Positions 1 through 64,000 of a stretch of 64,000 bases of DNA are shown here, in pieces; the first letter of the stretch is position 1; each line of letters starts with the position of its first letter. A program made the translations under genes and the position numbers. This DNA comes from Jiella avicenniae. GTDB lineage: Bacteria > Pseudomonadota > Alphaproteobacteria > Rhizobiales > Rhizobiaceae. The notes under the pieces are model-generated. The model did not search any database. It was not told the DNA's origin and saw only the letters and a list, made by a program, of their open reading frames with translations. The DNA lies in NCBI RefSeq assembly GCF_021390325.1, contig NZ_JAJUWU010000008.1:62001-126000 (forward strand), in the 5' to 3' direction.

Positions 1-303
1 CCCGTCCAGTTCGGCGACGACGATGGCGCTGCGTTCGGTCGGCGTCGACCACCCCTGACCGAGCTTGCGCGCGGTGTTGATCACCGGGATCACGGCGCCG
101 CGGAGATTCATCATGCCCATCACTTCGGGCGAGGCATGGGGCAGCGGCGTCGACTTCGCCCAGCCGCGGATCTCGCGGATCGAGGTGGTGCGCACGCAGA
201 ACTGCTGGTCGCCGAGATAAAAGGCGATGATCTCGATCGGGGCGTTGTTGATCGGGACCTGGCCTGCCAGGGTCTCAAGAGACGTCGTCAAGGGTCGTTC
301 CAT
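1..303 (-). CDS. cheW: Chemotaxis coupling protein CheW, N-terminal part (cut by window edge)
   Basis: The reverse strand from the ATG at 303 reads open to the window edge and gives 101 residues. The stretch IEIIAFYLGDQQFCVRTTSIREI followed by PLPHASPEVMGMMNLRGAVIPVINTARKLG is the typical CheW beta-barrel core: an N-terminal strand, the regulatory loop, then the N-L-R-G turn. CheW bridges the CheA histidine kinase to chemoreceptor arrays at the inner membrane. The C-terminal third lies outside the window, so neither the full length nor the operon context can be judged. A CheV or a CheW-domain fusion cannot be excluded, because only the first domain is visible. The start is supported by the usual short N-terminal extension before the fold. 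Confidence 0.85.
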   Translation of the reverse strand, partial: MERPLTTSLETLAGQVPINNAPIEIIAFYLGDQQFCVRTTSIREIRGWAKSTPLPHASPEVMGMMNLRGAVIPVINTARKLGQGWSTPTERSAIVVAELDG

Positions 304-587
304 CCGTCGGGTTGTCGAATGCCGGTCCTTACTGCCGCCTCGCGAGGCCGCCGCAGCATGGAGGATCGGCGCGGAGCTTAGCGCGCCATGCTGTCGCTTG
401 GCTGGAGGCTGCGACGGCGGGAGACGGCCCTGCGCCTTGCCGAAGGGAGAACCGGGGATCGGTGGTGGCATGGGTCCGAGCGTTTCGAACTGCGTCTTGG
501 CGAGGCAAAATTCGTCATCGCTTTTGCCCGGGCGCGGGTGCATAAGGGCGTCGTCGATCGATCGAATTTCCCGGGCAACCCGCCACC
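304..587. other. Divergent intergenic region between cheW and the GNAT/C39 gene
   Basis: These 284 bases separate two divergently transcribed genes and should hold both promoters. I find no convincing coding region, RNA gene or strong palindrome. The short open frames here overlap one another on both strands and look like chance frames in GC-rich DNA. Confidence 0.4.
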
Positions 588-1751
588 ATGCGCGCCTCCG
601 GCGTCCCCTCCAGTCAGCCTGAATCGTCTCCCGCCGCCGCGCCGCGTTTCGTCCTGCGTCCGGCGGTCGCCGAGGACGTCGATTCGCTGGTCGCCCTTGA
701 AGAGGCGGTCTTCGTTTCCGACCGGATCACCCGGCGCTCGTTCAAGAGCCTTCTCGGATCATCCAGTGCGCTGATCCTCGTCGCGGAGGATCACGCCGGC
801 GGCGAGCTTCTCGGTTATGCGGCGCTGCTGTTCCGCCGGGGCACGGCTCTCGCGCGGCTCTATTCGATCGCCGTGTCGGCGACGTCGGTCGGCCAGGGCA
901 TCGGCCGGGCGCTGCTCAAGGGCGCCGAAACGGCGGCCTTCGAAAGGGACCGGGTCTGCCTCAGACTCGAGGTCCGCGAGGACAACGAACGGGCGATCAG
1001 ACTCTACCGCCTGGAAGGCTTTCGGCCGATCGGCCGCTATCTCGACTATTATGCCGATCACATGCCGGCGCTCCGCTTCGAAAAGACGCTGCGTGGCGAC
1101 AAGCCGTTCGACACGGGCGTTCCCTATTACGAGCAGACCACCGATTTCACCTGCGGCTCGTGCTGCCTGATGATGGCGATGGCCCGCGACGTCGAGGGTT
1201 TTCAGCTCGACCCTGTGATGGAAATCCGGCTTTGGCGCGAGGCGACGACGATCTTCATGATGTCGGGGCCCGGCGGCTGCGATCCCTTCGGCCTCGCGGT
1301 CACGGCCCACGAATTCGGCCTCGATGCCGCGATCCACGTCTCCCAGGCCGGCGATCTGTTTCTCGAAGGCGTCCGGAGCCTCGAGAAGCAGAAGGTCATG
1401 GCGCTCGCTCAGGAAGACTTTCGCCGACGGGCGGTGCAATACGAGATTCCGACGGTGATCGAACCCTTCACGCTGGACACGCTGCGCGCCCATCTCGGGC
1501 GGGGCGGCACCGCCATCGTTCTCGTCTCGGGCTACCACATGTTCGCCAAGAAGGTGCCGCACTGGGTGCTCGCCCATGGCGACGACGGGCGGCACATCAT
1601 CATCCACGATCCCTGGGTCGCCGACGAGCGGGGCGAATCCATTGCGGACGCGGCCTACCTGCCGCTGCCCTATCAGACCTTCGACAAGATGGCCCGGTTC
1701 GGCAAGGCGAGCCTCAGGGCAGCGGTTTTTCTCTCGCCCCGACGGAGCTGA
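588..1751 (+). CDS. GNAT acetyltransferase fused to a C39-like peptidase domain
   Basis: This is a 387-residue two-domain protein. Residues about 20-168 form a GNAT N-acetyltransferase; the acetyl-CoA loop is SVGQGIGRALLKG at 100-112, and NERAIRLYRLEGF follows. Residues about 178-387 resemble a C39/papain-like peptidase: YYEQTTDFTCGSCC places the putative oxyanion Gln at 183 and the nucleophile Cys at 189, PHWVLAHGDD gives His325, and IIHDPW gives Asp341. All catalytic positions are present, so both domains could be active. The next gene, 9 bases downstream on the same strand, is a RimK-like ATP-grasp ligase. This pairing fits a cassette that ligates, acetylates and trims a peptide or protein; that role is inference and the substrate is unknown. 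There is no signal peptide, so it is probably cytoplasmic. Confidence 0.82.
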   Translation: MRASGVPSSQPESSPAAAPRFVLRPAVAEDVDSLVALEEAVFVSDRITRRSFKSLLGSSSALILVAEDHAGGELLGYAALLFRRGTALARLYSIAVSATSVGQGIGRALLKGAETAAFERDRVCLRLEVREDNERAIRLYRLEGFRPIGRYLDYYADHMPALRFEKTLRGDKPFDTGVPYYEQTTDFTCGSCCLMMAMARDVEGFQLDPVMEIRLWREATTIFMMSGPGGCDPFGLAVTAHEFGLDAAIHVSQAGDLFLEGVRSLEKQKVMALAQEDFRRRAVQYEIPTVIEPFTLDTLRAHLGRGGTAIVLVSGYHMFAKKVPHWVLAHGDDGRHIIIHDPWVADERGESIADAAYLPLPYQTFDKMARFGKASLRAAVFLSPRRS

Positions 1752-1760
1752 CGCGTCTTC

Positions 1761-3215
1761 ATGTCCCAATGGGTCGTCCTCGTCGGCCGCCTGGCCGAAC
1801 TCGACAACAGCGCCACCCCGCACAAGGTGATGACCAGCCGGGACTATCTCGCCCGTCCGGCGCTGTTTCGCGGCCAGCGGCCGAAGATCATCAATCTCTC
1901 CCGCTCCTACGCCTATCAGAGCCGCGGCTACTACGCCTCGCTGCTGGCCGAGGCGCGCGGCCACCGCATCATCCCGTCGGTCGAGACGATGATCGATCTG
2001 TCGGAGAAGAAGCTCTACGAAAACGCCCTGCCGGAACTCGATTCGGTGCTTCGCAAGGCCTGCGACAAGGGCGAGGCGCCGGCCTCTCCGATCCGCGTCT
2101 ATTTCGGCTATTCGGGCGATCACCGGCTGGAGCGCTTCGCCAAGCTGGTCTTCGACTGGTTCCGCGCCCCGGCCCTCGACATTCACCTGGAGCCCCATGC
2201 GGCGACGCCGACGATCCGTCGGATCGGCTTTTCGCCGCTCGGAAAGCTCGACGACGGCGAGATGTCGCGCCTTTATGCCTCGATGGAGCGCTACACCGGG
2301 CGGGAATGGCGGGCGGCCAAGACCAAGACCCCGGCGAAATACACCTTCGCCACGCTCTACGACCCGCGCGAGGAATTGCCGCCGTCTTCCGTCGAGACGC
2401 TGAAGCATTGGGCGCGGGTCGCCGCCCGGCTCGGCGTCGACGTCGAGCCGATCACCCGCAAGGATCTGCCGCGGCTGGCGAATTTCGACGCCCTGTTCAT
2501 CCGCGAGACGACGTCGATCTCCAACCACACCTATCGCTTCGCGCGCCGCGCGATGCAGGAGGGGATGCCGGTCATCGACGACCCGATCTCGATGATCCGC
2601 TGCACCAACAAGGTCTATTTGAACGAGCTGATGGCGGCGAACGCCGTCGCCTGTCCGCCCGGCCTGATGATCGCCGGACGCGAGGATCTCAAGCGCGCCG
2701 CCGACGAACTCGGCTTTCCGATGGTGCTGAAGATCCCGGACGGCTCCTTCTCGCGCGGGGTCAAGAAGGTCGACGATTTCGTCGGGCTCGAAAAGCTCGC
2801 CGGCGCCTGGCTGGAGGACAGCGATCTGCTGATCGCCCAGAAGTTCATGCCGACGAAGTTCGACTGGCGGATCGGCGTTCTGGGCGGCGAACCGCTCTTC
2901 GCCGTCCAGTATCTGATGGCCAAGAGCCACTGGCAGATCATCAATCACGAGACCGGCGGCAGGCCGCTGGAAGGCGGCTTCAAGACCTTCTCCCTCGGCG
3001 AAACGCCGCCGCACGTGCTCGACGCCGGCCTCAGGGCCGCCCGTTGCATCGGCGACGGGCTCTATGGCGTCGACCTGAAGGAGACCGACGACGGCGTCTT
3101 CGTCATCGAGGTCAACGACAATCCCAACCTCGAGCACGGCGTCGAGGACCAGATCGAGAAGGACGAGGTCTGGACCCGGCTGACGCGCTGGTTCGTCGAC
3201 CGGATCGTGCGCTGA
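1761..3215 (+). CDS. RimK-like ATP-grasp ligase
   Basis: This 484-residue protein has a long N-terminal region (about 1-190) of the kind seen before RimK-type ATP-grasp folds. The ATP-grasp core follows: NHTYRFARRAMQEGMPVIDDPISMIRCTNKVYLNELM, then FPMVLKIPDGSFSRGV (ATP-binding lysine strand), and near the C terminus VFVIEVNDNPNLEHGVED (about 447-464), which supplies the metal-binding E-x-N-x-N residues. RimK-family enzymes use ATP to form amide bonds between a carboxylate and an amino acid such as glutamate. At 484 residues it is much longer than classical RimK (about 300). It lies 9 bases after the GNAT/C39 gene and is probably cotranscribed with it, suggesting a joint peptide-modification role. 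The exact amino acid and acceptor cannot be read from the sequence. Confidence 0.85.
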   Translation: MSQWVVLVGRLAELDNSATPHKVMTSRDYLARPALFRGQRPKIINLSRSYAYQSRGYYASLLAEARGHRIIPSVETMIDLSEKKLYENALPELDSVLRKACDKGEAPASPIRVYFGYSGDHRLERFAKLVFDWFRAPALDIHLEPHAATPTIRRIGFSPLGKLDDGEMSRLYASMERYTGREWRAAKTKTPAKYTFATLYDPREELPPSSVETLKHWARVAARLGVDVEPITRKDLPRLANFDALFIRETTSISNHTYRFARRAMQEGMPVIDDPISMIRCTNKVYLNELMAANAVACPPGLMIAGREDLKRAADELGFPMVLKIPDGSFSRGVKKVDDFVGLEKLAGAWLEDSDLLIAQKFMPTKFDWRIGVLGGEPLFAVQYLMAKSHWQIINHETGGRPLEGGFKTFSLGETPPHVLDAGLRAARCIGDGLYGVDLKETDDGVFVIEVNDNPNLEHGVEDQIEKDEVWTRLTRWFVDRIVR

Positions 3216-3287
3216 GGAGGGAGTTCCTCAGGCGCCTGCGGATCGCGGCGTCGCTCGCCCTTCGAAGGTTGCGGTTCCGACGGCCTC

Positions 3288-4973
3288 TCAAAGGTGAGCC
3301 AGATGCTCGCACCGGCCGCGGCTGGCGAAAAATCCGACCGACGTCCATGGCGGGTTGTTCCACGCCGCCGTACGCGAACCGCCACGAGCCCCGTCGGCGT
3401 AGTTGGCGCCCAGCAAAAGCGCCGAGGGCTGACTGACCATCTGCCCGCGCCCCTCGGAATTCTCGCTCCACCCGGTGGTGTAAGATCCACCGAACCCCTT
3501 TCCCCAGGTGTAGTAGCAGCCCGATGACTGGATGATGCCCCAGATCGAGGTGAATTTCTGGTCGGAATTGGTGGACCCGGCGTTGGTCGTTCCGAGCCCC
3601 GTCGTGAAAGGATTGTTGCCGCGTGTCGCGGCCTCCGTGGTGCCGAAGGCCGCCACGACGTAATCGTCGTAGTCGAGCAGTCCCTTGCCCACCGATGCCA
3701 GGAGTTCGACCGCCTCGTACCAGGTGAACGAGCCGTACGTCGCCGTGCCGTCGCCGCCGAAGGCCACGGGGATCTTGGGCGGAGCCGCGCCGGTCGCGAC
3801 GGCCACGCCGGAGCGTGACGAGCCGTACAGGCCCGCGTCGACACCCGTCAGATAGACGTCGCACCAGAAACGTCCTGCGACCAGCGCCATGCCCCGCGGA
3901 TCCGCGCAGGCCGGACGCCATTTGAGATCCCACAGGCTGTAGGGGTTGATTTGCGGGGTGGTGTCGCCGCCGGCGTTGTAGCCTGGCGCATTGCCGCCGG
4001 CGGCGTAGTGAAAGCCGCCGATCTTGCGGCTGTCGGCAGCCGTGAAACCGGCGGGGGCGACGAGGCCCGCATCCGCACGCACCGTCCCGTCCGAGCAGAC
4101 GTAGACCGCGTAGTCGGTTCCGGCCGCAAGGGCCGGCATCTGCACCGATGTCGGGGCGGCGAAGCCATGCACGAAGCCGGCGACCTCGACGTAGCTGCCG
4201 GCCTTCAACTCCAGCGTCCCGCTGCCGGTCCGGGCGAAGGCGACGCTGCCTGCGTCGGCCTTGTGGAACAGGCCGCTCGCGATGGCGCCGATCGAACCCG
4301 TCTTGGGAAAGCTCACCCGCCCGGTCGTCCGGTCGATCGCCAGCGCGTCGTGAAAGGCTGCGCCGTCCGGCGAGACCTTGATGCGAAAATCCTCGTCGCC
4401 ATAGAGCCCCATCAGGGCGCGGGTCGACCAGCCGCTCTGGAAGTTGAAGCCGGCATCCTTGCCCGCGTCCTCCTTGTTGAAGGTGCCGAGGACGCTGCCG
4501 TTGCCGCTGCCCGAGGCGTCGTCGTGGCTGACGAGGAGGGCAGAGGTCTTGATTGCGACCCGGTTGAAATCGTCGGCCGCGGTGTTGACGCCGAGGCGGG
4601 AGAGGGCGCCGCCGGCGAAATCCGTCGGGCCGAGCATCGCCGGTGCCCAACCGTCGCCGTCGTGAACCAGCAGCGCTTCGTCCGCGATGCACCAGGCGCG
4701 CCACCCGGCCTGGGGCTCGAGGAACATCCAGACGCCGTCCTGCCAGACGGCGACGGTTCCGCCGCGTCCCGCCCATTCGCCCGAGGCTTCCGCCGCGACG
4801 ATGTGCCGATCCCCAGCCGAAGGCGCTGCGGGAGGCTCGGTCCGGTCGCGGTCGAGGACGGCGAGATGGACGAGGGCGTCGAGCCGGACCAGCCCGTCGT
4901 TGTGGGTGACGTGCTTCTGGGCCTGGTCGGCGAGGATGTAGGGTAGGGCGAGGCGGTCGGTGGTGTCGGCCAT
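3288..4973 (-). CDS. DUF2793 phage-tail-like protein with a C-type-lectin-like C terminus
   Basis: The 561-residue protein opens with TDRLALPYILADQAQKHVTHNDGLVRLDALVHLAVLDRD, the hallmark of DUF2793, a family known from alphaproteobacterial prophages and gene-transfer-agent-linked genes. The middle (about 120-400) is Gly/Ala-rich and repetitive with short beta-prone segments, as in tail fibres. The C-terminal about 90 residues (WGIIQSSGCYYTWGKG..., then LLLGANYADGARGG and FFASRGRCEHLAHL) resemble the C-type-lectin/formylglycine fold used by variable receptor-binding proteins. No other phage gene, reverse transcriptase or second copy of the 3' end is nearby, so it may be a stray gene-transfer-agent or prophage tail gene, or a domesticated adhesin. 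The preceding 200 bases are AT-rich compared with the surroundings, consistent with acquisition. Confidence 0.75.
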   Translation of the reverse strand: MADTTDRLALPYILADQAQKHVTHNDGLVRLDALVHLAVLDRDRTEPPAAPSAGDRHIVAAEASGEWAGRGGTVAVWQDGVWMFLEPQAGWRAWCIADEALLVHDGDGWAPAMLGPTDFAGGALSRLGVNTAADDFNRVAIKTSALLVSHDDASGSGNGSVLGTFNKEDAGKDAGFNFQSGWSTRALMGLYGDEDFRIKVSPDGAAFHDALAIDRTTGRVSFPKTGSIGAIASGLFHKADAGSVAFARTGSGTLELKAGSYVEVAGFVHGFAAPTSVQMPALAAGTDYAVYVCSDGTVRADAGLVAPAGFTAADSRKIGGFHYAAGGNAPGYNAGGDTTPQINPYSLWDLKWRPACADPRGMALVAGRFWCDVYLTGVDAGLYGSSRSGVAVATGAAPPKIPVAFGGDGTATYGSFTWYEAVELLASVGKGLLDYDDYVVAAFGTTEAATRGNNPFTTGLGTTNAGSTNSDQKFTSIWGIIQSSGCYYTWGKGFGGSYTTGWSENSEGRGQMVSQPSALLLGANYADGARGGSRTAAWNNPPWTSVGFFASRGRCEHLAHL

Positions 4974-5175
4974 GGTCGGATCCTTGTCGTCTTCCCGGCA
5001 AGGATCGCCGAGGAGGAAGGACCCGAAGACAAGTTTTCTCTCAGGACGCGATCAGGAATTGTCTAAAATCCATATAAGTCAAGTAGATGAATTCGTTTTT
5101 TGATGTTTTGCATCAGCCGGGTTATCTGCTTGCAGGCCCGAGATCGGTCTGCAATGCGTCCATGACGGTCGCCGA
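4974..5175. other. AT-rich spacer upstream of the DUF2793 gene
   Basis: About 200 bases, including a stretch near 5030-5130 that is visibly richer in A and T than the rest of the window. It probably holds the promoter of the leftward DUF2793 gene and the end of the leftward lrgB-like transcript. I see no open reading frame with protein-like content. Confidence 0.35.
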
Positions 5176-5898
5176 TCAGCCGAAGAACGACCAGATCAGT
5201 GGCAGGAGGATCGCCGTGGCCAGGGCGTTCAGCCCCATGGCGAGGCCCGAAAAGGCACCCGCGACTTCGCTCTCCTGCAGCGCCTGCGCCGTGCCGATGC
5301 CGTGCGACGCGGTGCCGAGGGCAAAGCCCCGCGCCGCCGGATCGCCGATCTTCATTCGATCGAGAAGGGCCGGGCCCAGCGCCCCGCCGAGAATGCCGGT
5401 GAGGATGACGAAGACCGCGGTCAGCGACGGCAGGCCGCCGAGCTTTTCGGCGATGCCCATGGCGACCGGCGCGGTGACGGATTTCGGAGCCAGCGAAACC
5501 AGGCTGACTTGGTCGAGCCCCATCAGCCAGCCGATGCCGAGCGCCGTCCCCATCGCCGTCATCGAACCGAGCAGGAGGCTGGCGAGGACGGCGACGGCGC
5601 TGCGCCTAACCTTCTCGAACTGCCGGTAGAGCGGGATCGCCAGAGCCACGGTCGCCGGGCCGAGCAGAAAGTGGATGAACTGCGCTCCCTCGAAATAGGT
5701 TTGATAGGGGGTGCCGGTCGCAGCCAGGATGGCGACGAGGCAGACGACGGAGATGAGCACGGGGTTGAGCAGCGCCGGTCGGCCGGCCCGGCCGTAGAGC
5801 CATTGGGCGCCCTGATAGACGACGAGGGTGATCGTCAGCGCGAGGAGCGGGCTCGCCGCGAGATAGACCCAGATGTCGGACAGCGTCTCGGGCATCAT
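5176..5898 (-). CDS. lrgB: LrgB/CidB family membrane protein
   Basis: A 240-residue polytopic membrane protein with about seven hydrophobic segments. LLGPATVALAIPLYRQFEKVRR, then SLAPKSVTAPVAMGIAEKLGG and FALGTASHGIGTAQALQESEVAGAFSGLAMGLNALATA, are the conserved LrgB signatures. LrgB/CidB proteins act with the small LrgA/CidA protein in holin-like control of murein hydrolase release or in transport of small overflow metabolites; which applies here cannot be told. The start codon overlaps the stop of the upstream lrgA-like gene by four bases, so the two are translationally coupled. The length is normal for the family. Confidence 0.9.
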   Translation of the reverse strand: MMPETLSDIWVYLAASPLLALTITLVVYQGAQWLYGRAGRPALLNPVLISVVCLVAILAATGTPYQTYFEGAQFIHFLLGPATVALAIPLYRQFEKVRRSAVAVLASLLLGSMTAMGTALGIGWLMGLDQVSLVSLAPKSVTAPVAMGIAEKLGGLPSLTAVFVILTGILGGALGPALLDRMKIGDPAARGFALGTASHGIGTAQALQESEVAGAFSGLAMGLNALATAILLPLIWSFFG

Positions 5899-6284
5899 CC
5901 TCGCTCTCCTCCGCTCTCCGCCTCGTTCGATCGCGACTGACCGGCGCCGCGCCCCGGTCCGAGGCGGTTCATGACGAAGGCGGTCACGGCGATCGTCACC
6001 AGCGCTGAGCCGACGAGGGCGGCGACGACGGCTCCCGCCTCGTCTTCCAGCCGGGCCGCATGCTGCATGATGCCGACGCCGGCGGGCACGAAGAGCAGCG
6101 AAAGATTGGCGAGCAGCGCGTCGCCGACGACGCCGATGTCTCGCGGGACGCCCTTGCGGATCACCAGAACGGCGAACAGGATCACCATCCCGATTACCGG
6201 TCCGGGCAAGGGCAGGCCGCTCGCGGCCGAGATCGTCTCGCCGGCGAGTTGGCAGAGCAGGATGGCGGTCAGGGCTTGCAGCAT
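5895..6284 (-). CDS. lrgA: LrgA/CidA family holin-like protein
   Basis: A 129-residue small membrane protein. LTAILLCQLAGETISAASGLPLPGPVIGMVILFAVLV is the typical LrgA start, and LSLLFVPAGVGIMQHAARLEDE is the conserved second half. About four hydrophobic helices are expected. The frame is open further upstream to 6455, but that stretch is not family-like, so the ATG at 6284 (MLQALTAI) was chosen. The stop overlaps the lrgB start by four bases. Together the pair forms the usual two-gene holin/antiholin-like operon. The basic tail (RNEAESGGERG) is unremarkable. Confidence 0.88.
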   Translation of the reverse strand: MLQALTAILLCQLAGETISAASGLPLPGPVIGMVILFAVLVIRKGVPRDIGVVGDALLANLSLLFVPAGVGIMQHAARLEDEAGAVVAALVGSALVTIAVTAFVMNRLGPGRGAGQSRSNEAESGGERG

Positions 6285-6450
6285 CGGATCATCGTGGAAG
6301 GAAAGGTCTGGAGGTGACCGGGATGTAGCGGCAGGCTGAACCGCAGCAACGCGCCTTGCCGATTCCACGCCCGGAAGGTCCCGTGCAGCACGACTTGATC
6401 CGGCCTCTCGGCTCGGCTCCCCGACCGTGAATTCGGCGCCACTCGAAAAA

Positions 6451-6473
6451 CACACTTCGACAATGCTTGTGTG
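6451..6473. promoter_or_regulatory. Candidate operator ahead of the toxin-antitoxin pair
   Basis: An imperfect inverted repeat, CACAC-N13-GTGTG, lies 43 bases before the start of the antitoxin-like gene. Many type II antitoxins repress their own promoter by binding such repeats. The arms are only five bases, so this could be chance. Confidence 0.25.
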
Positions 6474-6515
6474 AGTGTGTATCTATCTTGCCGAGACGAT
6501 GAGTGGGAGACTGCC

Positions 6516-6950
6516 ATGAGCAAATATGATCCCTTGGGGATCCATCTCGGCGCCCGAAGCGAAACTCGGATCGCGATGACGTTCCGCGAGATCGAGCACA
6601 TTCTCAATTTTCCGCTCCCCCCCTCCAAGGCCAATCGCGCCTGGTGGAGCAACAACCCGAACAACAACGTCATGACGCATCAGTGGCTGAGGGCGGGCTA
6701 TGCCACCGAGGCGGTCGATATCGCCGCCGAACGGCTGACCTTTCGCCGCATCGATCCTGCGAAGTTCCCGGCGCGGACCACAAGAGCAAAAGACGGTCCG
6801 GGACCCGAGGCCGAGAATGCGGATGCCGGCGCGGCGCCGGGACGAGACCGCATCTTCGGCTGTATGAGCGGCACGCTCACGCTTCTGGACGGCGTGGATC
6901 TGACCGAGCCCGCGGATGCCGAATGGGCCGGAGCGTATGACGAAGCCTGA
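6516..6950 (+). CDS. DUF7662-like protein with a VapB/Phd-type antitoxin tail
   Basis: A 144-residue protein with two parts. Residues 1-79 (SKYDPLGIHL..., MTFREIEHILNFPLPPSKANRAWWSNN, WLRAGYATEAVDIAAERLTFRR) match the small DUF7662-type domain. Residues about 111-137 (DRIFGCMSGTLTLLDGVDLTEPADAEW) resemble the toxin-neutralising tail of VapB/Phd antitoxins, which often read F-G-x-M-x-G-T-x-x-x-x-x-G-V-D-L-T-x-P. A charged linker joins them. The gene overlaps the following PIN-toxin gene by 14 bases, so it is most likely the antitoxin, with the DUF7662 part replacing the usual DNA-binding fold. The start at 6516 is preceded by GGGAG at good spacing; an upstream frame start at 6471 has no such site. 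That it neutralises the toxin is inferred from the tail and the overlap. Confidence 0.7.
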   Translation: MSKYDPLGIHLGARSETRIAMTFREIEHILNFPLPPSKANRAWWSNNPNNNVMTHQWLRAGYATEAVDIAAERLTFRRIDPAKFPARTTRAKDGPGPEAENADAGAAPGRDRIFGCMSGTLTLLDGVDLTEPADAEWAGAYDEA

Positions 6951-7362
6951 ACCGCCGCTGCTTCTCGACACCTGCGCCGTCATCTGGCTCTCCCAAGGCG
7001 TCGGCGTTTCGGCCGCGGCGGAGAATGCGATCGAAGAAGCCCGGAGGTCCGGGAACGGCATCCGGGTTTCGGTGATGACCGCCTGGGAACTCGGGATGCT
7101 GGTGGCGAAGGGCCGGTTGCCGGCCAGCATGCCCGCCGATCGATGGTTCGAGGAATTCGTCCGCGTCGCGGGCGTCACCGTGGAGGCCGTCACGCCGACG
7201 ATCCTCGTCGCCGCGTCGTTTCTGCCGGGATCGGTGCATGGCGACCCGATGGATCGCATCCTGATCGCCAGCGCCCGAGAACGGGGGCTGACGGTCTTGA
7301 CGCGCGACAGAGCCATCCTCGCTTACGGTGCCGCTGGCCACGTTCGTGCGATCGCCTGCTGA
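6937..7362 (+). CDS. vapC: VapC-like PIN-domain toxin
   Basis: A 141-residue PIN-domain protein. The acidic residues of the metal site are all visible: Asp11 in LLLDTCAVIWL, Glu51 in MTAWELGML, Asp103/Asp106 in HGDPMDRILIA, and Asp124 in VLTRDRAIL. VapC toxins are ribonucleases that cut tRNA or rRNA when freed from their antitoxin. The start at 6937 lies inside the end of the preceding antitoxin-like gene, giving translational coupling. An in-frame start 21 bases further up also exists and is less likely. The target RNA cannot be predicted. Confidence 0.87.
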   Translation: MTKPEPPLLLDTCAVIWLSQGVGVSAAAENAIEEARRSGNGIRVSVMTAWELGMLVAKGRLPASMPADRWFEEFVRVAGVTVEAVTPTILVAASFLPGSVHGDPMDRILIASARERGLTVLTRDRAILAYGAAGHVRAIAC

Positions 7363-7501
7363 CGGAAAGGGTCAGATCACATTCGCCGTGTCGTCCGGTT
7401 GCTGCCCGTCCGGTGAAAGTCGGTGACAACGTGCCGATGCTGCACCAAATCGGCTATGGCCTGTGCTACCGCTCGCCGTTGGGCCACCATTTGAAAGTCT
7501 C

Positions 7502-9457
7502 ATGCGCTTTCCACCATCCTTCCTCGACGAGATCAGAGACCGGGTGCCGATTTCCGAGGTGATCGGCCGACGCGTCACCTTCGATCGCAAGAAGTCGCAG
7601 CCCGGCCGTGGCGACTTCTGGGCCTGCTGCCCGTTCCACGGCGAGAAGACGCCGTCCTTCCACTGCGAGGACCGCAAGGGGCGCTATCACTGTTTCGGCT
7701 GCGGCGTGTCGGGAGATCACTTCCGTTTCCTGACCGAACTCGAGGGACTTGCCTTTCCCGAAGCCGTGGAGCGGCTGGCCGCCGAGGCCGGGCTTCCAAT
7801 GCCCGAGCGCGATCCGCAGGCCGAGGCGCGCGAGGCGCGGCGCGGCACCCTCGTCGAGGCGCTGGCCGAGGCCGCGAGCTTCTTCTCCCAGCAGCTCCAC
7901 GACGCCGACGGCGCCAAGGCGAGAGCCTATCTGCGCGATCGCGGCATGACGGCGCGCACGCAAGCCGGCTTCGGCCTCGGCTTCGCGCCGAATTCCCGCA
8001 ACCGGCTGAAGGAGCATCTGGCGGCCAAGGGCTTCGGCCGGGAGGAGATCGAGGGGGCCGGGCTCGTCGTCCATGGCGAGGGGATTGCCGTCTCCTACGA
8101 CCGGTTCCGCGACCGGATCATGTTTCCGATCCACGACGTCAACGAGCGGGTCGTCGCCTTCGGCGGCCGGGCGATGGCCGCCGACGCCCAGGCGAAATAC
8201 CTCAACTCGCCGGAGACCGACGTCTTCCACAAGGGCGAGATGCTGTTCAACCTCGCCAAGGCGCGGCGTGCGGCCCGGGAAGCAGGCACCGTCGTCCTCG
8301 TCGAGGGCTACATGGACGTCATCATGCTGGCTCAGGCGGGTTTCGCCAACGCCGTCGCGCCGCTCGGCACGGCGATGACCGAGCGCCAGCTCGACCTCCT
8401 CTGGCGCGTGGCCGGTGAGCCGATCCTGTGCTTCGACGGCGACGCGGCCGGGCTGAAGGCGGCCAACCGCGCGGCCGAGTTGGCTTTGCCGGCGCTGAAG
8501 CCCGGCCGCTCGCTGCGATTTGCGCTCCTGCCCGAAGGCAAGGACCCGGACGATCTCGTTCGCGACGGCGGCCCGGAGGGTTTCGCGGCGGTGCTGTCGG
8601 CCGCCCGGCCGCTGGCCGATCTGGTCTTCATGCGCGAGACCCAGGGGGGCAGCTTCGACACGCCCGAGCGGCGCGCCGAACTGGAGCACCGGTTGAAGGG
8701 CCTCTACCGGACGATCGGCGACGAGGCGGTGCGCCGGCATTATCTCGACGATCTCTCGGCGCGGCTCTCGAGCTTCTTCGGAACCGGAACGTCGGTGGGC
8801 CGATCCCAGCGCGGCGGCTGGCAGGACAAGGGCAACGCCCGCGGCGGCTACGGCCGGCGCGACGGCAAGCCGGGCAGGGGCCAGCAACCGGGCCGCGCGG
8901 CGATCTCCGACCGCCTGGCTCGCTCGCGCCTCGCTTCGCCCGCGGGCGGCTCCGCGCCTTCCCTGCGGGAGATCGCCATCGTCGTCGGCTTCGTCAATCA
9001 CCCGCTTCTGATGGAGGAGGAGTTCGAGGTCTTCGCGGGCCTCGATCTCGCCAGGGGCGATCTGTCGCGGCTGCGATCGGCCGTGCTCGACGCCCATGCG
9101 ACCAATCCGCCCAGAGACCGCGACGAACTCCTCGTCGAACTTCGCCGGCACGGCGCCGAATCGCTGTTCTTCGCCTTCGAGGCGAAGCTCAAGGCCGTGC
9201 GTCTCTGGCCGGTGCTCGCCGAGGCAGCCTTCGAGGACGCCCGCGAGGCGCTGCGCCAGATGCTGCACCTCCAGCACCGGTTCCTCGCGCTGAAACGCGA
9301 ATTGCGGCATGCCGAGGAAGTCTTCGGCCGCGAGCCGACGGAAGCGGCCTATGCCCATATCATGGAAATCAAGGGCGAGATCGAGCGCGTCGACGGCACC
9401 GAAGCGTTGATCGACGGCTTCGGCCTCTTGTCGGGACGCCCGATGAAGGCCATCTGA
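7502..9457 (+). CDS. dnaG: DNA primase DnaG
   Basis: A 651-residue primase that makes the RNA primers for replication. The N-terminal zinc-binding domain is intact (Cys43, His46, Cys64, Cys67 in CCPFHGEKTPSF...RYHCFGCG). The catalytic core follows, with the TOPRIM motif VVLVEGYMDVIML (Glu268) and LCFDGDAAGLKAANRA (Asp312, Asp314). A low-complexity Gly/Arg linker at about 430-470 leads to the C-terminal helicase-binding domain. The chosen start gives MRFPPSFLDEIRDRVPISEVIG, the canonical N terminus; the frame is open 39 bases further upstream but without homology. rpoD follows on the same strand after a 336-base spacer, a classical bacterial order. Confidence 0.97.
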   Translation: MRFPPSFLDEIRDRVPISEVIGRRVTFDRKKSQPGRGDFWACCPFHGEKTPSFHCEDRKGRYHCFGCGVSGDHFRFLTELEGLAFPEAVERLAAEAGLPMPERDPQAEAREARRGTLVEALAEAASFFSQQLHDADGAKARAYLRDRGMTARTQAGFGLGFAPNSRNRLKEHLAAKGFGREEIEGAGLVVHGEGIAVSYDRFRDRIMFPIHDVNERVVAFGGRAMAADAQAKYLNSPETDVFHKGEMLFNLAKARRAAREAGTVVLVEGYMDVIMLAQAGFANAVAPLGTAMTERQLDLLWRVAGEPILCFDGDAAGLKAANRAAELALPALKPGRSLRFALLPEGKDPDDLVRDGGPEGFAAVLSAARPLADLVFMRETQGGSFDTPERRAELEHRLKGLYRTIGDEAVRRHYLDDLSARLSSFFGTGTSVGRSQRGGWQDKGNARGGYGRRDGKPGRGQQPGRAAISDRLARSRLASPAGGSAPSLREIAIVVGFVNHPLLMEEEFEVFAGLDLARGDLSRLRSAVLDAHATNPPRDRDELLVELRRHGAESLFFAFEAKLKAVRLWPVLAEAAFEDAREALRQMLHLQHRFLALKRELRHAEEVFGREPTEAAYAHIMEIKGEIERVDGTEALIDGFGLLSGRPMKAI

Positions 9458-9793
9458 GGACCACGCAGGGGAACCAAGTCGACCCGTCGAATTGGCGAAA
9501 CGTGATCAGATCGTCGCAAGGCATTGCGCATAAATGCTTGACAGAACATATCCGTTCGGTCGAGACGGCAAACTATTCGACCTGCCTGCTTGAAAGATTG
9601 CGGAACTGCGCCTTCTTAGATGCGCCTTCCGGCAAAACCATGGGACGTCCGCCGTCGAACGGGGGTCAGTTTATGGTTAAGCCGTCGTTAACGGCAAATG
9701 CCGCATATGGTGACCCGAAGGGTCGCAGCGTGGCGGCCATCCTCGTCCTCGAGGGGATCGCCCGAAGGGTATGCGAACTGGAGAATGAAACGT
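9458..9793 (+). other. dnaG-rpoD intergenic region
   Basis: These 336 bases hold no protein-like frame. A TTGACA hexamer at 9538-9543 could be a -35 element, but no good -10 lies at 16-18 bases. A CTTG at 9589 followed by a CTTAGAT at 9615 recalls an RpoH promoter, but the 22-base gap is too long. Near 9672-9695 is an AT-rich stretch (ATGGTTAAGCCGTCGTTAAC). The rpoD promoter is presumably here but I cannot pin it down. GGAG at 9780-9783 is the ribosome binding site of rpoD. Confidence 0.4.
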
Positions 9794-11800
<2,007 letters not shown>

Positions 11801-11830
11801 GGCGTTGTCTGAAAATCTGCATTCTTCTCG

Positions 11831-11853
11831 AAACCCGGACACGGTCCGGGTTT
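11831..11853 (+). terminator. Stem-loop after rpoD
   Basis: A perfect 10-bp stem (AAACCCGGAC/GTCCGGGTTT) with a 3-base loop lies 30 bases after the rpoD stop. The T run after it is only three bases, so termination may be partial. Confidence 0.6.
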
Positions 11854-11969
11854 CATGCGTTTCAAGGCTCTTCAGTCAGTCGTCGGCCCAGTCGTCACGT
11901 CACTGCCAATTGGAAGCATGACCCGCTGCTCCCGATCACTTTCGTTTCTACTCGTGCTATGATGCTTCC

Positions 11970-12590
11970 ATGAGCGCGTTGAGAGAACATCACGAACCGG
12001 TTCCGCAGACTTTCGAGCGACCGGTCCCCGGGACCACCCAGGCGGCCGAAGGGCTCCCTCGGCGGCGTTTCACCGTCGCCGAGATCGAGGCGATGGTTCG
12101 GGCCGGCATCATGGATGCGAAGGAGCGCGTGGAACTGATCGGCGGGGAGTTGGTGCCGATGTCGGCCAAGGGCATTCGTCACGAACGGTTGAAGACCTTC
12201 GTCATGATGCAACTGGCGCGCAAGCTGCCGGAGCCTTTGGCCTTCACCCCCGAGACGACCTTTCGCCTCTCAGAGGACACGTTCGTCGAACCGGACTTCG
12301 TCGTCTACGACAATCCTGCCGCTCTTGAGGGGCTGAATGGCCCCAGCTCCCTTCTCGCCATCGAAGTAGGCGATTCCAGCCTTGCCTACGACCGCGGCCG
12401 CAAGGCGTCGATCTACGCCGCGTTCGGTGTCAGGGAGCTGTGGGTGATCGATGCGGTAAGGCTGGAAACCCGCGTGTTTCTGGAGCCGGCGCCGCTCGGC
12501 TATCGCCGGGTGACCGACGTCCGGACCGAGGCGATGCTGACGCCCACATTCGTCGCGGGCCTCGCCATTACGCTTTCCGACTATAGCTGA
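11970..12590 (+). CDS. Uma2-family (DUF820) putative endonuclease
   Basis: A 206-residue protein of the Uma2/DUF820 family, which has a PD-(D/E)XK nuclease fold. The N-terminal part (RRRFTVAEIEAMVRAGIMDAKERVELIGGELVPMS) is typical. The putative metal site is EPDFVVYD near 109-116 and LLAIEVGDSSLAYDRGRKASIYAAFGVRELWVID near 128-160. These proteins are very common in cyanobacteria and scattered elsewhere; their role is unclear, with suggested links to mobile elements or defence. It stands alone between rpoD and hlyU. The start gives a short unstructured N terminus; a later start is possible. Confidence 0.8.
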   Translation: MSALREHHEPVPQTFERPVPGTTQAAEGLPRRRFTVAEIEAMVRAGIMDAKERVELIGGELVPMSAKGIRHERLKTFVMMQLARKLPEPLAFTPETTFRLSEDTFVEPDFVVYDNPAALEGLNGPSSLLAIEVGDSSLAYDRGRKASIYAAFGVRELWVIDAVRLETRVFLEPAPLGYRRVTDVRTEAMLTPTFVAGLAITLSDYS

Positions 12591-12752
12591 CGCGCCAGCC
12601 GGCGACATGCCGTCCGGCGACATCGGCGGCTGCTGAAGAACCATTGCCGGACGAGCCTCGCCGTGGCGGTGCGTCGGCGAGGATCACCGTCCGGGCTCCG
12701 CACCCGGCCTGTGCCACGGACCGGAATGCCGCAGCACGAACGAGGAGACCCA

Positions 12753-13052
12753 ATGTCCTTTTTGAAGAAGCTCTTCGGCGGCTCCGGCCAGGCGACCGAC
12801 GCGGCTTCCGCCAAGCCGACGATCACCGAGACGCGGGAGCATGCCGGCTTCACCATCAAGGCGACGCCGATTCCGGAGGGCGGCCAGTTCCGACTCGCGG
12901 CACTGATCGAGAAGGAGATCGGCGGCGCCGTGAAATCCCACCGGATGATCAGGGCGGACCTCTTCCCGTCGAAGGACGACGCGACCCGGTTCGCCCTGCG
13001 CAAGGCCGAGCAGGTCATCGACGAGCAGGGCGACGCGATCTTCCGCGACTGA
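12753..13052 (+). CDS. hlyU: HlyU-family protein
   Basis: A 99-residue protein starting MSFLKKLFGG, then EHAGFTIKATPIPEGGQFRLAALIEKEIGG and HRMIRADLFPSKDDATRFALRKAEQVIDEQGDAIF, the conserved alphaproteobacterial HlyU-like core. The family takes its name from a hemolysin activator of Vibrio, but this short form lacks an obvious DNA-binding helix-turn-helix, so a regulatory role is doubtful. The GAGGAGA just before the ATG at 12753 decides the start over an open upstream extension to 12663. Confidence 0.82.
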   Translation: MSFLKKLFGGSGQATDAASAKPTITETREHAGFTIKATPIPEGGQFRLAALIEKEIGGAVKSHRMIRADLFPSKDDATRFALRKAEQVIDEQGDAIFRD

Positions 13053-13155
13053 ACGCCCGGGTCGCCGCAGGGCCGACCGCGCCCGTTCGCCGCGCGGCCA
13101 CCGCAAGCGGGCCGAGCGGCCCGCCAGCGCTTCGACGGGAGGTCGCAGCGGTGCC

Positions 13156-13680
13156 TTACCGCACTTCCTTCCAGGTCGGCGAGACCTGCCAGAACTGGCC
13201 GGAATAGTTGGCGCAGCGGGTCAGATGCGGCTCGTTGTCGTCGGGGCCGCCGTTGAAGATGTCGAGGCACATGTTCGGCCCGCGAAACTGCGTGGTCAGG
13301 CGATAGGCGTCACCTTCGGGCGAAAACCGCCAGAACTGGCCCGAATAGTTGCCGCAGGGCGCCAGATGCACCTGGTTGTTCCGCTGGCCGCCATTGAAGA
13401 CGTCGAGACACATGCCGCGACCGCGGAACATCGTCGAGAGTTTGTAATAGCCGTTGCCGGCCGGCGTCAGCCGCCAGTACTGGCCGGACACGTCCTCGGC
13501 CGGCGCCAGATGCGTCATGTCGTTCTTCGGTCCGCCATTATAGACGTCGAGGCGCATGTCGCCGCCACGAAACTCCGTCGACAGCGTCTGGAAAAATCTC
13601 AGATCGAACTCCTGCGCCGAGGCGGCGGTCGAAGCGAGCGAAATACAGAGCACGGCGGCCAGTCTACGCAACACGGTCAT
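13156..13680 (-). CDS. Secreted three-repeat beta-trefoil lectin-like protein
   Basis: A 174-residue protein with an N-terminal signal peptide (VLRRLAAVLCISLASTAASAQ, cut near 23). Three tandem repeats of about 46 residues follow at 37-84, 85-131 and 132-174. Each contains F-R-G-x-x-M-x-L-D-(V/I)-(Y/F)-N-G-G and S-G-Q-(Y/F)-W, the ricin-type QxW pattern. Three such repeats make one beta-trefoil, so the protein is a complete minimal trefoil and probably binds a sugar outside the cytoplasm. Four cysteines in repeats 2 and 3 could form disulfides. The neighbours give no functional hint; no enzyme domain is attached. Confidence 0.8.
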   Translation of the reverse strand: MTVLRRLAAVLCISLASTAASAQEFDLRFFQTLSTEFRGGDMRLDVYNGGPKNDMTHLAPAEDVSGQYWRLTPAGNGYYKLSTMFRGRGMCLDVFNGGQRNNQVHLAPCGNYSGQFWRFSPEGDAYRLTTQFRGPNMCLDIFNGGPDDNEPHLTRCANYSGQFWQVSPTWKEVR

Positions 13681-13993
13681 TTCCCCTCTCGGTTGGTTCG
13701 CGGTGGATAGCCGATAAGCTTACGAAAGGGAATATGCACCCGTCGTCGGTGTCCGGGGCCGTTGTCCTCGGGCCGGCTGGATTCGCCGGGCTCGCCCGTC
13801 AGGTCACGTTGCGGGCGAGGGCGGGGTGCGGTGCCGGGCCGGTCGAGATGGTCGCAGGCCCGGAGAAGCGCGGGTGCGTCCAGGAGTTCACAAGCGAATT
13901 TGCCTTCTACCTTTTAATTGCTCTAAAAAGACCTTAGTTGAAGGGTCAGGAGGAGGAGCGGCGAATGCCGCTCGATGAAAAGGGTACTCGCAG
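13681..13993. other. Divergent spacer between the lectin gene and rirA
   Basis: These 313 bases hold the two divergent promoters. The last 90 bases before rirA are AT-rich (CTTTTAATTGCTCTAAAAAGACCTTAG near 13911-13937), as expected of a promoter. I did not find a clear TGA-N9-TCA iron-responsive operator. The open frame at 13734-13937 has no protein-like features. Confidence 0.4.
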
Positions 13994-14455
13994 ATGCGCC
14001 TCACCCGGCAGACCAACTATGCCATCCGGATCCTGATGTATCTCGCCACCAATCCGGGTCAGCTCAGCAAGCTCGGAGACGTGGCGCGCTCCTACGCCGC
14101 CCCGGAACCCTTCATGTTCAAGATCCTGCAGCCGTTGGTTTCCTCGGGTCTGGTGGAGACCGTCCGTGGCCGCAACGGCGGAATCAGGCTCGGCCGTCCG
14201 GCGAGCACCATCAATCTCCGCGAGGTCGTGGTGCTGATAGAAGAGAACTTCGTGATGGCGGAGTGTTTCGACGGCGGCGTCACCGACTGCCCTCTCGTCT
14301 TCCAGTGCGAACTCAATGCGGCTCTGCGCCAGGCGCTCGACGCCTTTCTGTCGACGCTGGAGCGATTTTCGATCGCCGATCTCGTCGAAAACCGGCCCTT
14401 CCTGTCGCAGAGCCTGGGAATCCCGATGACGACGGAGCACGTCGCCCTCTCATGA
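13994..14455 (+). CDS. rirA: Rrf2-family iron regulator RirA
   Basis: A 153-residue Rrf2-family regulator. The winged-helix N terminus reads MRLTRQTNYAIRILMYLATN...FMFKILQPLVSSGLVETVRGRNGGIRLGRP, closely like rhizobial RirA. Three cysteines at 91, 99 and 105 (AECFDGGVTDCPLVFQC) sit exactly where RirA binds its iron-sulfur cluster. In rhizobia RirA with its cluster represses iron-uptake genes when iron is plentiful. Its role here is inferred from that homology. The stop overlaps the next start by four bases, so a DUF1289 gene is coupled to it. Confidence 0.9.
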   Translation: MRLTRQTNYAIRILMYLATNPGQLSKLGDVARSYAAPEPFMFKILQPLVSSGLVETVRGRNGGIRLGRPASTINLREVVVLIEENFVMAECFDGGVTDCPLVFQCELNAALRQALDAFLSTLERFSIADLVENRPFLSQSLGIPMTTEHVALS

Positions 14456-14757
14456 CGTCGGCTTCCGATCCGGCGCAGCTCCCGGACGACGAGGCCGTCT
14501 GGGAAAGCGCCCCTTCGCCCTGCATCGACGTGTGCAAATACAAGCGCCAGGGCCGCTGCATCGGCTGTTCGATGACCAAGGCGGAGAAGGACTCCTTCCC
14601 GCATCACGGCGGGGCTGCCGCCAAGCGCGAATTCATCGAGGCGCTGATCGCCCGGATCGCGGCAAGCGGCCGCAATCCCGCTTTCTGGGCCTATACCTAT
14701 CAGCACAAATGCCGGCGTGAGGGCGTTCCCTGCCCGGTCGAGGTGGCGGAAGAGTAG
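14452..14757 (+). CDS. DUF1289 cysteine-rich protein
   Basis: A 101-residue protein with the DUF1289 signature SPCIDVCKYKRQGRCIGCSMTKAE at residues 22-45; four closely spaced cysteines suggest metal or iron-sulfur binding. Two more cysteines are in the C-terminal half. Its start overlaps the rirA stop by four bases, so it is cotranscribed with an iron regulator, hinting at a role in iron-sulfur metabolism. That link is inference from position only. Confidence 0.82.
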   Translation: MTSASDPAQLPDDEAVWESAPSPCIDVCKYKRQGRCIGCSMTKAEKDSFPHHGGAAAKREFIEALIARIAASGRNPAFWAYTYQHKCRREGVPCPVEVAEE

Positions 14758-14972
14758 GCGCGGCGACCGCTCGCCGTTCGCCCGGCGTGCCAGGGGAAGC
14801 GCGTTCGCGGCTCTGCAAGGGCGGTGCGCGCCTTCGAGCTTATGGACCCGCCTTCTCGTGGATGGGGCGGCCGCGGTCGTCCCACCGGGCCGTCAGCGGC
14901 CGCAGTGCGACGGTTGCCGGCAGCATGAGGGCGGGTGATGGCGCGGCGCCGCAGTGCGAGCTCCTGACGGCG

Positions 14973-16256
14973 TCAATCGCGCGCCAGTCTCTGGGCCTTC
15001 CTCAACTGCGGAAACATCCACGCCCAGAGCGCGGCGACGCCGACCGTGGCGGCTCCGCCGACCACGACGGCCGGCACCGCGCCGATCAGCCGCGCCATGC
15101 CGCCGGCGCGGAACTCGCCGAGTTCGTTCGAGGCGCCGATGAACATGTTGTTGACCGCGTTGACCCGGCCGCGCACGTCATCCGGCGTCCACAGCTGCAT
15201 CAGCGTCTCGCGGACATAGACGCTGATCATGTCGGAAGCGCCCATCAACATCAGCGCCGGCACCGAGATCCAGATGACCGTCGACAGGCCGAACATCATG
15301 GTGAAGGCTCCGAACAGTCCGACGAAGACGAACATGATCGCGCCGGCGTGATTGCGGATCGGATAGGCGGCGAGGTAGAGCGCCATCGGCAGCGCCCCGA
15401 TGGCCGGCGCCGCCCGCAGGACGCCGAGGGCGAGGGGACCGGCATCGAGGACGTCGCGGGCATAGACCGGCATTAGCGCGACGGCGCCGCCGAGAAGGAC
15501 CGCAAAGAGGTCGAGGGAGATCGCCCCGAGGACGATCGGCTCGCTCCAGATGAAGCGGAAGCCGGCGACGATCGTCTCCATGCTCGCCGGTTCGCTGGAG
15601 CGGCGGTGGGAAGGCGCCTCGATCACGAGGGCGAAGATCGCGGAAAGGAGAAACAGCGCCGCACCGACGCCATAGGCGACCAGCGCGGAGACGCCGTAGA
15701 GGAGACCGCCGGCGGCCGGTCCGACGATCGCCGCGATCTGCCAGGAAGACGAATTCCAGGCGATCGCGTTGGCGAGTTCGTCCCGGCTGACGAGGTTGAC
15801 GACCAGCGAACTCGAAGCCGGGCCGAAGAAGGCGCGGGCGATGCCGAAGACGAACAGGATGGCGAAGATCGGGACCGGTGTGACCAGTCCGTGATAGGTC
15901 AACGCGACGAGCGCCACTGCGCCGAGGCCCTCGATGGCCACGGCGATGGCCATGATCATTCGGCGCGAATACCGATCGACGGCGGTGCCGGTGACGAGAA
16001 CCAGAAAGAAGGCCGGGGCGAACTGGCAGAGACCCACGAGTCCGAGGTCCCACGGGTCGTTCGTCAAGGCATAGATCTGCCAGCCGACGGATACGACGAC
16101 GACCTGCGTCGCGAAGGTCGCGGCGAACCGGGACAGCCAGTAAAGCAGGAAGCGCCGGTTGCGGAAGGCGGCGAAGCGGTCCTCGCCGTGGGGCGCTTCG
16201 GGGACGGTCGGCGCGGGTGTCGTGGCGGAGGGCAGGGACGTCGGTTCGTCGGTCAC
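14973..16256 (-). CDS. MFS transporter, EntS-like
   Basis: A 427-residue major facilitator protein of the MFS_3 (EntS-like) group, with about 12 hydrophobic segments. Conserved parts include FRNRRFLLYWLSRFAATFATQ at the start of helix 1, the loop VTGTAVDRYSRRMIMA, and ARAFFGPASSSLVVNLVSRDELANAIAWNSSSWQIAAIVGPAAGGLLYG. This group includes enterobactin exporters and uncharacterised drug exporters. Its position near rirA makes a siderophore role conceivable, but the genes converge and are not in one operon. The N-terminal 25 residues are Pro/Thr-rich. Confidence 0.85.
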   Translation of the reverse strand: MTDEPTSLPSATTPAPTVPEAPHGEDRFAAFRNRRFLLYWLSRFAATFATQVVVVSVGWQIYALTNDPWDLGLVGLCQFAPAFFLVLVTGTAVDRYSRRMIMAIAVAIEGLGAVALVALTYHGLVTPVPIFAILFVFGIARAFFGPASSSLVVNLVSRDELANAIAWNSSSWQIAAIVGPAAGGLLYGVSALVAYGVGAALFLLSAIFALVIEAPSHRRSSEPASMETIVAGFRFIWSEPIVLGAISLDLFAVLLGGAVALMPVYARDVLDAGPLALGVLRAAPAIGALPMALYLAAYPIRNHAGAIMFVFVGLFGAFTMMFGLSTVIWISVPALMLMGASDMISVYVRETLMQLWTPDDVRGRVNAVNNMFIGASNELGEFRAGGMARLIGAVPAVVVGGAATVGVAALWAWMFPQLRKAQRLARD

Positions 16257-16373
16257 CGGAAAACCTGAAATCGGCGGGACGCTGCGGGCGCTCTGCCGGA
16301 CGGTCGGCCCGTCCTTGCGCCATGCGTCCCATCAAGGGAAATGCCGGTTCAGTCGCAGGCGGCCGAATCGGAA

Positions 16374-16400
16374 GGGGCGAAACCGTTTCGGTTCCGCCCC
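16374..16400 (-). terminator. Stem-loop after the aldo/keto reductase gene
   Basis: An 11-bp stem with one mismatch (GGGGCGAAACC/GGTTCCGCCCC) and a 5-base loop lies 8 bases past the stop of the leftward aldo/keto reductase. There is no T run, so it is a plausible but unproven terminator. Confidence 0.4.
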
Positions 16401-16407
16401 GGGGCGG

Positions 16408-17451
16408 TTACAGCGGCAGCGGATGGCGGCGATAGACGGCCGCGATGTCGGCCATCACGTCGTCGGACAGCTCGACCTCGGCCGCGCCGATGTTCGTCTT
16501 CAGCTGGTCGAGATCGGTGGCGCCGATGATCACCGACGTCATGAAGGGACGGGTGAGCGCGAAGGCGATCGCCATCTGTGCCGGATCGAGTTCGTGCTTT
16601 CTCGCCACTTCGCAATATTCGTCGGCGACGAGCGTGGCGTATTCCGTATGGCGCCCGCCGAGGCCCTTGTTGATCGCCCCGCGCGATCCCGGCGGAACGG
16701 CGCCGGCCGTGTACTTGCCGGTGAGGAGGCCCGCGGCCAGCGGCGAATAGGCCAGAAGGCCGACCTCCTCGTTGACCGCTGTCTCGGCGAGATCGAGATC
16801 GAAGATCCGGTGCATCAGCGAATATTCGTTCTGGATCGAGGCGACGCGGGGCGTGCCGTCCCGCTCCGAGATCCGGGTGAATTGCATGACCCCCCAGGCG
16901 GTCTCGTTGGAGAGCCCGACATGGCGGATCTTGCCGGCCCTCACCTGTTCGCCGAGCTCGTCGAGCACCTCCTCGATATTGGCCTTCGCCGCGTCCGGCA
17001 TCTGGCCGCTCGGATCGTAGGTCCAGTTCTGGCGGAAATGGTAGGAGCCGCGATTGGGCCAGTGCAACTGGTAGAGGTCGATCCGGTCGGTCTTGAGCCG
17101 CTTCAGACTTGCGTCGAGGGCGCGGCGCACCGAATCGGCGGTGATCGGCTCGCCGTCGCGGACCAGCGCGCTGCCCTTGCCGGTGATCTTGGAGGCGAGC
17201 ACGACGTCCTCGCGCCGGCCGTTGGCGGCAAACCAGGTGCCGATGAGCTCTTCCGTCAGGCCGACCGTCTCGGCCTTTGCGGGCGTCGTCGGATACATTT
17301 CGGCGGCGTCGAAGAAGTTCACGCCCATTTCGACGGCGAGATCCATCTGGGCGTGCGCCTCGGCTTCCGTGTTCTGCGAGCCCCAGGTCATGGTGCCGAG
17401 GCAGATCTCGCTGACGGACAGGCCGGTGCGGCCGAGCGGACGGTATTTCAT
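16408..17451 (-). CDS. Aldo/keto reductase
   Basis: A 347-residue NADPH-dependent aldo/keto reductase of the Tas-like type. Features are MKYRPLGRTGLSVSEICLGTMTWG at the N terminus, the catalytic Asp/Tyr in NFFDAAEMYPTTP, the lysine in LASKITGKG, and the histidine in DLYQLHWPNRGSYHF. The C-terminal cofactor loop is TSVIIGATDLDQLKTNIGA. The natural substrate is unknown. The frame is open 273 bases further upstream, but the family start at 17451 is clear. It is divergent from the M20 peptidase gene. Confidence 0.88.
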   Translation of the reverse strand: MKYRPLGRTGLSVSEICLGTMTWGSQNTEAEAHAQMDLAVEMGVNFFDAAEMYPTTPAKAETVGLTEELIGTWFAANGRREDVVLASKITGKGSALVRDGEPITADSVRRALDASLKRLKTDRIDLYQLHWPNRGSYHFRQNWTYDPSGQMPDAAKANIEEVLDELGEQVRAGKIRHVGLSNETAWGVMQFTRISERDGTPRVASIQNEYSLMHRIFDLDLAETAVNEEVGLLAYSPLAAGLLTGKYTAGAVPPGSRGAINKGLGGRHTEYATLVADEYCEVARKHELDPAQMAIAFALTRPFMTSVIIGATDLDQLKTNIGAAEVELSDDVMADIAAVYRRHPLPL

Positions 17452-17641
17452 CGCAGAAGGTCCCGGGAAACGAAAGGAGAGGCTCCGCGACGATGCGGAC
17501 GCCAGTGCCGCGGAACATAGCCGGATCGGGGCAGGGCGCAACGTCGCGGCGAGATTTTCGTTCGGTGAAGAGCGCTTGCGGACGGCGCCGCCGAACCGAT
17601 ACCACGGAGCCCAAGCGCCATTTTGTCTGAAAGGAATCGTC

Positions 17642-19030
17642 ATGGCCGATCTCGACAGCGTTCTCGGCTGCCTCGATCTCAATCTCGACCGCTCCGTCGA
17701 GCGGCTGAGCGCGCTTCTGCGCATCCCCTCGATCTCGACCGATCCGGCCTATGGCGAGCAGTGCCGTCTGGCGGCGGAGTTTCTCGCCGGCGATCTCGGC
17801 GCCATCGGCTTCGAAGCCGCCGTGCGCGAGACGCCGGGCCATCCGATGGTCGTCGCCCATCACGACGGCCCGCACGGATCGCCCCACGTCCTCTTCTACG
17901 GCCACTACGACGTCCAGCCCGTCGATCCGGTCTCCGAGTGGAAGACCGGCCCGTTCGAGCCGGTGGTCGAGACGATGCCGGACGGGACGAAGCGCATCGT
18001 CGCCAGGGGTTCGGCCGACGACAAGGGCCAGTTGATGACCTTCATCGAGGCCTGCCGCGCCTTCAAGGCGGAGACCGGCGGATTGCCCTGCCGCGTGACG
18101 ATCTTCCTTGAGGGCGAGGAGGAATCCGGCTCGCCCTCGCTCAACCCGTTTCTCGACGCCAACCGGGAGGAGCTTTCCGCCGACGTGGCGCTGGTCTGCG
18201 ACACCAATATGTGGAACCGCGATACGCCGGCGATCTCGACCGGCCTCAGAGGCCTCGTCGGCGAGGAGATCGTCGTCAAGGCCGCCAGCCGCGACCTTCA
18301 CTCCGGCTATTACGGCGGCGCGGCGCGAAACCCCATCCACGTCCTGGCGAAGATCCTCGCCGACATGCGCGACGACGCGGGAAAGATCACCATTCCCGGC
18401 TTCTATGACGGCGTCGAGGAGCTGCCGGAGGACGTCAAGAAAAGCTGGGAAGGGCTTGGACTGTCGGATGAATCCTTCCTCGGCGAAGTCGGGCTGAAAG
18501 TGCCCGCCGGCGAGACCGGCCGCTCGGTGCTCGAGCAAACGTGGTCGCGGCCGACGGCAGAGGTGAACGGCATTTCCGGCGGGTATACCGGCGAGGGGTT
18601 CAAGACCGTCATCGCGGCACAGGCGACGGCGAAGGTGTCGTTCCGGCTGGTGTTCTCGCAGGATCCGGACAAGATCCGCGCCGCCTTCCGCCAGTTCGTG
18701 GAGGACCGGCTGCCGGCGGACTGCAGCGTCGAATTCCATCCCCATGGCGGCTCGCCGGCGATCCAGTTGCCATTCGATTCTCCCGTGCTTCAGAAGGTTC
18801 GGACGGCGCTGTCCGACGAATGGCCGAACCCGGCGGTGATGATCGGCATGGGCGGCTCGATCCCCGTCGTCGGCGAGTTCAAGAACCGGCTCGGCATGGA
18901 ATCGCTGCTGGTCGGCTTCGGCCTGGCCGACGACGCCATCCACTCGCCGAACGAGAAGTACGAGATGTCGTCCTTCCACAAGGGCCAGCGCTCCTGGGCG
19001 CGCATCCTGGCAGCGCTGGGCGAGGGGTGA
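17642..19030 (+). CDS. M20-family metallopeptidase (dipeptidase type)
   Basis: A 462-residue M20 peptidase of the ArgE/DapE/ACY1/CPG2 type. The di-zinc ligands are visible: FYGHYDVQPVDP (His88, Asp90), GSADDKGQ (123-130) and FLEGEEESGSPS (catalytic Glu and ligand Glu at 159-161). An inserted dimerisation domain lies in the middle. The family hydrolyses dipeptides or N-acyl amino acids in the cytoplasm; the exact substrate is not predictable. AAGGA before the ATG at 17642 supports the start. Confidence 0.9.
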   Translation: MADLDSVLGCLDLNLDRSVERLSALLRIPSISTDPAYGEQCRLAAEFLAGDLGAIGFEAAVRETPGHPMVVAHHDGPHGSPHVLFYGHYDVQPVDPVSEWKTGPFEPVVETMPDGTKRIVARGSADDKGQLMTFIEACRAFKAETGGLPCRVTIFLEGEEESGSPSLNPFLDANREELSADVALVCDTNMWNRDTPAISTGLRGLVGEEIVVKAASRDLHSGYYGGAARNPIHVLAKILADMRDDAGKITIPGFYDGVEELPEDVKKSWEGLGLSDESFLGEVGLKVPAGETGRSVLEQTWSRPTAEVNGISGGYTGEGFKTVIAAQATAKVSFRLVFSQDPDKIRAAFRQFVEDRLPADCSVEFHPHGGSPAIQLPFDSPVLQKVRTALSDEWPNPAVMIGMGGSIPVVGEFKNRLGMESLLVGFGLADDAIHSPNEKYEMSSFHKGQRSWARILAALGEG

Positions 19031-19507
19031 TCGGCCAGCCTCGGGCAAGCCTGCCCGCTTATTAACGTCTCCTTAAGAGAACGTCGCTAATTTGATCGAC
19101 ATAGGGGACACCGAAAAAGGCACGCGATCGCGACCACTGATCGATTTTTGGTCACGATCATGCGATAGGCCGATTTGCGGTGTGGGGATACCGTGCCTCG
19201 AAAGAGGATGCGGGGGACAGCTGGAAGGGTGCGGCAATCGGGGGATCGCCGCACCCTTCTTGCGTTTGGAACGGCGAGACCGGTCGTCGATCCGTTTCAC
19301 CGTGTCGCTTCGCCGTGCCGAGCCGTCCCTGTCACCCTCCTGCAACGCCTTGATTTGAAACATCCCACCACGGTCGGTTTTCGCCGCTGTGTGAATTGCG
19401 CCGCGGCGCATGGTCCTGCATGTCTTGTCCCACAGCATGCCCGACGGGGCGCGTCGGCCGGCGACGCTCCGGATCAATCAGAACGAGGCATGCGAAGGAG
19501 TATCAGT
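19031..19507 (+). other. Intergenic region before the MipA/OmpV gene
   Basis: These 477 bases start with an AT-rich part (TTATTAACGTCTCCTTAAGAG at 19060-19080) and include a partly self-complementary stretch around 19127-19166 (GATCGCGACCACTGATCGATTTTTGGTCACGATC). No protein-like frame is seen. It is long enough for a 5' leader or a small RNA, but I cannot support either. AAGGAG at 19495-19500 serves the next gene. Confidence 0.35.
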
Positions 19508-20338
19508 ATGGCTTTGCGCTTTGCCTCGGTGGTCGCCACCACGCTTTTCGCTTCGACTGCCCTGGCAAGCGCGGCCGATGTCTCGGTGCCCTACGATCCG
19601 GCGCCCGCGGCGCCGCAACCGGCGGCGGATTACTACGCCGGCGACGACCTCGTCTTCGAACTCGGCATCAAGGGCGTCGTCGATCCGGAATATCTCGGCT
19701 CCGACGACTACCGCATCCTGCCCGGCGCGATCTTCTCGATCGAATATCTGAACCTTCCCGGTCTCGGCTCCTTCGGCGGCCCGGACGGCCTCGGCTTCTC
19801 GATCGGCCCCTCTTTCAACGTCGTCGGTGATCGCAAGGCCGACGATCACCCCGAGCTGACCGGTCTCGACGACGTCGACACCACCTATGAGGCCGGCATC
19901 AAGGTCTCCTACGAGTGGGAATATGCCGAGGTCTATGGCTCGGCGCGCTATGCCTTCGGCGGGGCCGAGGGCTTCGTCGGCGATGCCGGTGCGAACGTGA
20001 TCGCCCGGCCGACCGAGACGGTGACGCTGAAGCTCGGTCCGACGGTCAGCTTCGCCTCGGGCGACTACATGGAAGACTATTTCTCCGTCAGCCCGGCAGA
20101 GTCGGTCGCCAGCGGTGGCCGGTTCGCGGCCTATGACGCCGGTGGCGGCTTCAAGAGCGTCGGCGTCGCGGCTTCGGCCCGCTACGAGTTCACGCCCGAC
20201 TGGTTCCTCAATGCCGACGCGTCGTGGGACCGTCTGGTGGGCGACGCGGCGGATTCGCCGATCGTCGAGGCGGGTGACAAGAACCAGTATTCGTTCTCCC
20301 TCGGCATCTCCAAGCGGTTCTCGCTCGATCTGTTCTGA
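19508..20338 (+). CDS. MipA/OmpV family outer-membrane protein
   Basis: A 276-residue protein with a signal peptide (FASVVATTLFASTALASAA) and alternating beta-strand pattern ending in KRFSLDLF, whose terminal Phe is typical of outer-membrane barrels. GIKGVVDPEYLGSDDYRILPGAIFSIEY and the later barrel strands match MipA/OmpV (MltA-interacting protein). In E. coli MipA scaffolds murein enzymes, but most alphaproteobacterial members are unstudied. The GAAGGAG just before ATG 19508 sets the start. Confidence 0.85.
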   Translation: MALRFASVVATTLFASTALASAADVSVPYDPAPAAPQPAADYYAGDDLVFELGIKGVVDPEYLGSDDYRILPGAIFSIEYLNLPGLGSFGGPDGLGFSIGPSFNVVGDRKADDHPELTGLDDVDTTYEAGIKVSYEWEYAEVYGSARYAFGGAEGFVGDAGANVIARPTETVTLKLGPTVSFASGDYMEDYFSVSPAESVASGGRFAAYDAGGGFKSVGVAASARYEFTPDWFLNADASWDRLVGDAADSPIVEAGDKNQYSFSLGISKRFSLDLF

Positions 20339-20488
20339 GCACCGCGCGCCGCTTCGCCGCCGCGCCTCCCTCGAGGCGGTGCGGCGATGGGACGCCTGCT
20401 GATCCGCCGCGGATTGTCGCGTCCAACGCAACATTGCCGGCTCGCGCCCGTTCCTTCCTCGACTTTCACCATCGAGGAGGGCAAACCC

Positions 20489-21307
20489 ATGCCCAGCATC
20501 AAGACCACCGACGGCGCCGAGCTTTTCGTGAAGGACTGGGGCACGGGACGCCCCTTCGTCCTGATCCATGGCTGGCCGCTGAATGCCGACATGTGGGACC
20601 ATGTCGCCCACGAACTCGTCGAAAAGGGCTTTCGCGTCGTCGCCTACGACCGCCGCGGGTTCGGCCGTTCGAGCCAGCCGGGCGAGGGTTACGACTACGA
20701 CACCCTGTCTGACGATCTCGCTGCGGTGATCGACGGCCTCAGCCTTTCCGACGTGACTTTGGTCGGCTTCTCCATGGGTGGCGGCGAAGTCGCTCGCTAC
20801 ATGTCGCGCCATGGCGGCAAAGGCGTCGCCCGGGCCGCCCTCGTTTCGGCGGTGACGCCCTATCTTCTCAAGGACGACAGCAATCCGGACGGCGTCGACG
20901 GCTCGACCTTCGACGGCTTCGTCGCCGAATTGAAGAAGGACAGGCCGGGCTTCCTCGAGACCTTCGGCAAGCAATTCTACGGAGTCGGCATGCTCGACTG
21001 GTCGGTCTCCTCGGCCTATCTCGAATGGACGAAGCAGATGGCGCTGCAGGCTTCGTTGCGTGCAACCATCAAATGCGTGGACGCGTTCGGGCGCACCGAT
21101 TTCCGGCCGGACATGAAGGCCTTCGACGTACCGACGCTGGTGATCCACGGGACCTCGGATTCCACGGTGCCCTTCGACATAGCCGGCAAGCGCGCAGCCG
21201 CGGCGATCGCCCGGGCCGAATTGAAGTCCTATGACGGCGCGCCCCATGGCCTGCACTACACCGAGCAGGACCGTCTGATCGAGGATCTCGCCGCCTTTGC
21301 CCGCTGA
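20489..21307 (+). CDS. Alpha/beta hydrolase, non-heme chloroperoxidase-like
   Basis: A 272-residue alpha/beta hydrolase. The oxyanion motif is LIHGWPLNADMW, the nucleophile elbow GFSMGGG (Ser95), the acid Asp224 in HGTSDSTVPF, and the base His253 in GAPHGLHYT. All three match the esterase/perhydrolase group often named non-heme chloroperoxidase. Such enzymes hydrolyse small esters. The GAGGAGG before 20489 fits as the ribosome binding site. It follows the OmpV gene by 150 bases and may be separately transcribed. Confidence 0.87.
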   Translation: MPSIKTTDGAELFVKDWGTGRPFVLIHGWPLNADMWDHVAHELVEKGFRVVAYDRRGFGRSSQPGEGYDYDTLSDDLAAVIDGLSLSDVTLVGFSMGGGEVARYMSRHGGKGVARAALVSAVTPYLLKDDSNPDGVDGSTFDGFVAELKKDRPGFLETFGKQFYGVGMLDWSVSSAYLEWTKQMALQASLRATIKCVDAFGRTDFRPDMKAFDVPTLVIHGTSDSTVPFDIAGKRAAAAIARAELKSYDGAPHGLHYTEQDRLIEDLAAFAR

Positions 21308-21377
21308 GGCGAACCCGGAAGACCCCGGAATCGGGAGGCCGGCCGCGTGCCTGCCTCCCGGCCGCACTCGGGGCCTT

Positions 21378-22175
21378 TCACGGCACGATCGAATCGACCA
21401 CGCCGCCGTCGACACGCAGGGCCCCGCCGCTTGTCGCCGAGGCTTGCTTCGAACAGGCATAGACGATCATGTTGGCGACCTCCTCGACGGTCGCCGGCCG
21501 GCCGAGGACGGAACTCGGTCGCTGCGACTTCACGAACGACTCGCCGGCCTCCTCGATCGAGACGCCTTCGTCTGCGGCCATCTCCTTCAGCATCTCCTTC
21601 ACGCCTTCCGACATGGTCGGCCCCGGCAGCACCGAATTGACGGTCACGCCGGTCCCGGCCGCCAGCTTGGCGAGGCCGCGCGAGAGCGAGAGCAGGGCGG
21701 TCTTGGTGAAGCCGTAGTGGATCATGTCGGCGGGAATGTTGAGCGCCGATTCCGAAGAGATGAAGACGACGCGGCCCCAGCCCTTCTCCATCATCCTCGG
21801 CAGATAGGCGCGCGACAGGCGGACGCCCGACATGACGTTGACCTGGAAGAAGGTTTCCCAGGTCGCGTCGTCGATCTCGAAGAACGGCTTCGGGCCGAAG
21901 ATGCCGAGATTGTTGAGCAGGATGTCGGTCTCCGGCACCGCCCCGATGAGACTGTCGCAGCCACCGGCATTGCCGAGATCGATCGCGACGCCCGAAACGT
22001 CCGAGCCCGGAACGGCATCGAGGACGGCTCGGATCGCCGTTTCGACGCGCTCGGTGTCGCGGCCGTTGACGACGACGCGGGCGCCGGCTCCGGCGAGCCC
22101 CTTGGCCGCGGCGAGCCCGATGCCGCCTGTCGAGCCGGTGACGAGGGCGGTCTTTCCGGAAAGATCGATGAACAT
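21378..22175 (-). CDS. SDR-family oxidoreductase
   Basis: A 265-residue short-chain dehydrogenase. The NAD(P) loop is TGSTGGIG (13-20), and the catalytic residues are SSES (Ser about 141), Tyr154 and Lys158 (YGFTK). The usual NNAG motif reads NNLG (88-91), a mild change. The C-terminal GGALRVDGGVVDSI is typical. The frame extends upstream, but the ATG at 22175 gives the canonical MFIDLSGKTALVTG start. The substrate is unknown. Confidence 0.87.
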   Translation of the reverse strand: MFIDLSGKTALVTGSTGGIGLAAAKGLAGAGARVVVNGRDTERVETAIRAVLDAVPGSDVSGVAIDLGNAGGCDSLIGAVPETDILLNNLGIFGPKPFFEIDDATWETFFQVNVMSGVRLSRAYLPRMMEKGWGRVVFISSESALNIPADMIHYGFTKTALLSLSRGLAKLAAGTGVTVNSVLPGPTMSEGVKEMLKEMAADEGVSIEEAGESFVKSQRPSSVLGRPATVEEVANMIVYACSKQASATSGGALRVDGGVVDSIVP

Positions 22176-22585
22176 GGGAACACTCGCTTTGGGTGGCGGG
22201 AAGACGTCGGCCGGCCTGTGCGCCTCGCAACTGGGCGGCTCGCCTCGCAACTAGGCGATGGCCTGCGCGGGGAAGGGGCCGCGAGAAGAAACGGTGCGTC
22301 CGGCAAGCTGGAACGGGGCTGCCGAGATTGCTTAAAGCCCCGTTAAATCGCCTCATTTAAAACGGATAGATGAGCTTGCCGATTCCGGCCGCCGGAGAAA
22401 TTCCGGCAGTGGCCGGGCCTGTGGGGACAGGCTTCTGAAAGACGGGTTTCTGGAAGAACGTTTCGGGGCGACGTCGCCGACGACGGGCGGTCTCGCCTCG
22501 GATCGCGGCATATGGGGAAGCGAAGGGGATGAGGAGCGCCGGACCGGCTGCTCCGCGCCTCCGACATCAGGATGAAAGGCTGCGC
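22176..22585. other. Divergent region between the SDR and pbp1a genes
   Basis: These 410 bases hold the promoters for two divergent genes. The segment 22330-22375 is AT-rich (TTGCTTAAAGCCCCGTTAAATCGCCTCATTTAAAACGG), and is the likely promoter area. GAAAGG at 22574-22579 serves the penicillin-binding protein. No other gene is apparent. Confidence 0.4.
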
Positions 22586-24832
22586 ATGGCGGCACGGCGC
22601 GAGCGGATCGAACCGAGCTTCGAACGCGAGGAAGGGGTGAGCGAAGCCGGGCTTTCGATCAGCTCGGACGACCGGGCGGTGCCGACGGCGGCGAACGATC
22701 GCAAGCGCAAGCCCGCGGCAAAGACCGGCAAGGGTAAGACGGCGGCGGCGCGCAGCGGCAATAGTGGCGGTGGACGAGGCTCCGGCCGGGGCGGGTCCGG
22801 CAATGGCGGCGGCGGTGGCGGCCGGCGGCGGCGCAGCTTTCTCGGCCACGTCGTGCGGCTCGGCATCGCCGGCACCCTGTGGGGCGGCCTCGCGGCAGCG
22901 GCCGTCATCGGCTATTTCGCCGTCAAGCTGCCGCAGGAAGCCTGGGAGATCCCGGCCCGCCCGCCGAACGTGAAGATCGTCTCGGTCAATGGCGAGCTTC
23001 TGGCCAATCGCGGTCTCACCGGTGGCAAGGAAGTCTCCCTCGACGAGATGAGTCCCTACATCCCCGAGGCCGTCATCGCCATCGAGGACCGGCGCTTCTA
23101 CGACCACTTCGGCGTCGATCCGCTCGGCATCGTGCGCGCCGCGGTCGAGAACTGGCAGGCCGGGGGAACCGTCCAGGGCGGCTCGACGCTGACCCAGCAG
23201 CTTGCGAAGAACATTTTCCTCGATCCCGAGCAGACGATCCAGCGCAAGGTCCAGGAAGCGATCCTGTCGATCTGGCTGGAGCACAAGTTCACCAAGGACC
23301 AGATCCTCGACATGTATCTGAACCGGGTCTATTTCGGCTCGGGGGCGACGGGGGTCGAGGCCGCCGCGCGGCGCTATTTCGGCAAGTCGGCGAGCGAGGT
23401 GACGTTGTCTGAGGCGGCGACGCTCGCCGGTCTTCTCAAGGCGCCGTCGCGGCTCTCGCCGGCGCGCGATCCGAAGGCCGCCAAGGAGCGCTCCGAGGTG
23501 GTGCTCGCCGCCATGCTCGAAGAGGGCAAGATCGACCGGCAGGAATACGAGGACGCCGTCGCCGAGAAGCCGGTGAAGGCGAAGAGCTACTGGGATGGCG
23601 CCCAGCACTACGCCGCCGATCTCGTCATGCGCGACATCAAGAAGCTGATCGGCGACGTCAAGCAGGACGTCGTCGTCGAGACGACGATCGAGATGCCGCT
23701 CGAACGCATCGCCGAGAAGGCCATTCGCGAGACGATCGACAATTCCAAGCAGAACGTTACCCAGGGCGCCCTCGTGGCGCTCGACGGGACCGGCGCGATC
23801 CGCGCGCTCGTCGGCGGCCGGGACTATGCCGAAAGCCAGTTCAACCGGGCGGTCGACGCCAAGCGCCAGCCGGGCTCGACCTTCAAGCCATTCGTCTACG
23901 AGACGGCCCTCGAAAATGGCTGGCGTCCGGAGAGCATCATCGTCGACGGCCCGGTCCAGATCGGCAAGTGGAAGCCGTCGAACTACGAGAACACCTATCG
24001 CGGACCGGTGATGGTCGCCGACGCCCTGCGCTTCTCGCTCAACACCGTCGCCGCCAAGCTGATCGACAATGTCGGGACGCAGGCGGTGATCGACACCGCC
24101 CACCGCCTCGGCATCAAGTCCGACATCGTCGACAATCCGTCGATCGCGCTGGGCACGTCCGAGGTGTCGCTCCTGGAACTGACGGGCGCCTTCGCGCCCT
24201 TCGCCAACGGCGGCTACGAGGCGACGCCGCATCTCGTCAACCGGATCACCAGCGAGGACGGCAAGGTGATCTGGGAGCGCGGAGCGGAGGTGCCGCCGAA
24301 GGTGCTGTCGGAGGACATGGTGTCGATGATGAACGCCATGCTGCGGCGGGTGGTCAATTCGGGCACCGGCCGCAAGGCGGCGATCGAGGGGTTCGACGCG
24401 GCCGGCAAGACCGGCACCACCCAGGACTTCAAGGACGCCTGGTTCATGGGCTACACGGCCGAGCTCGTCACCGGCGTGTGGTTCGGCAACGACAACGGCG
24501 CCAAGATGAAGCGCGTCACCGGCGGCTCGCTACCGGCGGCGGCGTGGCATGAATTCATGAGCGCGGCGCTCGACGGCACGCCCAACGTCCCGCTGCCGGG
24601 CAACTATGCGATCGGCGAGCCCGAAGCGCCGCTGGTCGCCGACGGCAATGGCGGCGAATACTACGACAGCGAGCTGCCGCGCGACGACGGCGTGCCGATC
24701 GACGATGGCGGCCGTGGGCAGGAACGGCGGATCTACGACCGCGCGCCGCCCCCCGGCGTCGTCGTTCAGGAGCGGGTCTCCCCCCGGCGGGAGGACAACG
24801 GCAGCCTGTTCCGACGGATCTTCGGCGGCTGA
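22586..24832 (+). CDS. Class A penicillin-binding protein (PBP1A type)
   Basis: A 748-residue bifunctional peptidoglycan synthase. A basic and Gly-rich cytoplasmic tail (1-85) precedes one membrane helix (about 91-113). The GT51 glycosyltransferase has Glu167 in IAIEDRRFYDHFGVDP and the motif GGSTLTQQLAKN. The transpeptidase has Ser431 in STFK, an S-L-N motif in RFSLNTVAAKL, and K-T-G-T-T at 608-612. It polymerises and crosslinks murein at the inner membrane. The tail after the catalytic domain is acidic and disordered. The Arg/Gly-rich N-terminal stretch is unusually low in complexity. Confidence 0.93.
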   Translation: MAARRERIEPSFEREEGVSEAGLSISSDDRAVPTAANDRKRKPAAKTGKGKTAAARSGNSGGGRGSGRGGSGNGGGGGGRRRRSFLGHVVRLGIAGTLWGGLAAAAVIGYFAVKLPQEAWEIPARPPNVKIVSVNGELLANRGLTGGKEVSLDEMSPYIPEAVIAIEDRRFYDHFGVDPLGIVRAAVENWQAGGTVQGGSTLTQQLAKNIFLDPEQTIQRKVQEAILSIWLEHKFTKDQILDMYLNRVYFGSGATGVEAAARRYFGKSASEVTLSEAATLAGLLKAPSRLSPARDPKAAKERSEVVLAAMLEEGKIDRQEYEDAVAEKPVKAKSYWDGAQHYAADLVMRDIKKLIGDVKQDVVVETTIEMPLERIAEKAIRETIDNSKQNVTQGALVALDGTGAIRALVGGRDYAESQFNRAVDAKRQPGSTFKPFVYETALENGWRPESIIVDGPVQIGKWKPSNYENTYRGPVMVADALRFSLNTVAAKLIDNVGTQAVIDTAHRLGIKSDIVDNPSIALGTSEVSLLELTGAFAPFANGGYEATPHLVNRITSEDGKVIWERGAEVPPKVLSEDMVSMMNAMLRRVVNSGTGRKAAIEGFDAAGKTGTTQDFKDAWFMGYTAELVTGVWFGNDNGAKMKRVTGGSLPAAAWHEFMSAALDGTPNVPLPGNYAIGEPEAPLVADGNGGEYYDSELPRDDGVPIDDGGRGQERRIYDRAPPPGVVVQERVSPRREDNGSLFRRIFGG

Positions 24833-24854
24833 TCCCGAACAAAGATCGCGAACG

Positions 24855-24889
24855 AAAAAAGCGCACCCGATGGAGGTGCGCTTTTTTTT
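24855..24889 (+). terminator. Rho-independent terminator after the pbp1a gene
   Basis: A strong GC stem, GCGCACC/GGTGCGC, with a 7-base loop is followed by eight T. A run of A precedes the stem, so it can act in both directions for the convergent microprotein gene. Confidence 0.9.
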
Positions 24890-24912
24890 CGCTCCGGTGT
24901 CGGCCTTTCGGC

Positions 24913-24987
24913 TCAGACGATGCCGATCAGCGACAGGATGACGATGACGACGACGACGAGGCCCACGAGATAGATGATGCTGTTCAA
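24913..24987 (-). CDS. 24-residue hydrophobic membrane microprotein
   Basis: A tiny frame beginning with TTG at 24987 encodes LNSIIYLVGLVVVVIVILSLIGIV (the first residue is Met when initiated). The whole peptide is one membrane helix. GGAG lies eight bases ahead of the TTG, an ideal ribosome binding site. From memory, similar 23-25-residue peptides with NxIIYLVGLVVVV occur across Hyphomicrobiales. Function unknown; a single-span regulator of a membrane protein is one possibility. A longer in-frame start at 25191 would add a low-complexity basic segment and is less likely. Confidence 0.6.
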   Translation of the reverse strand: MNSIIYLVGLVVVVIVILSLIGIV

Positions 24988-25342
24988 GGTCTGCGCTCCG
25001 GATAGTGGCGTTTCGGGGTGATATGCGGCGGATCGCCCCATAGGATCCGAACCGGTAGCGCGCGACGAGGCCTGTGGTTCCCTTCGCCGATGCATTTTCT
25101 GCAAATCGCGACGCCGGCAATTCGCCCCGTCAGCCGCCTCAAATCCGCTCACGAAAGCGTCAGAACCTGCCTTGCGCAGGTTTGGAGCCATTCATATATA
25201 GCCGCCATCACGGGTTGGCCGGTGGCCTCGGAACGGGGGCGACGCGGCTTCACGAAATTCGAAGACGCCACGTGGGGGTCGCCCAGCGGGAACGCCTCGA
25301 CGAGGGTCCCGGGCGGCTCGCTATAACAAGGAGACTATGAAC
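24988..25342 (+). other. Upstream region of dnaK
   Basis: These 355 bases carry the likely heat-shock promoter at 25171-25199 (listed separately) and a leader of about 140 bases. AAGGAG at 25328-25333 is the dnaK ribosome binding site. No gene is seen. Confidence 0.45.
25171..25199 (+). promoter_or_regulatory. Candidate RpoH (sigma-32) promoter of dnaK
   Basis: CTTG at 25171-25174, then 18 bases, then CATATAT at 25193-25199. This closely follows the alphaproteobacterial heat-shock pattern CTTG-N17/18-CYTATNT, with one mismatch in the -10. Its position before dnaK supports the call. Confidence 0.55.
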
Positions 25343-27274
<1,932 letters not shown>

Positions 27275-27660
27275 GCCGCTTCCGCCCCAGAGGCATGTGC
27301 AAAAAAAGCGCCGGCGCGAGAAGCGCCGGGGCTTTTTCGTTTTGAAATGAGCCGAAGCGAACCACCCTTAAGCTCGTAAGCGAGCGTCTGCCGGACGCGT
27401 TTGTGCCGCGAGGCAACAAGCGGAGGCGCCAAATCCTCAACGCTTCGTCATTTTCGGACGTGTCCCGGCGGGACAGCGCCGCAGCACGTCGTAGCAAGGC
27501 GAATTCAGAGGACGTCTGCGGCGAAAGGTGGTGGCGACGGCAGGAGCTTCGTCATTCTCAGCCCCCGTGCCGGGAATCCAGGGGCGGTTGCCGCGGCATC
27601 AGCCGCTCCTGCCCCCGCGGCTGATACTGTTGGACAGAAACGCATCGGGCTCGAGGCCGA
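27275..27660. other. Region after dnaK
   Basis: Apart from the dnaK terminator, these 386 bases hold no clear gene. A stretch at 27545-27590 (CTTCGTCATTCTCAGCCCCCGTGCCGGGAATCC) resembles half of the palindromic repeats found near 38 and 43 kb. Confidence 0.35.
27303..27337 (+). terminator. Rho-independent terminator of dnaK
   Basis: A 15-bp stem with one mismatch (AAAAAGCGCCGGCGC/GCGCCGGGGCTTTTT), 5-base loop GAGAA, ending in five T, 28 bases after the dnaK stop. Confidence 0.9.
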
Positions 27661-27882
27661 TCACTGCACGGGCTCTGCGGTCAGGCGAGATGGGTCGTCG
27701 ACCCGAGTTCCTTCCTCGGGCGTTCGCGTAAACAGCGCAAAATAGGCGATGACGGCGACCAAAACGACGGCGGTCGCAATCCAGAGGGCGTGGCGGCTGC
27801 GGCGGCGCGCTTCCGGTCCGCGCGCCGGGGCATGCTGATGTCGATCGGCCAAAAGCTCCTCCTCGCGCTTGCCCGGCAGCAC
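27661..27882 (-). CDS. Small single-span membrane protein (hypothetical)
   Basis: A 73-residue frame with a GTG start. It has a basic segment (PEARRRSRHA) and one clear transmembrane helix (LWIATAVVLVAVIAYFALF at about 33-51), then a polar tail. The reading frame continues open upstream without a start codon up to the purB stop at 28000, so it lies in phase with purB directly downstream of it. That could mean a coupled small gene or occasional readthrough. I do not recognise the family and no strong ribosome binding site is seen. Confidence 0.4.
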   Translation of the reverse strand: MLPGKREEELLADRHQHAPARGPEARRRSRHALWIATAVVLVAVIAYFALFTRTPEEGTRVDDPSRLTAEPVQ

Positions 27883-27999
27883 ATCGGCGCTGCCGATTCC
27901 GTGACGAACCGAAAAGTCTTGGCGCTGGTTCCGAGCGCGATCCGCCGGCGGGGTCGATCGCCTCGCGCGCCGGTGCTGGCCGAAGGCCCGGCTTTTGCC

Positions 28000-29331
28000 T
28001 CACCCCTCCCGGCCGAACACCCGCTTGAAGATCGTGCCGACATGCTTGGTGTGGTAGCCGAGGTCGAAGCGCTTGCGAATTTCCTCCTCGGGGAGCGCCG
28101 CACGGACCTCGTCGTCCTTCAGGAGTTCTTCGAGGAAGTCCACCGTCGCCGAGCCGGCGACGTGGTAGCTCTCCCACACCTTCATGGCGTTGCGCTGGAC
28201 GAGGCGATAGGCGTCCTCGCGGGAAACGCCGGCCTGGGTGAGGGCGAGGAGGATGCGCTGGGAGTGAACGAGACCGCCGAGACGGTCCATGTTGTTCGCC
28301 ATGCGCTCGGGATAGACCAAGAGCTTGTCGACGACGCCGGTGAGGCGGGCGAGGGCGAAGTCCAGCGTGATCGTCGCGTCGGGCCCGATATAGCGCTCGA
28401 CCGAGGAGTGCGAGATGTCCCGCTCGTGCCAGAGCGCGACGTTCTCCATGGCGGGCAGGGCGTATGAGCGCACCATGCGCGCGAGGCCGGTGAGGTTTTC
28501 CGTCAGCACCGGATTGCGCTTGTGGGGCATTGCCGAGGAGCCCTTCTGGCCCGGCGAGAAATACTCCTCCGCCTCCAGCACCTCGGTGCGCTGCAGGTGG
28601 CGGATCTCCGTCGCCAGCCGTTCCACCGATGAAGCGACGACGCCGAGGACCGCGAAGAACATGGCGTGCCGGTCGCGCGGGATGACCTGCGTCGACACCG
28701 GCTCCGCCTTGAGGCCCATGGCCTCGGCGACATGCTCTTCGACACGAGGGTCGATGTTGGCGAAGGTGCCGACGGCGCCGGAGATCGCGCAGGTCGCCAC
28801 TTCGGCGCGCGCGGCGACGAGCCGCTCGCGGCAGCGCTGGAACTCCGCGTGGGCGAGCGCCAGCTTGACGCCGAAGGTCGTCGGTTCGGCATGGATGCCG
28901 TGGGAGCGGCCGATGGTGACGGTGTCGCGATGTTCGAAGGCGCGGCGCTCCAGCGCGGCGAGCAGCGCGTCGAGATCGGCGATGAGAAGGTCCGCGGCGC
29001 GGGTCAGCTGGACGGCGAGGCAGGTGTCGAGAACGTCGGACGAAGTCATCCCCTGATGGACGAAGCGCGCGTCCGGCCCGACGATTTCCGACAGATGGGT
29101 GAGGAAGGCGATGACGTCGTGCTTGGTCTCGCGCTCGATCTCGTCGATCCGCTCGACGTCGAAGGTCGCCGCGCCGCCCTTCTCCCAGATCGTCTTCGCC
29201 GCCTCTTTGGGGATCACGCCGAGCTCGGCCAGCGCGTCGCAGGCATGGGCCTCGATCTCGAACCAGATGCGGAACTTCTGCTCCGGCGACCAGATGGCGA
29301 CCATGTCGGGGCGGGCGTAGCGGGGGATCAT
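28000..29331 (-). CDS. purB: Adenylosuccinate lyase
   Basis: A 443-residue enzyme of the fumarase/aspartase superfamily that splits SAICAR and adenylosuccinate in purine synthesis. The N terminus MIPRYARPDMVAIWSPEQKFRIWFEIE is standard. The signature SSAMPHKRNPVLTENLTGLARMVR holds the mobile catalytic loop; TSSDVLDTCLAVQ and GRSHGIHAEPTTFG carry further active-site residues. Length and motifs are normal for PurB. Confidence 0.97.
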   Translation of the reverse strand: MIPRYARPDMVAIWSPEQKFRIWFEIEAHACDALAELGVIPKEAAKTIWEKGGAATFDVERIDEIERETKHDVIAFLTHLSEIVGPDARFVHQGMTSSDVLDTCLAVQLTRAADLLIADLDALLAALERRAFEHRDTVTIGRSHGIHAEPTTFGVKLALAHAEFQRCRERLVAARAEVATCAISGAVGTFANIDPRVEEHVAEAMGLKAEPVSTQVIPRDRHAMFFAVLGVVASSVERLATEIRHLQRTEVLEAEEYFSPGQKGSSAMPHKRNPVLTENLTGLARMVRSYALPAMENVALWHERDISHSSVERYIGPDATITLDFALARLTGVVDKLLVYPERMANNMDRLGGLVHSQRILLALTQAGVSREDAYRLVQRNAMKVWESYHVAGSATVDFLEELLKDDEVRAALPEEEIRKRFDLGYHTKHVGTIFKRVFGREG

Positions 29332-29400
29332 CGGGCGTGTTCCGGATGGCGATTGCGGGAAGACCGCCGTCTAACAGAGCGGGGGGCAAGCCTCAATCGT

Positions 29401-29787
29401 TCAGCCATCCGTCGCAGGGAAGAAGCTGGTCCCCTCGAACAGATCCCCGCTCGCCAAGGCGCCGACCGTCTCGACCACGGCGTCCCCGGCCTGCGCCGTG
29501 CCGATCGCCTCCATCCAGCCATGCCAGGTCTCGGCGAGGGCGATCACGGCTTCGCTCGTCTCGCCGGGCGGAAGGTCGTAGGTCGTGCTCACGAGATCGC
29601 CGGAGCGAAAGAGCGCGAGACCGGCAAAAGCCGCCAGGAAGACGAAGAGGCCGGCGCGGACGTTCGCTGCCGTGTCCCGTCCGTCCTTGCGCGGCCGGCG
29701 GCGGCGCCGTGCCGCGCGAGGGACGGCCGGCGACGGGGGGGCCGGTTTCGGTCGGGCGATGGGGGCGGAGGGGAGCATCGGCCTCAC
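29401..29787 (-). CDS. Small membrane protein downstream of the MBOAT gene
   Basis: A 128-residue protein with a Pro/Arg-rich N terminus (1-40), one membrane helix (VRAGLFVFLAAFAGLALF, about 43-60) and a C-terminal domain of about 65 residues outside it (STTYDLPPGETSEAVIALAETWHGWMEAIG...). The GTG start directly follows the MBOAT stop (TAAGTG); an ATG three codons later is an alternative. The adjacency suggests it works with the acyltransferase, but I do not recognise the family. Confidence 0.65.
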   Translation of the reverse strand: MRPMLPSAPIARPKPAPPSPAVPRAARRRRRPRKDGRDTAANVRAGLFVFLAAFAGLALFRSGDLVSTTYDLPPGETSEAVIALAETWHGWMEAIGTAQAGDAVVETVGALASGDLFEGTSFFPATDG

Positions 29788-31257
29788 TTAGAACTGGAAA
29801 TAGATGAAGGGCGCCGTGCCCGGCGGCGAGATCAGCTGGATCAGGACGAGGCAGGCGGCGAAGCCGAAGGCGAGGGCGAGCGCCGGCCAGCGGCGGAGCG
29901 CCCGGCCGCAGCGCATGTCGAGGTCGTGAGGCGTGAAATGGAAGGCGAGCGGGACGAAGACGAGTAGGAGGTGGAACGGCGTCCAGGCCTCGAAGCTGCC
30001 GGAGAGCGATGCGAGACCGGAGAGATAGGCCGTCGCCGTCGTGAAATTTTCGGCCCGGAAGAAGATCCAGGCGAGCGTCACGAAATGGAAGGTCGCGAGG
30101 ATCGCCAGAAAGCGGACGAGGCCGTGCCCGTGCCAGGGCCGGGGCGCCCAGGCGATGCGCTTGAAGGCGGCGTCGCGCGGGCCGCCCGGTCGGGGCGAGA
30201 AACGCTCGCGCGCCGCCCGTTCGAGACCGAGCGCCGCGCCGTGCATCGCGCCCCAGATGACGAAGTTGTAGGCGGCGCCATGCCACAGCCCGCCGAGGAA
30301 CATCGTCAGGAACAGGTTGCGATAGGTGGCGATCCTGCCGGATTTGCTGCCGCCGAGCGGCTTGTAGAGACAGTCCCGCAGCCACTGCGACAGCGAGATG
30401 TGCCAGCGCCGCCAGAATTCCTGCAACGAGGCGGCGCGATAGGGCTGCCGGAAATTCTCGCGAAAATGATAGCCGAGCAGCGCCGCCGTGCCGATGGCGA
30501 TGTCGCTATAGCCGGAAAAGTCGCAATAGATCTGCACGGCATAGCCATAGGCGGCCAGCAGCAGCGTCGGCATGTCGTGGCTTTCGGGAACGAGGAAGAC
30601 GTCGTCGACGAGATGGGTCGCCAGCCAGTTGGCGACGACCATCTTCTTCAACAGCCCGACGAGGACGAGCACGAGGCCGTAGGACAGCATGAAACGGGTG
30701 AGCCGCGGCCGCTCGGCAAGCTGCGGCATGAAGTCGGCCGCGCGCACGATCGGGCCGGCGACGAGCTGGGGAAAGAACGAGACGTAGAGGAGAAGGTCGA
30801 GCGGCGAGCGCGCCGCCGGGATCTCCCGGCGATAGACGTCGACGACGTAGGAGATCGCCTGGAAGGTGAAGAAGGAGATGCCGACCGGCAGGATCACCGC
30901 CATCAGCGGCAGGTCGCGCTCGATCCCTGCCCCGCGCAGGAGGTCGCCCAGCGATTCCAGGAAGAAGCCGTAATATTTGAAGAAGCCGAGGATCAGGAGA
31001 AGAACGCCGACCGAGACGGCGACGATCCCCCGCCGCGCTCTTTCGCCCGTCGCGCCGGAGATTGCGATGCCCGCCACCCAGGCGATGAGCGAGGCACCGA
31101 GGAGCAGGAAGCAGAAGCGCCAGTCCCAATAGCCGTAGAAGAAATAGCTGGCGACGAGGAGAAGCGTCTTGCGGGCCGAAGCCATCCTCCGCAACGCCCA
31201 GGCGAGCGCGAAGACCACCAGGAAGAACACGGCGAAATCGAGCGTCGGGAACAGCAA
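29788..31257 (-). CDS. MBOAT-family O-acyltransferase (AlgI-like)
   Basis: A 489-residue polytopic membrane protein. AlgI-type landmarks are KYYGFFLESL, LPVGISFFTFQAISYVVDVYR, FPQLVAGPIVRAADFMPQL, QIYCDFSGYSDIAIGTAALLGYHF, EFWRRWHISLSQWLRDCLYKPLGG, and GGLWHGAAYNF with the catalytic His326. Such proteins pass acetyl groups across the inner membrane to modify periplasmic polysaccharides, usually with an SGNH-fold partner. A secreted SGNH-like lipoprotein gene lies 467 bases upstream on the same strand, and another SGNH protein is divergent at 33.6 kb. Confidence 0.92.
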   Translation of the reverse strand: MLFPTLDFAVFFLVVFALAWALRRMASARKTLLLVASYFFYGYWDWRFCFLLLGASLIAWVAGIAISGATGERARRGIVAVSVGVLLLILGFFKYYGFFLESLGDLLRGAGIERDLPLMAVILPVGISFFTFQAISYVVDVYRREIPAARSPLDLLLYVSFFPQLVAGPIVRAADFMPQLAERPRLTRFMLSYGLVLVLVGLLKKMVVANWLATHLVDDVFLVPESHDMPTLLLAAYGYAVQIYCDFSGYSDIAIGTAALLGYHFRENFRQPYRAASLQEFWRRWHISLSQWLRDCLYKPLGGSKSGRIATYRNLFLTMFLGGLWHGAAYNFVIWGAMHGAALGLERAARERFSPRPGGPRDAAFKRIAWAPRPWHGHGLVRFLAILATFHFVTLAWIFFRAENFTTATAYLSGLASLSGSFEAWTPFHLLLVFVPLAFHFTPHDLDMRCGRALRRWPALALAFGFAACLVLIQLISPPGTAPFIYFQF

Positions 31258-31724
31258 GTCGGCAAGCCTTGGGCGGGGATGGAGGCGGCCGGAACGGCCG
31301 GCGACTTTTTACCCCATCCCGCCGGCGATTGCGCCTCCATCGGAAAGGTTTCGCCTGAAATCGACAATTTTCATGAACGATAGTCTGGCGCTGTCACCAA
31401 GATGACGCAGCGGCAGATTTTACCTGGGCGGCGGGACCGTGCGCCTTGAGCCATTCCGCAGCCATCGGCTCCTGCCATGCCCCATCGGCGCAGCGAAACG
31501 TCGTCGCGTGGCGCGGTCGGCCGGCCGAGTGCGGCTGGAAAGAAATGTTCGAATGCTGCCGCGCCATTGCGGGAACGACGAAGCGCCTGGGGTGGCGCTT
31601 CCGGTTTGCGTCCCGAGCCTTGGAACGTCCTTCGGATACTGCTTTGACGAAGGCGCGGGCTGAGCCGTTGAAATGCCGGCTCGTGGGCGACAAGGCTCGG
31701 CCGGCGCAACGCCGGGCCACCCCG
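31258..31724. other. Spacer between the SGNH lipoprotein and MBOAT genes
   Basis: These 467 bases lie between two leftward genes. Overlapping open frames occur on both strands but none has family-like content, a good start site or a signal peptide. It probably holds the MBOAT promoter; I see nothing else I can support. Confidence 0.35.
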
Positions 31725-33374
31725 TCAGTTCAGCGAAGCGACCGGGGTGTTGCCCGCCGAATCCGGCATGAGCAGGCCGTCGACGAAACTCTCGGCGCTG
31801 CGATCGTAGCCCTTGGACGTCAGATGCACCCGGTCCTTCGCGGCAAAGCCTAGCTCAGCCCATGCGTCGATCCGGCAGCGACCGCCCATGGCCTCCGACC
31901 AGTTCCAGAAGCCGGCCTTCTCGGCCTTGGCGAGATCTTCGATCGTATCGCGGATGCCGGCGAGCTTGACCGGCGAATACCAGCCGCCGGAGCAGCCGGG
32001 GCCGCGGCGCGAGCGCTTGGTCAGCCCGTCGGCGGCGCCGGCGAAAGCGAAATCGGCCTGGGGCGCGGCGGCCTTGAGCACCTCGACGAAATGCTTGGCC
32101 GTCCGGCGATAGGCGCCAAGGTCGACATTGTCGTCGAAACCCTCGTTGGTGCCGTAGCCATAGACGATGAGGTCGGGCCTGATTGCCGCGACGTCGTTCG
32201 TCACCAGCCTGTCGTCCCAGCGCTTGGTGACGTCGACGGTGGCGCCGACGATGCCGAAATTGACGTAGCGCACGCCGGGGCGGTCGCGCCCGGTGCCCCA
32301 GTTGAGGATCGTCGTCGTGCCGTCGCCCGCCGGGTTGACGGTCACGGCGTCGGCCTTCGCTTCGAGCCGGACGGTCTTCGAGCCCGGCGCGTCGGCCTTC
32401 GCCGAGAAGGTCTCGCTCTTGCCGCCGGCACTGATCGTCACGCCGCCGGCCTTCGGCCCGGTGATCATCGAGACCTCGGTCCAGTCGAACGGGCCGGTGT
32501 CGCTCTTCAAGGTGAGCTTCGCTGCCTTTGAAGCGGACGACAGCCGGACGCCCGAGACGCCGTAGGGGCCGGATTTGACCTTGAGGCTGGAGGCCGCCTG
32601 CCAGGGGCCGGACCGGTCCATCGAGACCTGCGCGGCGGCGGCATAGGGGAAGACCTTGGGCGGGATCACCGCGCCACGGCCGGCATCGCCATAGGCCTTC
32701 TGCAGCCGCGAGCGGATGCCGCGGGTGAAGGAGTCCGCGGCGACGTGGGAATCGCCGATGTGGAGAACCGTCACCGGTTCCGTCCGGGTGCCGTTCTTCA
32801 AAGCCTCGAGCTTGGCGTGGAAGCGGGCGAGCGGGCCGTCGCCGAGGGCGGGTGCCGCGCCACTCTCGCCACCGAACAGGCTCTTCTGGGTGAGGCCGCG
32901 CTGGATGCCGTCGGACCCGTAGGCGGCAGCGACCAGCAGGGACGGCGCAGGGCCGGCCGCCGTCGCGACCACCGGCTGCACCGGAAACCCTGCTGCGATG
33001 GCGCTTCCGGCTTCGCTGCTGACCATCAGGGCCGGCGGCGGGGACGACAGTTCGCTTCGCGCCTCGGCCATCTGAAGCTCGCCCTCGGTATCGGGACGGA
33101 TCAACACCCGGCCGGTCTTGCCGGCGGCGATGCGGCCTTCGGCCATCGGTTTCGTCTCCGCGAGGGCCAGACGACCCGATTTGGCTGGCCGGGCGCCGGG
33201 CTGGAGCGCTTCGGCGATTTCCATCGGCTTGTCGGTGCAGGCGGCGAGCATCGCGGCGAGGCACAGGGTCGTGGTAAGCGGCCAGCGTGCCGGTCGGAGC
33301 CGGACGACAGACGAGGCGTGCCGATGGCCCGATGCGGGCCTCACGAATTTCCGCTCTGTCACGATCGCCCCCAT
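31725..33374 (-). CDS. SGNH-fold lipoprotein, probable polysaccharide acetylation partner
   Basis: A 549-residue secreted protein. A basic N terminus precedes a lipoprotein signal with lipobox LAAMLAAC (Cys about 46). A low-complexity linker leads to an SGNH-like domain: block I VLHIGDSHVAADSFTRG, block III YGYGTNEGFDD, and block V DRVHLTSKGY with the Asp/His pair. A beta-rich insert (about 240-330) may be carbohydrate-binding. The first residues vary with the chosen start, since the lipobox is unusually far from the Met; a start nearer the signal is possible. It likely anchors in the outer membrane or periplasm and transfers or removes acetyl groups together with the MBOAT protein. Confidence 0.78.
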   Translation of the reverse strand: MGAIVTERKFVRPASGHRHASSVVRLRPARWPLTTTLCLAAMLAACTDKPMEIAEALQPGARPAKSGRLALAETKPMAEGRIAAGKTGRVLIRPDTEGELQMAEARSELSSPPPALMVSSEAGSAIAAGFPVQPVVATAAGPAPSLLVAAAYGSDGIQRGLTQKSLFGGESGAAPALGDGPLARFHAKLEALKNGTRTEPVTVLHIGDSHVAADSFTRGIRSRLQKAYGDAGRGAVIPPKVFPYAAAAQVSMDRSGPWQAASSLKVKSGPYGVSGVRLSSASKAAKLTLKSDTGPFDWTEVSMITGPKAGGVTISAGGKSETFSAKADAPGSKTVRLEAKADAVTVNPAGDGTTTILNWGTGRDRPGVRYVNFGIVGATVDVTKRWDDRLVTNDVAAIRPDLIVYGYGTNEGFDDNVDLGAYRRTAKHFVEVLKAAAPQADFAFAGAADGLTKRSRRGPGCSGGWYSPVKLAGIRDTIEDLAKAEKAGFWNWSEAMGGRCRIDAWAELGFAAKDRVHLTSKGYDRSAESFVDGLLMPDSAGNTPVASLN

Positions 33375-33610
33375 CGAAAGATGATCGATTCTCCATGCCG
33401 CATCGAAAGATCGGTTACCCGACCCTTTCAGATTTTGGGTAATTTTCCGTAAACGTGGCCCCTGTCCACGCTTCGATCCCCGTCAAGGTTAAGAATGCAA
33501 TGACTGCGGCGAAAGTTCGACGGTGTGGCAGAATATCTTCATCTTGCGTGAGGGAAGCCGTATAGTGTTCCGCCTCTGGGGCGGCGACGTTCAACTGGGG
33601 AACCCGGTCG

Positions 33611-34402
33611 ATGAAGCTTTTGGGCAGTGAGGGCAGGTGGAGTGTGGCGGGCGCCGTGACGGGCCCGCTGATCGTCGGAGCTTTTCTCCTCTTGGCCGGT
33701 CCGGCCGCTGCGGTCGACGTCGCCGCGAACAGCCCGGCCGAGGCCGGACCGACGGTTTCCGCGGCGGCGGAGGCGCCCAGGCCCCGCGACTTCCGGATCG
33801 GCGTTCTGGGGGATTCTCTCGGCGAAGGCGTATATGCCGGCCTTGCCCAACTCGTCCGGGGCGAGCCGAACGTCGACGTGAAGAAATATGCCAAGGTCAA
33901 CACGGGCATCGCGCGCAGCGACCGCTACGATTGGCCGGAGGCGGCCGACGACCTGGCGGAAAAGCCGATGGACGTCGCGCTTCTCGTCTTCGGCGCCAAC
34001 GATCTCCAGACCATCCGCGAGAGCGGAAAGGCCTATTATTACAAGCAGGCGGCCTGGGAGGAGCGGTATCGCAAGCGCGTCGCCCATATCGTCAAGGCCT
34101 TTGCGGGCCGGGGCGTCAAGGTCTACTGGCTCAGCCTGCCGATCACCCGCAAGAACCGCTTTCAGGCCGACTATGCCTATCTGAACGAGATCTTCCGTCA
34201 GGAGGCCGAGGCGAACGGTGCCACCTTCATCGATGCCTGGAAGGCCTTTGCCGACGAGAACGGCGAGTACACCACGAACTTCACGGTCGACGGCAAGAGC
34301 ACCATCATCCGGGCTAGCGACGGCGTGCATTTCACCCCGCTCGGCTATCAGGTCTATGCCGGCCTCGCGCTCGACCGATTGCGCCAGGACCTGAACTTCT
34401 GA
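33611..34402 (+). CDS. Secreted DUF459/SGNH-family protein
   Basis: A 263-residue protein with an N-terminal signal (VAGAVTGPLIVGAFLLLAGPAAA). The SGNH domain reads RIGVLGDSLGEGVYAGL (Ser69), LLVFGANDLQTIR, and SDGVHFTPLGYQVYAGLALDRLR. This matches DUF459-type periplasmic SGNH hydrolases. It is divergent from the SGNH lipoprotein and MBOAT genes, which suggests the same envelope-modification process. Substrate unknown. Confidence 0.85.
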   Translation: MKLLGSEGRWSVAGAVTGPLIVGAFLLLAGPAAAVDVAANSPAEAGPTVSAAAEAPRPRDFRIGVLGDSLGEGVYAGLAQLVRGEPNVDVKKYAKVNTGIARSDRYDWPEAADDLAEKPMDVALLVFGANDLQTIRESGKAYYYKQAAWEERYRKRVAHIVKAFAGRGVKVYWLSLPITRKNRFQADYAYLNEIFRQEAEANGATFIDAWKAFADENGEYTTNFTVDGKSTIIRASDGVHFTPLGYQVYAGLALDRLRQDLNF

Positions 34403-34509
34403 CGCGTCGGCCGGCGAAGACGGAGCGCAGTCTGATGGGGGAATTCTCGCTCTCCAACCAGACCTTTGCCGGCTTTTCTTCAAGTTCGGCTCTCGGTGGG
34501 GTTCTCGCT

Positions 34510-35271
34510 TCAGTGAACGATGCGCCGCAGCGCTTCCTGCACCTTCAGGAGCGCCGGCAGGTAGTCGCGCGCGAGGTCTTCCGGTTCTGCCTGGATCGCC
34601 GCGACGCCGGTGTTCAGCGCCGCGACCGTGCGGCCGCGTGCGTCGAAGAGCGGAACCGCGATCGAGCGCAGGCCGATCTCCACCTCCTGGTCGATCACGG
34701 CGTAGCCCTGGGCGCGCACCCGCTCGAGTTCGGCCAAAATCTCGCCCGGCGCGGTCAGTGACCGGGCCGTCCGCGGCGTCAGGTTCGCCCGCTCGATCAA
34801 CGCCCGTGCCTCGCCCTCCGGCAGGGCGGCGAGCAGCACCCGTCCGAGGGAGGTCGAATGGGCCGGCAGCCGCGACCCCGGCATCAGGCCGACGGTCATC
34901 ACCCGCTTCTGCGCCGCCCGGGCGACATAGACCACCTCGGTCTCGTCGAGAATGGCGACGGAGGTCGACTGGCCGATCCGCTCCGAAAGCTGGTCGAGCC
35001 ATGGCTGGACGATCTGCGGCAGGGGCAGGGTGGCGAGCGCACCCATGCCGAGACGCAGGATGCGCGGCGTCAGGGTGAAGTACTTGCCGTCGTAGTCGGC
35101 ATAGCCGAGTGCGTGCAGCGTCAGCAGGCAGCGCCGCGCCGTCGCCCGGTCGAGCCCGGTGGCCTGGGCGACGTCGGTGACGGCCAGGCGCGGGCGTTCG
35201 GCCCGAAAGGCCTCGACGACGCGGAGGCCCTTGGCGAGCGAGGCGACGAAATCGGTCGGTTTGTTCAACAT
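34510..35271 (-). CDS. pcaR: IclR-family regulator, PcaR-like
   Basis: A 253-residue IclR-family regulator. The winged helix is at the N terminus (FVASLAKGLRVVEAFRAERPRLAVTDVAQATGLDRATARRCLLTLHALGYA) and the effector domain follows (SVAILDETEVVYVARA, AHSTSLGRVLLAALP, GYAVIDQEVEIGLRSIAVPLFD). This subtype includes PcaR/PcaU/PobR. It is divergent from pcaI-pcaJ-pcaF, so it most likely controls them in response to 3-oxoadipate. A matching palindrome lies between the genes. The frame is open to 35391, but the ATG at 35271 gives the family start MLNKPTDFVASLAKGL. Confidence 0.87.
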   Translation of the reverse strand: MLNKPTDFVASLAKGLRVVEAFRAERPRLAVTDVAQATGLDRATARRCLLTLHALGYADYDGKYFTLTPRILRLGMGALATLPLPQIVQPWLDQLSERIGQSTSVAILDETEVVYVARAAQKRVMTVGLMPGSRLPAHSTSLGRVLLAALPEGEARALIERANLTPRTARSLTAPGEILAELERVRAQGYAVIDQEVEIGLRSIAVPLFDARGRTVAALNTGVAAIQAEPEDLARDYLPALLKVQEALRRIVH

Positions 35272-35283
35272 GCGCACGTTTTT

Positions 35284-35298
35284 GTCCGAACGTCGAAC
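35284..35298. promoter_or_regulatory. Candidate PcaR operator
   Basis: The reverse strand reads GTTCGACGTTCGGAC, a near-perfect inverted repeat GTTCGA-N3-TCGGAC. From memory, pseudomonad PcaR sites read GTTCGATAATCGCAC, sharing both half-sites. It lies 13 bases upstream of pcaR and 165 before pcaI. Confidence 0.5.
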
Positions 35299-35462
35299 AA
35301 CGATCAAGATGCGAACGAAAGCGCGTGGCGCCGGACGGGACTTGCGATTATTTCTCCGACCCTGAAACGGCGATCCCCGGGGGCACGGCATTCGCCGGCG
35401 CCGACGGCGGTCCCGATGGGCGAAGCCGGGCCGCGATCCGGCACCCGGGAAGGAGGGATTTC

Positions 35463-36170
35463 GTGAACAAACGCTTTGCCACGGCGGCCGAGGCCGTCGC
35501 GGACGTTTTCGACGGGGCGACCGTCATGATCGGCGGCTTCGGCGGCTCCGGCGCGCCGATCGAGCTGATCCACGCGCTCATCGACGCCGGACCGAAGAAC
35601 CTGACGGTGGTCAACAACAATGCCGGCAACGGCCATGTTGGTCTCGCCGCGATGATCGAGCAGGGGATGGTGAGGAAGCTGATCTGCTCCTTCCCGAAGA
35701 GCAAGGATCCGAAGGCCTTCACCGATCGCTATCTGGCCGGCGAGATCGAACTGGAACTGGTGCCGCAGGGAACGCTCGCCGAGCGCATCCGCGCCGGCGG
35801 CGCCGGCATTCCCGCCTTCTACACGCCGACCGCCTACGGCACCGAACTCGGCGAGAAGAAGCCGACCGCCGAATTCGACGGCAAGCCCTATGTCCAGGAG
35901 CGCTGGCTGAAGGCCGATTTCGCACTGGTGAAGGCCGAACTCGGCGACCCCTATGGCAATCTCACCTACCGGCTGGCAGCCCGCAACTTCAATCCGCTGA
36001 TGGCGACGGCAGCCGGCAAGACCATCGCACAGGTGAGCCGGCTGGTCGAGGCCGGCGGCATCGACCCCGAAGCCGTCGTCACCCCCGGCATCTTCGTCAA
36101 CCGACTGGTCGAGATCGCCAATCCCCGGCAGGAAGAAGTGCTGAACCAGGCGGAGGCGCGTTACCCATGA
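35463..36170 (+). CDS. pcaI: 3-oxoadipate CoA-transferase subunit A
   Basis: A 235-residue CoA-transferase alpha subunit. MIGGFGGSGAPIELIHALIDAGPKNLTVVNNNAG and ICSFPKSKDPKAF are typical, with the glycine-rich CoA loop near the N terminus. With PcaJ it moves CoA from succinyl-CoA to 3-oxoadipate in aromatic compound degradation. The GTG start at 35463 is preceded by AAGGAGG; an upstream ATG at 35325 would add non-homologous sequence. The stop overlaps the pcaJ start by four bases. Confidence 0.93.
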   Translation: MNKRFATAAEAVADVFDGATVMIGGFGGSGAPIELIHALIDAGPKNLTVVNNNAGNGHVGLAAMIEQGMVRKLICSFPKSKDPKAFTDRYLAGEIELELVPQGTLAERIRAGGAGIPAFYTPTAYGTELGEKKPTAEFDGKPYVQERWLKADFALVKAELGDPYGNLTYRLAARNFNPLMATAAGKTIAQVSRLVEAGGIDPEAVVTPGIFVNRLVEIANPRQEEVLNQAEARYP

Positions 36171-36853
36171 CCATTCAAGGACAGCTCGGCCAGGAGCAGA
36201 TCGCCTGGCGCGCCGCGCAGGACATCGAGGACGGCGCCTATGTCAATCTCGGCATCGGTTTCCCGGAGAAGGTCGCCGCCTACACCATCGAGGGGCGCGA
36301 GCCGATCTTCCACACCGAAAACGGCGTCCTCGGCTTCGGCCGCGCGCCGGCGAAGGGCGAGGAGGACTGGGACCTCATCAATGCCGGCAAGAAGGCGATC
36401 ACGCTGAAGCCGGGGGCCGCCTTCTTCGACCATGCGACGAGCTTCGCGATGATCCGCGGAGGCCATCTCGACGTCGCCATTCTCGGCGCGCTGCAGGTCG
36501 CCTCGAACGGCGATCTCGCCAACTGGCGGGTCGGCGACAAAGGCGTGCCGGCGGTCGGCGGGGCGATGGATCTCGTCAACGGTGCCAAGCGCGTCGCCGT
36601 CCTCACGGATCACGTCACCAAGGACGGCAAGCCGAAACTCGTCGAGGCCTGCACCTTTCCGTTGACCGGCGTCGGCTGCGTCACCCGCGTATACACCTCG
36701 CTGGCGGTGATCGACGTCGACATCGCCAACGCCCGTTTCGTCCTCGTCGAAAAACTCGCTCATCTGTCGATGGACGACCTGCAATCCGTCACCGGCGCGA
36801 AGCTCCATGTCGAGGGCGACGTCGGCGAACTCGAAGTTCCGGAGCTTTCCTGA
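36167..36853 (+). CDS. pcaJ: 3-oxoadipate CoA-transferase subunit B
   Basis: A 228-residue CoA-transferase beta subunit. YVNLGIGFPEKVAAYTIEGREPIFHTENGVLGFG carries the catalytic glutamate in the E-N-G motif. GGHLDVAILGALQVASNGDLANWRVGDKGVPAVGGAMDLVNGAKR is the conserved beta-subunit block. It pairs with PcaI; the overlap of four bases shows coupling. The stop shares one base with the pcaF start. Confidence 0.95.
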   Translation: MTIQGQLGQEQIAWRAAQDIEDGAYVNLGIGFPEKVAAYTIEGREPIFHTENGVLGFGRAPAKGEEDWDLINAGKKAITLKPGAAFFDHATSFAMIRGGHLDVAILGALQVASNGDLANWRVGDKGVPAVGGAMDLVNGAKRVAVLTDHVTKDGKPKLVEACTFPLTGVGCVTRVYTSLAVIDVDIANARFVLVEKLAHLSMDDLQSVTGAKLHVEGDVGELEVPELS

Positions 36854-38055
36854 TGCGCGATGCCTATATCTGCGACTACGTCCGCACCCCGATCGGACGC
36901 TATGCCGGCGCGCTCGCCAGCGTCAGGGCAGATGATCTCGGCGCCATCCCGATCCGCGCACTGACGAAGCGCCACGACATCGACTGGGCCGCCGTCGAGG
37001 AGGTCTATTACGGCTGCGCCAACCAGGCGGGCGAGGACAATCGCAACGTCGCCCGCATGTCGCTGCTGCTCGCGGGCCTTCCCGAAAGCGTGCCGGGCAC
37101 GACCATCAACCGGCTCTGCGGCTCCGGCATGGACGCGATCGTCCAGGCTTCTCGCGCGATCAAGGCCGGCGAGCTGGACCTCGCCATCGCCGGCGGAGTC
37201 GAATCGATGTCGCGCGCGCCCTTCGTCATGGGCAAGGCCGAGACCGCCTACAGCCGCTCGGCCGAGATCTACGACACGACGATCGGCTGGCGTTTCGTCA
37301 ATCCGCTGATGAAGAAGCAGTACGGCGTCGATTCGATGCCGGAGACCGGCGAGAACGTCGCGGAAGACTTTTCGGTGAGCCGCGCGGACCAGGACGCCTT
37401 CGCGCTGCGCTCGCAGCAGAAGGCGGGACGGGCGATGGAATCGGGGCGGCTCGCCAAAGAGATCGTCCCGGTCGAAATCCCCCAGCGAAAGGGCGAGCCG
37501 AAGATCGTCGACACCGACGAGCATCCGCGGCCCGAGACGACGCTGGAGGCGCTTGCCAAGCTCAAGACGCCGTTTCGCGACGGTGGCTCGGTGACGGCCG
37601 GCAACGCCAGCGGCGTCAATGACGGCGCCGCCGCGCTGATCGTCGCCTCCGAGGCTGCCGTGAAGGCGCACGGCCTGACGCCGATCGCCCGCATCATGGG
37701 CGGCGCGACGGCCGGCGTCCCGCCGCGCATCATGGGCTTCGGCCCGGCGCCAGCCTCGCAGAAGCTGATGGCGCGGCTCGGCCTGAAGGTCGAGGAATTC
37801 GACGTCATCGAGCTCAACGAGGCCTTCGCCTCGCAAGGGCTCGCGACCCTGCGCGACCTCGGCGTCGCCGATGACGACCCGCGGGTGAACCCGAACGGCG
37901 GCGCCATCGCCCTCGGCCATCCCCTCGGCATGTCCGGCGCCCGCATCGCCGGCACCGCGGCGCTGGAGCTTTCCCTCACCGGCAAGAGCCGTGCGCTGGC
38001 GACGATGTGCATCGGCGTCGGGCAGGGGATCGCCATCGCGCTGGAGCGGGCCTGA
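36853..38055 (+). CDS. pcaF: 3-oxoadipyl-CoA thiolase
   Basis: A 400-residue thiolase. The acyl cysteine is Cys89 in NRLCGSGMDAI. The C-terminal catalytic residues are in NPNGGAIALGHPLGMSGARI (His) and MCIGVGQG (Cys). It cleaves 3-oxoadipyl-CoA to succinyl-CoA and acetyl-CoA, the last step of the pathway begun by PcaIJ. It is the third gene of the compact operon under the divergent IclR regulator. Confidence 0.95.
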   Translation: MRDAYICDYVRTPIGRYAGALASVRADDLGAIPIRALTKRHDIDWAAVEEVYYGCANQAGEDNRNVARMSLLLAGLPESVPGTTINRLCGSGMDAIVQASRAIKAGELDLAIAGGVESMSRAPFVMGKAETAYSRSAEIYDTTIGWRFVNPLMKKQYGVDSMPETGENVAEDFSVSRADQDAFALRSQQKAGRAMESGRLAKEIVPVEIPQRKGEPKIVDTDEHPRPETTLEALAKLKTPFRDGGSVTAGNASGVNDGAAALIVASEAAVKAHGLTPIARIMGGATAGVPPRIMGFGPAPASQKLMARLGLKVEEFDVIELNEAFASQGLATLRDLGVADDDPRVNPNGGAIALGHPLGMSGARIAGTAALELSLTGKSRALATMCIGVGQGIAIALERA

Positions 38056-38211
38056 AGGCAGAGGGCGCTGTCGCCGGATCTGTGAGGCGCTTGCCCTCTT
38101 CTCGCCGTCATCCTCGGGCTTGTCCCTGCAACATCCACACGTCTCATCCCGGTCCAGCGGTCAGCGGATTGCGCGGCCCATCGACCGTGCAGACTGGGGG
38201 GAGGCATCAAA

Positions 38212-38366
38212 ACCTCGTCATCCCGGGCTTGACCCGGGATCCATTCCAAATCGTTGCCGTCGTTGCGGCGGCCGTTCCCAACGCATTGTTTTATCTGCAC
38301 CGAACAGGCCGATTCACCGCTGATGAACGGATCCCGGCTCGGGGGCCGGGATGACGAAGCTTCAAG
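38212..38366. repeat. Paired inverted palindromic repeats (BIME-like), copy 1
   Basis: At 38215-38241 is GTCATCCCGGGCTTGACCCGGGATCC and at 38329-38355 an inverted relative, GGATCCCGGCTCGGGGGCCGGGATGAC. The two units face each other across about 90 bases, like the paired REP units called BIMEs in enterobacteria. A lone forward unit is at 38106-38128. Confidence 0.6.
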
Positions 38367-38419
38367 CTTGGCGACCATTCCTCCATGCCGAGGAAGTCCG
38401 CCCAAATGTGTGAATATCG

Positions 38420-38551
38420 TGGGGCTCGTCCCGAGGATCTACCGCGGGATGATCGTAGGGCTGTCCGCGGGCCAAAGAGCGTCCTGTGAGGATTTTGCTG
38501 TGGCGGCGGCGGTGGATCCTCGGAACGAGCCCGAGGATGACAAAGTTTCAA
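38420..38551. repeat. Paired inverted palindromic repeats, copy 2
   Basis: GGGGCTCGTCCCGAGGATCTACCGC at 38420-38444 faces the inverted unit GGATCCTCGGAACGAGCCCGAGGATGAC at 38514-38542, with about 70 bases between. It is the same family as copy 1. Confidence 0.55.
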
Positions 38552-38711
38552 GCGGTTCGGCTTATCCGGAGCGATAACGTCAGGGAGCGCGGTATTCCCA
38601 CGGCTCGCTGCCGCGATGTCCGCCGCTCCGCCCTTGCCGCCGGCCCCCGAATTGCGCCAGTGAGGGCTGAAACCGTCCGGGCCGGACGAAGGCGCTTGCT
38701 GGAGCTTGCCG

Positions 38712-40076
38712 ATGCAGACCGAAGAAACATCCGCACTCGATGCCATGGCCTCCGCCTTCGTCCGCCGCGTCGAAGCGCGCGAGGCCGTCGTCGCGATCAT
38801 CGGCCTCGGCTATGTCGGCCTGCCGCTGCTGCTCGCCTTTCACAAGCGCGGGTTTCGAACGGCCGGCTTCGACATCGACCCGGAAAAGATCGAGAAGCTC
38901 GAGGCGGGGCGCTCCTACATCCATCACATCGCGCCGGAGCGGATCGCCGAACTCGTCGGTTCCGGCCGTTGCCGGCTGACGACGGACTATTCGCGCCTGT
39001 CCGAGGTCGATGCGATCCTCATCTGCGTGCCGACGCCGCTGACGACCTATCGCGATCCCGACATGAGTTTCGTCGTCGCGACCGCCGAGGCGATCGCTCC
39101 GCATCTTCGGCCCGGGCAGCTCGTGACGCTCGAATCGACGACCTATCCGATGACCAGCGAGGATCTGCTCGCCGCCATCCTCGAACGCGGTTCCGGCCTG
39201 AAGGCCGGGCGGGACTTCGCCATCGCCTATTCGCCCGAGCGGGAAGACCCCGGCAATCCCGATTTCGACACCACCACCATTCCGAAGGTCGTCGGCGCCG
39301 ATCAGGTGCCGGCCGGCGACATGGCCGAGGCGCTCTACGCGCCGGTCGCGAGCCGGGTGGTGCGCGTGCCGTCGATGCGCACCGCCGAGGCCGTGAAGCT
39401 CACGGAGAACGTCTTTCGCGCCGTCAACATCGCCCTCGTCAACGAGCTGAAGGTGATCTTCGACCAGATGGGCATCGACGTCTTCGAGGTGATCGACGCG
39501 GCCAAGACCAAGCCCTTCGGCTTCATGCCCTTCTATCCCGGCCCCGGCATCGGCGGCCACTGCATCCCGGTCGATCCGTTCTATCTGACCTGGAAGGCAC
39601 GGGAATTCGGCATCCATACCCGCTTCATCGAGCTTGCCGGCGAGATCAACTCGGCGATGCCGCAATGGGTCGTCGCGCGGCTCGTCGAGGCCTTGTCGGA
39701 CCGCCTGGAAAAGCCGATCCGCGGCGCCCGCATCCTCGTCGTCGGCCTCGCCTACAAGAAGAACGTCGACGACCTGCGCGAGAGCCCGTCGCTGGTTCTC
39801 ATGGAGATGCTGCAGGAGCGCGGCGCCGTCGTCGACTATTACGACCCGTACGTGCCGGTGATGCGGCGGACGCGCAAGCACGGCGAGCTCGAAGGGCGCT
39901 GCTCGGTCGCCTGGGACGAGGAGGAACTCGCCCGCTACGACGCGGCGCTGATCGCCACCGATCACGACGGCATCGACTTCGAGGCGCTGGTGCGCCGGGT
40001 TCCGCTGGTCGTCGACAGCCGCGGCGCCACGAGGTCGCTGTCACCGGAGCTTCAGGCGCGGGTCGTCAGGGCCTGA
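38712..40076 (+). CDS. Nucleotide-sugar 6-dehydrogenase (WbpA/WecC-like)
   Basis: A 454-residue UDP-sugar dehydrogenase. The NAD loop is VAIIGLGYVGLPLLLAFHKRGF, the middle domain has CVPTPLTTYRDPD and SPEREDPGNPDF, and the catalytic cysteine is Cys284 in GPGIGGHCIPVDPFYLTWKA. The C-terminal sugar-binding domain follows (ILVVGLAYKKNVDDLRESPSL). It oxidises the C6 alcohol of a UDP-HexNAc to a uronate for surface polysaccharide. The pattern fits WbpA-type UDP-GlcNAc rather than UDP-glucose enzymes, though this is a judgement. An in-frame TTG at 38706 is too close to the GGAG site; the ATG at 38712 was chosen. Export genes follow. Confidence 0.88.
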   Translation: MQTEETSALDAMASAFVRRVEAREAVVAIIGLGYVGLPLLLAFHKRGFRTAGFDIDPEKIEKLEAGRSYIHHIAPERIAELVGSGRCRLTTDYSRLSEVDAILICVPTPLTTYRDPDMSFVVATAEAIAPHLRPGQLVTLESTTYPMTSEDLLAAILERGSGLKAGRDFAIAYSPEREDPGNPDFDTTTIPKVVGADQVPAGDMAEALYAPVASRVVRVPSMRTAEAVKLTENVFRAVNIALVNELKVIFDQMGIDVFEVIDAAKTKPFGFMPFYPGPGIGGHCIPVDPFYLTWKAREFGIHTRFIELAGEINSAMPQWVVARLVEALSDRLEKPIRGARILVVGLAYKKNVDDLRESPSLVLMEMLQERGAVVDYYDPYVPVMRRTRKHGELEGRCSVAWDEEELARYDAALIATDHDGIDFEALVRRVPLVVDSRGATRSLSPELQARVVRA

Positions 40077-40104
40077 GGCGCGACCAAACCGCGACCGCGA
40101 TGCC

Positions 40105-40668
40105 TCAGAACCAGCGCTCGCGGACATAGACCGTGTCGCCCGGCATGACCGGATCGGAAGGCAGAGCGCGATCGGTGGTCACCTGGCCGCCGCTCTTGCG
40201 GGTGACGTCGACGGTCCCCTGTTCGGCGCGCGGCGAGAAGCCGCCGGCGACGGCGACGGCATTCTGGACGGTCATGCCGGGCACATACTGGTATTGCCCG
40301 CCATTCGCGACCTCGCCCATGATGAAGAAGGGGCGATACTGGTCGACCTCGACGGTGACGTCCGGCTTGTTGAGATAGCCGTCGGCGAGGCGCTGGGTGA
40401 TTTCCTCCTGCACCTGATCGGGGGTGCGGCCGCGGGCCGGCACCTCGCCGACCAGCGGGAATGCGACGAAGCCGGCCTTGTCGACATTGTAGGCGTTGGT
40501 CAGCCCTTCCTCGCCGAAGACGGTGACTTTCAGCCGGTCGCCGCTGTCCAGCCGATAGGGCTGGGCGAGGCTGCGATGAAACGCGTCCGGCGCCGGTTGA
40601 TAGGAGGCGCAGGCCGGAAGGAGGGTCAGGGCCGAAACGGCGAGAATTGCCAGCCGCAGATGTTTCAT
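40105..40668 (-). CDS. Polysaccharide export lipoprotein (Wza/ExoF-like)
   Basis: A 187-residue lipoprotein with signal MKHLRLAILAVSALTLLPAC (lipid Cys20). The poly-export domain reads YRLDSGDRLKVTVFGEEGLTNAYNVDKAGFVAFPLVGEVPARGRTPDQVQEEITQRLADGYL, followed by an SLBB domain, DVTVEVDQYRPFFIMGEVANGGQYQYVPGMTVQNAVAVAGGFSP. It is shorter than Wza (about 380) and lacks the barrel-forming C terminus, as in many alphaproteobacterial short forms. It forms or regulates the periplasmic part of the capsule channel. It converges with the sugar dehydrogenase gene. Confidence 0.9.
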   Translation of the reverse strand: MKHLRLAILAVSALTLLPACASYQPAPDAFHRSLAQPYRLDSGDRLKVTVFGEEGLTNAYNVDKAGFVAFPLVGEVPARGRTPDQVQEEITQRLADGYLNKPDVTVEVDQYRPFFIMGEVANGGQYQYVPGMTVQNAVAVAGGFSPRAEQGTVDVTRKSGGQVTTDRALPSDPVMPGDTVYVRERWF

Positions 40669-40956
40669 GAAGCTCTTGCCCGATAAGCCGCCGCCCCGTC
40701 GCGACCGCATGCGGCCATTATGAATTCCTTAGGGTTAACCGACGGTAAACTCCGACCGATCTGGCTTCCCCGCCCGCAACTTAACCTCACGGTTACGCCG
40801 CGGGACTAGGGTCGGGCCAACCTGATGCGCTCGTCTGGAGTTCGCGCTCGAAGGGTCGCCGGCATGGTTCACGGCGGCAAGGCCGGTTCGGCCTTGCCGT
40901 GCGGCGCCGGTCATCCATCCGCCGATCTCTCCGGACGGCCCTGCCGGAGAGATGCG
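40669..40956. other. Divergent promoter region of the export genes
   Basis: These 288 bases separate the lipoprotein and kinase-like genes. The stretch 40718-40797 is AT-rich for this genome (TTATGAATTCCTTAGGGTTAACC, then AACTTAACCTCACGGTTACG), a likely double promoter. An imperfect GGTTAACC/GGTTACG pattern could be an operator. Confidence 0.4.
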
Positions 40957-41676
40957 ATGACGATCGAGCAGTCCCGAGACGCCCGGTACGACTTCGAGGG
41001 GGTGCGAGCTGCAGCCTCCAGCCACGGCCCGGACCTCGCCGACCGCGAGCGTTCCTCGAAAGCCGGCGCCCCCGGCCGGGCCGCGAGCGGCGAGGCGGGC
41101 GAGCAGATCGCCACCGCGAGCGAACTCGCCACCGCCATCCAGGCGACGGACATCGTTCGCATCGTCGTTCTCTCGACGCACCGCGAATTCGGCAGCTTCG
41201 GCGGGCTGGAGCTTGCCCGGCGGCTGTCGAGCGCCCACCGCGGGACGGTGCTGATCGACCTGACGCCGGATGGCTCGATCGGCGGGCGGATGAGCCTGCC
41301 GCCGGACTCGCTCGGCTATGCCGATCTTCTGTCCGGCGGGGCCGGGCTCGCCGACATCATCTACCGCGACCACTACACGTCGACGCACTTCGTTCCGGCC
41401 GGCGGCTTCGAAATGGAGAAAGCCGAGGAGGCCGATCTCGCCCATCTCGGCCATGTCCTCGACGCCTTCGCCGAGGCCTACGACTACACCGTCGTCGAGG
41501 CCGATCCGCTCGACATTCCCGAACTCCCGGCACTGCTCGACGAGACCACTGCCGTGGTGATCGCGGGCCTGCCGCATATCGACGACCGGATGATCGACGT
41601 CGCCGACGATCTGCGCATGATCGGCATCGAGGACATCGTCTTCATGCCGATGGTCCGGCGCCAGAACGAGGGCTGA
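40957..41676 (+). CDS. Degenerate P-loop protein like the ExoP/Wzc kinase domain
   Basis: A 239-residue protein resembling the cytoplasmic ATPase/tyrosine-kinase part of ExoP/Wzc co-polymerases. IVVLSTHREFGSFGGLELARRLSSAHRGTVLIDLTPDGSIGGRM follows the Walker A then A' layout, and LGYADLLSGGAGLADIIYRDHYTSTHFVPAGG matches the family's middle. DYTVVEADPLDIPELPAL takes the Walker B place. The Walker A lysine and Ser/Thr are missing (GSFGGLE instead of G-x-G-K-S/T), so ATP hydrolysis is doubtful. There is no Tyr-rich tail or membrane segment. It may have become a regulatory partner of an export machine. GGAGAG ahead of 40957 supports the start; longer in-frame starts exist. Confidence 0.65.
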   Translation: MTIEQSRDARYDFEGVRAAASSHGPDLADRERSSKAGAPGRAASGEAGEQIATASELATAIQATDIVRIVVLSTHREFGSFGGLELARRLSSAHRGTVLIDLTPDGSIGGRMSLPPDSLGYADLLSGGAGLADIIYRDHYTSTHFVPAGGFEMEKAEEADLAHLGHVLDAFAEAYDYTVVEADPLDIPELPALLDETTAVVIAGLPHIDDRMIDVADDLRMIGIEDIVFMPMVRRQNEG

Positions 41677-41689
41677 CGAAACCGCCGGT

Positions 41690-41899
41690 TCAACGCTTCG
41701 GTTTCGCCTCCATCCAGCGGATGAGGAGCATCGCCGGCACGACCCAGAGAATGCCGGTGAAGAAGAAATAGAGAAGGTGGACCCAGCCGCTGGCATCGGC
41801 GAGATGCAGCGAGGCGTAGGCGGTCGCGAGGACGGCGTAGACCACGACGAGGACGATCAGGGCGATCGTGCCGATGAATTTCTTCAGCCTGATCGGCAT
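41690..41899 (-). CDS. DUF2842 small membrane protein
   Basis: A 69-residue protein, MPIRLKKFIGTIALIVLVVVYAVLATAYASLHLADASGWVHLLYFFFTGILWVVPAMLLIRWMEAKPKR. Two membrane helices (9-30 and 41-61) flank a short periplasmic loop. This is the DUF2842 family, typical of alphaproteobacteria, function unknown. It lies divergent from the heme A synthase gene; a shared role in respiratory assembly is only a guess. Confidence 0.85.
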   Translation of the reverse strand: MPIRLKKFIGTIALIVLVVVYAVLATAYASLHLADASGWVHLLYFFFTGILWVVPAMLLIRWMEAKPKR

Positions 41900-42019
41900 C
41901 GTTGCTCCTGCCCCTTGCTGCGGGTCCGCTCGACATCTGCCGACATTCACGGCTTTGCGACCATGGGGCCCGCGGCTCGTTCTTGATCGCGGCCGGCTTT
42001 GGGTGCAAAGCCCTCGTCC

Positions 42020-43153
42020 ATGAGCACCCTTGCCTATAGCCTCGAACACGAGCCCGCAACCGGCAGAGAACGCGACAGAAGGGCCGTGCGCGTCTGGCTC
42101 TATGCCGTCGCGCTGGTCGTCTTCGCCCTCGTCCTCGTCGGCGGGGCGACGCGCCTCACCGAATCCGGCCTGTCGATCACCGAATGGAAGCCGATCCACG
42201 GGGTGATCCCGCCGCTGTCGACCGCCGAGTGGCAGGAGGAGTTCGAACTCTACAAGAAGATCCCGCAATACGAACAGATCAATCGCGGGATGAGCCTCGA
42301 CGGCTTCAAGACCATCTACTGGTGGGAGTGGAGCCACCGGCTGCTCGCCCGCGGCGTCGGCTTCGTCTTCGCTTTGCCGCTCGTCGTCTTCTGGCTGAGC
42401 GGGCGGCTCGAGCCGTTCCTGAAGCCGCGCCTCGTCGGCCTTCTCGGACTCGGCGGCCTGCAGGGGGCGATCGGCTGGTGGATGGTCGCCTCGGGCCTCG
42501 CGGAGCGGACCGAGGTCAGCCAGTACCGGCTCGCCACCCATCTGACGATCGCCTGCATCATCTTCGCCGCGACGCTCTGGGTGGCCCGCGGCCTGGTGCC
42601 GCGACCGGCGGCCGGGCGGGCGCCCGGCCTGTCGCGCCGGCTGGCGCTCGGCATCGTCGCCCTGACGCTCGTCCAGATCTATCTCGGCGGCCTCGTCGCC
42701 GGCCTGCGCGCCGGCCTCATCTACAACACCTGGCCGCTGATGGACGGGGCGCTGGTGCCGAGCGGCCTCCTGTCGATCGAACCGGTCTGGCGGAACTTCT
42801 TCGAAAGCCACCTGACGGTGCAGTTCGTCCATCGCTGCGGCGCCTATCTGCTTTTGACCGTCACCTTCGTTCACGCGCTGCTTCTCTGGCGTGCGGCGCC
42901 GAGGACGCGCGAGGCCGGCGGTGCCATGATCCTCGCCATTGCCGTGCTCGCCCAAGCGGGCATCGGCGTCGCGACGCTGCTGATGGTCGTGCCCATCGAC
43001 CTCGCCCTGATGCATCAGGCGGGCGGTCTGATCGTCCTGGCGACGGCGGTGATCCACGCCAGGAGCCTCTATGGGGGGTATCCGGCCGCGGTCGTCGAAC
43101 GGGCGGCGAGCGGCGGTTCGGGCAAGGCGTGGCAGCGTTCACGAGCCCCATAG
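42020..43153 (+). CDS. ctaA: Heme A synthase (COX15/CtaA)
   Basis: A 377-residue polytopic membrane enzyme that oxidises heme O to heme A for cytochrome aa3 oxidase. Eight hydrophobic segments are visible. Landmarks are [56 protein letters not shown] and [12 protein letters not shown], each holding a heme-ligating or conserved His. It is the type II (alphaproteobacterial/mitochondrial) form. The start at 42020 gives the normal N terminus. Confidence 0.94.
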
Positions 43154-43476
43154 ATGCGACTCTGGCGGCGGGGTCGCTCTGCTCGAACCGGCGGGTGAAC
43201 GCGGGCCTGATCCATTGAAGCTTCGTCATCCTCGGGCTTGTCCCGAGGATCTACCGCCGCTGTCGCTCCAAGATCTTTACCGACGCTCTTCTGCCCGCGG
43301 ACGGGCCGATGATCCAACCGCAGGAGATCCTCGGGACAAGCCCGAGGATGACGCCGCGGAGCCGTCAGCGGCTGAAACAAGTCAACGTTCGTACGAGAAA
43401 CCGCGTCGTCGGTCTTTGCCTCGGCGTTTCACACCAAGAAGCGTGAGTGGAGGGGACGGGGCGCTCGCCCACGTCC
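43154..43476. other. Spacer with palindromic repeats between ctaA and the Fae-like gene
   Basis: These 323 bases carry one repeat pair (listed separately) and no evident gene. Confidence 0.45.
43217..43361. repeat. Paired inverted palindromic repeats, copy 3
   Basis: GAAGCTTCGTCATCCTCGGGCTTGTCCCGAGGATC starts at 43218 and faces GGAGATCCTCGGGACAAGCCCGAGGATGACG ending at 43353. The cores are exact reverse complements over more than 20 bases (CATCCTCGGGCTTGTCCCGAGGATC and its inverse). It is the same family as the copies at 38.2-38.6 kb. Confidence 0.7.
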
Positions 43477-44019
43477 TCACTCGTAATCGACGACGCCGTC
43501 GAGCGCGTAGTGCTTGACGTTTCTGCGGTTGGCGATCAGCGTCTCGACGCTCGGTTCGCCCTTCATGGCTCTGGCGATGGCGAGCTTGGTCGCCTCGTAG
43601 TTCGTCCGGTAGAGATCGGCCTGGTCGAGTTCGGCATGGTCGGCGCAGCGCGGATCGAGCCAGATCATGACGATCATGCAGATCTCGTCGGCCATCGCCT
43701 CGGGCAGCGTGCCGTCGATCAGGCAGTCGACGATGGCGTCGCCCGTCGCCGCCTGGACGACGCCGCCGAGGAGTTCGACATAGGCAAGGGACTGGATCGT
43801 CGCCTTGGTGGTCATCATCGTCGCCGGGCGGACCATCTGGTTGATGTCGCGGACGACGAACATTCGGGTGTGGCCCTGCACCTGGCCCATCATCCCGGCG
43901 AAAGCCTGGCCGACCGGCCCCCTGACCGAGCCGATCAGGACCTCCGGCATGGCATCGGTGAATTGCCCCTCGGCGGCGAGCACCGTCGCCTCGCCGGTGC
44001 GGAACCAGATCTCGTTCAT
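43477..44019 (-). CDS. Formaldehyde-activating-enzyme-like protein (Fae family)
   Basis: A 180-residue protein of the Fae family. The C-terminal YRTNYEATKLAIARAMKGEPSVETLI (137-162) matches the Fae hallmark N-Y-E-A-T-K-L-S-I. The N-terminal LIGSVRGPVGQAFAGMM aligns with the L-I-I-G-P-R-G-S-P-A-E-T-A-F of Fae. Fae joins formaldehyde to tetrahydromethanopterin using a His near position 17; by my alignment this site is Met24 here, so the classical reaction is unlikely. No methanopterin or C1 genes are nearby. It may bind another aldehyde or pterin, or be a sensor. The ATG at 44019 gives the best start. Confidence 0.75.
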   Translation of the reverse strand: MNEIWFRTGEATVLAAEGQFTDAMPEVLIGSVRGPVGQAFAGMMGQVQGHTRMFVVRDINQMVRPATMMTTKATIQSLAYVELLGGVVQAATGDAIVDCLIDGTLPEAMADEICMIVMIWLDPRCADHAELDQADLYRTNYEATKLAIARAMKGEPSVETLIANRRNVKHYALDGVVDYE

Positions 44020-44305
44020 CGCGCGTCGCCTTTCGGATCGCAAATCGTTCGCCGAGAGCGATGCGACAGTTCGGCGCCGAACGCAATCGTCGCGATGAGC
44101 CAGAACCGGGCCAACGCGTCGAAGCGCCACCTTCGTGAGCCTTTGCGGGACGACCGCGGGAGAGCCGGACGGTCGATAGCTCCCGATCACGGGCGGTTGC
44201 ACGAAGCTTTGAACGGCATCCTGCCCGAAACGGGGTCCCGCCGCTCGCCAGACGCCGCACATCCCTTACCCTTGAGCGCGAAGACGTCTCAGAGGAGGGC
44301 TCAGC

Positions 44306-45067
44306 ATGACCACGACCGCCAAACTCGCATTCGGGGCCGCGCTCTGCGCCGTGGTTGCCGGGCCGGCCATGGCCGGGGAATCGGTGACCTATCAGGCGGC
44401 CGGCGCCGATTACGAGGGCTATTACGCCCCGGCGAGCGGCGAGGCGAAGGGGCTCGTCCTCGTCATCCACGACTGGGACGGGCTGACCGACTACGAGAAG
44501 AAGCGGGCCGACATGCTCGCCGAACTCGGCTACGACGCCTTCGCCCTCGACCTGTTCGGCAAGGGCAACAGGCCGGAAAGCATGGACGCGCGAAAGGCCG
44601 AAACGGGCAAGCTCTATGGCGACCGGGAGGCGATGCTGACCCGCGTCAGCGCCGGTCTGGCCGAGGCGCGCGAGCAGTCGGGCGAGAGCGAAGCCGTCGT
44701 CATGGGCTATTGCTTCGGCGGGGCAGGGGTTCTCGAACTCGCGCGGTCCGGCAAGGCCGAGAACGTCGCCGGCTACGCCACCTTCCACGGCACGCTGGCG
44801 ACGCCGGACGGCCAGAGCTACCCGGACGGCACCGCGCCGATCCTCATCGCCCAAGGCGGCGGCGACACTTCGGTGACGCCGAGCGAGGCCTTCGAACTCT
44901 CCAAGACGCTGGAGGACAAGGGCATCACCTACGAACTCGAGGTCTATTCCGGCGCGCCGCATGCCTTCACCGTGTTCGGCTCGGACCGCTATCGCGAGGT
45001 GGCGGACGAGGAATCGTGGGAGGCGTTCCAGAGCTTCATGGAGCGATATCTGGGCAAGGAGGGCTGA
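44306..45067 (+). CDS. Secreted dienelactone hydrolase family protein
   Basis: A 253-residue protein with signal peptide MTTTAKLAFGAALCAVVAGPAMA (cleaved near 23). The alpha/beta hydrolase has Cys136 in VVMGYCFGGAG, Asp187 in GGGDTSVTP and His219 in GAPHAFTVFG, the Cys-Asp-His triad of dienelactone hydrolases. Those usually act on chlorocatechol breakdown in the cytoplasm, but the signal peptide places this one in the periplasm, so another ester is the likely substrate. It stands alone. Confidence 0.88.
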   Translation: MTTTAKLAFGAALCAVVAGPAMAGESVTYQAAGADYEGYYAPASGEAKGLVLVIHDWDGLTDYEKKRADMLAELGYDAFALDLFGKGNRPESMDARKAETGKLYGDREAMLTRVSAGLAEAREQSGESEAVVMGYCFGGAGVLELARSGKAENVAGYATFHGTLATPDGQSYPDGTAPILIAQGGGDTSVTPSEAFELSKTLEDKGITYELEVYSGAPHAFTVFGSDRYREVADEESWEAFQSFMERYLGKEG

Positions 45068-45236
45068 GACCCATCCGTTTTTTTTGGTCAGTTGAAAACC
45101 GCCGGCCTGCCAGACCCGATGGGCCGGCGAAGTCTCAGGAGAAGATGCCCGAGCTTGAAACGCGATCTCGCGCTATGGTGAAGCGCCAGACGATGAACTA
45201 TTTTCGTTGCGCGTTTTCTCGAAATCCAGGTGTTTC

Positions 45237-45503
45237 ATGTCTGAGATCACGATCAAGTTGTCGGAAGAAATGGAGGGTTTCATCCGGCAGAAACTGGCCT
45301 CGGGAGAATACGCCAATTCCAACGAAGTGATCGAGGAGGGACTGAGAGCTCTCGATCGCCGAGAAGATGATTTGGAGCAATGGCTTCAGGACGAAGTCGT
45401 CCCGACATATGATCGTATGAAGAGTGACCCGTCACGCGGCATTTCGGCGGCAGAAGTCAGAAGCGAACTTGCGAAAAGGCGCGGTCCCGGCAACACCCGT
45501 TGA
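45237..45503 (+). CDS. parD: ParD-family antitoxin
   Basis: An 88-residue ribbon-helix-helix antitoxin. MSEITIKLSEEMEGFIRQKLASGEYANSNEVIEEGLRALDRRE is the DNA-binding ParD-type N terminus; the acidic C terminus wraps the toxin. It represses its own operon and neutralises the ParE-like toxin encoded six bases downstream. The ATG at 45237 gives the family start; an earlier in-frame ATG adds ten residues. Confidence 0.88.
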   Translation: MSEITIKLSEEMEGFIRQKLASGEYANSNEVIEEGLRALDRREDDLEQWLQDEVVPTYDRMKSDPSRGISAAEVRSELAKRRGPGNTR

Positions 45504-45509
45504 TCCACC

Positions 45510-45812
45510 ATGCGTGCGCTCATCTTCTCGCCCGAAGCGACAGAGCATTTGGGCACGATCGAAAGTTATATTACATCTCGAAGTTCAGTGGAGACGGCGG
45601 CGAATTTCGTAAACTCGATCATCGCGTATTGCGAAGGGCTGCCGCAGTTTCCCGAGCGTGGAAGAGCGAGAAACGATCTTCGGCCGGGCCTGCGCCTGGT
45701 CGGGTTTCGTCGACGGGTGACGATCGCCTTCTCGGTCGATCCGGAGATGGTCATCATCCTCGGTGTCTACTGGGGTGGCCGCGATGTCGAATATTGGCTC
45801 GGCGACCGTTAG
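45510..45812 (+). CDS. parE: ParE/RelE-family toxin
   Basis: A 100-residue protein of the ParE/RelE fold: LIFSPEATEHLGTIESYITSRSS, then NSIIAYCEGLPQFPERGRARNDLRPGLRLVGFRRRVTIAFSVDPEMVIILGVYWGGRDVEYWL. ParE toxins inhibit gyrase; RelE toxins cut mRNA at the ribosome. The residue pattern and the ParD partner favour the ParE side. The gene follows parD by six bases. Confidence 0.85.
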   Translation: MRALIFSPEATEHLGTIESYITSRSSVETAANFVNSIIAYCEGLPQFPERGRARNDLRPGLRLVGFRRRVTIAFSVDPEMVIILGVYWGGRDVEYWLGDR

Positions 45813-45837
45813 GTCGAAGCCGTCGACCCGTCTCCGA

Positions 45838-46893
45838 TCACGGAAACAGCGGCAGCTGCTCGATGCCCGTGGTCTCCTCGATCCCATAGGCGACGTTGAA
45901 GTTCTGCACCGCCTGGCCGGCGGAGCCCTTCACCAGATTGTCCAGCGTCGAGATGACGATCGCCCGGCCGGGGATGCGGTCGGGGATGACGTTGACGACG
46001 ACGTAGTTCGAGCCGCGCACCATCTGGGTCTGGGGCAGGACGCCCTCTTCGGCGACGGTGACGAAAGGCTCGTCCCGATAAGTCTCGACGAGCTGGTCGC
46101 GGAGATCCTCGGCCGTCGTCTCGGCGGCGAGCTTGACGTAGCTGGTGCACAGCTCTCCCCGGCTCATCGGGATGAGATGCGGGGTGAAGTTGACCCGCAG
46201 GTCGGCGATGCCGGCGGCAAGGCCCACCTCCTGCTCGATCTCCGCCATGTGCCGGTGCTTGCCGACGGAATAGGGCGAGAGGCCCTCGCCGGCCTCGCAG
46301 AACAGCGTGTTCTCCTTCAGCCCGCGGCCGGCGCCGGAAACGCCCGACTTCGCGTCGATGACGATGTCGGAGGCATCGATCAGCCGGGCCCGCGCCAGCG
46401 GGATCAGCGACAGGAGCACCGCCGTCGGATAGCAGCCCGGGCAGGCGATCAGCCGGGCATCGCGGATTTCGTCGCGATAGACCTCGGTGAGGCCGTAGAC
46501 GGCCTCCGGCTGGATGTCGGTCGCGCTATGTTCGACATTGTACCATTCCTGATAGACCGCCGGATCGCGCAGGCGGAAATCCGCCGACATGTCGATGATC
46601 TTCACGTTCGGGTGGCTGGCGAAGATCTCGCGGGTGATCGTGTGGGTGGTGCCGTGCGGCAGGCCGCAGAAGACCGCGTCGACGGAGCCCCAGTCGGCTT
46701 CCTCGACGGTGACGAGATCGGGCAGATCGACATGGGCGAAATGCTTGAAGACGGCCCGCATCGGCTTGCCGGCATGGCTGTTGGCGGTCAGCGCCGCGAT
46801 CTCCATGTTCGGGTGGCGCAGGGCGAGGCGCACCAGATCCGCGCCCGTATAGCCGCTGGCGCCGAGAACGCCGATCCTGATCTTGTCAGCCAT
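45838..46893 (-). CDS. argC: N-acetyl-gamma-glutamyl-phosphate reductase
   Basis: A 351-residue arginine biosynthesis enzyme (third step). The NADP loop is IGVLGASGYTGADLVRL, the catalytic Cys154 is in LIACPGCYPTAVLLSL, and KSGVSGAGRGLKENTLFCEAGEGLSPYSVGKHRHMAEIEQE is the conserved substrate region. MADKIRIGVLGASGYTG at 46893 was taken as the start; an ATG four codons upstream is possible. It lies just beyond the ParDE pair, converging with it. Confidence 0.96.
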   Translation of the reverse strand: MADKIRIGVLGASGYTGADLVRLALRHPNMEIAALTANSHAGKPMRAVFKHFAHVDLPDLVTVEEADWGSVDAVFCGLPHGTTHTITREIFASHPNVKIIDMSADFRLRDPAVYQEWYNVEHSATDIQPEAVYGLTEVYRDEIRDARLIACPGCYPTAVLLSLIPLARARLIDASDIVIDAKSGVSGAGRGLKENTLFCEAGEGLSPYSVGKHRHMAEIEQEVGLAAGIADLRVNFTPHLIPMSRGELCTSYVKLAAETTAEDLRDQLVETYRDEPFVTVAEEGVLPQTQMVRGSNYVVVNVIPDRIPGRAIVISTLDNLVKGSAGQAVQNFNVAYGIEETTGIEQLPLFP

Positions 46894-47050
46894 GTCCGTC
46901 TCCATGGTTTGGCGGACCTTCGCTTCCTCGTGAAGCGGCCGCCCGGCAGTCGAGGCGGGGTTTAAAGCATTTCCTCCCGGCGTCCAGTGGGGGCGCCCGA
47001 TGGCGAGGCCGAGAGGTCGCTTCGGCGAAGGCGGCCACAAATCTAATCGC

Positions 47051-47078
47051 TTGACTCACTGCCGGAAGCTCATAGAAC
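47051..47078 (+). promoter_or_regulatory. Candidate promoter of the imuA operon
   Basis: TTGACT at 47051-47056 and TAGAAC at 47073-47078, spaced by 16 bases. The -10 overlaps the SOS box, so LexA binding would block it. Confidence 0.45.
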
Positions 47079-47089
47079 AAAAGTGGAAC
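47075..47089. promoter_or_regulatory. LexA (SOS) box upstream of imuA
   Basis: GAACAAAAGTGGAAC fits exactly the alphaproteobacterial LexA operator GAAC-N7-GAAC (GTTC-N7-GTTC on the other strand). It precedes the imuA-imuB-dnaE2 genes, which are SOS-controlled in related bacteria. Confidence 0.85.
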
Positions 47090-47117
47090 AAAACACCGGT
47101 CCCGGAGTCCAGTCGAA

Positions 47118-47888
47118 GTGTCGTCCGCAGTTGCCCCCATGACTGCCATAGAGTCATTGCGCGCCCGGATCGAACGGATCGAGGGCGGCCGCCGGCGTGC
47201 GAAATCGGCACTTTCCTTCGGTCTCGAGGCGCTGGACGAGCGGCTGCCCGACAAAGGTCTGGCGCGCGGCGTCCTGCACGAAATCGCCGGCGGCGGCCGG
47301 ACGGCGGGCGACGGGCCGGCGGCGGCGCTGTTTGCCGCAGGGATCGCCGCGCGCACCAGGGGCAAGGTGCTGTGGTGCCTGTCGCGGCCGGATCTCTTCG
47401 CCCCGGCGCTCGCCCAGGTGGGGCTTCTGCCGGACCGAGTGATCTATGTCGAGGCGCGGGACGAGAAGACCGTCCTCGCCTGCATGGAGGAGGGGCTCGC
47501 CCATGGCGGCCCGGCGGTGGTCGTCGGCGAGGCGGCGCGCCTGTCGATGACCGCCTCGCGGCGTCTCAATCTGGCGGCCGAAAAGACCGGCGCCATCGCC
47601 CTTTGCCTGCGCCGCTGGTCGCGGCCGAACGATGCCGCCGAATTCGGCCGGCCGACGGCCGCCGCCACACGCTGGCGCATCTCCGCTCTGCCCGCCGCGC
47701 CCCTGCCGGTTCCCGGCGTCGGGCGGGCGCGCTGGCGGGTGGAACTCATCCGATCCCGTGGCGGCGAAACCGTCAATCTCGAACTGGAGGCCTGCGATGC
47801 GTCGGGTCGTCTCGCTTTTCCTTCCGACCTTTCCGACCGATCGGCTGCGCCGCCTGTGGAGCGGCCCCGCCGCCGGGCGAGCGCCTGA
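47118..47888 (+). CDS. imuA: ImuA, SOS mutagenesis protein
   Basis: A 256-residue RecA-like protein (counted from the GTG at 47118; from the ATG at 47139 it has 249). SLRARIERIEGGRRRAKSALSFGLEALDERLPDKGLARGVLHEIAG is the ImuA N terminus, followed by the RecA-fold strands RGKVLWCLSRPDLFAPALAQVGL and HGGPAVVVGEAARLSMTASRRLNLAAEKTGA. ImuA works with ImuB and DnaE2 in translesion synthesis after DNA damage. GGAG at 47104-47107 suits the GTG better; the ATG lacks a site. It overlaps imuB by 92 bases in a different frame. Confidence 0.9.
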   Translation: MSSAVAPMTAIESLRARIERIEGGRRRAKSALSFGLEALDERLPDKGLARGVLHEIAGGGRTAGDGPAAALFAAGIAARTRGKVLWCLSRPDLFAPALAQVGLLPDRVIYVEARDEKTVLACMEEGLAHGGPAVVVGEAARLSMTASRRLNLAAEKTGAIALCLRRWSRPNDAAEFGRPTAAATRWRISALPAAPLPVPGVGRARWRVELIRSRGGETVNLELEACDASGRLAFPSDLSDRSAAPPVERPRRRASA

Positions 47889-49344
47889 GAACGGGGCGAC
47901 CGTCGACCTGCCGCTGGTTCTCCTCGGGCGGGAAAAGAACCGCCGCGTGGTGGTTGCGGCCGACGGCCTCGCGCGGGGGCAGGGGCTGCGCGTCGGCATG
48001 GCGGCTGCCAGAGCGACGGCCGCGGTCGCAGAGCTCGACGTCGAGGAGCACGATCCGGCGGCCGATGCCGAGGCGCTGGAAAGGCTGGCTCTGTGGGTGC
48101 TGGAGCGCTTTTCGCCGATCGTCGCCGTCGACGGGACGGACGGCATCGTCGTCGATTCCAAAGGCGCCGACCATCTCCACGGCGGCGAGGCGGCGATGCT
48201 GAAGAGCCTCGTCGGGCGATTCGCGGTGGCCGGCATCTCGGCCCGCGCCGCCGTCGCCGATACGTGGGGCGCCGCCCATGCGCTGGCCCGCCATGGCGCC
48301 GAGCCCGTCTTCGTCGCGCCGCCCAAGCATGGGGCCGCGATCCTGAAGCCCTTGCCGGTCGAGGCGCTGCGGCTGTCTTCCGAAACGTCGGAGGCCCTGC
48401 GCGATCTCGGCTTTTCCACCATCGGCGATCTTTCGAACACGCCGCGCGCGCCGCTGGCGCTCCGCTTCGGCGAGGCGCTGACCCGCCGGATCGATCAGGC
48501 GGTCGGCCGGCGCTCCGAACCGATCGAGCCGCTGCGCCCGGCCGAAAGCATCGTCGCCAGCCGCAACTTCGCCGAGCCGATCGGCGCGGCCGAAACGATC
48601 GCCCGCCATCTCGGCAAGCTGGTGGTGACGCTCTGCGCCGAACTCGAGGAAAAAGGCCTCGGCGTGCGCCGGCTCGATCTCCTCTGCCGCCGGGTGGACG
48701 ATCGCATCGAGGCGGTGCGGGTTTCGACGGCGCGGCCGGTGCGCGACGTCGGCCGGCTCACCCGGCTTCTCTGCGACAGGATCGAGACGATTGCGCCGGG
48801 TTTCGGCATCGAGAAAATGACGCTCGTCGCCACCCTGGCCGAGCCCCTGGCGCCGACCCAGAAGCTCGCATCCCTGACCGACGAGATCCTGCCCGACGTT
48901 GCGAGCCTGGTCGACGTGATCGCCAACCGGGTGGGCGAGGAGCGGCTCTACCGTCTGGCGCCGGTCGAAAGCGACGTGCCGGAGCGCTCGGTGCGGCGCA
49001 TTCCGCCGCTCGCCCCGGAGACCGGCGAAAGCTGGCGGCGCGACTGGCCGCGGCCTGCCCGGCTGCTGAGGCGGCCCGAGCCGATCGAGACCCTGGCGCT
49101 TCTGCCCGATCATCCGCCGGCCTCCTTCACCTGGCGGGGCGTCCGCCGCCGGGTGCGCGCCGCCGACGGTCCGGAGCGGATCTTCGGCGAATGGTGGAAG
49201 CGCGATGAGGAGCTCTCCGCCGTCCGCGACTATTTCCAGGTCGAGGCGGAGGACGGCGAGCGCTTCTGGATCTTCCGGTCGGGCGACGGCGAAGCGATGG
49301 AGACCGGCTCGCAGCGCTGGTTCCTCCACGGTCTGTTCGGATGA
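47797..49344 (+). CDS. imuB: ImuB, Y-family polymerase-like scaffold
   Basis: A 515-residue Y-family polymerase homologue. [18 protein letters not shown] replaces the usual acidic metal site (D-x-D-x-F), and [23 protein letters not shown] stands where active enzymes have S-I-D-E, so it should be catalytically dead, as known for ImuB. It tethers DnaE2 to the sliding clamp; PTQKLASL near residue 350 lies where the clamp-binding motif is expected, a tentative call. GGAGG sits before the ATG at 47797. The start lies within imuA; the stop overlaps dnaE2 by four bases. Confidence 0.93.
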
Positions 49345-52300
49345 GCGGCGCGGTCCGCACGCTGCGTGGTCCCAAGGCCGGTCCGGCCTATGCGGAATTG
49401 CAGGTCACGACGAATTTCAGCTTCCTGCGCGGCGCCTCCTCGGCGGAGGAACTCTTCGCCACGGCGGCGCTGATGGGCCTCGACGCGCTCGCCGTCGCCG
49501 ACCGCAATTCGCTCGCCGGCATGGTGCGAGCCCACGAGGCGGCCAAGGCGACCGGCGTCAGGCTCATCGTCGGTTGCCGGCTGGATCTTTCAGGCAGCCT
49601 GCCGGTTCTCGTCTATCCGACGAATCTTCCGGCCTATTCCCGCCTCTGCCGCCTCCTGTCTCGCGGCAAGAGCAGGGCCGGCAAGGGCAAGTGCGATCTC
49701 GAATGGGCTGATCTCGAAGAGCATCGGGAGGGGCTGATCGCCGTGCTCCTTCCGGGCCCTGCCGATGCGGACTGCGCCCGTCAGGCCGAGAGGCTCGCCG
49801 CCACCTTCGCAGACCGGGCCTATCTGGCGCTCACTCTCTTCCGCCGCCCCGGCGACCGGCTGCGGCTCGAGGCCCTGTCGGATCTCGCGGCAAGGGCGGG
49901 CGTGGCGACGGTCGTCACCAACGACGTCCTGTTTCACGAACCCGGCCGGCGCATCCTGCAGGACGTCGTCACCGCGATCCGCCACAACGTCACCATCGAC
50001 CAATTGGGCTTTCGCCGCGAGCGCCATGCCGACCGGCATCTGAAACCGCCGCAGGAGATGCACCGGCTGTTTTCGCGATACCCGGACGCTCTGGCGCGCA
50101 CGATCGAGATCGCGGAACGCTGCCGCTTCTCCATGGACGAGATCGCCTACCAGTATCCAGAAGAGCGGGACGATCCGGCGCTCACCCCGCAACAGACGCT
50201 GGAGCGGCTGACATGGGAGGGCGCGGCGCAGCGCTATCCGGACGGATTGCCGGACAAGGTGCGGGCGAGCCTTGCCCACGAACTCGCACTGATCGGCCGG
50301 CTGAACTACGCTCCCTATTTCCTGACGGTGAATTCCATCGTCCGTTTCGCCCGGTCCGAAGACATCCTGTGCCAGGGCCGCGGCTCGGCGGCGAACTCGG
50401 CGGTCTGCTACGTCCTCGGCATCACCGCCATCGATCCGGTCCGCTCCGATCTCCTGTTCGAGCGCTTCGTCTCGGAAGAGCGCCGAGAGCCGCCGGACAT
50501 CGACGTCGATTTCGAGCACGAGCGGCGCGAGATCGTCATTCAGTGGATCTTCGACACCTATGGCCGCGACCGCGCGGCGCTGTGTTCGACGGTCATCCGC
50601 TACCGCACCAAGGGGGCGCTGCGCGACGTCGGCAAGGCCCTCGGCCTGCCTGAAGATCTGATCGCCCAGGTCTCCGGCCAGGTCTGGGGCTGGTCGGAGG
50701 GGCCGGTCGATCCGGAGCATCTGAAGGAACTGAACCTCAACCTGTCGGACCGGCGGCTGCGGATGACGCTGGAGCTTGCCGGCCAGCTGCGGGGCTTTCC
50801 GCGCCATCTCTCCCAGCATCCGGGCGGCTTCGTCCTCACCAACCAGCGGCTCGACGACCTCGTGCCGATCGAGCCGGCGGCGATGGACGACCGGCAGGTG
50901 ATCGAATGGGACAAGGACGACATCGACAGCCTGAAATTCATGAAGGTCGACGTGTTGGCGCTGGGCATGCTGTCCTGCATGAAGCGCGGCCTGGATCTCC
51001 TGAAAGCGCACAAGCAGATCGACTACGACCTGGCGACGATTCCGGCCGAAGACCAGAAGACCTATGCGATGATCCGCAGGGCCGATACGCTCGGCACCTT
51101 CCAGATCGAATCGCGCGCCCAGATGTCGATGCTGCCGCGCCTGAAACCGAGAACCTATTACGACCTCGTCATTCAGGTGGCGATCGTGCGGCCCGGCCCG
51201 ATCCAGGGCGACATGGTGCATCCCTATCTGCGCCGCCGGGAGGGCAAGGAGAAGGTGAACTATCCCAAGCCCGAGCTGGAAAAGGTGCTCGGCAAGACCC
51301 TCGGCGTGCCGCTGTTTCAGGAGCAGGCGATGCGGGTCGCGATCGAATGCGCCGGCTTCACGCCGGGCGAGGCGGACCAGCTGCGCAAGTCCATGGCGAC
51401 CTTCAAGTTCACCGGCGGCGTCTCGGCCTTCCGCGACAAGCTCGTCGCCGGCATGATGAAGAACGGCTACGAGAAGGACTTCGCCGAGCGCACCTTCCGC
51501 CAGCTCGAAGGCTTCGGCTCCTACGGCTTTCCGGAAAGCCACGCCGCCTCCTTCGCCCTCGTCGCCTATGCCTCGTCCTGGCTGAAATGCTGGCACCCGG
51601 ACGTCTTCTGCGCGGCGCTCCTGAACGCCCAGCCGATGGGCTTCTACGCGCCCGCCCAGATCGTCCGCGACGCCAAAGACCACGGAGTCGGGATCCGGCC
51701 CGTCTCGGTGAACCACTCCCGCTGGGACTGTACGCTGGAGCATGAGGAGGATGCCCCGCACGGCGGTTCGGACGACCGCGCGAGCGAGGATCGAGGACGC
51801 CCGCCGGAAGACGGAAGCTGCGATCGCCATCTCCCCGTCAGGCTCGGCCTGCGCATGGTCAAGGGCCTCGCCAACCGGGACGCCGCGGCGATCGTCGCCG
51901 CCCGGGGCGAGACGCCGTTCGCGTCGGTGGAAGATCTCTGGCGCCGGGCGGGCGTGCCGGTCGCCGCGCTGGCGCGGCTCGCCGAGGCGGACGCCTTCGA
52001 GGCCGCGCTGGGGCTGTCGCGGCGCGAGGCGCTCTGGGCGATCAGGGCGCTGAGAGACGAGCCGCTGCCGCTGTTCGCCGCTGCCGGCAAGGCGGCTGCA
52101 CGACAGGCGGAGGAGGGGGAGGGGGCGACATTGCCGGAGACGGTATCAGCCGCGGCAACGACGCCCGAACTGATCGAGCCGGAGGTGACGCTTCGCAAGA
52201 TGGCGGCGGGCGGCGAGGTGGTCGGCGACTATCGCCATGTCGGCCTGTCGCTCCGCGCCCACCCGGTGTCGTTCCTGAGGCCGGACCTGTCGAAGCGCCG

Positions 52301-52769
52301 CATCGTCCCTTGTGCCATGGCGATGGCGAGCCGCGACGGACGCTGGCTGGAGGCGGCGGGCCTCGTCCTTGTGCGTCAGCGGCCCGGCAGCGCCAAGGGC
52401 GTCATGTTCATCACCATGGAGGACGAGAGCGGCATCGCCAATCTCGTCGTTTGGCCGAAGACCTTCGAGAAATTCCGCCGCATCGTGCTGACGGCGTCGA
52501 TGCTGGCCGCCCATGGCCGCATCCAGCGCGAAGGCGAGGTGGTGCATCTCGTCGTTCACAGGCTGACGGATCTGTCTGCCGCTCTGGCCGGCATCGGCGA
52601 GCGGGAGGCGCCGTTTCCGCTGCCGCACGGCCGTGGCGACGAGTTCCACCACGGCCCGCCGTCGCCCGATCCGCGCGACCAGCCGCCGCGCGCCATGCGC
52701 ACGCGGGACATCTACATCCCGGACCTCCACCTCGACACGATCAAGGTGAAGGCGCGGAATTTCCGGTAG
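49341..52769 (+). CDS. dnaE2: Error-prone DNA polymerase DnaE2
   Basis: A 1142-residue C-family polymerase. The PHP domain starts [23 protein letters not shown]. The catalytic motifs [17 protein letters not shown] and [17 protein letters not shown] are intact, the finger and thumb follow with [21 protein letters not shown] and [29 protein letters not shown], and an OB-fold near the C terminus reads [27 protein letters not shown]. It carries out translesion synthesis with ImuA and ImuB. It is the last gene of the SOS-regulated operon, overlapping imuB by four bases. Confidence 0.96.
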
Positions 52770-52838
52770 GCGGCGCATGGATCCCGCCGCGCCCGAACGC
52801 CTCGCTGCCGAGCGAGGCCGGGTCACACCCGGACGCGA

Positions 52839-53978
52839 TCAGCCCGCGAGTGCGCCGGCCAGCGCCTCGACGATGCGGTCCTGCGTCTCCTCGCCGAGAT
52901 AGGCGTGCATCGGCAGGCTGACGACGTCGCGCGAGAGCGCGTCGGAGACCTTCAGCTCGCCCCCCTCGACCGGGAAATGCTGATAGGCCGTCTGGCGGTG
53001 CAGGGGCTTGGGATAATAGATCGCCGTCGGCACGCCCGCCTCGCGCAGCTTCGCCTGCACGGCGCCCCGGTCGGCGCCTTCCGGCAGTCGCACCGTGTAT
53101 TGGGCCCAGCTCGACACCGCGTCGCGCAGAAGCTTTTGCGGCGTCGCGACGTTCGAGAGCTTCTGGCTGTAGCGCGCCGCGATCTTGCCGCGGGCTTCGA
53201 TCTCGTCCGGGAAGATCGCCAGCTTTTCCAGGAGGATCGCCGCCTGGAGCGTGTCCATGCGGCCGTTCATGCCGATGCGGATGTTGTCGTATTTGTCTTC
53301 GAGGTTCTGGCCGTGGACGCGCAGCGAGGTCATGATCGCCGCCAGATCTCCGTCGTTCGTCTGCACGGCGCCGCCGTCGCCGTAGCAGCCGAGGGGCTTG
53401 GCCGGAAAGAAACTGGTCGCGACGACGTCCGCCCAGGCGCTCGCCTGCCGGCCGTCGATCGTGCCGCCATAGCCCTGCGCGGCATCGGCGATCAGCTTCA
53501 GCCCGTTCGCATCGGCGATCTTGCGGATCGCCGGATAGTCGGCCGGCTGGCCGAACAGGTCGACGGCGATGATCACCCGCGGCCTCAGCTTGCCGGCCGC
53601 CTTCACCTCGGCGATCGCCGCTTCCAGGCTTTCGGGGTCCATGTTGAAGGTCGCCGCGTCGACGTCGACGAAATAGGGGACGGCGCCGAGCCAGGCGACG
53701 ACTTCGGCCGTCGCCGCGAAGGTGAAGCTCGGGCAGAAGACGGCATCGCCCGGCCGGATGTCCCAGGCCATCAGCGGCAGCGCCAGCGCGTCCGTGCCCG
53801 ACGCGCAGGAGAGCGTGTGCTCCATGCCGACGAAGCTCGACAGGGCAGATTCCAGCTCGCGGATCTCCGGTCCCATGATGAAGGCGCCGTGGTCGAGCAC
53901 GGCGGCGATGCGGCGGTCCACCTTGTCGCGGATCCGGTCGCGCTGGGTCTGAAGATCGATGAAGGGAATGGGCTGCAT
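52839..53978 (-). CDS. DegT/DnrJ-type sugar aminotransferase
   Basis: A 379-residue PLP aminotransferase acting on nucleotide sugars. The PLP lysine is Lys194 in FFPAKPLGCYGDGG, with SGTDALALPLMAWDIRPGDAVFCPSFTFAATAEVV and DAAQGYGGTIDGR as further cofactor contacts. It resembles WbpE-type enzymes that aminate the 3-keto group of a UDP-uronate. That would suit the WbpA-like dehydrogenase 14 kb away, but no WbpB/WbpD genes are in the window, so this link is inference. It is convergent with dnaE2. Confidence 0.9.
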   Translation of the reverse strand: MQPIPFIDLQTQRDRIRDKVDRRIAAVLDHGAFIMGPEIRELESALSSFVGMEHTLSCASGTDALALPLMAWDIRPGDAVFCPSFTFAATAEVVAWLGAVPYFVDVDAATFNMDPESLEAAIAEVKAAGKLRPRVIIAVDLFGQPADYPAIRKIADANGLKLIADAAQGYGGTIDGRQASAWADVVATSFFPAKPLGCYGDGGAVQTNDGDLAAIMTSLRVHGQNLEDKYDNIRIGMNGRMDTLQAAILLEKLAIFPDEIEARGKIAARYSQKLSNVATPQKLLRDAVSSWAQYTVRLPEGADRGAVQAKLREAGVPTAIYYPKPLHRQTAYQHFPVEGGELKVSDALSRDVVSLPMHAYLGEETQDRIVEALAGALAG

Positions 53979-54148
53979 GCTGGTGGCCTTTGCGGACGAT
54001 GCGAATCGCTGAAAGAGCGGGCTATGGGCGGAGTTGAGCGAAAATGCGCCGCTGCGCCACTCAACTTTGGTGACGGCGGCTTAACGTGGTGATCGCCGAA
54101 GGCGCGACGCTGCGACCGAGGCCGGGTGAGGAAGCCGATCCCGCAGCC

Positions 54149-55111
54149 TCAACCGGCCTTCTTCTCCGCCAGAATGCCGAGCACGTACATCGCCACCGTC
54201 GAGCCGGCGATCGCCGTGACGTCGGCATGGTCGTAGGGCGGCGAAACCTCGACCACGTCCGCGCCGACGAATTGCAGGTTCTTCAGGTGGCGCAGCACCG
54301 CGAGCATCCTGGCGCTGGACGGGCCGCCGGCAACGGGCGTGCCGGTGCCGGGGGCAAACGCGGCGTCGAGACAGTCGATGTCGAAGGTCAGATAGACATT
54401 GGTGCCGCCGGTGCGCTCGTAGATCCTCGCGGCGATCTCGGCGCTCGTCATCTCCTCGACCGCTTCGCCGCCGAGGATCTCGATTCCGCAGGTCTCCGGC
54501 GCATGGGTGCGGATGCCGAGCTGGATGGAGGTCGCCGGATCGATCAGCCCGTCCGCTACCGCCTGTTTGACGAAGGAGCCGTGATCGACCCGCGCGGAAC
54601 CGTCCGCCGCCACGGCGACGGGCCAGGTGTCCTGATGGGCGTCGAACTGGACGAGCGACAGCTTGCCATGCCGCTCGGCATGGGCCTGCAGCAGCGGATA
54701 GGTGATCGAATGGTCGCCGCCGAGGGTCAGGAGAAATCCGGTCTTCGCAAGGAGGTCGGCGGCTTCGGCGCGGATCTTCGCATGGGCGGTTTCCGGCAGG
54801 CGATAGTCGAGCAGGCAGTCGCCATAGTCGACGACGGCGAGGGCCGCGAAGAGATCGCGGTCGAAGGGATATTGCGGATCGTTGTCGAAGATCACCGATG
54901 CCCGGCGCAGGGCCTGCGGCCCGAAGCGTGCTCCCGGGCGGTTGGAGACGGCGCTGTCGAAGGGAACGCCCCAGACGGCGACGTCCGTTCCCGCGACGTC
55001 CTTGGAAAAGCGCCGTCGCATGAAGGAGAGGGCGCCGGCATAGGTCGGGTCGGCGGCCGCGCCGAGGCTTTCGGTGGCCGTGAAGGCATGATCGATGGAT
55101 TTGCCGGACAT
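54149..55111 (-). CDS. speB: Agmatinase / ureohydrolase
   Basis: A 320-residue ureohydrolase. The dimanganese ligands are visible: LLTLGGDHSITYPL (His), VQFDAHQDTW (Asp, His, Asp) and LTFDIDCLDAAFAPGTGTPVAGG (Asp, Asp), with EVSPPYDHADVTA close behind. This fits agmatinase (agmatine to putrescine and urea), though guanidinobutyrase or another guanidino hydrolase is possible. AGGGAAG precedes the ATG at 55111; the open upstream part is not family-like. Confidence 0.88.
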   Translation of the reverse strand: MSGKSIDHAFTATESLGAAADPTYAGALSFMRRRFSKDVAGTDVAVWGVPFDSAVSNRPGARFGPQALRRASVIFDNDPQYPFDRDLFAALAVVDYGDCLLDYRLPETAHAKIRAEAADLLAKTGFLLTLGGDHSITYPLLQAHAERHGKLSLVQFDAHQDTWPVAVAADGSARVDHGSFVKQAVADGLIDPATSIQLGIRTHAPETCGIEILGGEAVEEMTSAEIAARIYERTGGTNVYLTFDIDCLDAAFAPGTGTPVAGGPSSARMLAVLRHLKNLQFVGADVVEVSPPYDHADVTAIAGSTVAMYVLGILAEKKAG

Positions 55112-55264
55112 GTCTTCCCTCTCGCCAACTCTCTTCGGTGCCGCAGTTAGGGCGGGACGCGGAAAAGTCGGAAATGCCGCCGGCGAAATCATTGCGCGGA
55201 TCACTCAAACAGGTCGAAGCGCGCGCAGCGGCGAGGCTTGCGTCGCGGGCCGCGCCGGTCCACT

Positions 55265-55280
55265 TTGACGTAAACGTCAA
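55265..55280. promoter_or_regulatory. Perfect palindrome upstream of the SDR gene
   Basis: TTGACGT-AA-ACGTCAA is a perfect 7-bp inverted repeat with a 2-base centre, 17 bases before the ATG. It looks like an operator; by memory it resembles MerR-type LiuR sites of fatty-acid and branched-chain degradation genes. The regulator is not in the window. Confidence 0.6.
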
Positions 55281-55296
55281 TCGGAGGAGACGACTC

Positions 55297-56175
55297 ATGG
55301 CCGGAACGCTTCAGGAAAAGACCATCTTCATGTCCGGCGGCTCGCGCGGCATCGGCCTCGCCATCGCGCTGAGAGCGGCGCGGGACGGGGCGAACGTCGT
55401 GATCGCGGCGAAAACCGATCAGCCGCACCCCAAGCTGCCTGGAACGATCCACACTGCCGTCGAGGAGATCGAAAAGGCCGGCGGCAAGGGCCTCGCCGTC
55501 CTTTGCGACATCCGCGAGGATGCGCAGGTCGAGGCGGCCGTCGCGAAGGCGGCCGAGCACTTCGGCGGCATCGACGTCTGCGTCAACAACGCCTCGGCGA
55601 TCCAGTTGACCGACACGCTGTCGACCGAGATGAGGCGCTACGACCTGATGAACGGCGTCAACGCCCGCGGCACCTTCCTCGTCTCGAAATGCTGCATCCC
55701 GCACCTGAAGAAGGCGGAGAACCCCCACATCCTGACGCTGTCGCCGCCGCTCGACATGCAGGCGAAATGGTTCGCCGGGCACGTCGCCTATTCGATGGCG
55801 AAGTTCGGCATGTCGATGGTGACGCTCGGCCTCGCGGAAGAGCTGAAGGCCGACGGCATCGCCGCCAACTCCCTCTGGCCGCTGACGGTGATCGACACGG
55901 CGGCGGTCAGGAACGTCCTCGGCGGCGCCCCGCTGGCGGCGATGAGCCGGTCGCCGGAGATCGTCGCCGATGCGGCCCATGCGATCCTGACGAAGCCGTC
56001 GCGGGAATTCACCGGCCGCTTCGTCATCGACGAGCTCCTGCTGATGGAAGAGGGTGTCACAGATTTCTCGAAATACGGGCCGGAGACCGGCGTGCCGATG
56101 GCGGACTTCTTCGTCCCGGACGAAGCCTTCGCAAAGGCGGCGACGAAGGTGCGTCAGCAACCCGGCAGCCACTGA
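55297..56175 (+). CDS. SDR oxidoreductase, HSDL2-like
   Basis: A 292-residue short-chain dehydrogenase resembling the N-terminal part of hydroxysteroid dehydrogenase-like protein 2. The cofactor loop is MSGGSRGIGLAIALRAARDGANVVIAAKT, CVNNASAIQLTDT takes the N-N-A-G place, the catalytic Tyr/Lys are in HVAYSMAKFGMSM, and LSPPLDMQ occupies the catalytic Ser region. TFLVSKCCIPHLKKAENPHILTLSPPL is typical of the subgroup, which is linked to fatty acid metabolism. CGGAGGAGA ahead of 55297 sets the start. A perfect operator-like palindrome lies just upstream. Confidence 0.87.
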   Translation: MAGTLQEKTIFMSGGSRGIGLAIALRAARDGANVVIAAKTDQPHPKLPGTIHTAVEEIEKAGGKGLAVLCDIREDAQVEAAVAKAAEHFGGIDVCVNNASAIQLTDTLSTEMRRYDLMNGVNARGTFLVSKCCIPHLKKAENPHILTLSPPLDMQAKWFAGHVAYSMAKFGMSMVTLGLAEELKADGIAANSLWPLTVIDTAAVRNVLGGAPLAAMSRSPEIVADAAHAILTKPSREFTGRFVIDELLLMEEGVTDFSKYGPETGVPMADFFVPDEAFAKAATKVRQQPGSH

Positions 56176-56201
56176 GCTTCCGTCAGGCAGCGGTTCCAGA
56201 G

Positions 56202-56263
56202 CCCCTCGTCCCGAGGTGATCCGCCGCTCGCAAGAGCGGCGAATCACCTCGAAGGGCGAGGGG
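56202..56263. repeat. Long imperfect palindrome
   Basis: CCCCTCGTCCCGAGGTGATCCGCCGCTC and its inexact inverse, GAGCGGCGAATCACCTCGAAGGGCGAGGGG, meet at a 4-base loop GCAA. The stem is about 27 bp with few mismatches. It lies between the convergent SDR and rpmG genes and may end transcription or be a REP-like element. Confidence 0.6.
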
Positions 56264-56319
56264 CGGCACCGCAGGATGAGGGCGTTCGGATTTGCGGCGC
56301 TCCGGGCAATCGCAACGAC

Positions 56320-56354
56320 GAACGGCCGCGGCTGATGCCCAGCCGCGGCCGTTC
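56320..56354. terminator. Perfect stem-loop between the convergent SDR and rpmG genes
   Basis: A perfect 14-bp stem (GAACGGCCGCGGCT/AGCCGCGGCCGTTC) with a 7-base loop lies 57 bases beyond the rpmG stop. No T run follows on either strand, so termination is likely but not proven. Confidence 0.55.
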
Positions 56355-56410
56355 CGAATTCGCAGGCTCTGCCATGGCTCTAACGCGTGAGCCGGCCCGG
56401 CAGAAGAAGC

Positions 56411-56578
56411 CTACTTGATCTTCGTCTCGCGGAACTCGACGTGCTTGCGCGCGATCGGGTCGTACTTGGTCTTGGTGATCTTGTCCGTCATCGTGCGCGA
56501 GTTCTTGCGCGTGACGTAGAAAAAGCCGGTGTCGGCGGTGGACAGCAGCTTGACCTTGATGGTGGTCGCCTTGGCCAT
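56411..56578 (-). CDS. rpmG: Ribosomal protein bL33
   Basis: A 55-residue ribosomal protein, [55 protein letters not shown]. It is highly basic and typical of bL33 without the zinc-binding cysteines (the C-minus form). It is part of the large subunit. The ORF was found by reading the reverse strand; the length is normal. Confidence 0.96.
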
Positions 56579-56829
56579 GGTCTTCCTCGTTTGATGTTAC
56601 GCAGGAACGATCCCGGTCGGGCGAACCCTTCCGCAATCGACCGCTGGCCTGCGCCGATGGAGTTTTCGCCGGGCGGAGCCGAAGGGGGATTCCCGCAGAT
56701 ACAGCGAGCCGCCCGTCGCGCAGCGCCGGCAAATTCGGCCGGACAATAGCCATGAGCGCGCTTCTGTCAAGGCTTTGTCCGTATGACGGCGACGAGACCC
56801 GGCATGTCTGCCTCGGTCGAAACGGGCGG

Positions 56830-58029
56830 TCACGATGACCGTGCGGCGACCATGCGCCCGAGCGCCAAAGCGAGATAGATCGCGAAGAAGACCGCCAGCG
56901 ACCAGGCGAAGCCGCCCGGCCCGAAGAGGTCCATGGCGCTGCCGATCGCCTGCGGGCCGACCAGCATGCCGGCGGAATAGCAGAAGATGAAGGCGGCGTT
57001 GGCGTCGGCGAGATCCGCGGCTGGCAGGCGGGAGCCGAGATGGGCGAGGCCGACGGTGTAGAGCCCGGCGACGACACCGCCCCAGACGAAGAGCACCGAG
57101 GCCATCAGCCACCAGTCATGCACGAGAATCGGCAGGCAGAGCGTCCCGACGAGGCCGACGGCGGCACAGATCGCCAGCAGCGTGCGGCGGTCGCGCACCC
57201 GGTCGGACAGGAGTCCGATCGGGATCTGCATCACGACGTTGCCGATGCCGACGGCAGTGAGAAGCTGCGCGGCGGCGGCTTCCGAAAAGCCCACCCGCTC
57301 GCCGAAGACCGGGAAGAGTGTGAAGCCGCCCGACTCCACCGCGCCGAAAATCAGCACGGCGCCGGTCGCCGTCGGGACCGCGTAGACGTAGCGCCAGAAC
57401 GAGCCCCTGCGGCGGTCCTTGGAAATCGCCGGCTCCCGATCCCAGGCGAAGAAGAGCGGGATCGCCGACAGGAAGATGACGCCGGCGCCGATCCCGAAGG
57501 GCAGGAAGCCCTCGGATCCGGTCTGCGAGAAGATCCACGGCCCGGCGGCGAAGCCGAGCGACAGCACCGTCGCGTAGATGCCGAGGACGAGCCCGCGCTT
57601 GCGGGGCGGCGCCGAGGCGTTGATCCAGAATTCGGACAGGACGAAGAGCGCGGTGATCGAGAAGTGGAAGGTCAGCCGCAACGGAAACCACGTCCAGAAC
57701 GGCGTGAAGACGTAAAAGCCGATCGCCGAGAGCCCGGCGACGACGATCGCCGCCAGCATCGCCACGCGGACCCCGATGCGCTGGGCGATCGGGGTGACCA
57801 ACGGGGCGGCGGCGAGGGAGGCGAGGCCGGCGACGGCGGAATTGGCGCCGATCAGCGACGCCGAGATGCCGCGTCGCTCAAGGATGACGCTGAGCAGCGG
57901 CAGCCCGAGACCGAGCGCGATGCCGACCGCCGAGATCGAGGCGATGGCGGCTGCGGCCGATAGCCAGTCGACGGATTCGAGCTCGGCCTCGGCTTCGGCG
58001 ACGATGTCGTCCGCGGTCGATCGATCCAA
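56830..58029 (-). CDS. MFS transporter
   Basis: A 399-residue major facilitator protein with about 12 hydrophobic segments. It has AAPLVTPIAQRIGVRVAMLAAIV in the first loop and QIPIGLLSDRVRDRRTLLAICAAVGL in the middle loop, and RGLVLGIYATVLSLGFAAGPWIF. The type resembles YcaD/YfkF-like putative drug or metabolite transporters. Substrate unknown. An acidic stretch of about 20 residues precedes helix 1. Confidence 0.85.
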   Translation of the reverse strand: MDRSTADDIVAEAEAELESVDWLSAAAAIASISAVGIALGLGLPLLSVILERRGISASLIGANSAVAGLASLAAAPLVTPIAQRIGVRVAMLAAIVVAGLSAIGFYVFTPFWTWFPLRLTFHFSITALFVLSEFWINASAPPRKRGLVLGIYATVLSLGFAAGPWIFSQTGSEGFLPFGIGAGVIFLSAIPLFFAWDREPAISKDRRRGSFWRYVYAVPTATGAVLIFGAVESGGFTLFPVFGERVGFSEAAAAQLLTAVGIGNVVMQIPIGLLSDRVRDRRTLLAICAAVGLVGTLCLPILVHDWWLMASVLFVWGGVVAGLYTVGLAHLGSRLPAADLADANAAFIFCYSAGMLVGPQAIGSAMDLFGPGGFAWSLAVFFAIYLALALGRMVAARSS

Positions 58030-58173
58030 GGTGCTATCCCCGATGCGTGCGAGCCGGCGGCAGGCCCGACGCCGCGGCGAAGCGGCGGCAGGCCAGCGCC
58101 GGCGATGTCGATGCGCCCGAAAGCCCGGCCGGGGCCCGGAAGCGCTGTGGATCTCCGATCTTGCGTCTCATCG

Positions 58174-58929
58174 CTAGACGAGATCTCTCTGGAAGCGGCC
58201 GTCGACCACCCGGTAGAACGGCATCTTCACCGTAGCGTCCTGCCATGAGCCGTCCGCGATCCGCGCCATGACGTCGCCGAGCACGGCCCGGGTGATGGGC
58301 GCGATGGAATGATCGTCCAGCGCGTCCGCCGAGATCCATCCGACCCGTTCCAGCTCGTCCGTCGGCGGATCGAAGCTTTCGCCGATCCCGGCAATCGACG
58401 ACGCGCCGATGACGAAAAACCGCGTGTCGAAGCGCCGTGGAGCCCCATCCGGTGTGATCGCCCGGGCGACCGGGACCAGCGCCTCCGCCGCCGGCGTCAC
58501 GCCGCGCTCGGCGAAAATGGCGAAGGCCGGTGGCATTGGTCCGGCAGGGGGGCCGTCCCCGGCGATCAGCAGGCCGGTTTCCTCGTAAGTCTCGCGGATC
58601 GCCGCGAAGGCGAGCGCGCCGGCATGAACGGCTGTGAAGTCTGCGGAGACGCAGCCCGTCAGCCGTTCGAGGACCGGGCGGGAGAGCGGGGTGCCGGCGG
58701 CGAGATCGCGATCGCACGCGTCGACGCGGCCCCCGGGAAAGACGAAGCGGTTCGCCATGAAGACGTGCCGTGCGCCCCGCATTCCCATCAGGAAGCGCGG
58801 CAGATCCGCGCGTTCGTCCACGATGATCAGCGTCGCCGCGTCGTGGACCCGCGCTCCTTCGTCGCCCCGCGCGACGACCTCCCGCCGCTCGGCTTCGAGG
58901 CCCTCGAGCAGCGAGGCGCCGATCGTCAC
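58174..58929 (-). CDS. Nudix hydrolase with an interrupted Nudix box
   Basis: A 251-residue Nudix protein. The box is split: FVFPGGRVDACDRDL (first half) is followed by about 30 inserted residues before AAIRETYEETGLLI (R-E-x-x-E-E metal site). This matches the NUDT19-like family, which has such an insertion and can hydrolyse CoA or similar diphosphates; the substrate here is not known. The GTG start at 58929 overlaps the stop of the DUF983 gene by four bases and has GGGGAG before it, so it is the third gene of a coupled run after rnr. Confidence 0.85.
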   Translation of the reverse strand: MTIGASLLEGLEAERREVVARGDEGARVHDAATLIIVDERADLPRFLMGMRGARHVFMANRFVFPGGRVDACDRDLAAGTPLSRPVLERLTGCVSADFTAVHAGALAFAAIRETYEETGLLIAGDGPPAGPMPPAFAIFAERGVTPAAEALVPVARAITPDGAPRRFDTRFFVIGASSIAGIGESFDPPTDELERVGWISADALDDHSIAPITRAVLGDVMARIADGSWQDATVKMPFYRVVDGRFQRDLV

Positions 58930-59369
58930 CCGCGATGCTCCCCGGGCTGCGGCTCGTCGGAAAAGCCGCCCATCTTCAGGGCCCATTGCAGACCGATGGT
59001 CGCGCCCTTCAGCGGCTGCATCAATGCCAGGCTGAGGAGGATGGTGACGGGCACCCAGATCGCCAGATGCTGCCACATGGTGAGCTCGACGGCTTCCTCC
59101 ATCCCCATGAAGCCGGCGACGACGATGTGGCCGACGATGAAGATGGTGAGATAGGGCGGCAGGTCGTCGGCGCGGTGGTGATGCACCTCGAGGCCGCACA
59201 CGCCGCATTCGTCGACCGACTTGACGAAGCTCTTGAACAGCCGGCCCTCGCCGCATTGCGGACAGCGAGACTTGAAGCCGCGCCAGAGGGACCGGCCGAT
59301 CGGCCGCTCTTCGGCGCTCGGGCGCCAATCGGCGTCTGCGGCCGAAACCGCGTTGCCCATCTCGGTCAT
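58926..59369 (-). CDS. DUF983 zinc-ribbon membrane protein
   Basis: A 147-residue protein. A zinc ribbon is visible (RCPQCGEGRLFKSFVKSVDECGVCGLEV, cysteines near 36/39 and 55/58), then two membrane helices (YLTIFIVGHIVVAGFMGM and HLAIWVPVTILLSLALMQPLKG). This is the alphaproteobacterial DUF983 family, function unknown. The start overlaps the rnr stop and the stop overlaps the Nudix start, four bases each. Confidence 0.92.
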   Translation of the reverse strand: MTEMGNAVSAADADWRPSAEERPIGRSLWRGFKSRCPQCGEGRLFKSFVKSVDECGVCGLEVHHHRADDLPPYLTIFIVGHIVVAGFMGMEEAVELTMWQHLAIWVPVTILLSLALMQPLKGATIGLQWALKMGGFSDEPQPGEHRG

Positions 59370-61648
59370 CGCCTTCTCCTCACCTTCGCCTTGACGTTCC
59401 GGTCGCGGTCCTTGAGGCGGCCGCGCTTCTGCGTCTTGTGGAACGAGCCGGTGGCACGCGGCAGTGCGCGCGGCTCGCTCAGCATTTCGAACTGCAGCGA
59501 ACCCGCCAGCGGCAGGGCCTGGACGAGGCGGACCTCTACCGTATCGCCGAGGCGATAGCCATGGCCGGAGCGATCCCCGACCAGGCTGTGGGTGGCCTCG
59601 TCATAATGGAAGTATTCGTTGCCGAGGGTGGCGATCGGCACGAAGCCGTCGGCGCCGTAGGTCGGCAGCTGGACGAAAAGCCCGGCCTTGGTGACGCCCG
59701 CGACGCGGCCGTCGAAGCTCTCGCCGACCCGCTCGGCGAGGTGATGGGCGATCAGCCGGTCGACCGTGTCGCGCTCGGCCGCCATGGCGCGGCGCTCGGC
59801 CCGCGAGATCTCCTCGGAGGTCTCGGCCAAGAGTTCCTCGTCCTCCTTCGACAGGCCGCCTTCGCCGAGGCCGAGGGCGGTCACGAGGGCGCGATGGACG
59901 ATCAGATCGGCATAGCGGCGGATCGGCGAGGTGAAATGGGCGTAGCGGGCGAGATTGAGACCGAAATGGCCGAGATTGTCCGGGGTGTAGACCGCCTGCG
60001 ACTGGGATCGCAGCACCACCTCGTTGACCAGTTGCTCGTTGTCGCCGCCCTTCACCCGTTCGAGGATCTGGTTGAAGTGCGAGGGCCGCAGGGAACCGGC
60101 CTTGGCGAGCGAGATGTCGAGGCTCTTCAGGAATTCGCGCAGACCCTCGAGCTTCGACAGCGACGGCGCGTCGTGGGCCCGGTAGATCAGCTGCTGGCGC
60201 TGCTTCTCCAGGCTTTCGGCCGCCGCGACGTTGGCGAGGATCATGAACTCCTCGATCAGCTTGTGGGCGTCGAGGCGGAGCGGCACGACGACCTTCTCGA
60301 CCCGGCCGTTCGCATCGAGCTTCAGCCGCCGCTCGGGCAAATCGAGATCGAGCGGCTGCCGCCGCTCGCGGGCCTGCCGCGACAGCCGGTAGGCCTCCCA
60401 CAACGGCTTCAGCACGGTCTCGACGACGGCGGGGTCGACGTCGCCCGTCGCCCCGTCGATCGCCGCCTGCGCCTGTTCGTAGGCGAGCTTGGCGCGGCTC
60501 TTCATCATCACGCGGTGAAACGTGTGCCGGCGCTTCTCGCCATCGGCACCGAGGATCAGCCGGACGGCGAGGGCAGGGCGCTCCACGCCCTCGCGCAGCG
60601 AGCAGAGATCGTTGGAGATCCGCTCGGGCAGCATCGGCACGACCCGGTCGGGGAAATAAACCGAATTGCCCCGCAGCCGCGCCTCGTTGTCGAGCTTGGA
60701 ACCCGGGCGGACATACCAGGAGACGTCGGCGATCGCGACGGTGACGACGAAGCCGCCGGGATTGGCCGGATCCTCGTCCGGCGCGGCATGGACGGCGTCG
60801 TCGTGGTCCTTCGCGTCGGCCGGATCGATGGTGACGAGCGGCAGCTTGCGCCAGTCCTCGCGGTCCTTCATGCCGGCGGGGCCGGCCTTTTCGGCCTCCT
60901 CCAGCACGGCTTTCGGAAAGACGTGCGGAATGCCGTGGGCGTGCAGCGCGATCGAGGAGATCGCCTTTTCCGAGTTCAGCGACCCGACGACCTCGACGAT
61001 CGTCCCCGTCGGCAGGCCGATGCGCCGACGCGGGCCGGCCTCGACTTCGACGAGATCGCCGTCCCTGGCATCCTTCGTGTCGCCGGGCGGGATCATGTAT
61101 TCGGACTGCTTGCGCTCGACCGGCTCGACCCGGCCGCCGCCGCCGGGCATCGCCCGGAAAACGCCGAGCGCCAGGCTGCGGCGCTTTTCGAGGACGCGGA
61201 TGATCCTGAGGTGGCGTTCGCCGGTTGCGTCGTTCTCGTCATCCGGTTCGACGACCCGGGCGAGAATGCGCTCGCCGACGCCGGGAGCCTGGCCCTTGGC
61301 GCGATCGACGCGGACGGGGATGCTCGGCGGATCTCCGTCCTCGACACGGTCCCAGGTGACGGGCTCGGCGACGAGCGCGCCGTCTTCGTCGCGGCGGCGG
61401 ATCTCGAAGACGCCGACCGGTGGCAGCGCACCGGGGGTCTTGAACCTGCGGCGGTCGCCGGAAATGACGCCGTCCTCCTGCAGCTCTTTCAGGAGGTGCT
61501 TCAGCGCGATGCGGTCGTCGCCCTTGACGCCGAAGGCTTTGGCGATCTCGCGCTTCGACGCCCGGCCGGGATTGTCGGCGACGAAGCGCAGCACCGCTTC
61601 TCTGGTGAGCGTCGGGGTCTCGTCCTCGCCGGCCTTGCGCCTCGCCAT
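59366..61648 (-). CDS. rnr: Ribonuclease R
   Basis: A 760-residue RNB-family exoribonuclease that degrades structured RNA 3' to 5'. An N-terminal helix-turn-helix (REAVLRFVADNPGRASKREIAKAFGV) and cold-shock domains lead to the catalytic motif VTIDPADAKDHDDAVHA with its aspartates. The S1 domain lies at about 650-725 (RVAGVTKAGLFVQLPTYGADGFVPIATL), and the C terminus is basic (KRGRLKDRDRNVKAKVRRRR). It sits four bases from topA and overlaps DUF983. Confidence 0.95.
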   Translation of the reverse strand: MARRKAGEDETPTLTREAVLRFVADNPGRASKREIAKAFGVKGDDRIALKHLLKELQEDGVISGDRRRFKTPGALPPVGVFEIRRRDEDGALVAEPVTWDRVEDGDPPSIPVRVDRAKGQAPGVGERILARVVEPDDENDATGERHLRIIRVLEKRRSLALGVFRAMPGGGGRVEPVERKQSEYMIPPGDTKDARDGDLVEVEAGPRRRIGLPTGTIVEVVGSLNSEKAISSIALHAHGIPHVFPKAVLEEAEKAGPAGMKDREDWRKLPLVTIDPADAKDHDDAVHAAPDEDPANPGGFVVTVAIADVSWYVRPGSKLDNEARLRGNSVYFPDRVVPMLPERISNDLCSLREGVERPALAVRLILGADGEKRRHTFHRVMMKSRAKLAYEQAQAAIDGATGDVDPAVVETVLKPLWEAYRLSRQARERRQPLDLDLPERRLKLDANGRVEKVVVPLRLDAHKLIEEFMILANVAAAESLEKQRQQLIYRAHDAPSLSKLEGLREFLKSLDISLAKAGSLRPSHFNQILERVKGGDNEQLVNEVVLRSQSQAVYTPDNLGHFGLNLARYAHFTSPIRRYADLIVHRALVTALGLGEGGLSKEDEELLAETSEEISRAERRAMAAERDTVDRLIAHHLAERVGESFDGRVAGVTKAGLFVQLPTYGADGFVPIATLGNEYFHYDEATHSLVGDRSGHGYRLGDTVEVRLVQALPLAGSLQFEMLSEPRALPRATGSFHKTQKRGRLKDRDRNVKAKVRRRR

Positions 61649-61652
61649 GGCG

Positions 61653-64000
61653 TCAGTCCGCGTCCCAGGGGACGCCGTCGGACGCCTCCGCCGAAACCTT
61701 CGATTTCGCCGCAGAAGTCTTGGAAGCCGAGCCTCCCTTCGCCTTGGTCGCGGTCTTCGCCCTGGCCGGCTTGGTCTCGCCGTTCTCGGCGCCGGAAGCC
61801 TTGCCGTTGGCGGCCTTTTTCGCCGGCGCCTTCTTGGTCGAGGACGCGGCCTTCTTCTTCGCCCCGGAGGTCTTGGCGCCGGTCTTCTCGGCCCGCTCGT
61901 TGAGGATCTGGATCGCCTCTTCGAGCGTCACCGAGGCCGGGTCCTTGCCCTTGGGAAGCGTGGCATTGATCTTGCCGGTGTTCACATAGGGCCCGAAGCG
62001 GCCGTCCCGGACGGTGATCTCGCCGCCCAGCGTCGGATGTTCGCCGAGCGTCGCGATCGCAGCGGGCTTCGCCCGGCCCCGCGCGCCCTTTTCCTTCTTT
62101 TCGGCGATGACGGTGACGGCGCGGTTCAGGCCGACCTCGAAGACGTCCTCGATGGTCTCCAGATTGGCATACATGCCGTCATGCTGGAGAAACGGACCGT
62201 AGCGACCGAGGCCGGCGAGGATCGGCTTGCCGCTCTCGGGGTGCAGGCCGACTTCGCGCGGCAGCGACAACAGCCGCAGCGCCTTTTCCAGATCGATTTC
62301 GGAGGCCTGCCAGCCCTTCGGCAGCGAGGAGCGCTTGGCTTCCTTGCCCTCGCCGCGCTGGACGTAGGGGCCGAAGCGGCCGGAGCGGAGCGTCACCGGC
62401 TCGCCGGTCTCCGGATCGGTGCCGAGATCCTTCGGCCCGTCGGCCGTCTCCCCGTCGGCACCGTCGGCCGTAAAGCTCGTGCCGAGCTGGCGGGTGTAGC
62501 CGCATTCGGGATAATTCGAGCAGCCGACGAAGGCGCCGAACTTGCCGAGCTTCAAGGACAGCTTGCCGTCGCCGCAGCGCGGGCAGGCGCGGGGATCCGT
62601 GCCGTCCTCCTTGGGCGGGAAGACCAGCGGCGCCAGCTCCTCGTTGAGCGCGTCGAGGACGTCGGAGACTCGCAGCTCCTTGGTGCCTTCGACATGGCCG
62701 GAAAAATCCTGCCAGAAGTCGCGCAGAACCTCTTTCCAGGACAGTTCGCCCGCCGAGATCTTGTCGAGCTTTTCTTCCAGATCCGCGGTGAAGTCGTATT
62801 CGACGTAGCGCTCGAAGAAATTGTGCAGGAAAGCGGTGACCAGCCGGCCCTTCGCCTCGGGCAGGAGCTTCTTCTTGTCGACGACGATGTATTCGCGGTC
62901 CTGCAGCGTCTGCAGCGTCGCGGCGTAGGTCGAGGGACGGCCGATGCCGAGCTCTTCCATCCGCTTGATCAGCGAAGCTTCGGAAAAGCGCGGCGGCGGC
63001 TCGGTGAAATGCTGGTCGGCGTCGATGCTCCTGCGCTCGACGCTCTCCTTCGCCGCCATCTGCGGCAGACGGGCGTCGTCGCCGTCCTCGTCCGTGTCGG
63101 AGGCGGATTTCGAATCGTCGCGATGGTCGACATAGGCGGCGAGGAAGCCGTCGAACTTGACCACCTGGCCGGATGCCCTGAGCTTCGCCGTCTTGCCGCC
63201 GCCCCTGGCGTCGATGTCGACGGTGGTGCGCTCGATCTCGGCCGAGGCCATCTGGCTGGCGATGCCGCGCTTCCAGACGAGGTCGTACAGCCGGAACTGG
63301 TCCGGATCGAGGAAGCGCTTCACCTCCTGGGGCGAGCGGGTGAAATCGGTCGGGCGGATCGCCTCGTGGGCCTCCTGGGCGTTCTTCGCCTTGGTCGAAT
63401 AGTAGCGCGGTTTGTCCGGTACGTATCTGGCGCCGAAGCCCGAACCGATCGCTCCTCGGGCACCCTCGATCGCCTCGGGCGCCATCTGCACGCCGTCCGT
63501 TCGCATGTAGGTGATGAGGCCGACAGTCTCGCCGCCGAGGTCGACACCCTCGTACAGCCGCTGCGCCACCTGCATGGTGCGCGAGGCCGAAAAGCCGAGC
63601 TTGGCGGAAGCGGCCTGCTGCAGGGTCGAGGTGGTGAAGGGTGGGCCGGGGTTGCGCCGGGTCGGCTTCGCCTCGACGCTCTCCACCGTGAAGGTCGACG
63701 CGTCGAGCATCCGCTTGATCGTGCCGGCGACGTCGCCATTCTTGACGGTCAGGCGCTGGATCTTCTCGCCGTCGAAGGCGGTCAGCCGCGCATCGAAGGC
63801 CTCGCCGCGCAGCGTCGCCAGATGGGCGACGATCGACCAGTACTCCTCCGGGACGAAGCGCTCGATCTCGGCTTCGCGGTCGCAGACGAGGCGCAGCGCC
63901 ACCGACTGGACGCGGCCGGCCGAGCGGGCGCCGGGGAGTTTGCGCCACAGGACCGGCGAGAGCGTGAAGCCGACCAGATAGTCGAGCGCGCGCCGGGCGA
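61653..64000 (-). CDS. topA: DNA topoisomerase I, C-terminal part (cut by window edge)
   Basis: The frame runs from the window edge to 61653, giving about 782 residues. LDYLVGFTLSPVLWRKLPGARSAGRVQSVALRLVCDRE is the start of the visible part. The active-site Tyr is in GLITYMRTDGVQM, and a zinc finger (CPRCGDGKLSLKLGKFGAFVGCSNYPECGYTRQL) and topoisomerase repeats follow, ending in a Lys/Ala-rich basic tail. It relaxes negative supercoils. The N-terminal TOPRIM domain lies outside the window. rnr follows after four bases. Confidence 0.95.
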   Translation of the reverse strand, partial: ARRALDYLVGFTLSPVLWRKLPGARSAGRVQSVALRLVCDREAEIERFVPEEYWSIVAHLATLRGEAFDARLTAFDGEKIQRLTVKNGDVAGTIKRMLDASTFTVESVEAKPTRRNPGPPFTTSTLQQAASAKLGFSASRTMQVAQRLYEGVDLGGETVGLITYMRTDGVQMAPEAIEGARGAIGSGFGARYVPDKPRYYSTKAKNAQEAHEAIRPTDFTRSPQEVKRFLDPDQFRLYDLVWKRGIASQMASAEIERTTVDIDARGGGKTAKLRASGQVVKFDGFLAAYVDHRDDSKSASDTDEDGDDARLPQMAAKESVERRSIDADQHFTEPPPRFSEASLIKRMEELGIGRPSTYAATLQTLQDREYIVVDKKKLLPEAKGRLVTAFLHNFFERYVEYDFTADLEEKLDKISAGELSWKEVLRDFWQDFSGHVEGTKELRVSDVLDALNEELAPLVFPPKEDGTDPRACPRCGDGKLSLKLGKFGAFVGCSNYPECGYTRQLGTSFTADGADGETADGPKDLGTDPETGEPVTLRSGRFGPYVQRGEGKEAKRSSLPKGWQASEIDLEKALRLLSLPREVGLHPESGKPILAGLGRYGPFLQHDGMYANLETIEDVFEVGLNRAVTVIAEKKEKGARGRAKPAAIATLGEHPTLGGEITVRDGRFGPYVNTGKINATLPKGKDPASVTLEEAIQILNERAEKTGAKTSGAKKKAASSTKKAPAKKAANGKASGAENGETKPARAKTATKAKGGSASKTSAAKSKVSAEASDGVPWDAD

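Follow-up and report, generated by a model that had tools for sequence, protein, structure and literature searches.

Results

Gene pair and domain architecture

The window, the whole stretch of 64,000 nucleotides of Jiella avicenniae DNA that was analysed, contains two adjacent genes on the forward strand (Table 1). The first encodes a fusion of a GNAT acetyltransferase domain (Acetyltransf_1, 5.6e-14) and DUF3335 (PF11814, “Peptidase_C39 like”, 3.6e-76; 255.7 bits against a curated cut-off of 25). The second encodes a ligase in which an RLAN domain (PF14401, 1.1e-41; 142.4 bits against a curated cut-off of 25) is followed by a RimK-like ATP-grasp domain (PF08443, 1.7e-06; 28.2 bits against 21). 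The AlphaFold2 models of the fusion protein and the ligase had pLDDT values of 90.2 and 86.0 and pTM values of 0.86 and 0.64, respectively. The genome carries a single copy of each family. No promoter was found by the sigma-70 pattern, and three terminator-like sites were found against 1.8 expected.

Table 1. Positions of the two genes and their domains in the window
Feature	Position	Strand	Basis
GNAT-DUF3335 fusion protein, 387 aa	588..1751	+	ORF, Pfam, AlphaFold2 model
GNAT domain, residues 20-172, protein N-terminal-acetyltransferase-like	645..1103	+	Pfam, structure and profile matches, alignment
GNAT domain marks: E128 (969-971), Y140, YYxD hairpin	within 645..1103	+	
DUF3335 papain-like peptidase domain, residues 178-382	1119..1733	+	Pfam, alignment
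DUF3335 residues: Q183, C189 (1152-1154), H325 (1560-1562), D341	within 1119..1733	+	
Gap between the genes, stop to ATG, nine bases, co-directional	1752..1760	+	sequence
RLAN and RimK/LysX-type ATP-grasp ligase, 484 aa	1761..3215	+	ORF, Pfam, AlphaFold2 model
RLAN domain, residues 27-170	1839..2270	+	Pfam, alignment
LysX/RimK-like pre-ATP-grasp and ATP-grasp unit, residues 194-484	2340..3212	+	structure match, alignment

The active sites are conserved. In the GNAT half, E128 was kept in 24/24 aligned relatives and Y140 in 23/24; this glutamate and tyrosine stand where RimI has its active-site residues. The peptidase half has the papain-like Gln, Cys, His and Asp set, of which Q183, C189 and H325 were invariant (24/24), while position 341 was Asp in 21 and Glu in three of the 24 relatives. 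In all 25 aligned ligases, D438, E450, N452, K284, K324 and R370 were retained, as were N45, Y57, Y58, S60 and R66 of the RLAN domain. We take D438, E450 and N452 to be metal ligands, and the roles of the catalytic residues of all three enzymes to be those known from their families. These results confirm the observation made from the sequence in the original prediction, namely a fused acetyltransferase and C39-like peptidase with its catalytic residues, nine bases from an ATP-grasp ligase with intact metal residues; loss of either active site in most relatives, which would have told against the peptide system inferred there, was not seen.

The GNAT and the ligase form the constant core

The RLAN ligase family is common: among 299 genomes sampled from the phylum, 60 carry it and 51 carry DUF3335. 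Both were present in 50 genomes (Fisher p 1.4e-45, with relatedness among the genomes ignored), and in 48 of these they were adjacent, in four arrangements. The pairing of the ligase with DUF3335 is therefore real and not due to chance, and the two occur jointly much more often than separately.

The constant unit, however, is the GNAT and the ligase, and the peptidase is optional. The named loci comprised the top 80 of 576 confirmed relatives, with a skew to Alphaproteobacteria. GNAT adjoined the ligase in 79 of them; one named locus, L177, is cut at a contig end. The peptidase domain lay beside the ligase in 50 of these loci and was absent in 29. In a separate draw, GNAT stood beside the ligase in 34 of 37 loci, at least two of which (L064 and L068) share their ligase with a named locus. 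The presence of GNAT and peptidase was recounted by tblastn, since the ORF caller had picked opposite-strand frames in several GC-rich loci. Ten of the 60 ligase-bearing genomes yielded no DUF3335 at all, and on a tree of 117 ligases the peptidase label requires at least 10 changes. In L067, the GNAT, RLAN and ATP-grasp domains form one open frame of 659 aa, and four viral contigs encode GNAT and a ligase without RLAN. A second viral scan yielded nothing beyond the seven contigs previously found, searching viral sequences with the GNAT-DUF3335 alignment found no relative, and named phage records contained only four to six distant ligase relatives. The relevant stretch of an Azospirillum plasmid record is without annotation.

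Nearest relatives of the GNAT and ligase halves

By fold and sequence, the GNAT half is nearest to protein N-terminal acetyltransferases of the Ard1 and RimI types. The first 21 rows of a second structural comparison were all such enzymes by title or molecule name, with 4pv6 (Z 22.9, rmsd 1.5) and RimI 2cnm (Z 22.7, rmsd 2.2) each aligned over 147 residues; rows less than 1 Z apart were counted as tied. Small-molecule types scored slightly lower (PaiA, 20.3; tabtoxin resistance protein, 19.8). A profile of 14 GNATs matched Sulfolobus Ard1 (4.1e-27), human Naa10 (6.4e-22) and the bS18-alanine acetyltransferase (5.3e-21). The YYxD hairpin pattern occurred in 13 of 14 GNATs of the system and was lacking in all seven further GNAT proteins compared from this genome, where 17 were found; the best rimI match among the seven has YY with a different spacing. 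The window GNAT differs from RimI and Ard1 (Naa10) in its fusion to a peptidase and in scoring 73.3 bits against the RimI cut-off of 86.4 (TIGR01575). In a comparison within the genome, a better rimI candidate, C10, reached 82.9 bits and the window GNAT 76.1, both under the cut-off.

The ligase is nearest to LysX and RimK. Its residues 194-484 align with LysX, ArgX and RimK (Z 27.4 to 24.2) in fold and active site; the best match, 3vpd (Z 27.4, rmsd 2.6, 266 of 281 residues aligned), covered the whole pre-ATP-grasp and ATP-grasp unit. The structural matches of both proteins concern the GNAT and LysX/RimK-like halves and not the RLAN or DUF3335 folds. The window ligase differs from these enzymes in the extra RLAN domain within its first ~190 residues and in scores below both curated cut-offs, 81.4 against 143.4 for the RimK alpha-L-glutamate ligase (TIGR00768) and 84.7 against 275.6 for LysX (TIGR02144). 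Its partner is a GNAT and not RimB or RimA.

The peptidase half and its settings

The original prediction had described the peptidase as C39-like and noted that C39 peptidases cut leader peptides. The domain belongs to DUF3335 and not to that leader-cutting family: it scored 11.3 bits (E 0.31) against a cut-off of 22 for Peptidase_C39 (PF03412), and the 387-aa protein consists of GNAT and DUF3335 only, with no ABC exporter fused. A profile search with the domain gave a distant C39-like match (6mpz, E 0.026, both pieces weak) and BtrH-type chains that were not significant (E 0.15). A section of PMC10318531 describes DUF3335 as closely related to Guanylate_cyc_2, discusses it together with BtrH-N and phytochelatin synthase, and states, citing Iyer et al. 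2009, that it is often fused to GNAT domains.

Where the GNAT of DUF3335 relatives has decayed or is missing, peptide importers lay alongside in two of four settings examined, one of which also contained an AstE/AspA deacylase; in L101 and L103, no importer was found among the neighbours scanned. A GNAT-less DUF3335 gene is the last in a peptide-type ABC importer operon. Among the DUF3335 plasmid matches, the context was examined in H11.

Small ORFs near the pair (3889 of 22-130 aa at 125 loci) formed 125 clusters. The 12 largest come from Mesorhizobium and its kin; many of these ORFs, rich in Arg and Ser, may be shadow frames. None of the 42 clusters with at least two loci outside the Rhizobiales-like set exceeded four loci; the 15 largest, which were read, are mostly from Hyphomonadaceae. 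Among the clusters read, no small-ORF cluster near the pair spans lineages; a precursor encoded farther away would lie outside this search.

Conserved neighbours

A third conserved partner was seen in part of the Gammaproteobacteria-like genomes and not elsewhere. DUF155 lay within 6 kb of the unit in 13/299 genomes, and DUF2817 lay beside it in 5/132 stretches. DUF155 is the RMND1 family, which the literature connects with mitochondrial disease and with translation. Its position beside the unit counts in favour of the explanation proposed below; on the other side, DUF155 is absent from the genome of the window and from the sampled genomes of the same family, and 14 of 34 DUF155 genomes have no RLAN. 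On a plasmid of L. adelaidensis, an RLAN ligase gene lies beside genes for GCS2 and N-formylglutamate amidohydrolase. This context is a single record here, since neither protein had a match at 1e-4 in 132 stretches; the GCS2 protein had weak matches (best 4.5e-7) in 19/74 genomes of another family. No further protein cluster near the pair occurred in more than 7 of 41 stretches; annotation covered a part of these clusters. No anti-phage defence family in PADLOC-DB matched either protein at E up to 0.1.

Discussion

The proposal that the pair forms a peptide synthesis, capping and release system is partly supported by our analysis: the enzyme types fit ligation and amine capping, and release by leader cleavage is not supported as a core step. 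As a tentative best explanation, we propose a cytoplasmic module of two enzymes that caps and ligates the termini of peptides or proteins and in which the peptidase is an optional eraser. The ATP-grasp ligase would activate a carboxylate as an acyl phosphate and couple it to an amine or amino acid. Acetylation of an alpha-amino group by the GNAT would either protect that molecule or cap the residue just joined. DUF3335, where it is present and tied to the GNAT, may hydrolyse the product or an N-acetylated end, acting as an eraser or recycler and not as an obligatory leader peptidase. The constancy of GNAT and ligase and the L067 fusion favour capping and ligation. The known substrates of LysX, ArgX and RimK are protein C-termini or acidic chains, and these nearest relatives, together with the N-terminal acetyltransferases, suggest a peptide or protein end as substrate rather than a free metabolite. 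The frequent changes of DUF3335 on the ligase tree and its importer and deacylase neighbours are consistent with an eraser.

A close rival, which we consider possible though rather doubtful, is that the module makes a small soluble N-acetyl- or N-acyl-peptide metabolite serving as osmolyte, storage compound or signal. The GNAT would acetylate the first residue, the ligase add the second and DUF3335 degrade the product, much as Ngg and AsnO make N-acetylglutaminylglutamine amide. Against the first explanation, such reactions are also used on small molecules, similarity of fold does not by itself determine what an enzyme acts on, and the GNAT lies under the rimI cut-off. The operon with GCS2 and N-formylglutamate amidohydrolase suits a metabolite, and the oligopeptide importers beside DUF3335 relatives, once with the AstE/AspA deacylase, suit the breakdown of free peptides. 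Like the L067 fusion, Ngg unites GNAT and ATP-grasp in one chain. A passage of PMC8070244 describes Ngg as N-acetylating glutamine and forming the peptide bond, with a peptidase gene in its operon. However, a genuine Ngg is encoded elsewhere in this genome (915 bits), while the window GNAT reached only 25.1 bits against the cut-off of 569 (TIGR03103). The nearness of the GNAT to protein N-terminal acetyltransferases and the lack of a more widespread neighbouring cluster in the 41 stretches also speak against a metabolite, although annotation covered only a part of those clusters, so that a metabolite partner may lie among the rest.

Two further readings concern the papain-like domain. Phytochelatin synthase and BtrH are transferases within this fold, and DUF3335 might likewise extend the N-acetyl product by another residue instead of hydrolysing it. 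The grouping and frequent GNAT fusions described in the section of PMC10318531 and the non-significant BtrH-type matches point this way; the GNAT-less gene at the end of an importer operon suits hydrolysis, and the frequent absence of DUF3335 from the ligase tree implies that the product does without it. We regard a transferase as improbable. Least probable, and very unlikely, is a ribosomal peptide whose precursor is modified by ligase and GNAT and whose leader is cut by the C39-like domain. ATP-grasp ligases do modify precursors in graspetides, and the distant 6mpz match fits, but we rejected the leader peptidase as a leading model given the PF03412 score, the lack of a fused exporter, the dispensable peptidase and the absence, among the clusters read near the pair, of a small-ORF cluster across lineages. 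Leader cleavage is unlikely to be an obligatory release step or part of the core, because the core is GNAT and ligase and the peptidase is so often lost, beside the ligase and genome-wide.

A bolder version of the cap-and-ligate explanation, which we think unlikely, would be a system, widespread in Pseudomonadota, that writes, caps and erases marks on cellular protein ends, linked to DUF155 and borne by phages in stripped form. If true, the RimI-like GNAT and the RimK-like RLAN ligase would be the constant writer and the GNAT-tethered papain-like domain an optional eraser; DUF155 would tie the system to translation in some lineages, and the stripped phage form would rewrite a host protein.

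The Rim/Rlo operons of Pseudomonas, as described in PMC12239564, similarly pair an ATP-grasp ligase with a protease counterpart; their proteases are aspartic, and GNAT goes unmentioned in that paper. Our literature search turned up no experimental paper on the pair, and a candidate P. aeruginosa locus number, PA1345, did not occur among the papers listed.

Iyer et al. 2009 (Mol Biosyst 5:1636) reportedly predicted a neighbourhood of RLAN-ATP-grasp, GNAT and papain-like peptidase genes, and are said to have proposed peptide ligation and capping. That neighbourhood shares with ours the families PF14401, PF11814 and GNAT and, reportedly, the same gene association. Measured here are the optional peptidase, the fusion of GNAT with the ligase and the viral forms without RLAN, which that study may already have noted. 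Since the unit is GNAT and ligase with an optional peptidase, the two-protein core takes experimental priority.

Results

Two adjoining genes, a GNAT/C39-peptidase fusion and a RimK-like ligase, had been proposed from the sequence, and this layout was recovered: both genes are open, lie on the same strand and are nine bases apart. The CheW-like gene upstream and the DUF2793/Mtd-domain gene downstream are on the opposite strand, so the pair is a two-gene unit in this genome, which carries one copy each of the ligase family and the DUF3335 family. The ligases of the Jiella and Aurantimonas relatives are 91% and 86% identical to the window ligase.

Coordinates of the window pair and of related gene sets at other loci
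Feature	Position	Strand	Remarks
GNAT-DUF3335 gene	588-1751	+	open frame; Pfam: GNAT domain, then DUF3335 (PF11814)
Ligase gene	1761-3215	+	open frame; Pfam: RLAN (PF14401), then RimK-type ATP-grasp
Overlapping GNAT and RLAN-less ATP-grasp genes	L187:7558-8867; L188:7493-8858; L189:7499-8903; L190:6619-7877		viral contigs
ATP-grasp relative between phage terminase and portal genes	L186:8016-8948		viral contig
DUF3335 genes, peptide-type ABC importer, AstE/AspA deacylase	L102:5132-15396
GNAT-less DUF3335 gene by peptide-type ABC importer	L219:6953-7621
RLAN ligase, GCS2, N-formylglutamate amidohydrolase row	L217:41-3232

The original prediction of a C39 peptidase held in part: Pfam labels DUF3335 “Peptidase_C39 like”, but in the window protein the match to PF03412, the family of leader peptidases, stays below its cut-off (11.3 bits versus 22). 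The Gln, Cys and His residues of the domain are kept in 24/24 aligned relatives, and its profile had no significant match among solved structures (best, 6mpz, E 0.026). PMC10318531 credits GNAT-DUF3335 fusions to Iyer et al. 2009. In the ligase model (pLDDT 86.0, pTM 0.64), residues 194-484 aligned with LysX, ArgX and RimK on structural comparison (Z 27.4 to 24.2; for LysX 3vpd, rmsd 2.6 over 266 residues), suggesting a fold shared with LysX and RimK over this stretch; the protein fell below the curated cut-offs of both. N45, Y57, Y58, S60 and R66 of the RLAN part are invariant in 25/25 aligned relatives.

The pairing recurs in other genomes. Both family searches were run on one draw of 299 genomes of the phylum (identical handles), in which RLAN occurred in 60, DUF3335 in 51 and both in 50, and by genus the families occurred in 35/181 and 28/181, respectively, all counts ignoring kinship. 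The two lay within 5 kb in 48 of the 50 genomes; in 27 of these close pairs both genes ran the same way with the peptidase gene ahead, in 16 they were divergent, in 4 the ligase came first and in 1 they were convergent. Since order varies while nearness is kept, the arrangement speaks for a functional link.

The core of the system is GNAT plus ligase, and the peptidase domain is an optional part. Ten of the 60 ligase genomes had no DUF3335 match at E 0.001, and a GNAT lay within 3.5 kb of the ligase in all eight checked (G057 and G187 were left out). Among 37 ligase loci of that set, a GNAT was found in 34 and a peptidase in 24; neither was present at a locus of genome G169, whose GNAT-DUF3335 gene sits on a different contig from the ligase, or on a plasmid each of L. 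adelaidensis and P. aeruginosa. Among the best 80 of 576 confirmed relatives, chosen by ligase alone and overlapping the 37 loci (at least L064 and L068 share a ligase with a named locus), a GNAT adjoined the ligase in 79 and a peptidase in 50; the remaining locus, L177, is truncated at a contig end. On a tree of 117 ligases built by a quick method, the peptidase label changed at least 17 times, 10 changes being forced by well-supported branches alone; the peptidase is absent, for instance, in three Chelativorans and 2/3 Nitratireductor. In L067, a class-level relative, GNAT, RLAN and ATP-grasp form one open 659-aa frame beside a separate GNAT-DUF3335 gene.

Nine viral contigs held a relative of the window ligase, L191 being truncated at a contig end and L185 and L186, with the same match figures, possibly one virus. 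Eight of the nine relatives match the ATP-grasp part alone; L192 retains a piece of RLAN. In L187-L190 a GNAT gene lies immediately ahead of the ligase gene, and the ligases of L187 and L189 are near an integrase and a tail fibre gene, respectively. When viral sequences were searched with the GNAT-DUF3335 alignment, no relative turned up; the smallest form of the system thus seems to be GNAT plus a bare ligase.

For the GNAT half of the GNAT-DUF3335 model (pLDDT 90.2), the first 21 rows of a structural search were all protein N-terminal acetyltransferases, and the best 14 rows for a profile of 14 system GNATs included Sulfolobus Ard1, human Naa10 and bS18-alanine acetyltransferase. Of 17 further GNAT matches in the window's genome, seven proteins were scored against this profile: the best rimI candidate (at C10) was nearest with 54.6 bits, followed by 46.4, 45.1 and 43.9 bits. 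A YYxD hairpin pattern occurs in 13/14 system GNATs and 0/7 of these others; the rimI candidate has YY with a different spacing.

Four settings of DUF3335 lacking a working-looking GNAT were examined. In L102 (genome G172), a set comprising LysR, peptide-binding protein, permease, ATPase and AstE/AspA deacylase has a DUF3335 gene at each end: the one that follows the set has a GNAT half that Pfam no longer recognises, and the other keeps a weak trace of a GNAT. In L219, on S. meliloti plasmid pSINME02, a GNAT-less DUF3335 gene closes an ABC importer operon; the binding protein encoded there is similar to the L102 one (29%). Both settings suit peptide hydrolysis. No importer was found among the scanned neighbours of the DUF3335 genes in L103 (G223) and L101 (G008). 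DUF2817 adjoins the unit in L072, L074, L075, L076 and L181. In 13/299 genomes a DUF155 gene is located no more than 6 kb from the unit; the family is present in 34, 20 of them with RLAN. RMND1, which belongs to DUF155 and is linked causally to mitochondrial disease, has a role in translation.

Discussion

Iyer et al. 2009 reportedly described this gene neighbourhood and predicted peptide synthesis and capping. Our literature search under the family names and the pair found no experimental study among the matches listed, and the window pair belongs to a known kind of system that seems experimentally unexplored. Our additions, which may overlap the 2009 paper, are the optional peptidase, the GNAT-ligase core that can be fused, the viral contigs with a stripped form, and a GNAT nearest to protein N-terminal acetyltransferases.

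From their families, the ligase would join via an acyl phosphate and the GNAT would acetylate from acetyl-CoA. The constant pairing and the one fusion suggest that both act on one molecule, and the nearest relatives point to a peptide or protein end. DUF3335 may erase or recycle, because its presence is optional and two settings include importers. We tentatively prefer this action on peptide or protein ends, with the peptidase as eraser or recycler, as a possible function. A close rival, which we consider only a little less likely, is that the module makes a small N-acetyl-peptide, such as that produced by Ngg and AsnO according to PMC8070244. On an L. adelaidensis plasmid (L217), GCS2 and N-formylglutamate amidohydrolase genes come after an RLAN ligase, a row that speaks for a metabolite and against peptide or protein ends. 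The GNAT of the genome's genuine N-acetylglutaminylglutamine synthetase scored 39.3 bits against the system profile, and the GNAT comparisons favour a peptide or protein N-terminus as the probable target, by a modest margin and with fold nearness showing no substrate.

Other features of the window

The DUF2793 protein (3288-4973, minus strand) has an Mtd second domain (PF21916), the kind found in the target protein of diversity-generating retroelements; the window's genome gave no match to reverse transcriptase (PF00078) and no second copy of the gene's 3' end. An LrgA-LrgB pair lies at 5176-6281 (minus strand), and a PIN-domain gene (6916-7362, plus strand) just ahead of a dnaG-like primase gene (7463-9457). 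A 138-nt repeat is present in three tandem copies at 13162-13584, with the first and third copies 68% and 70% similar to the central one.
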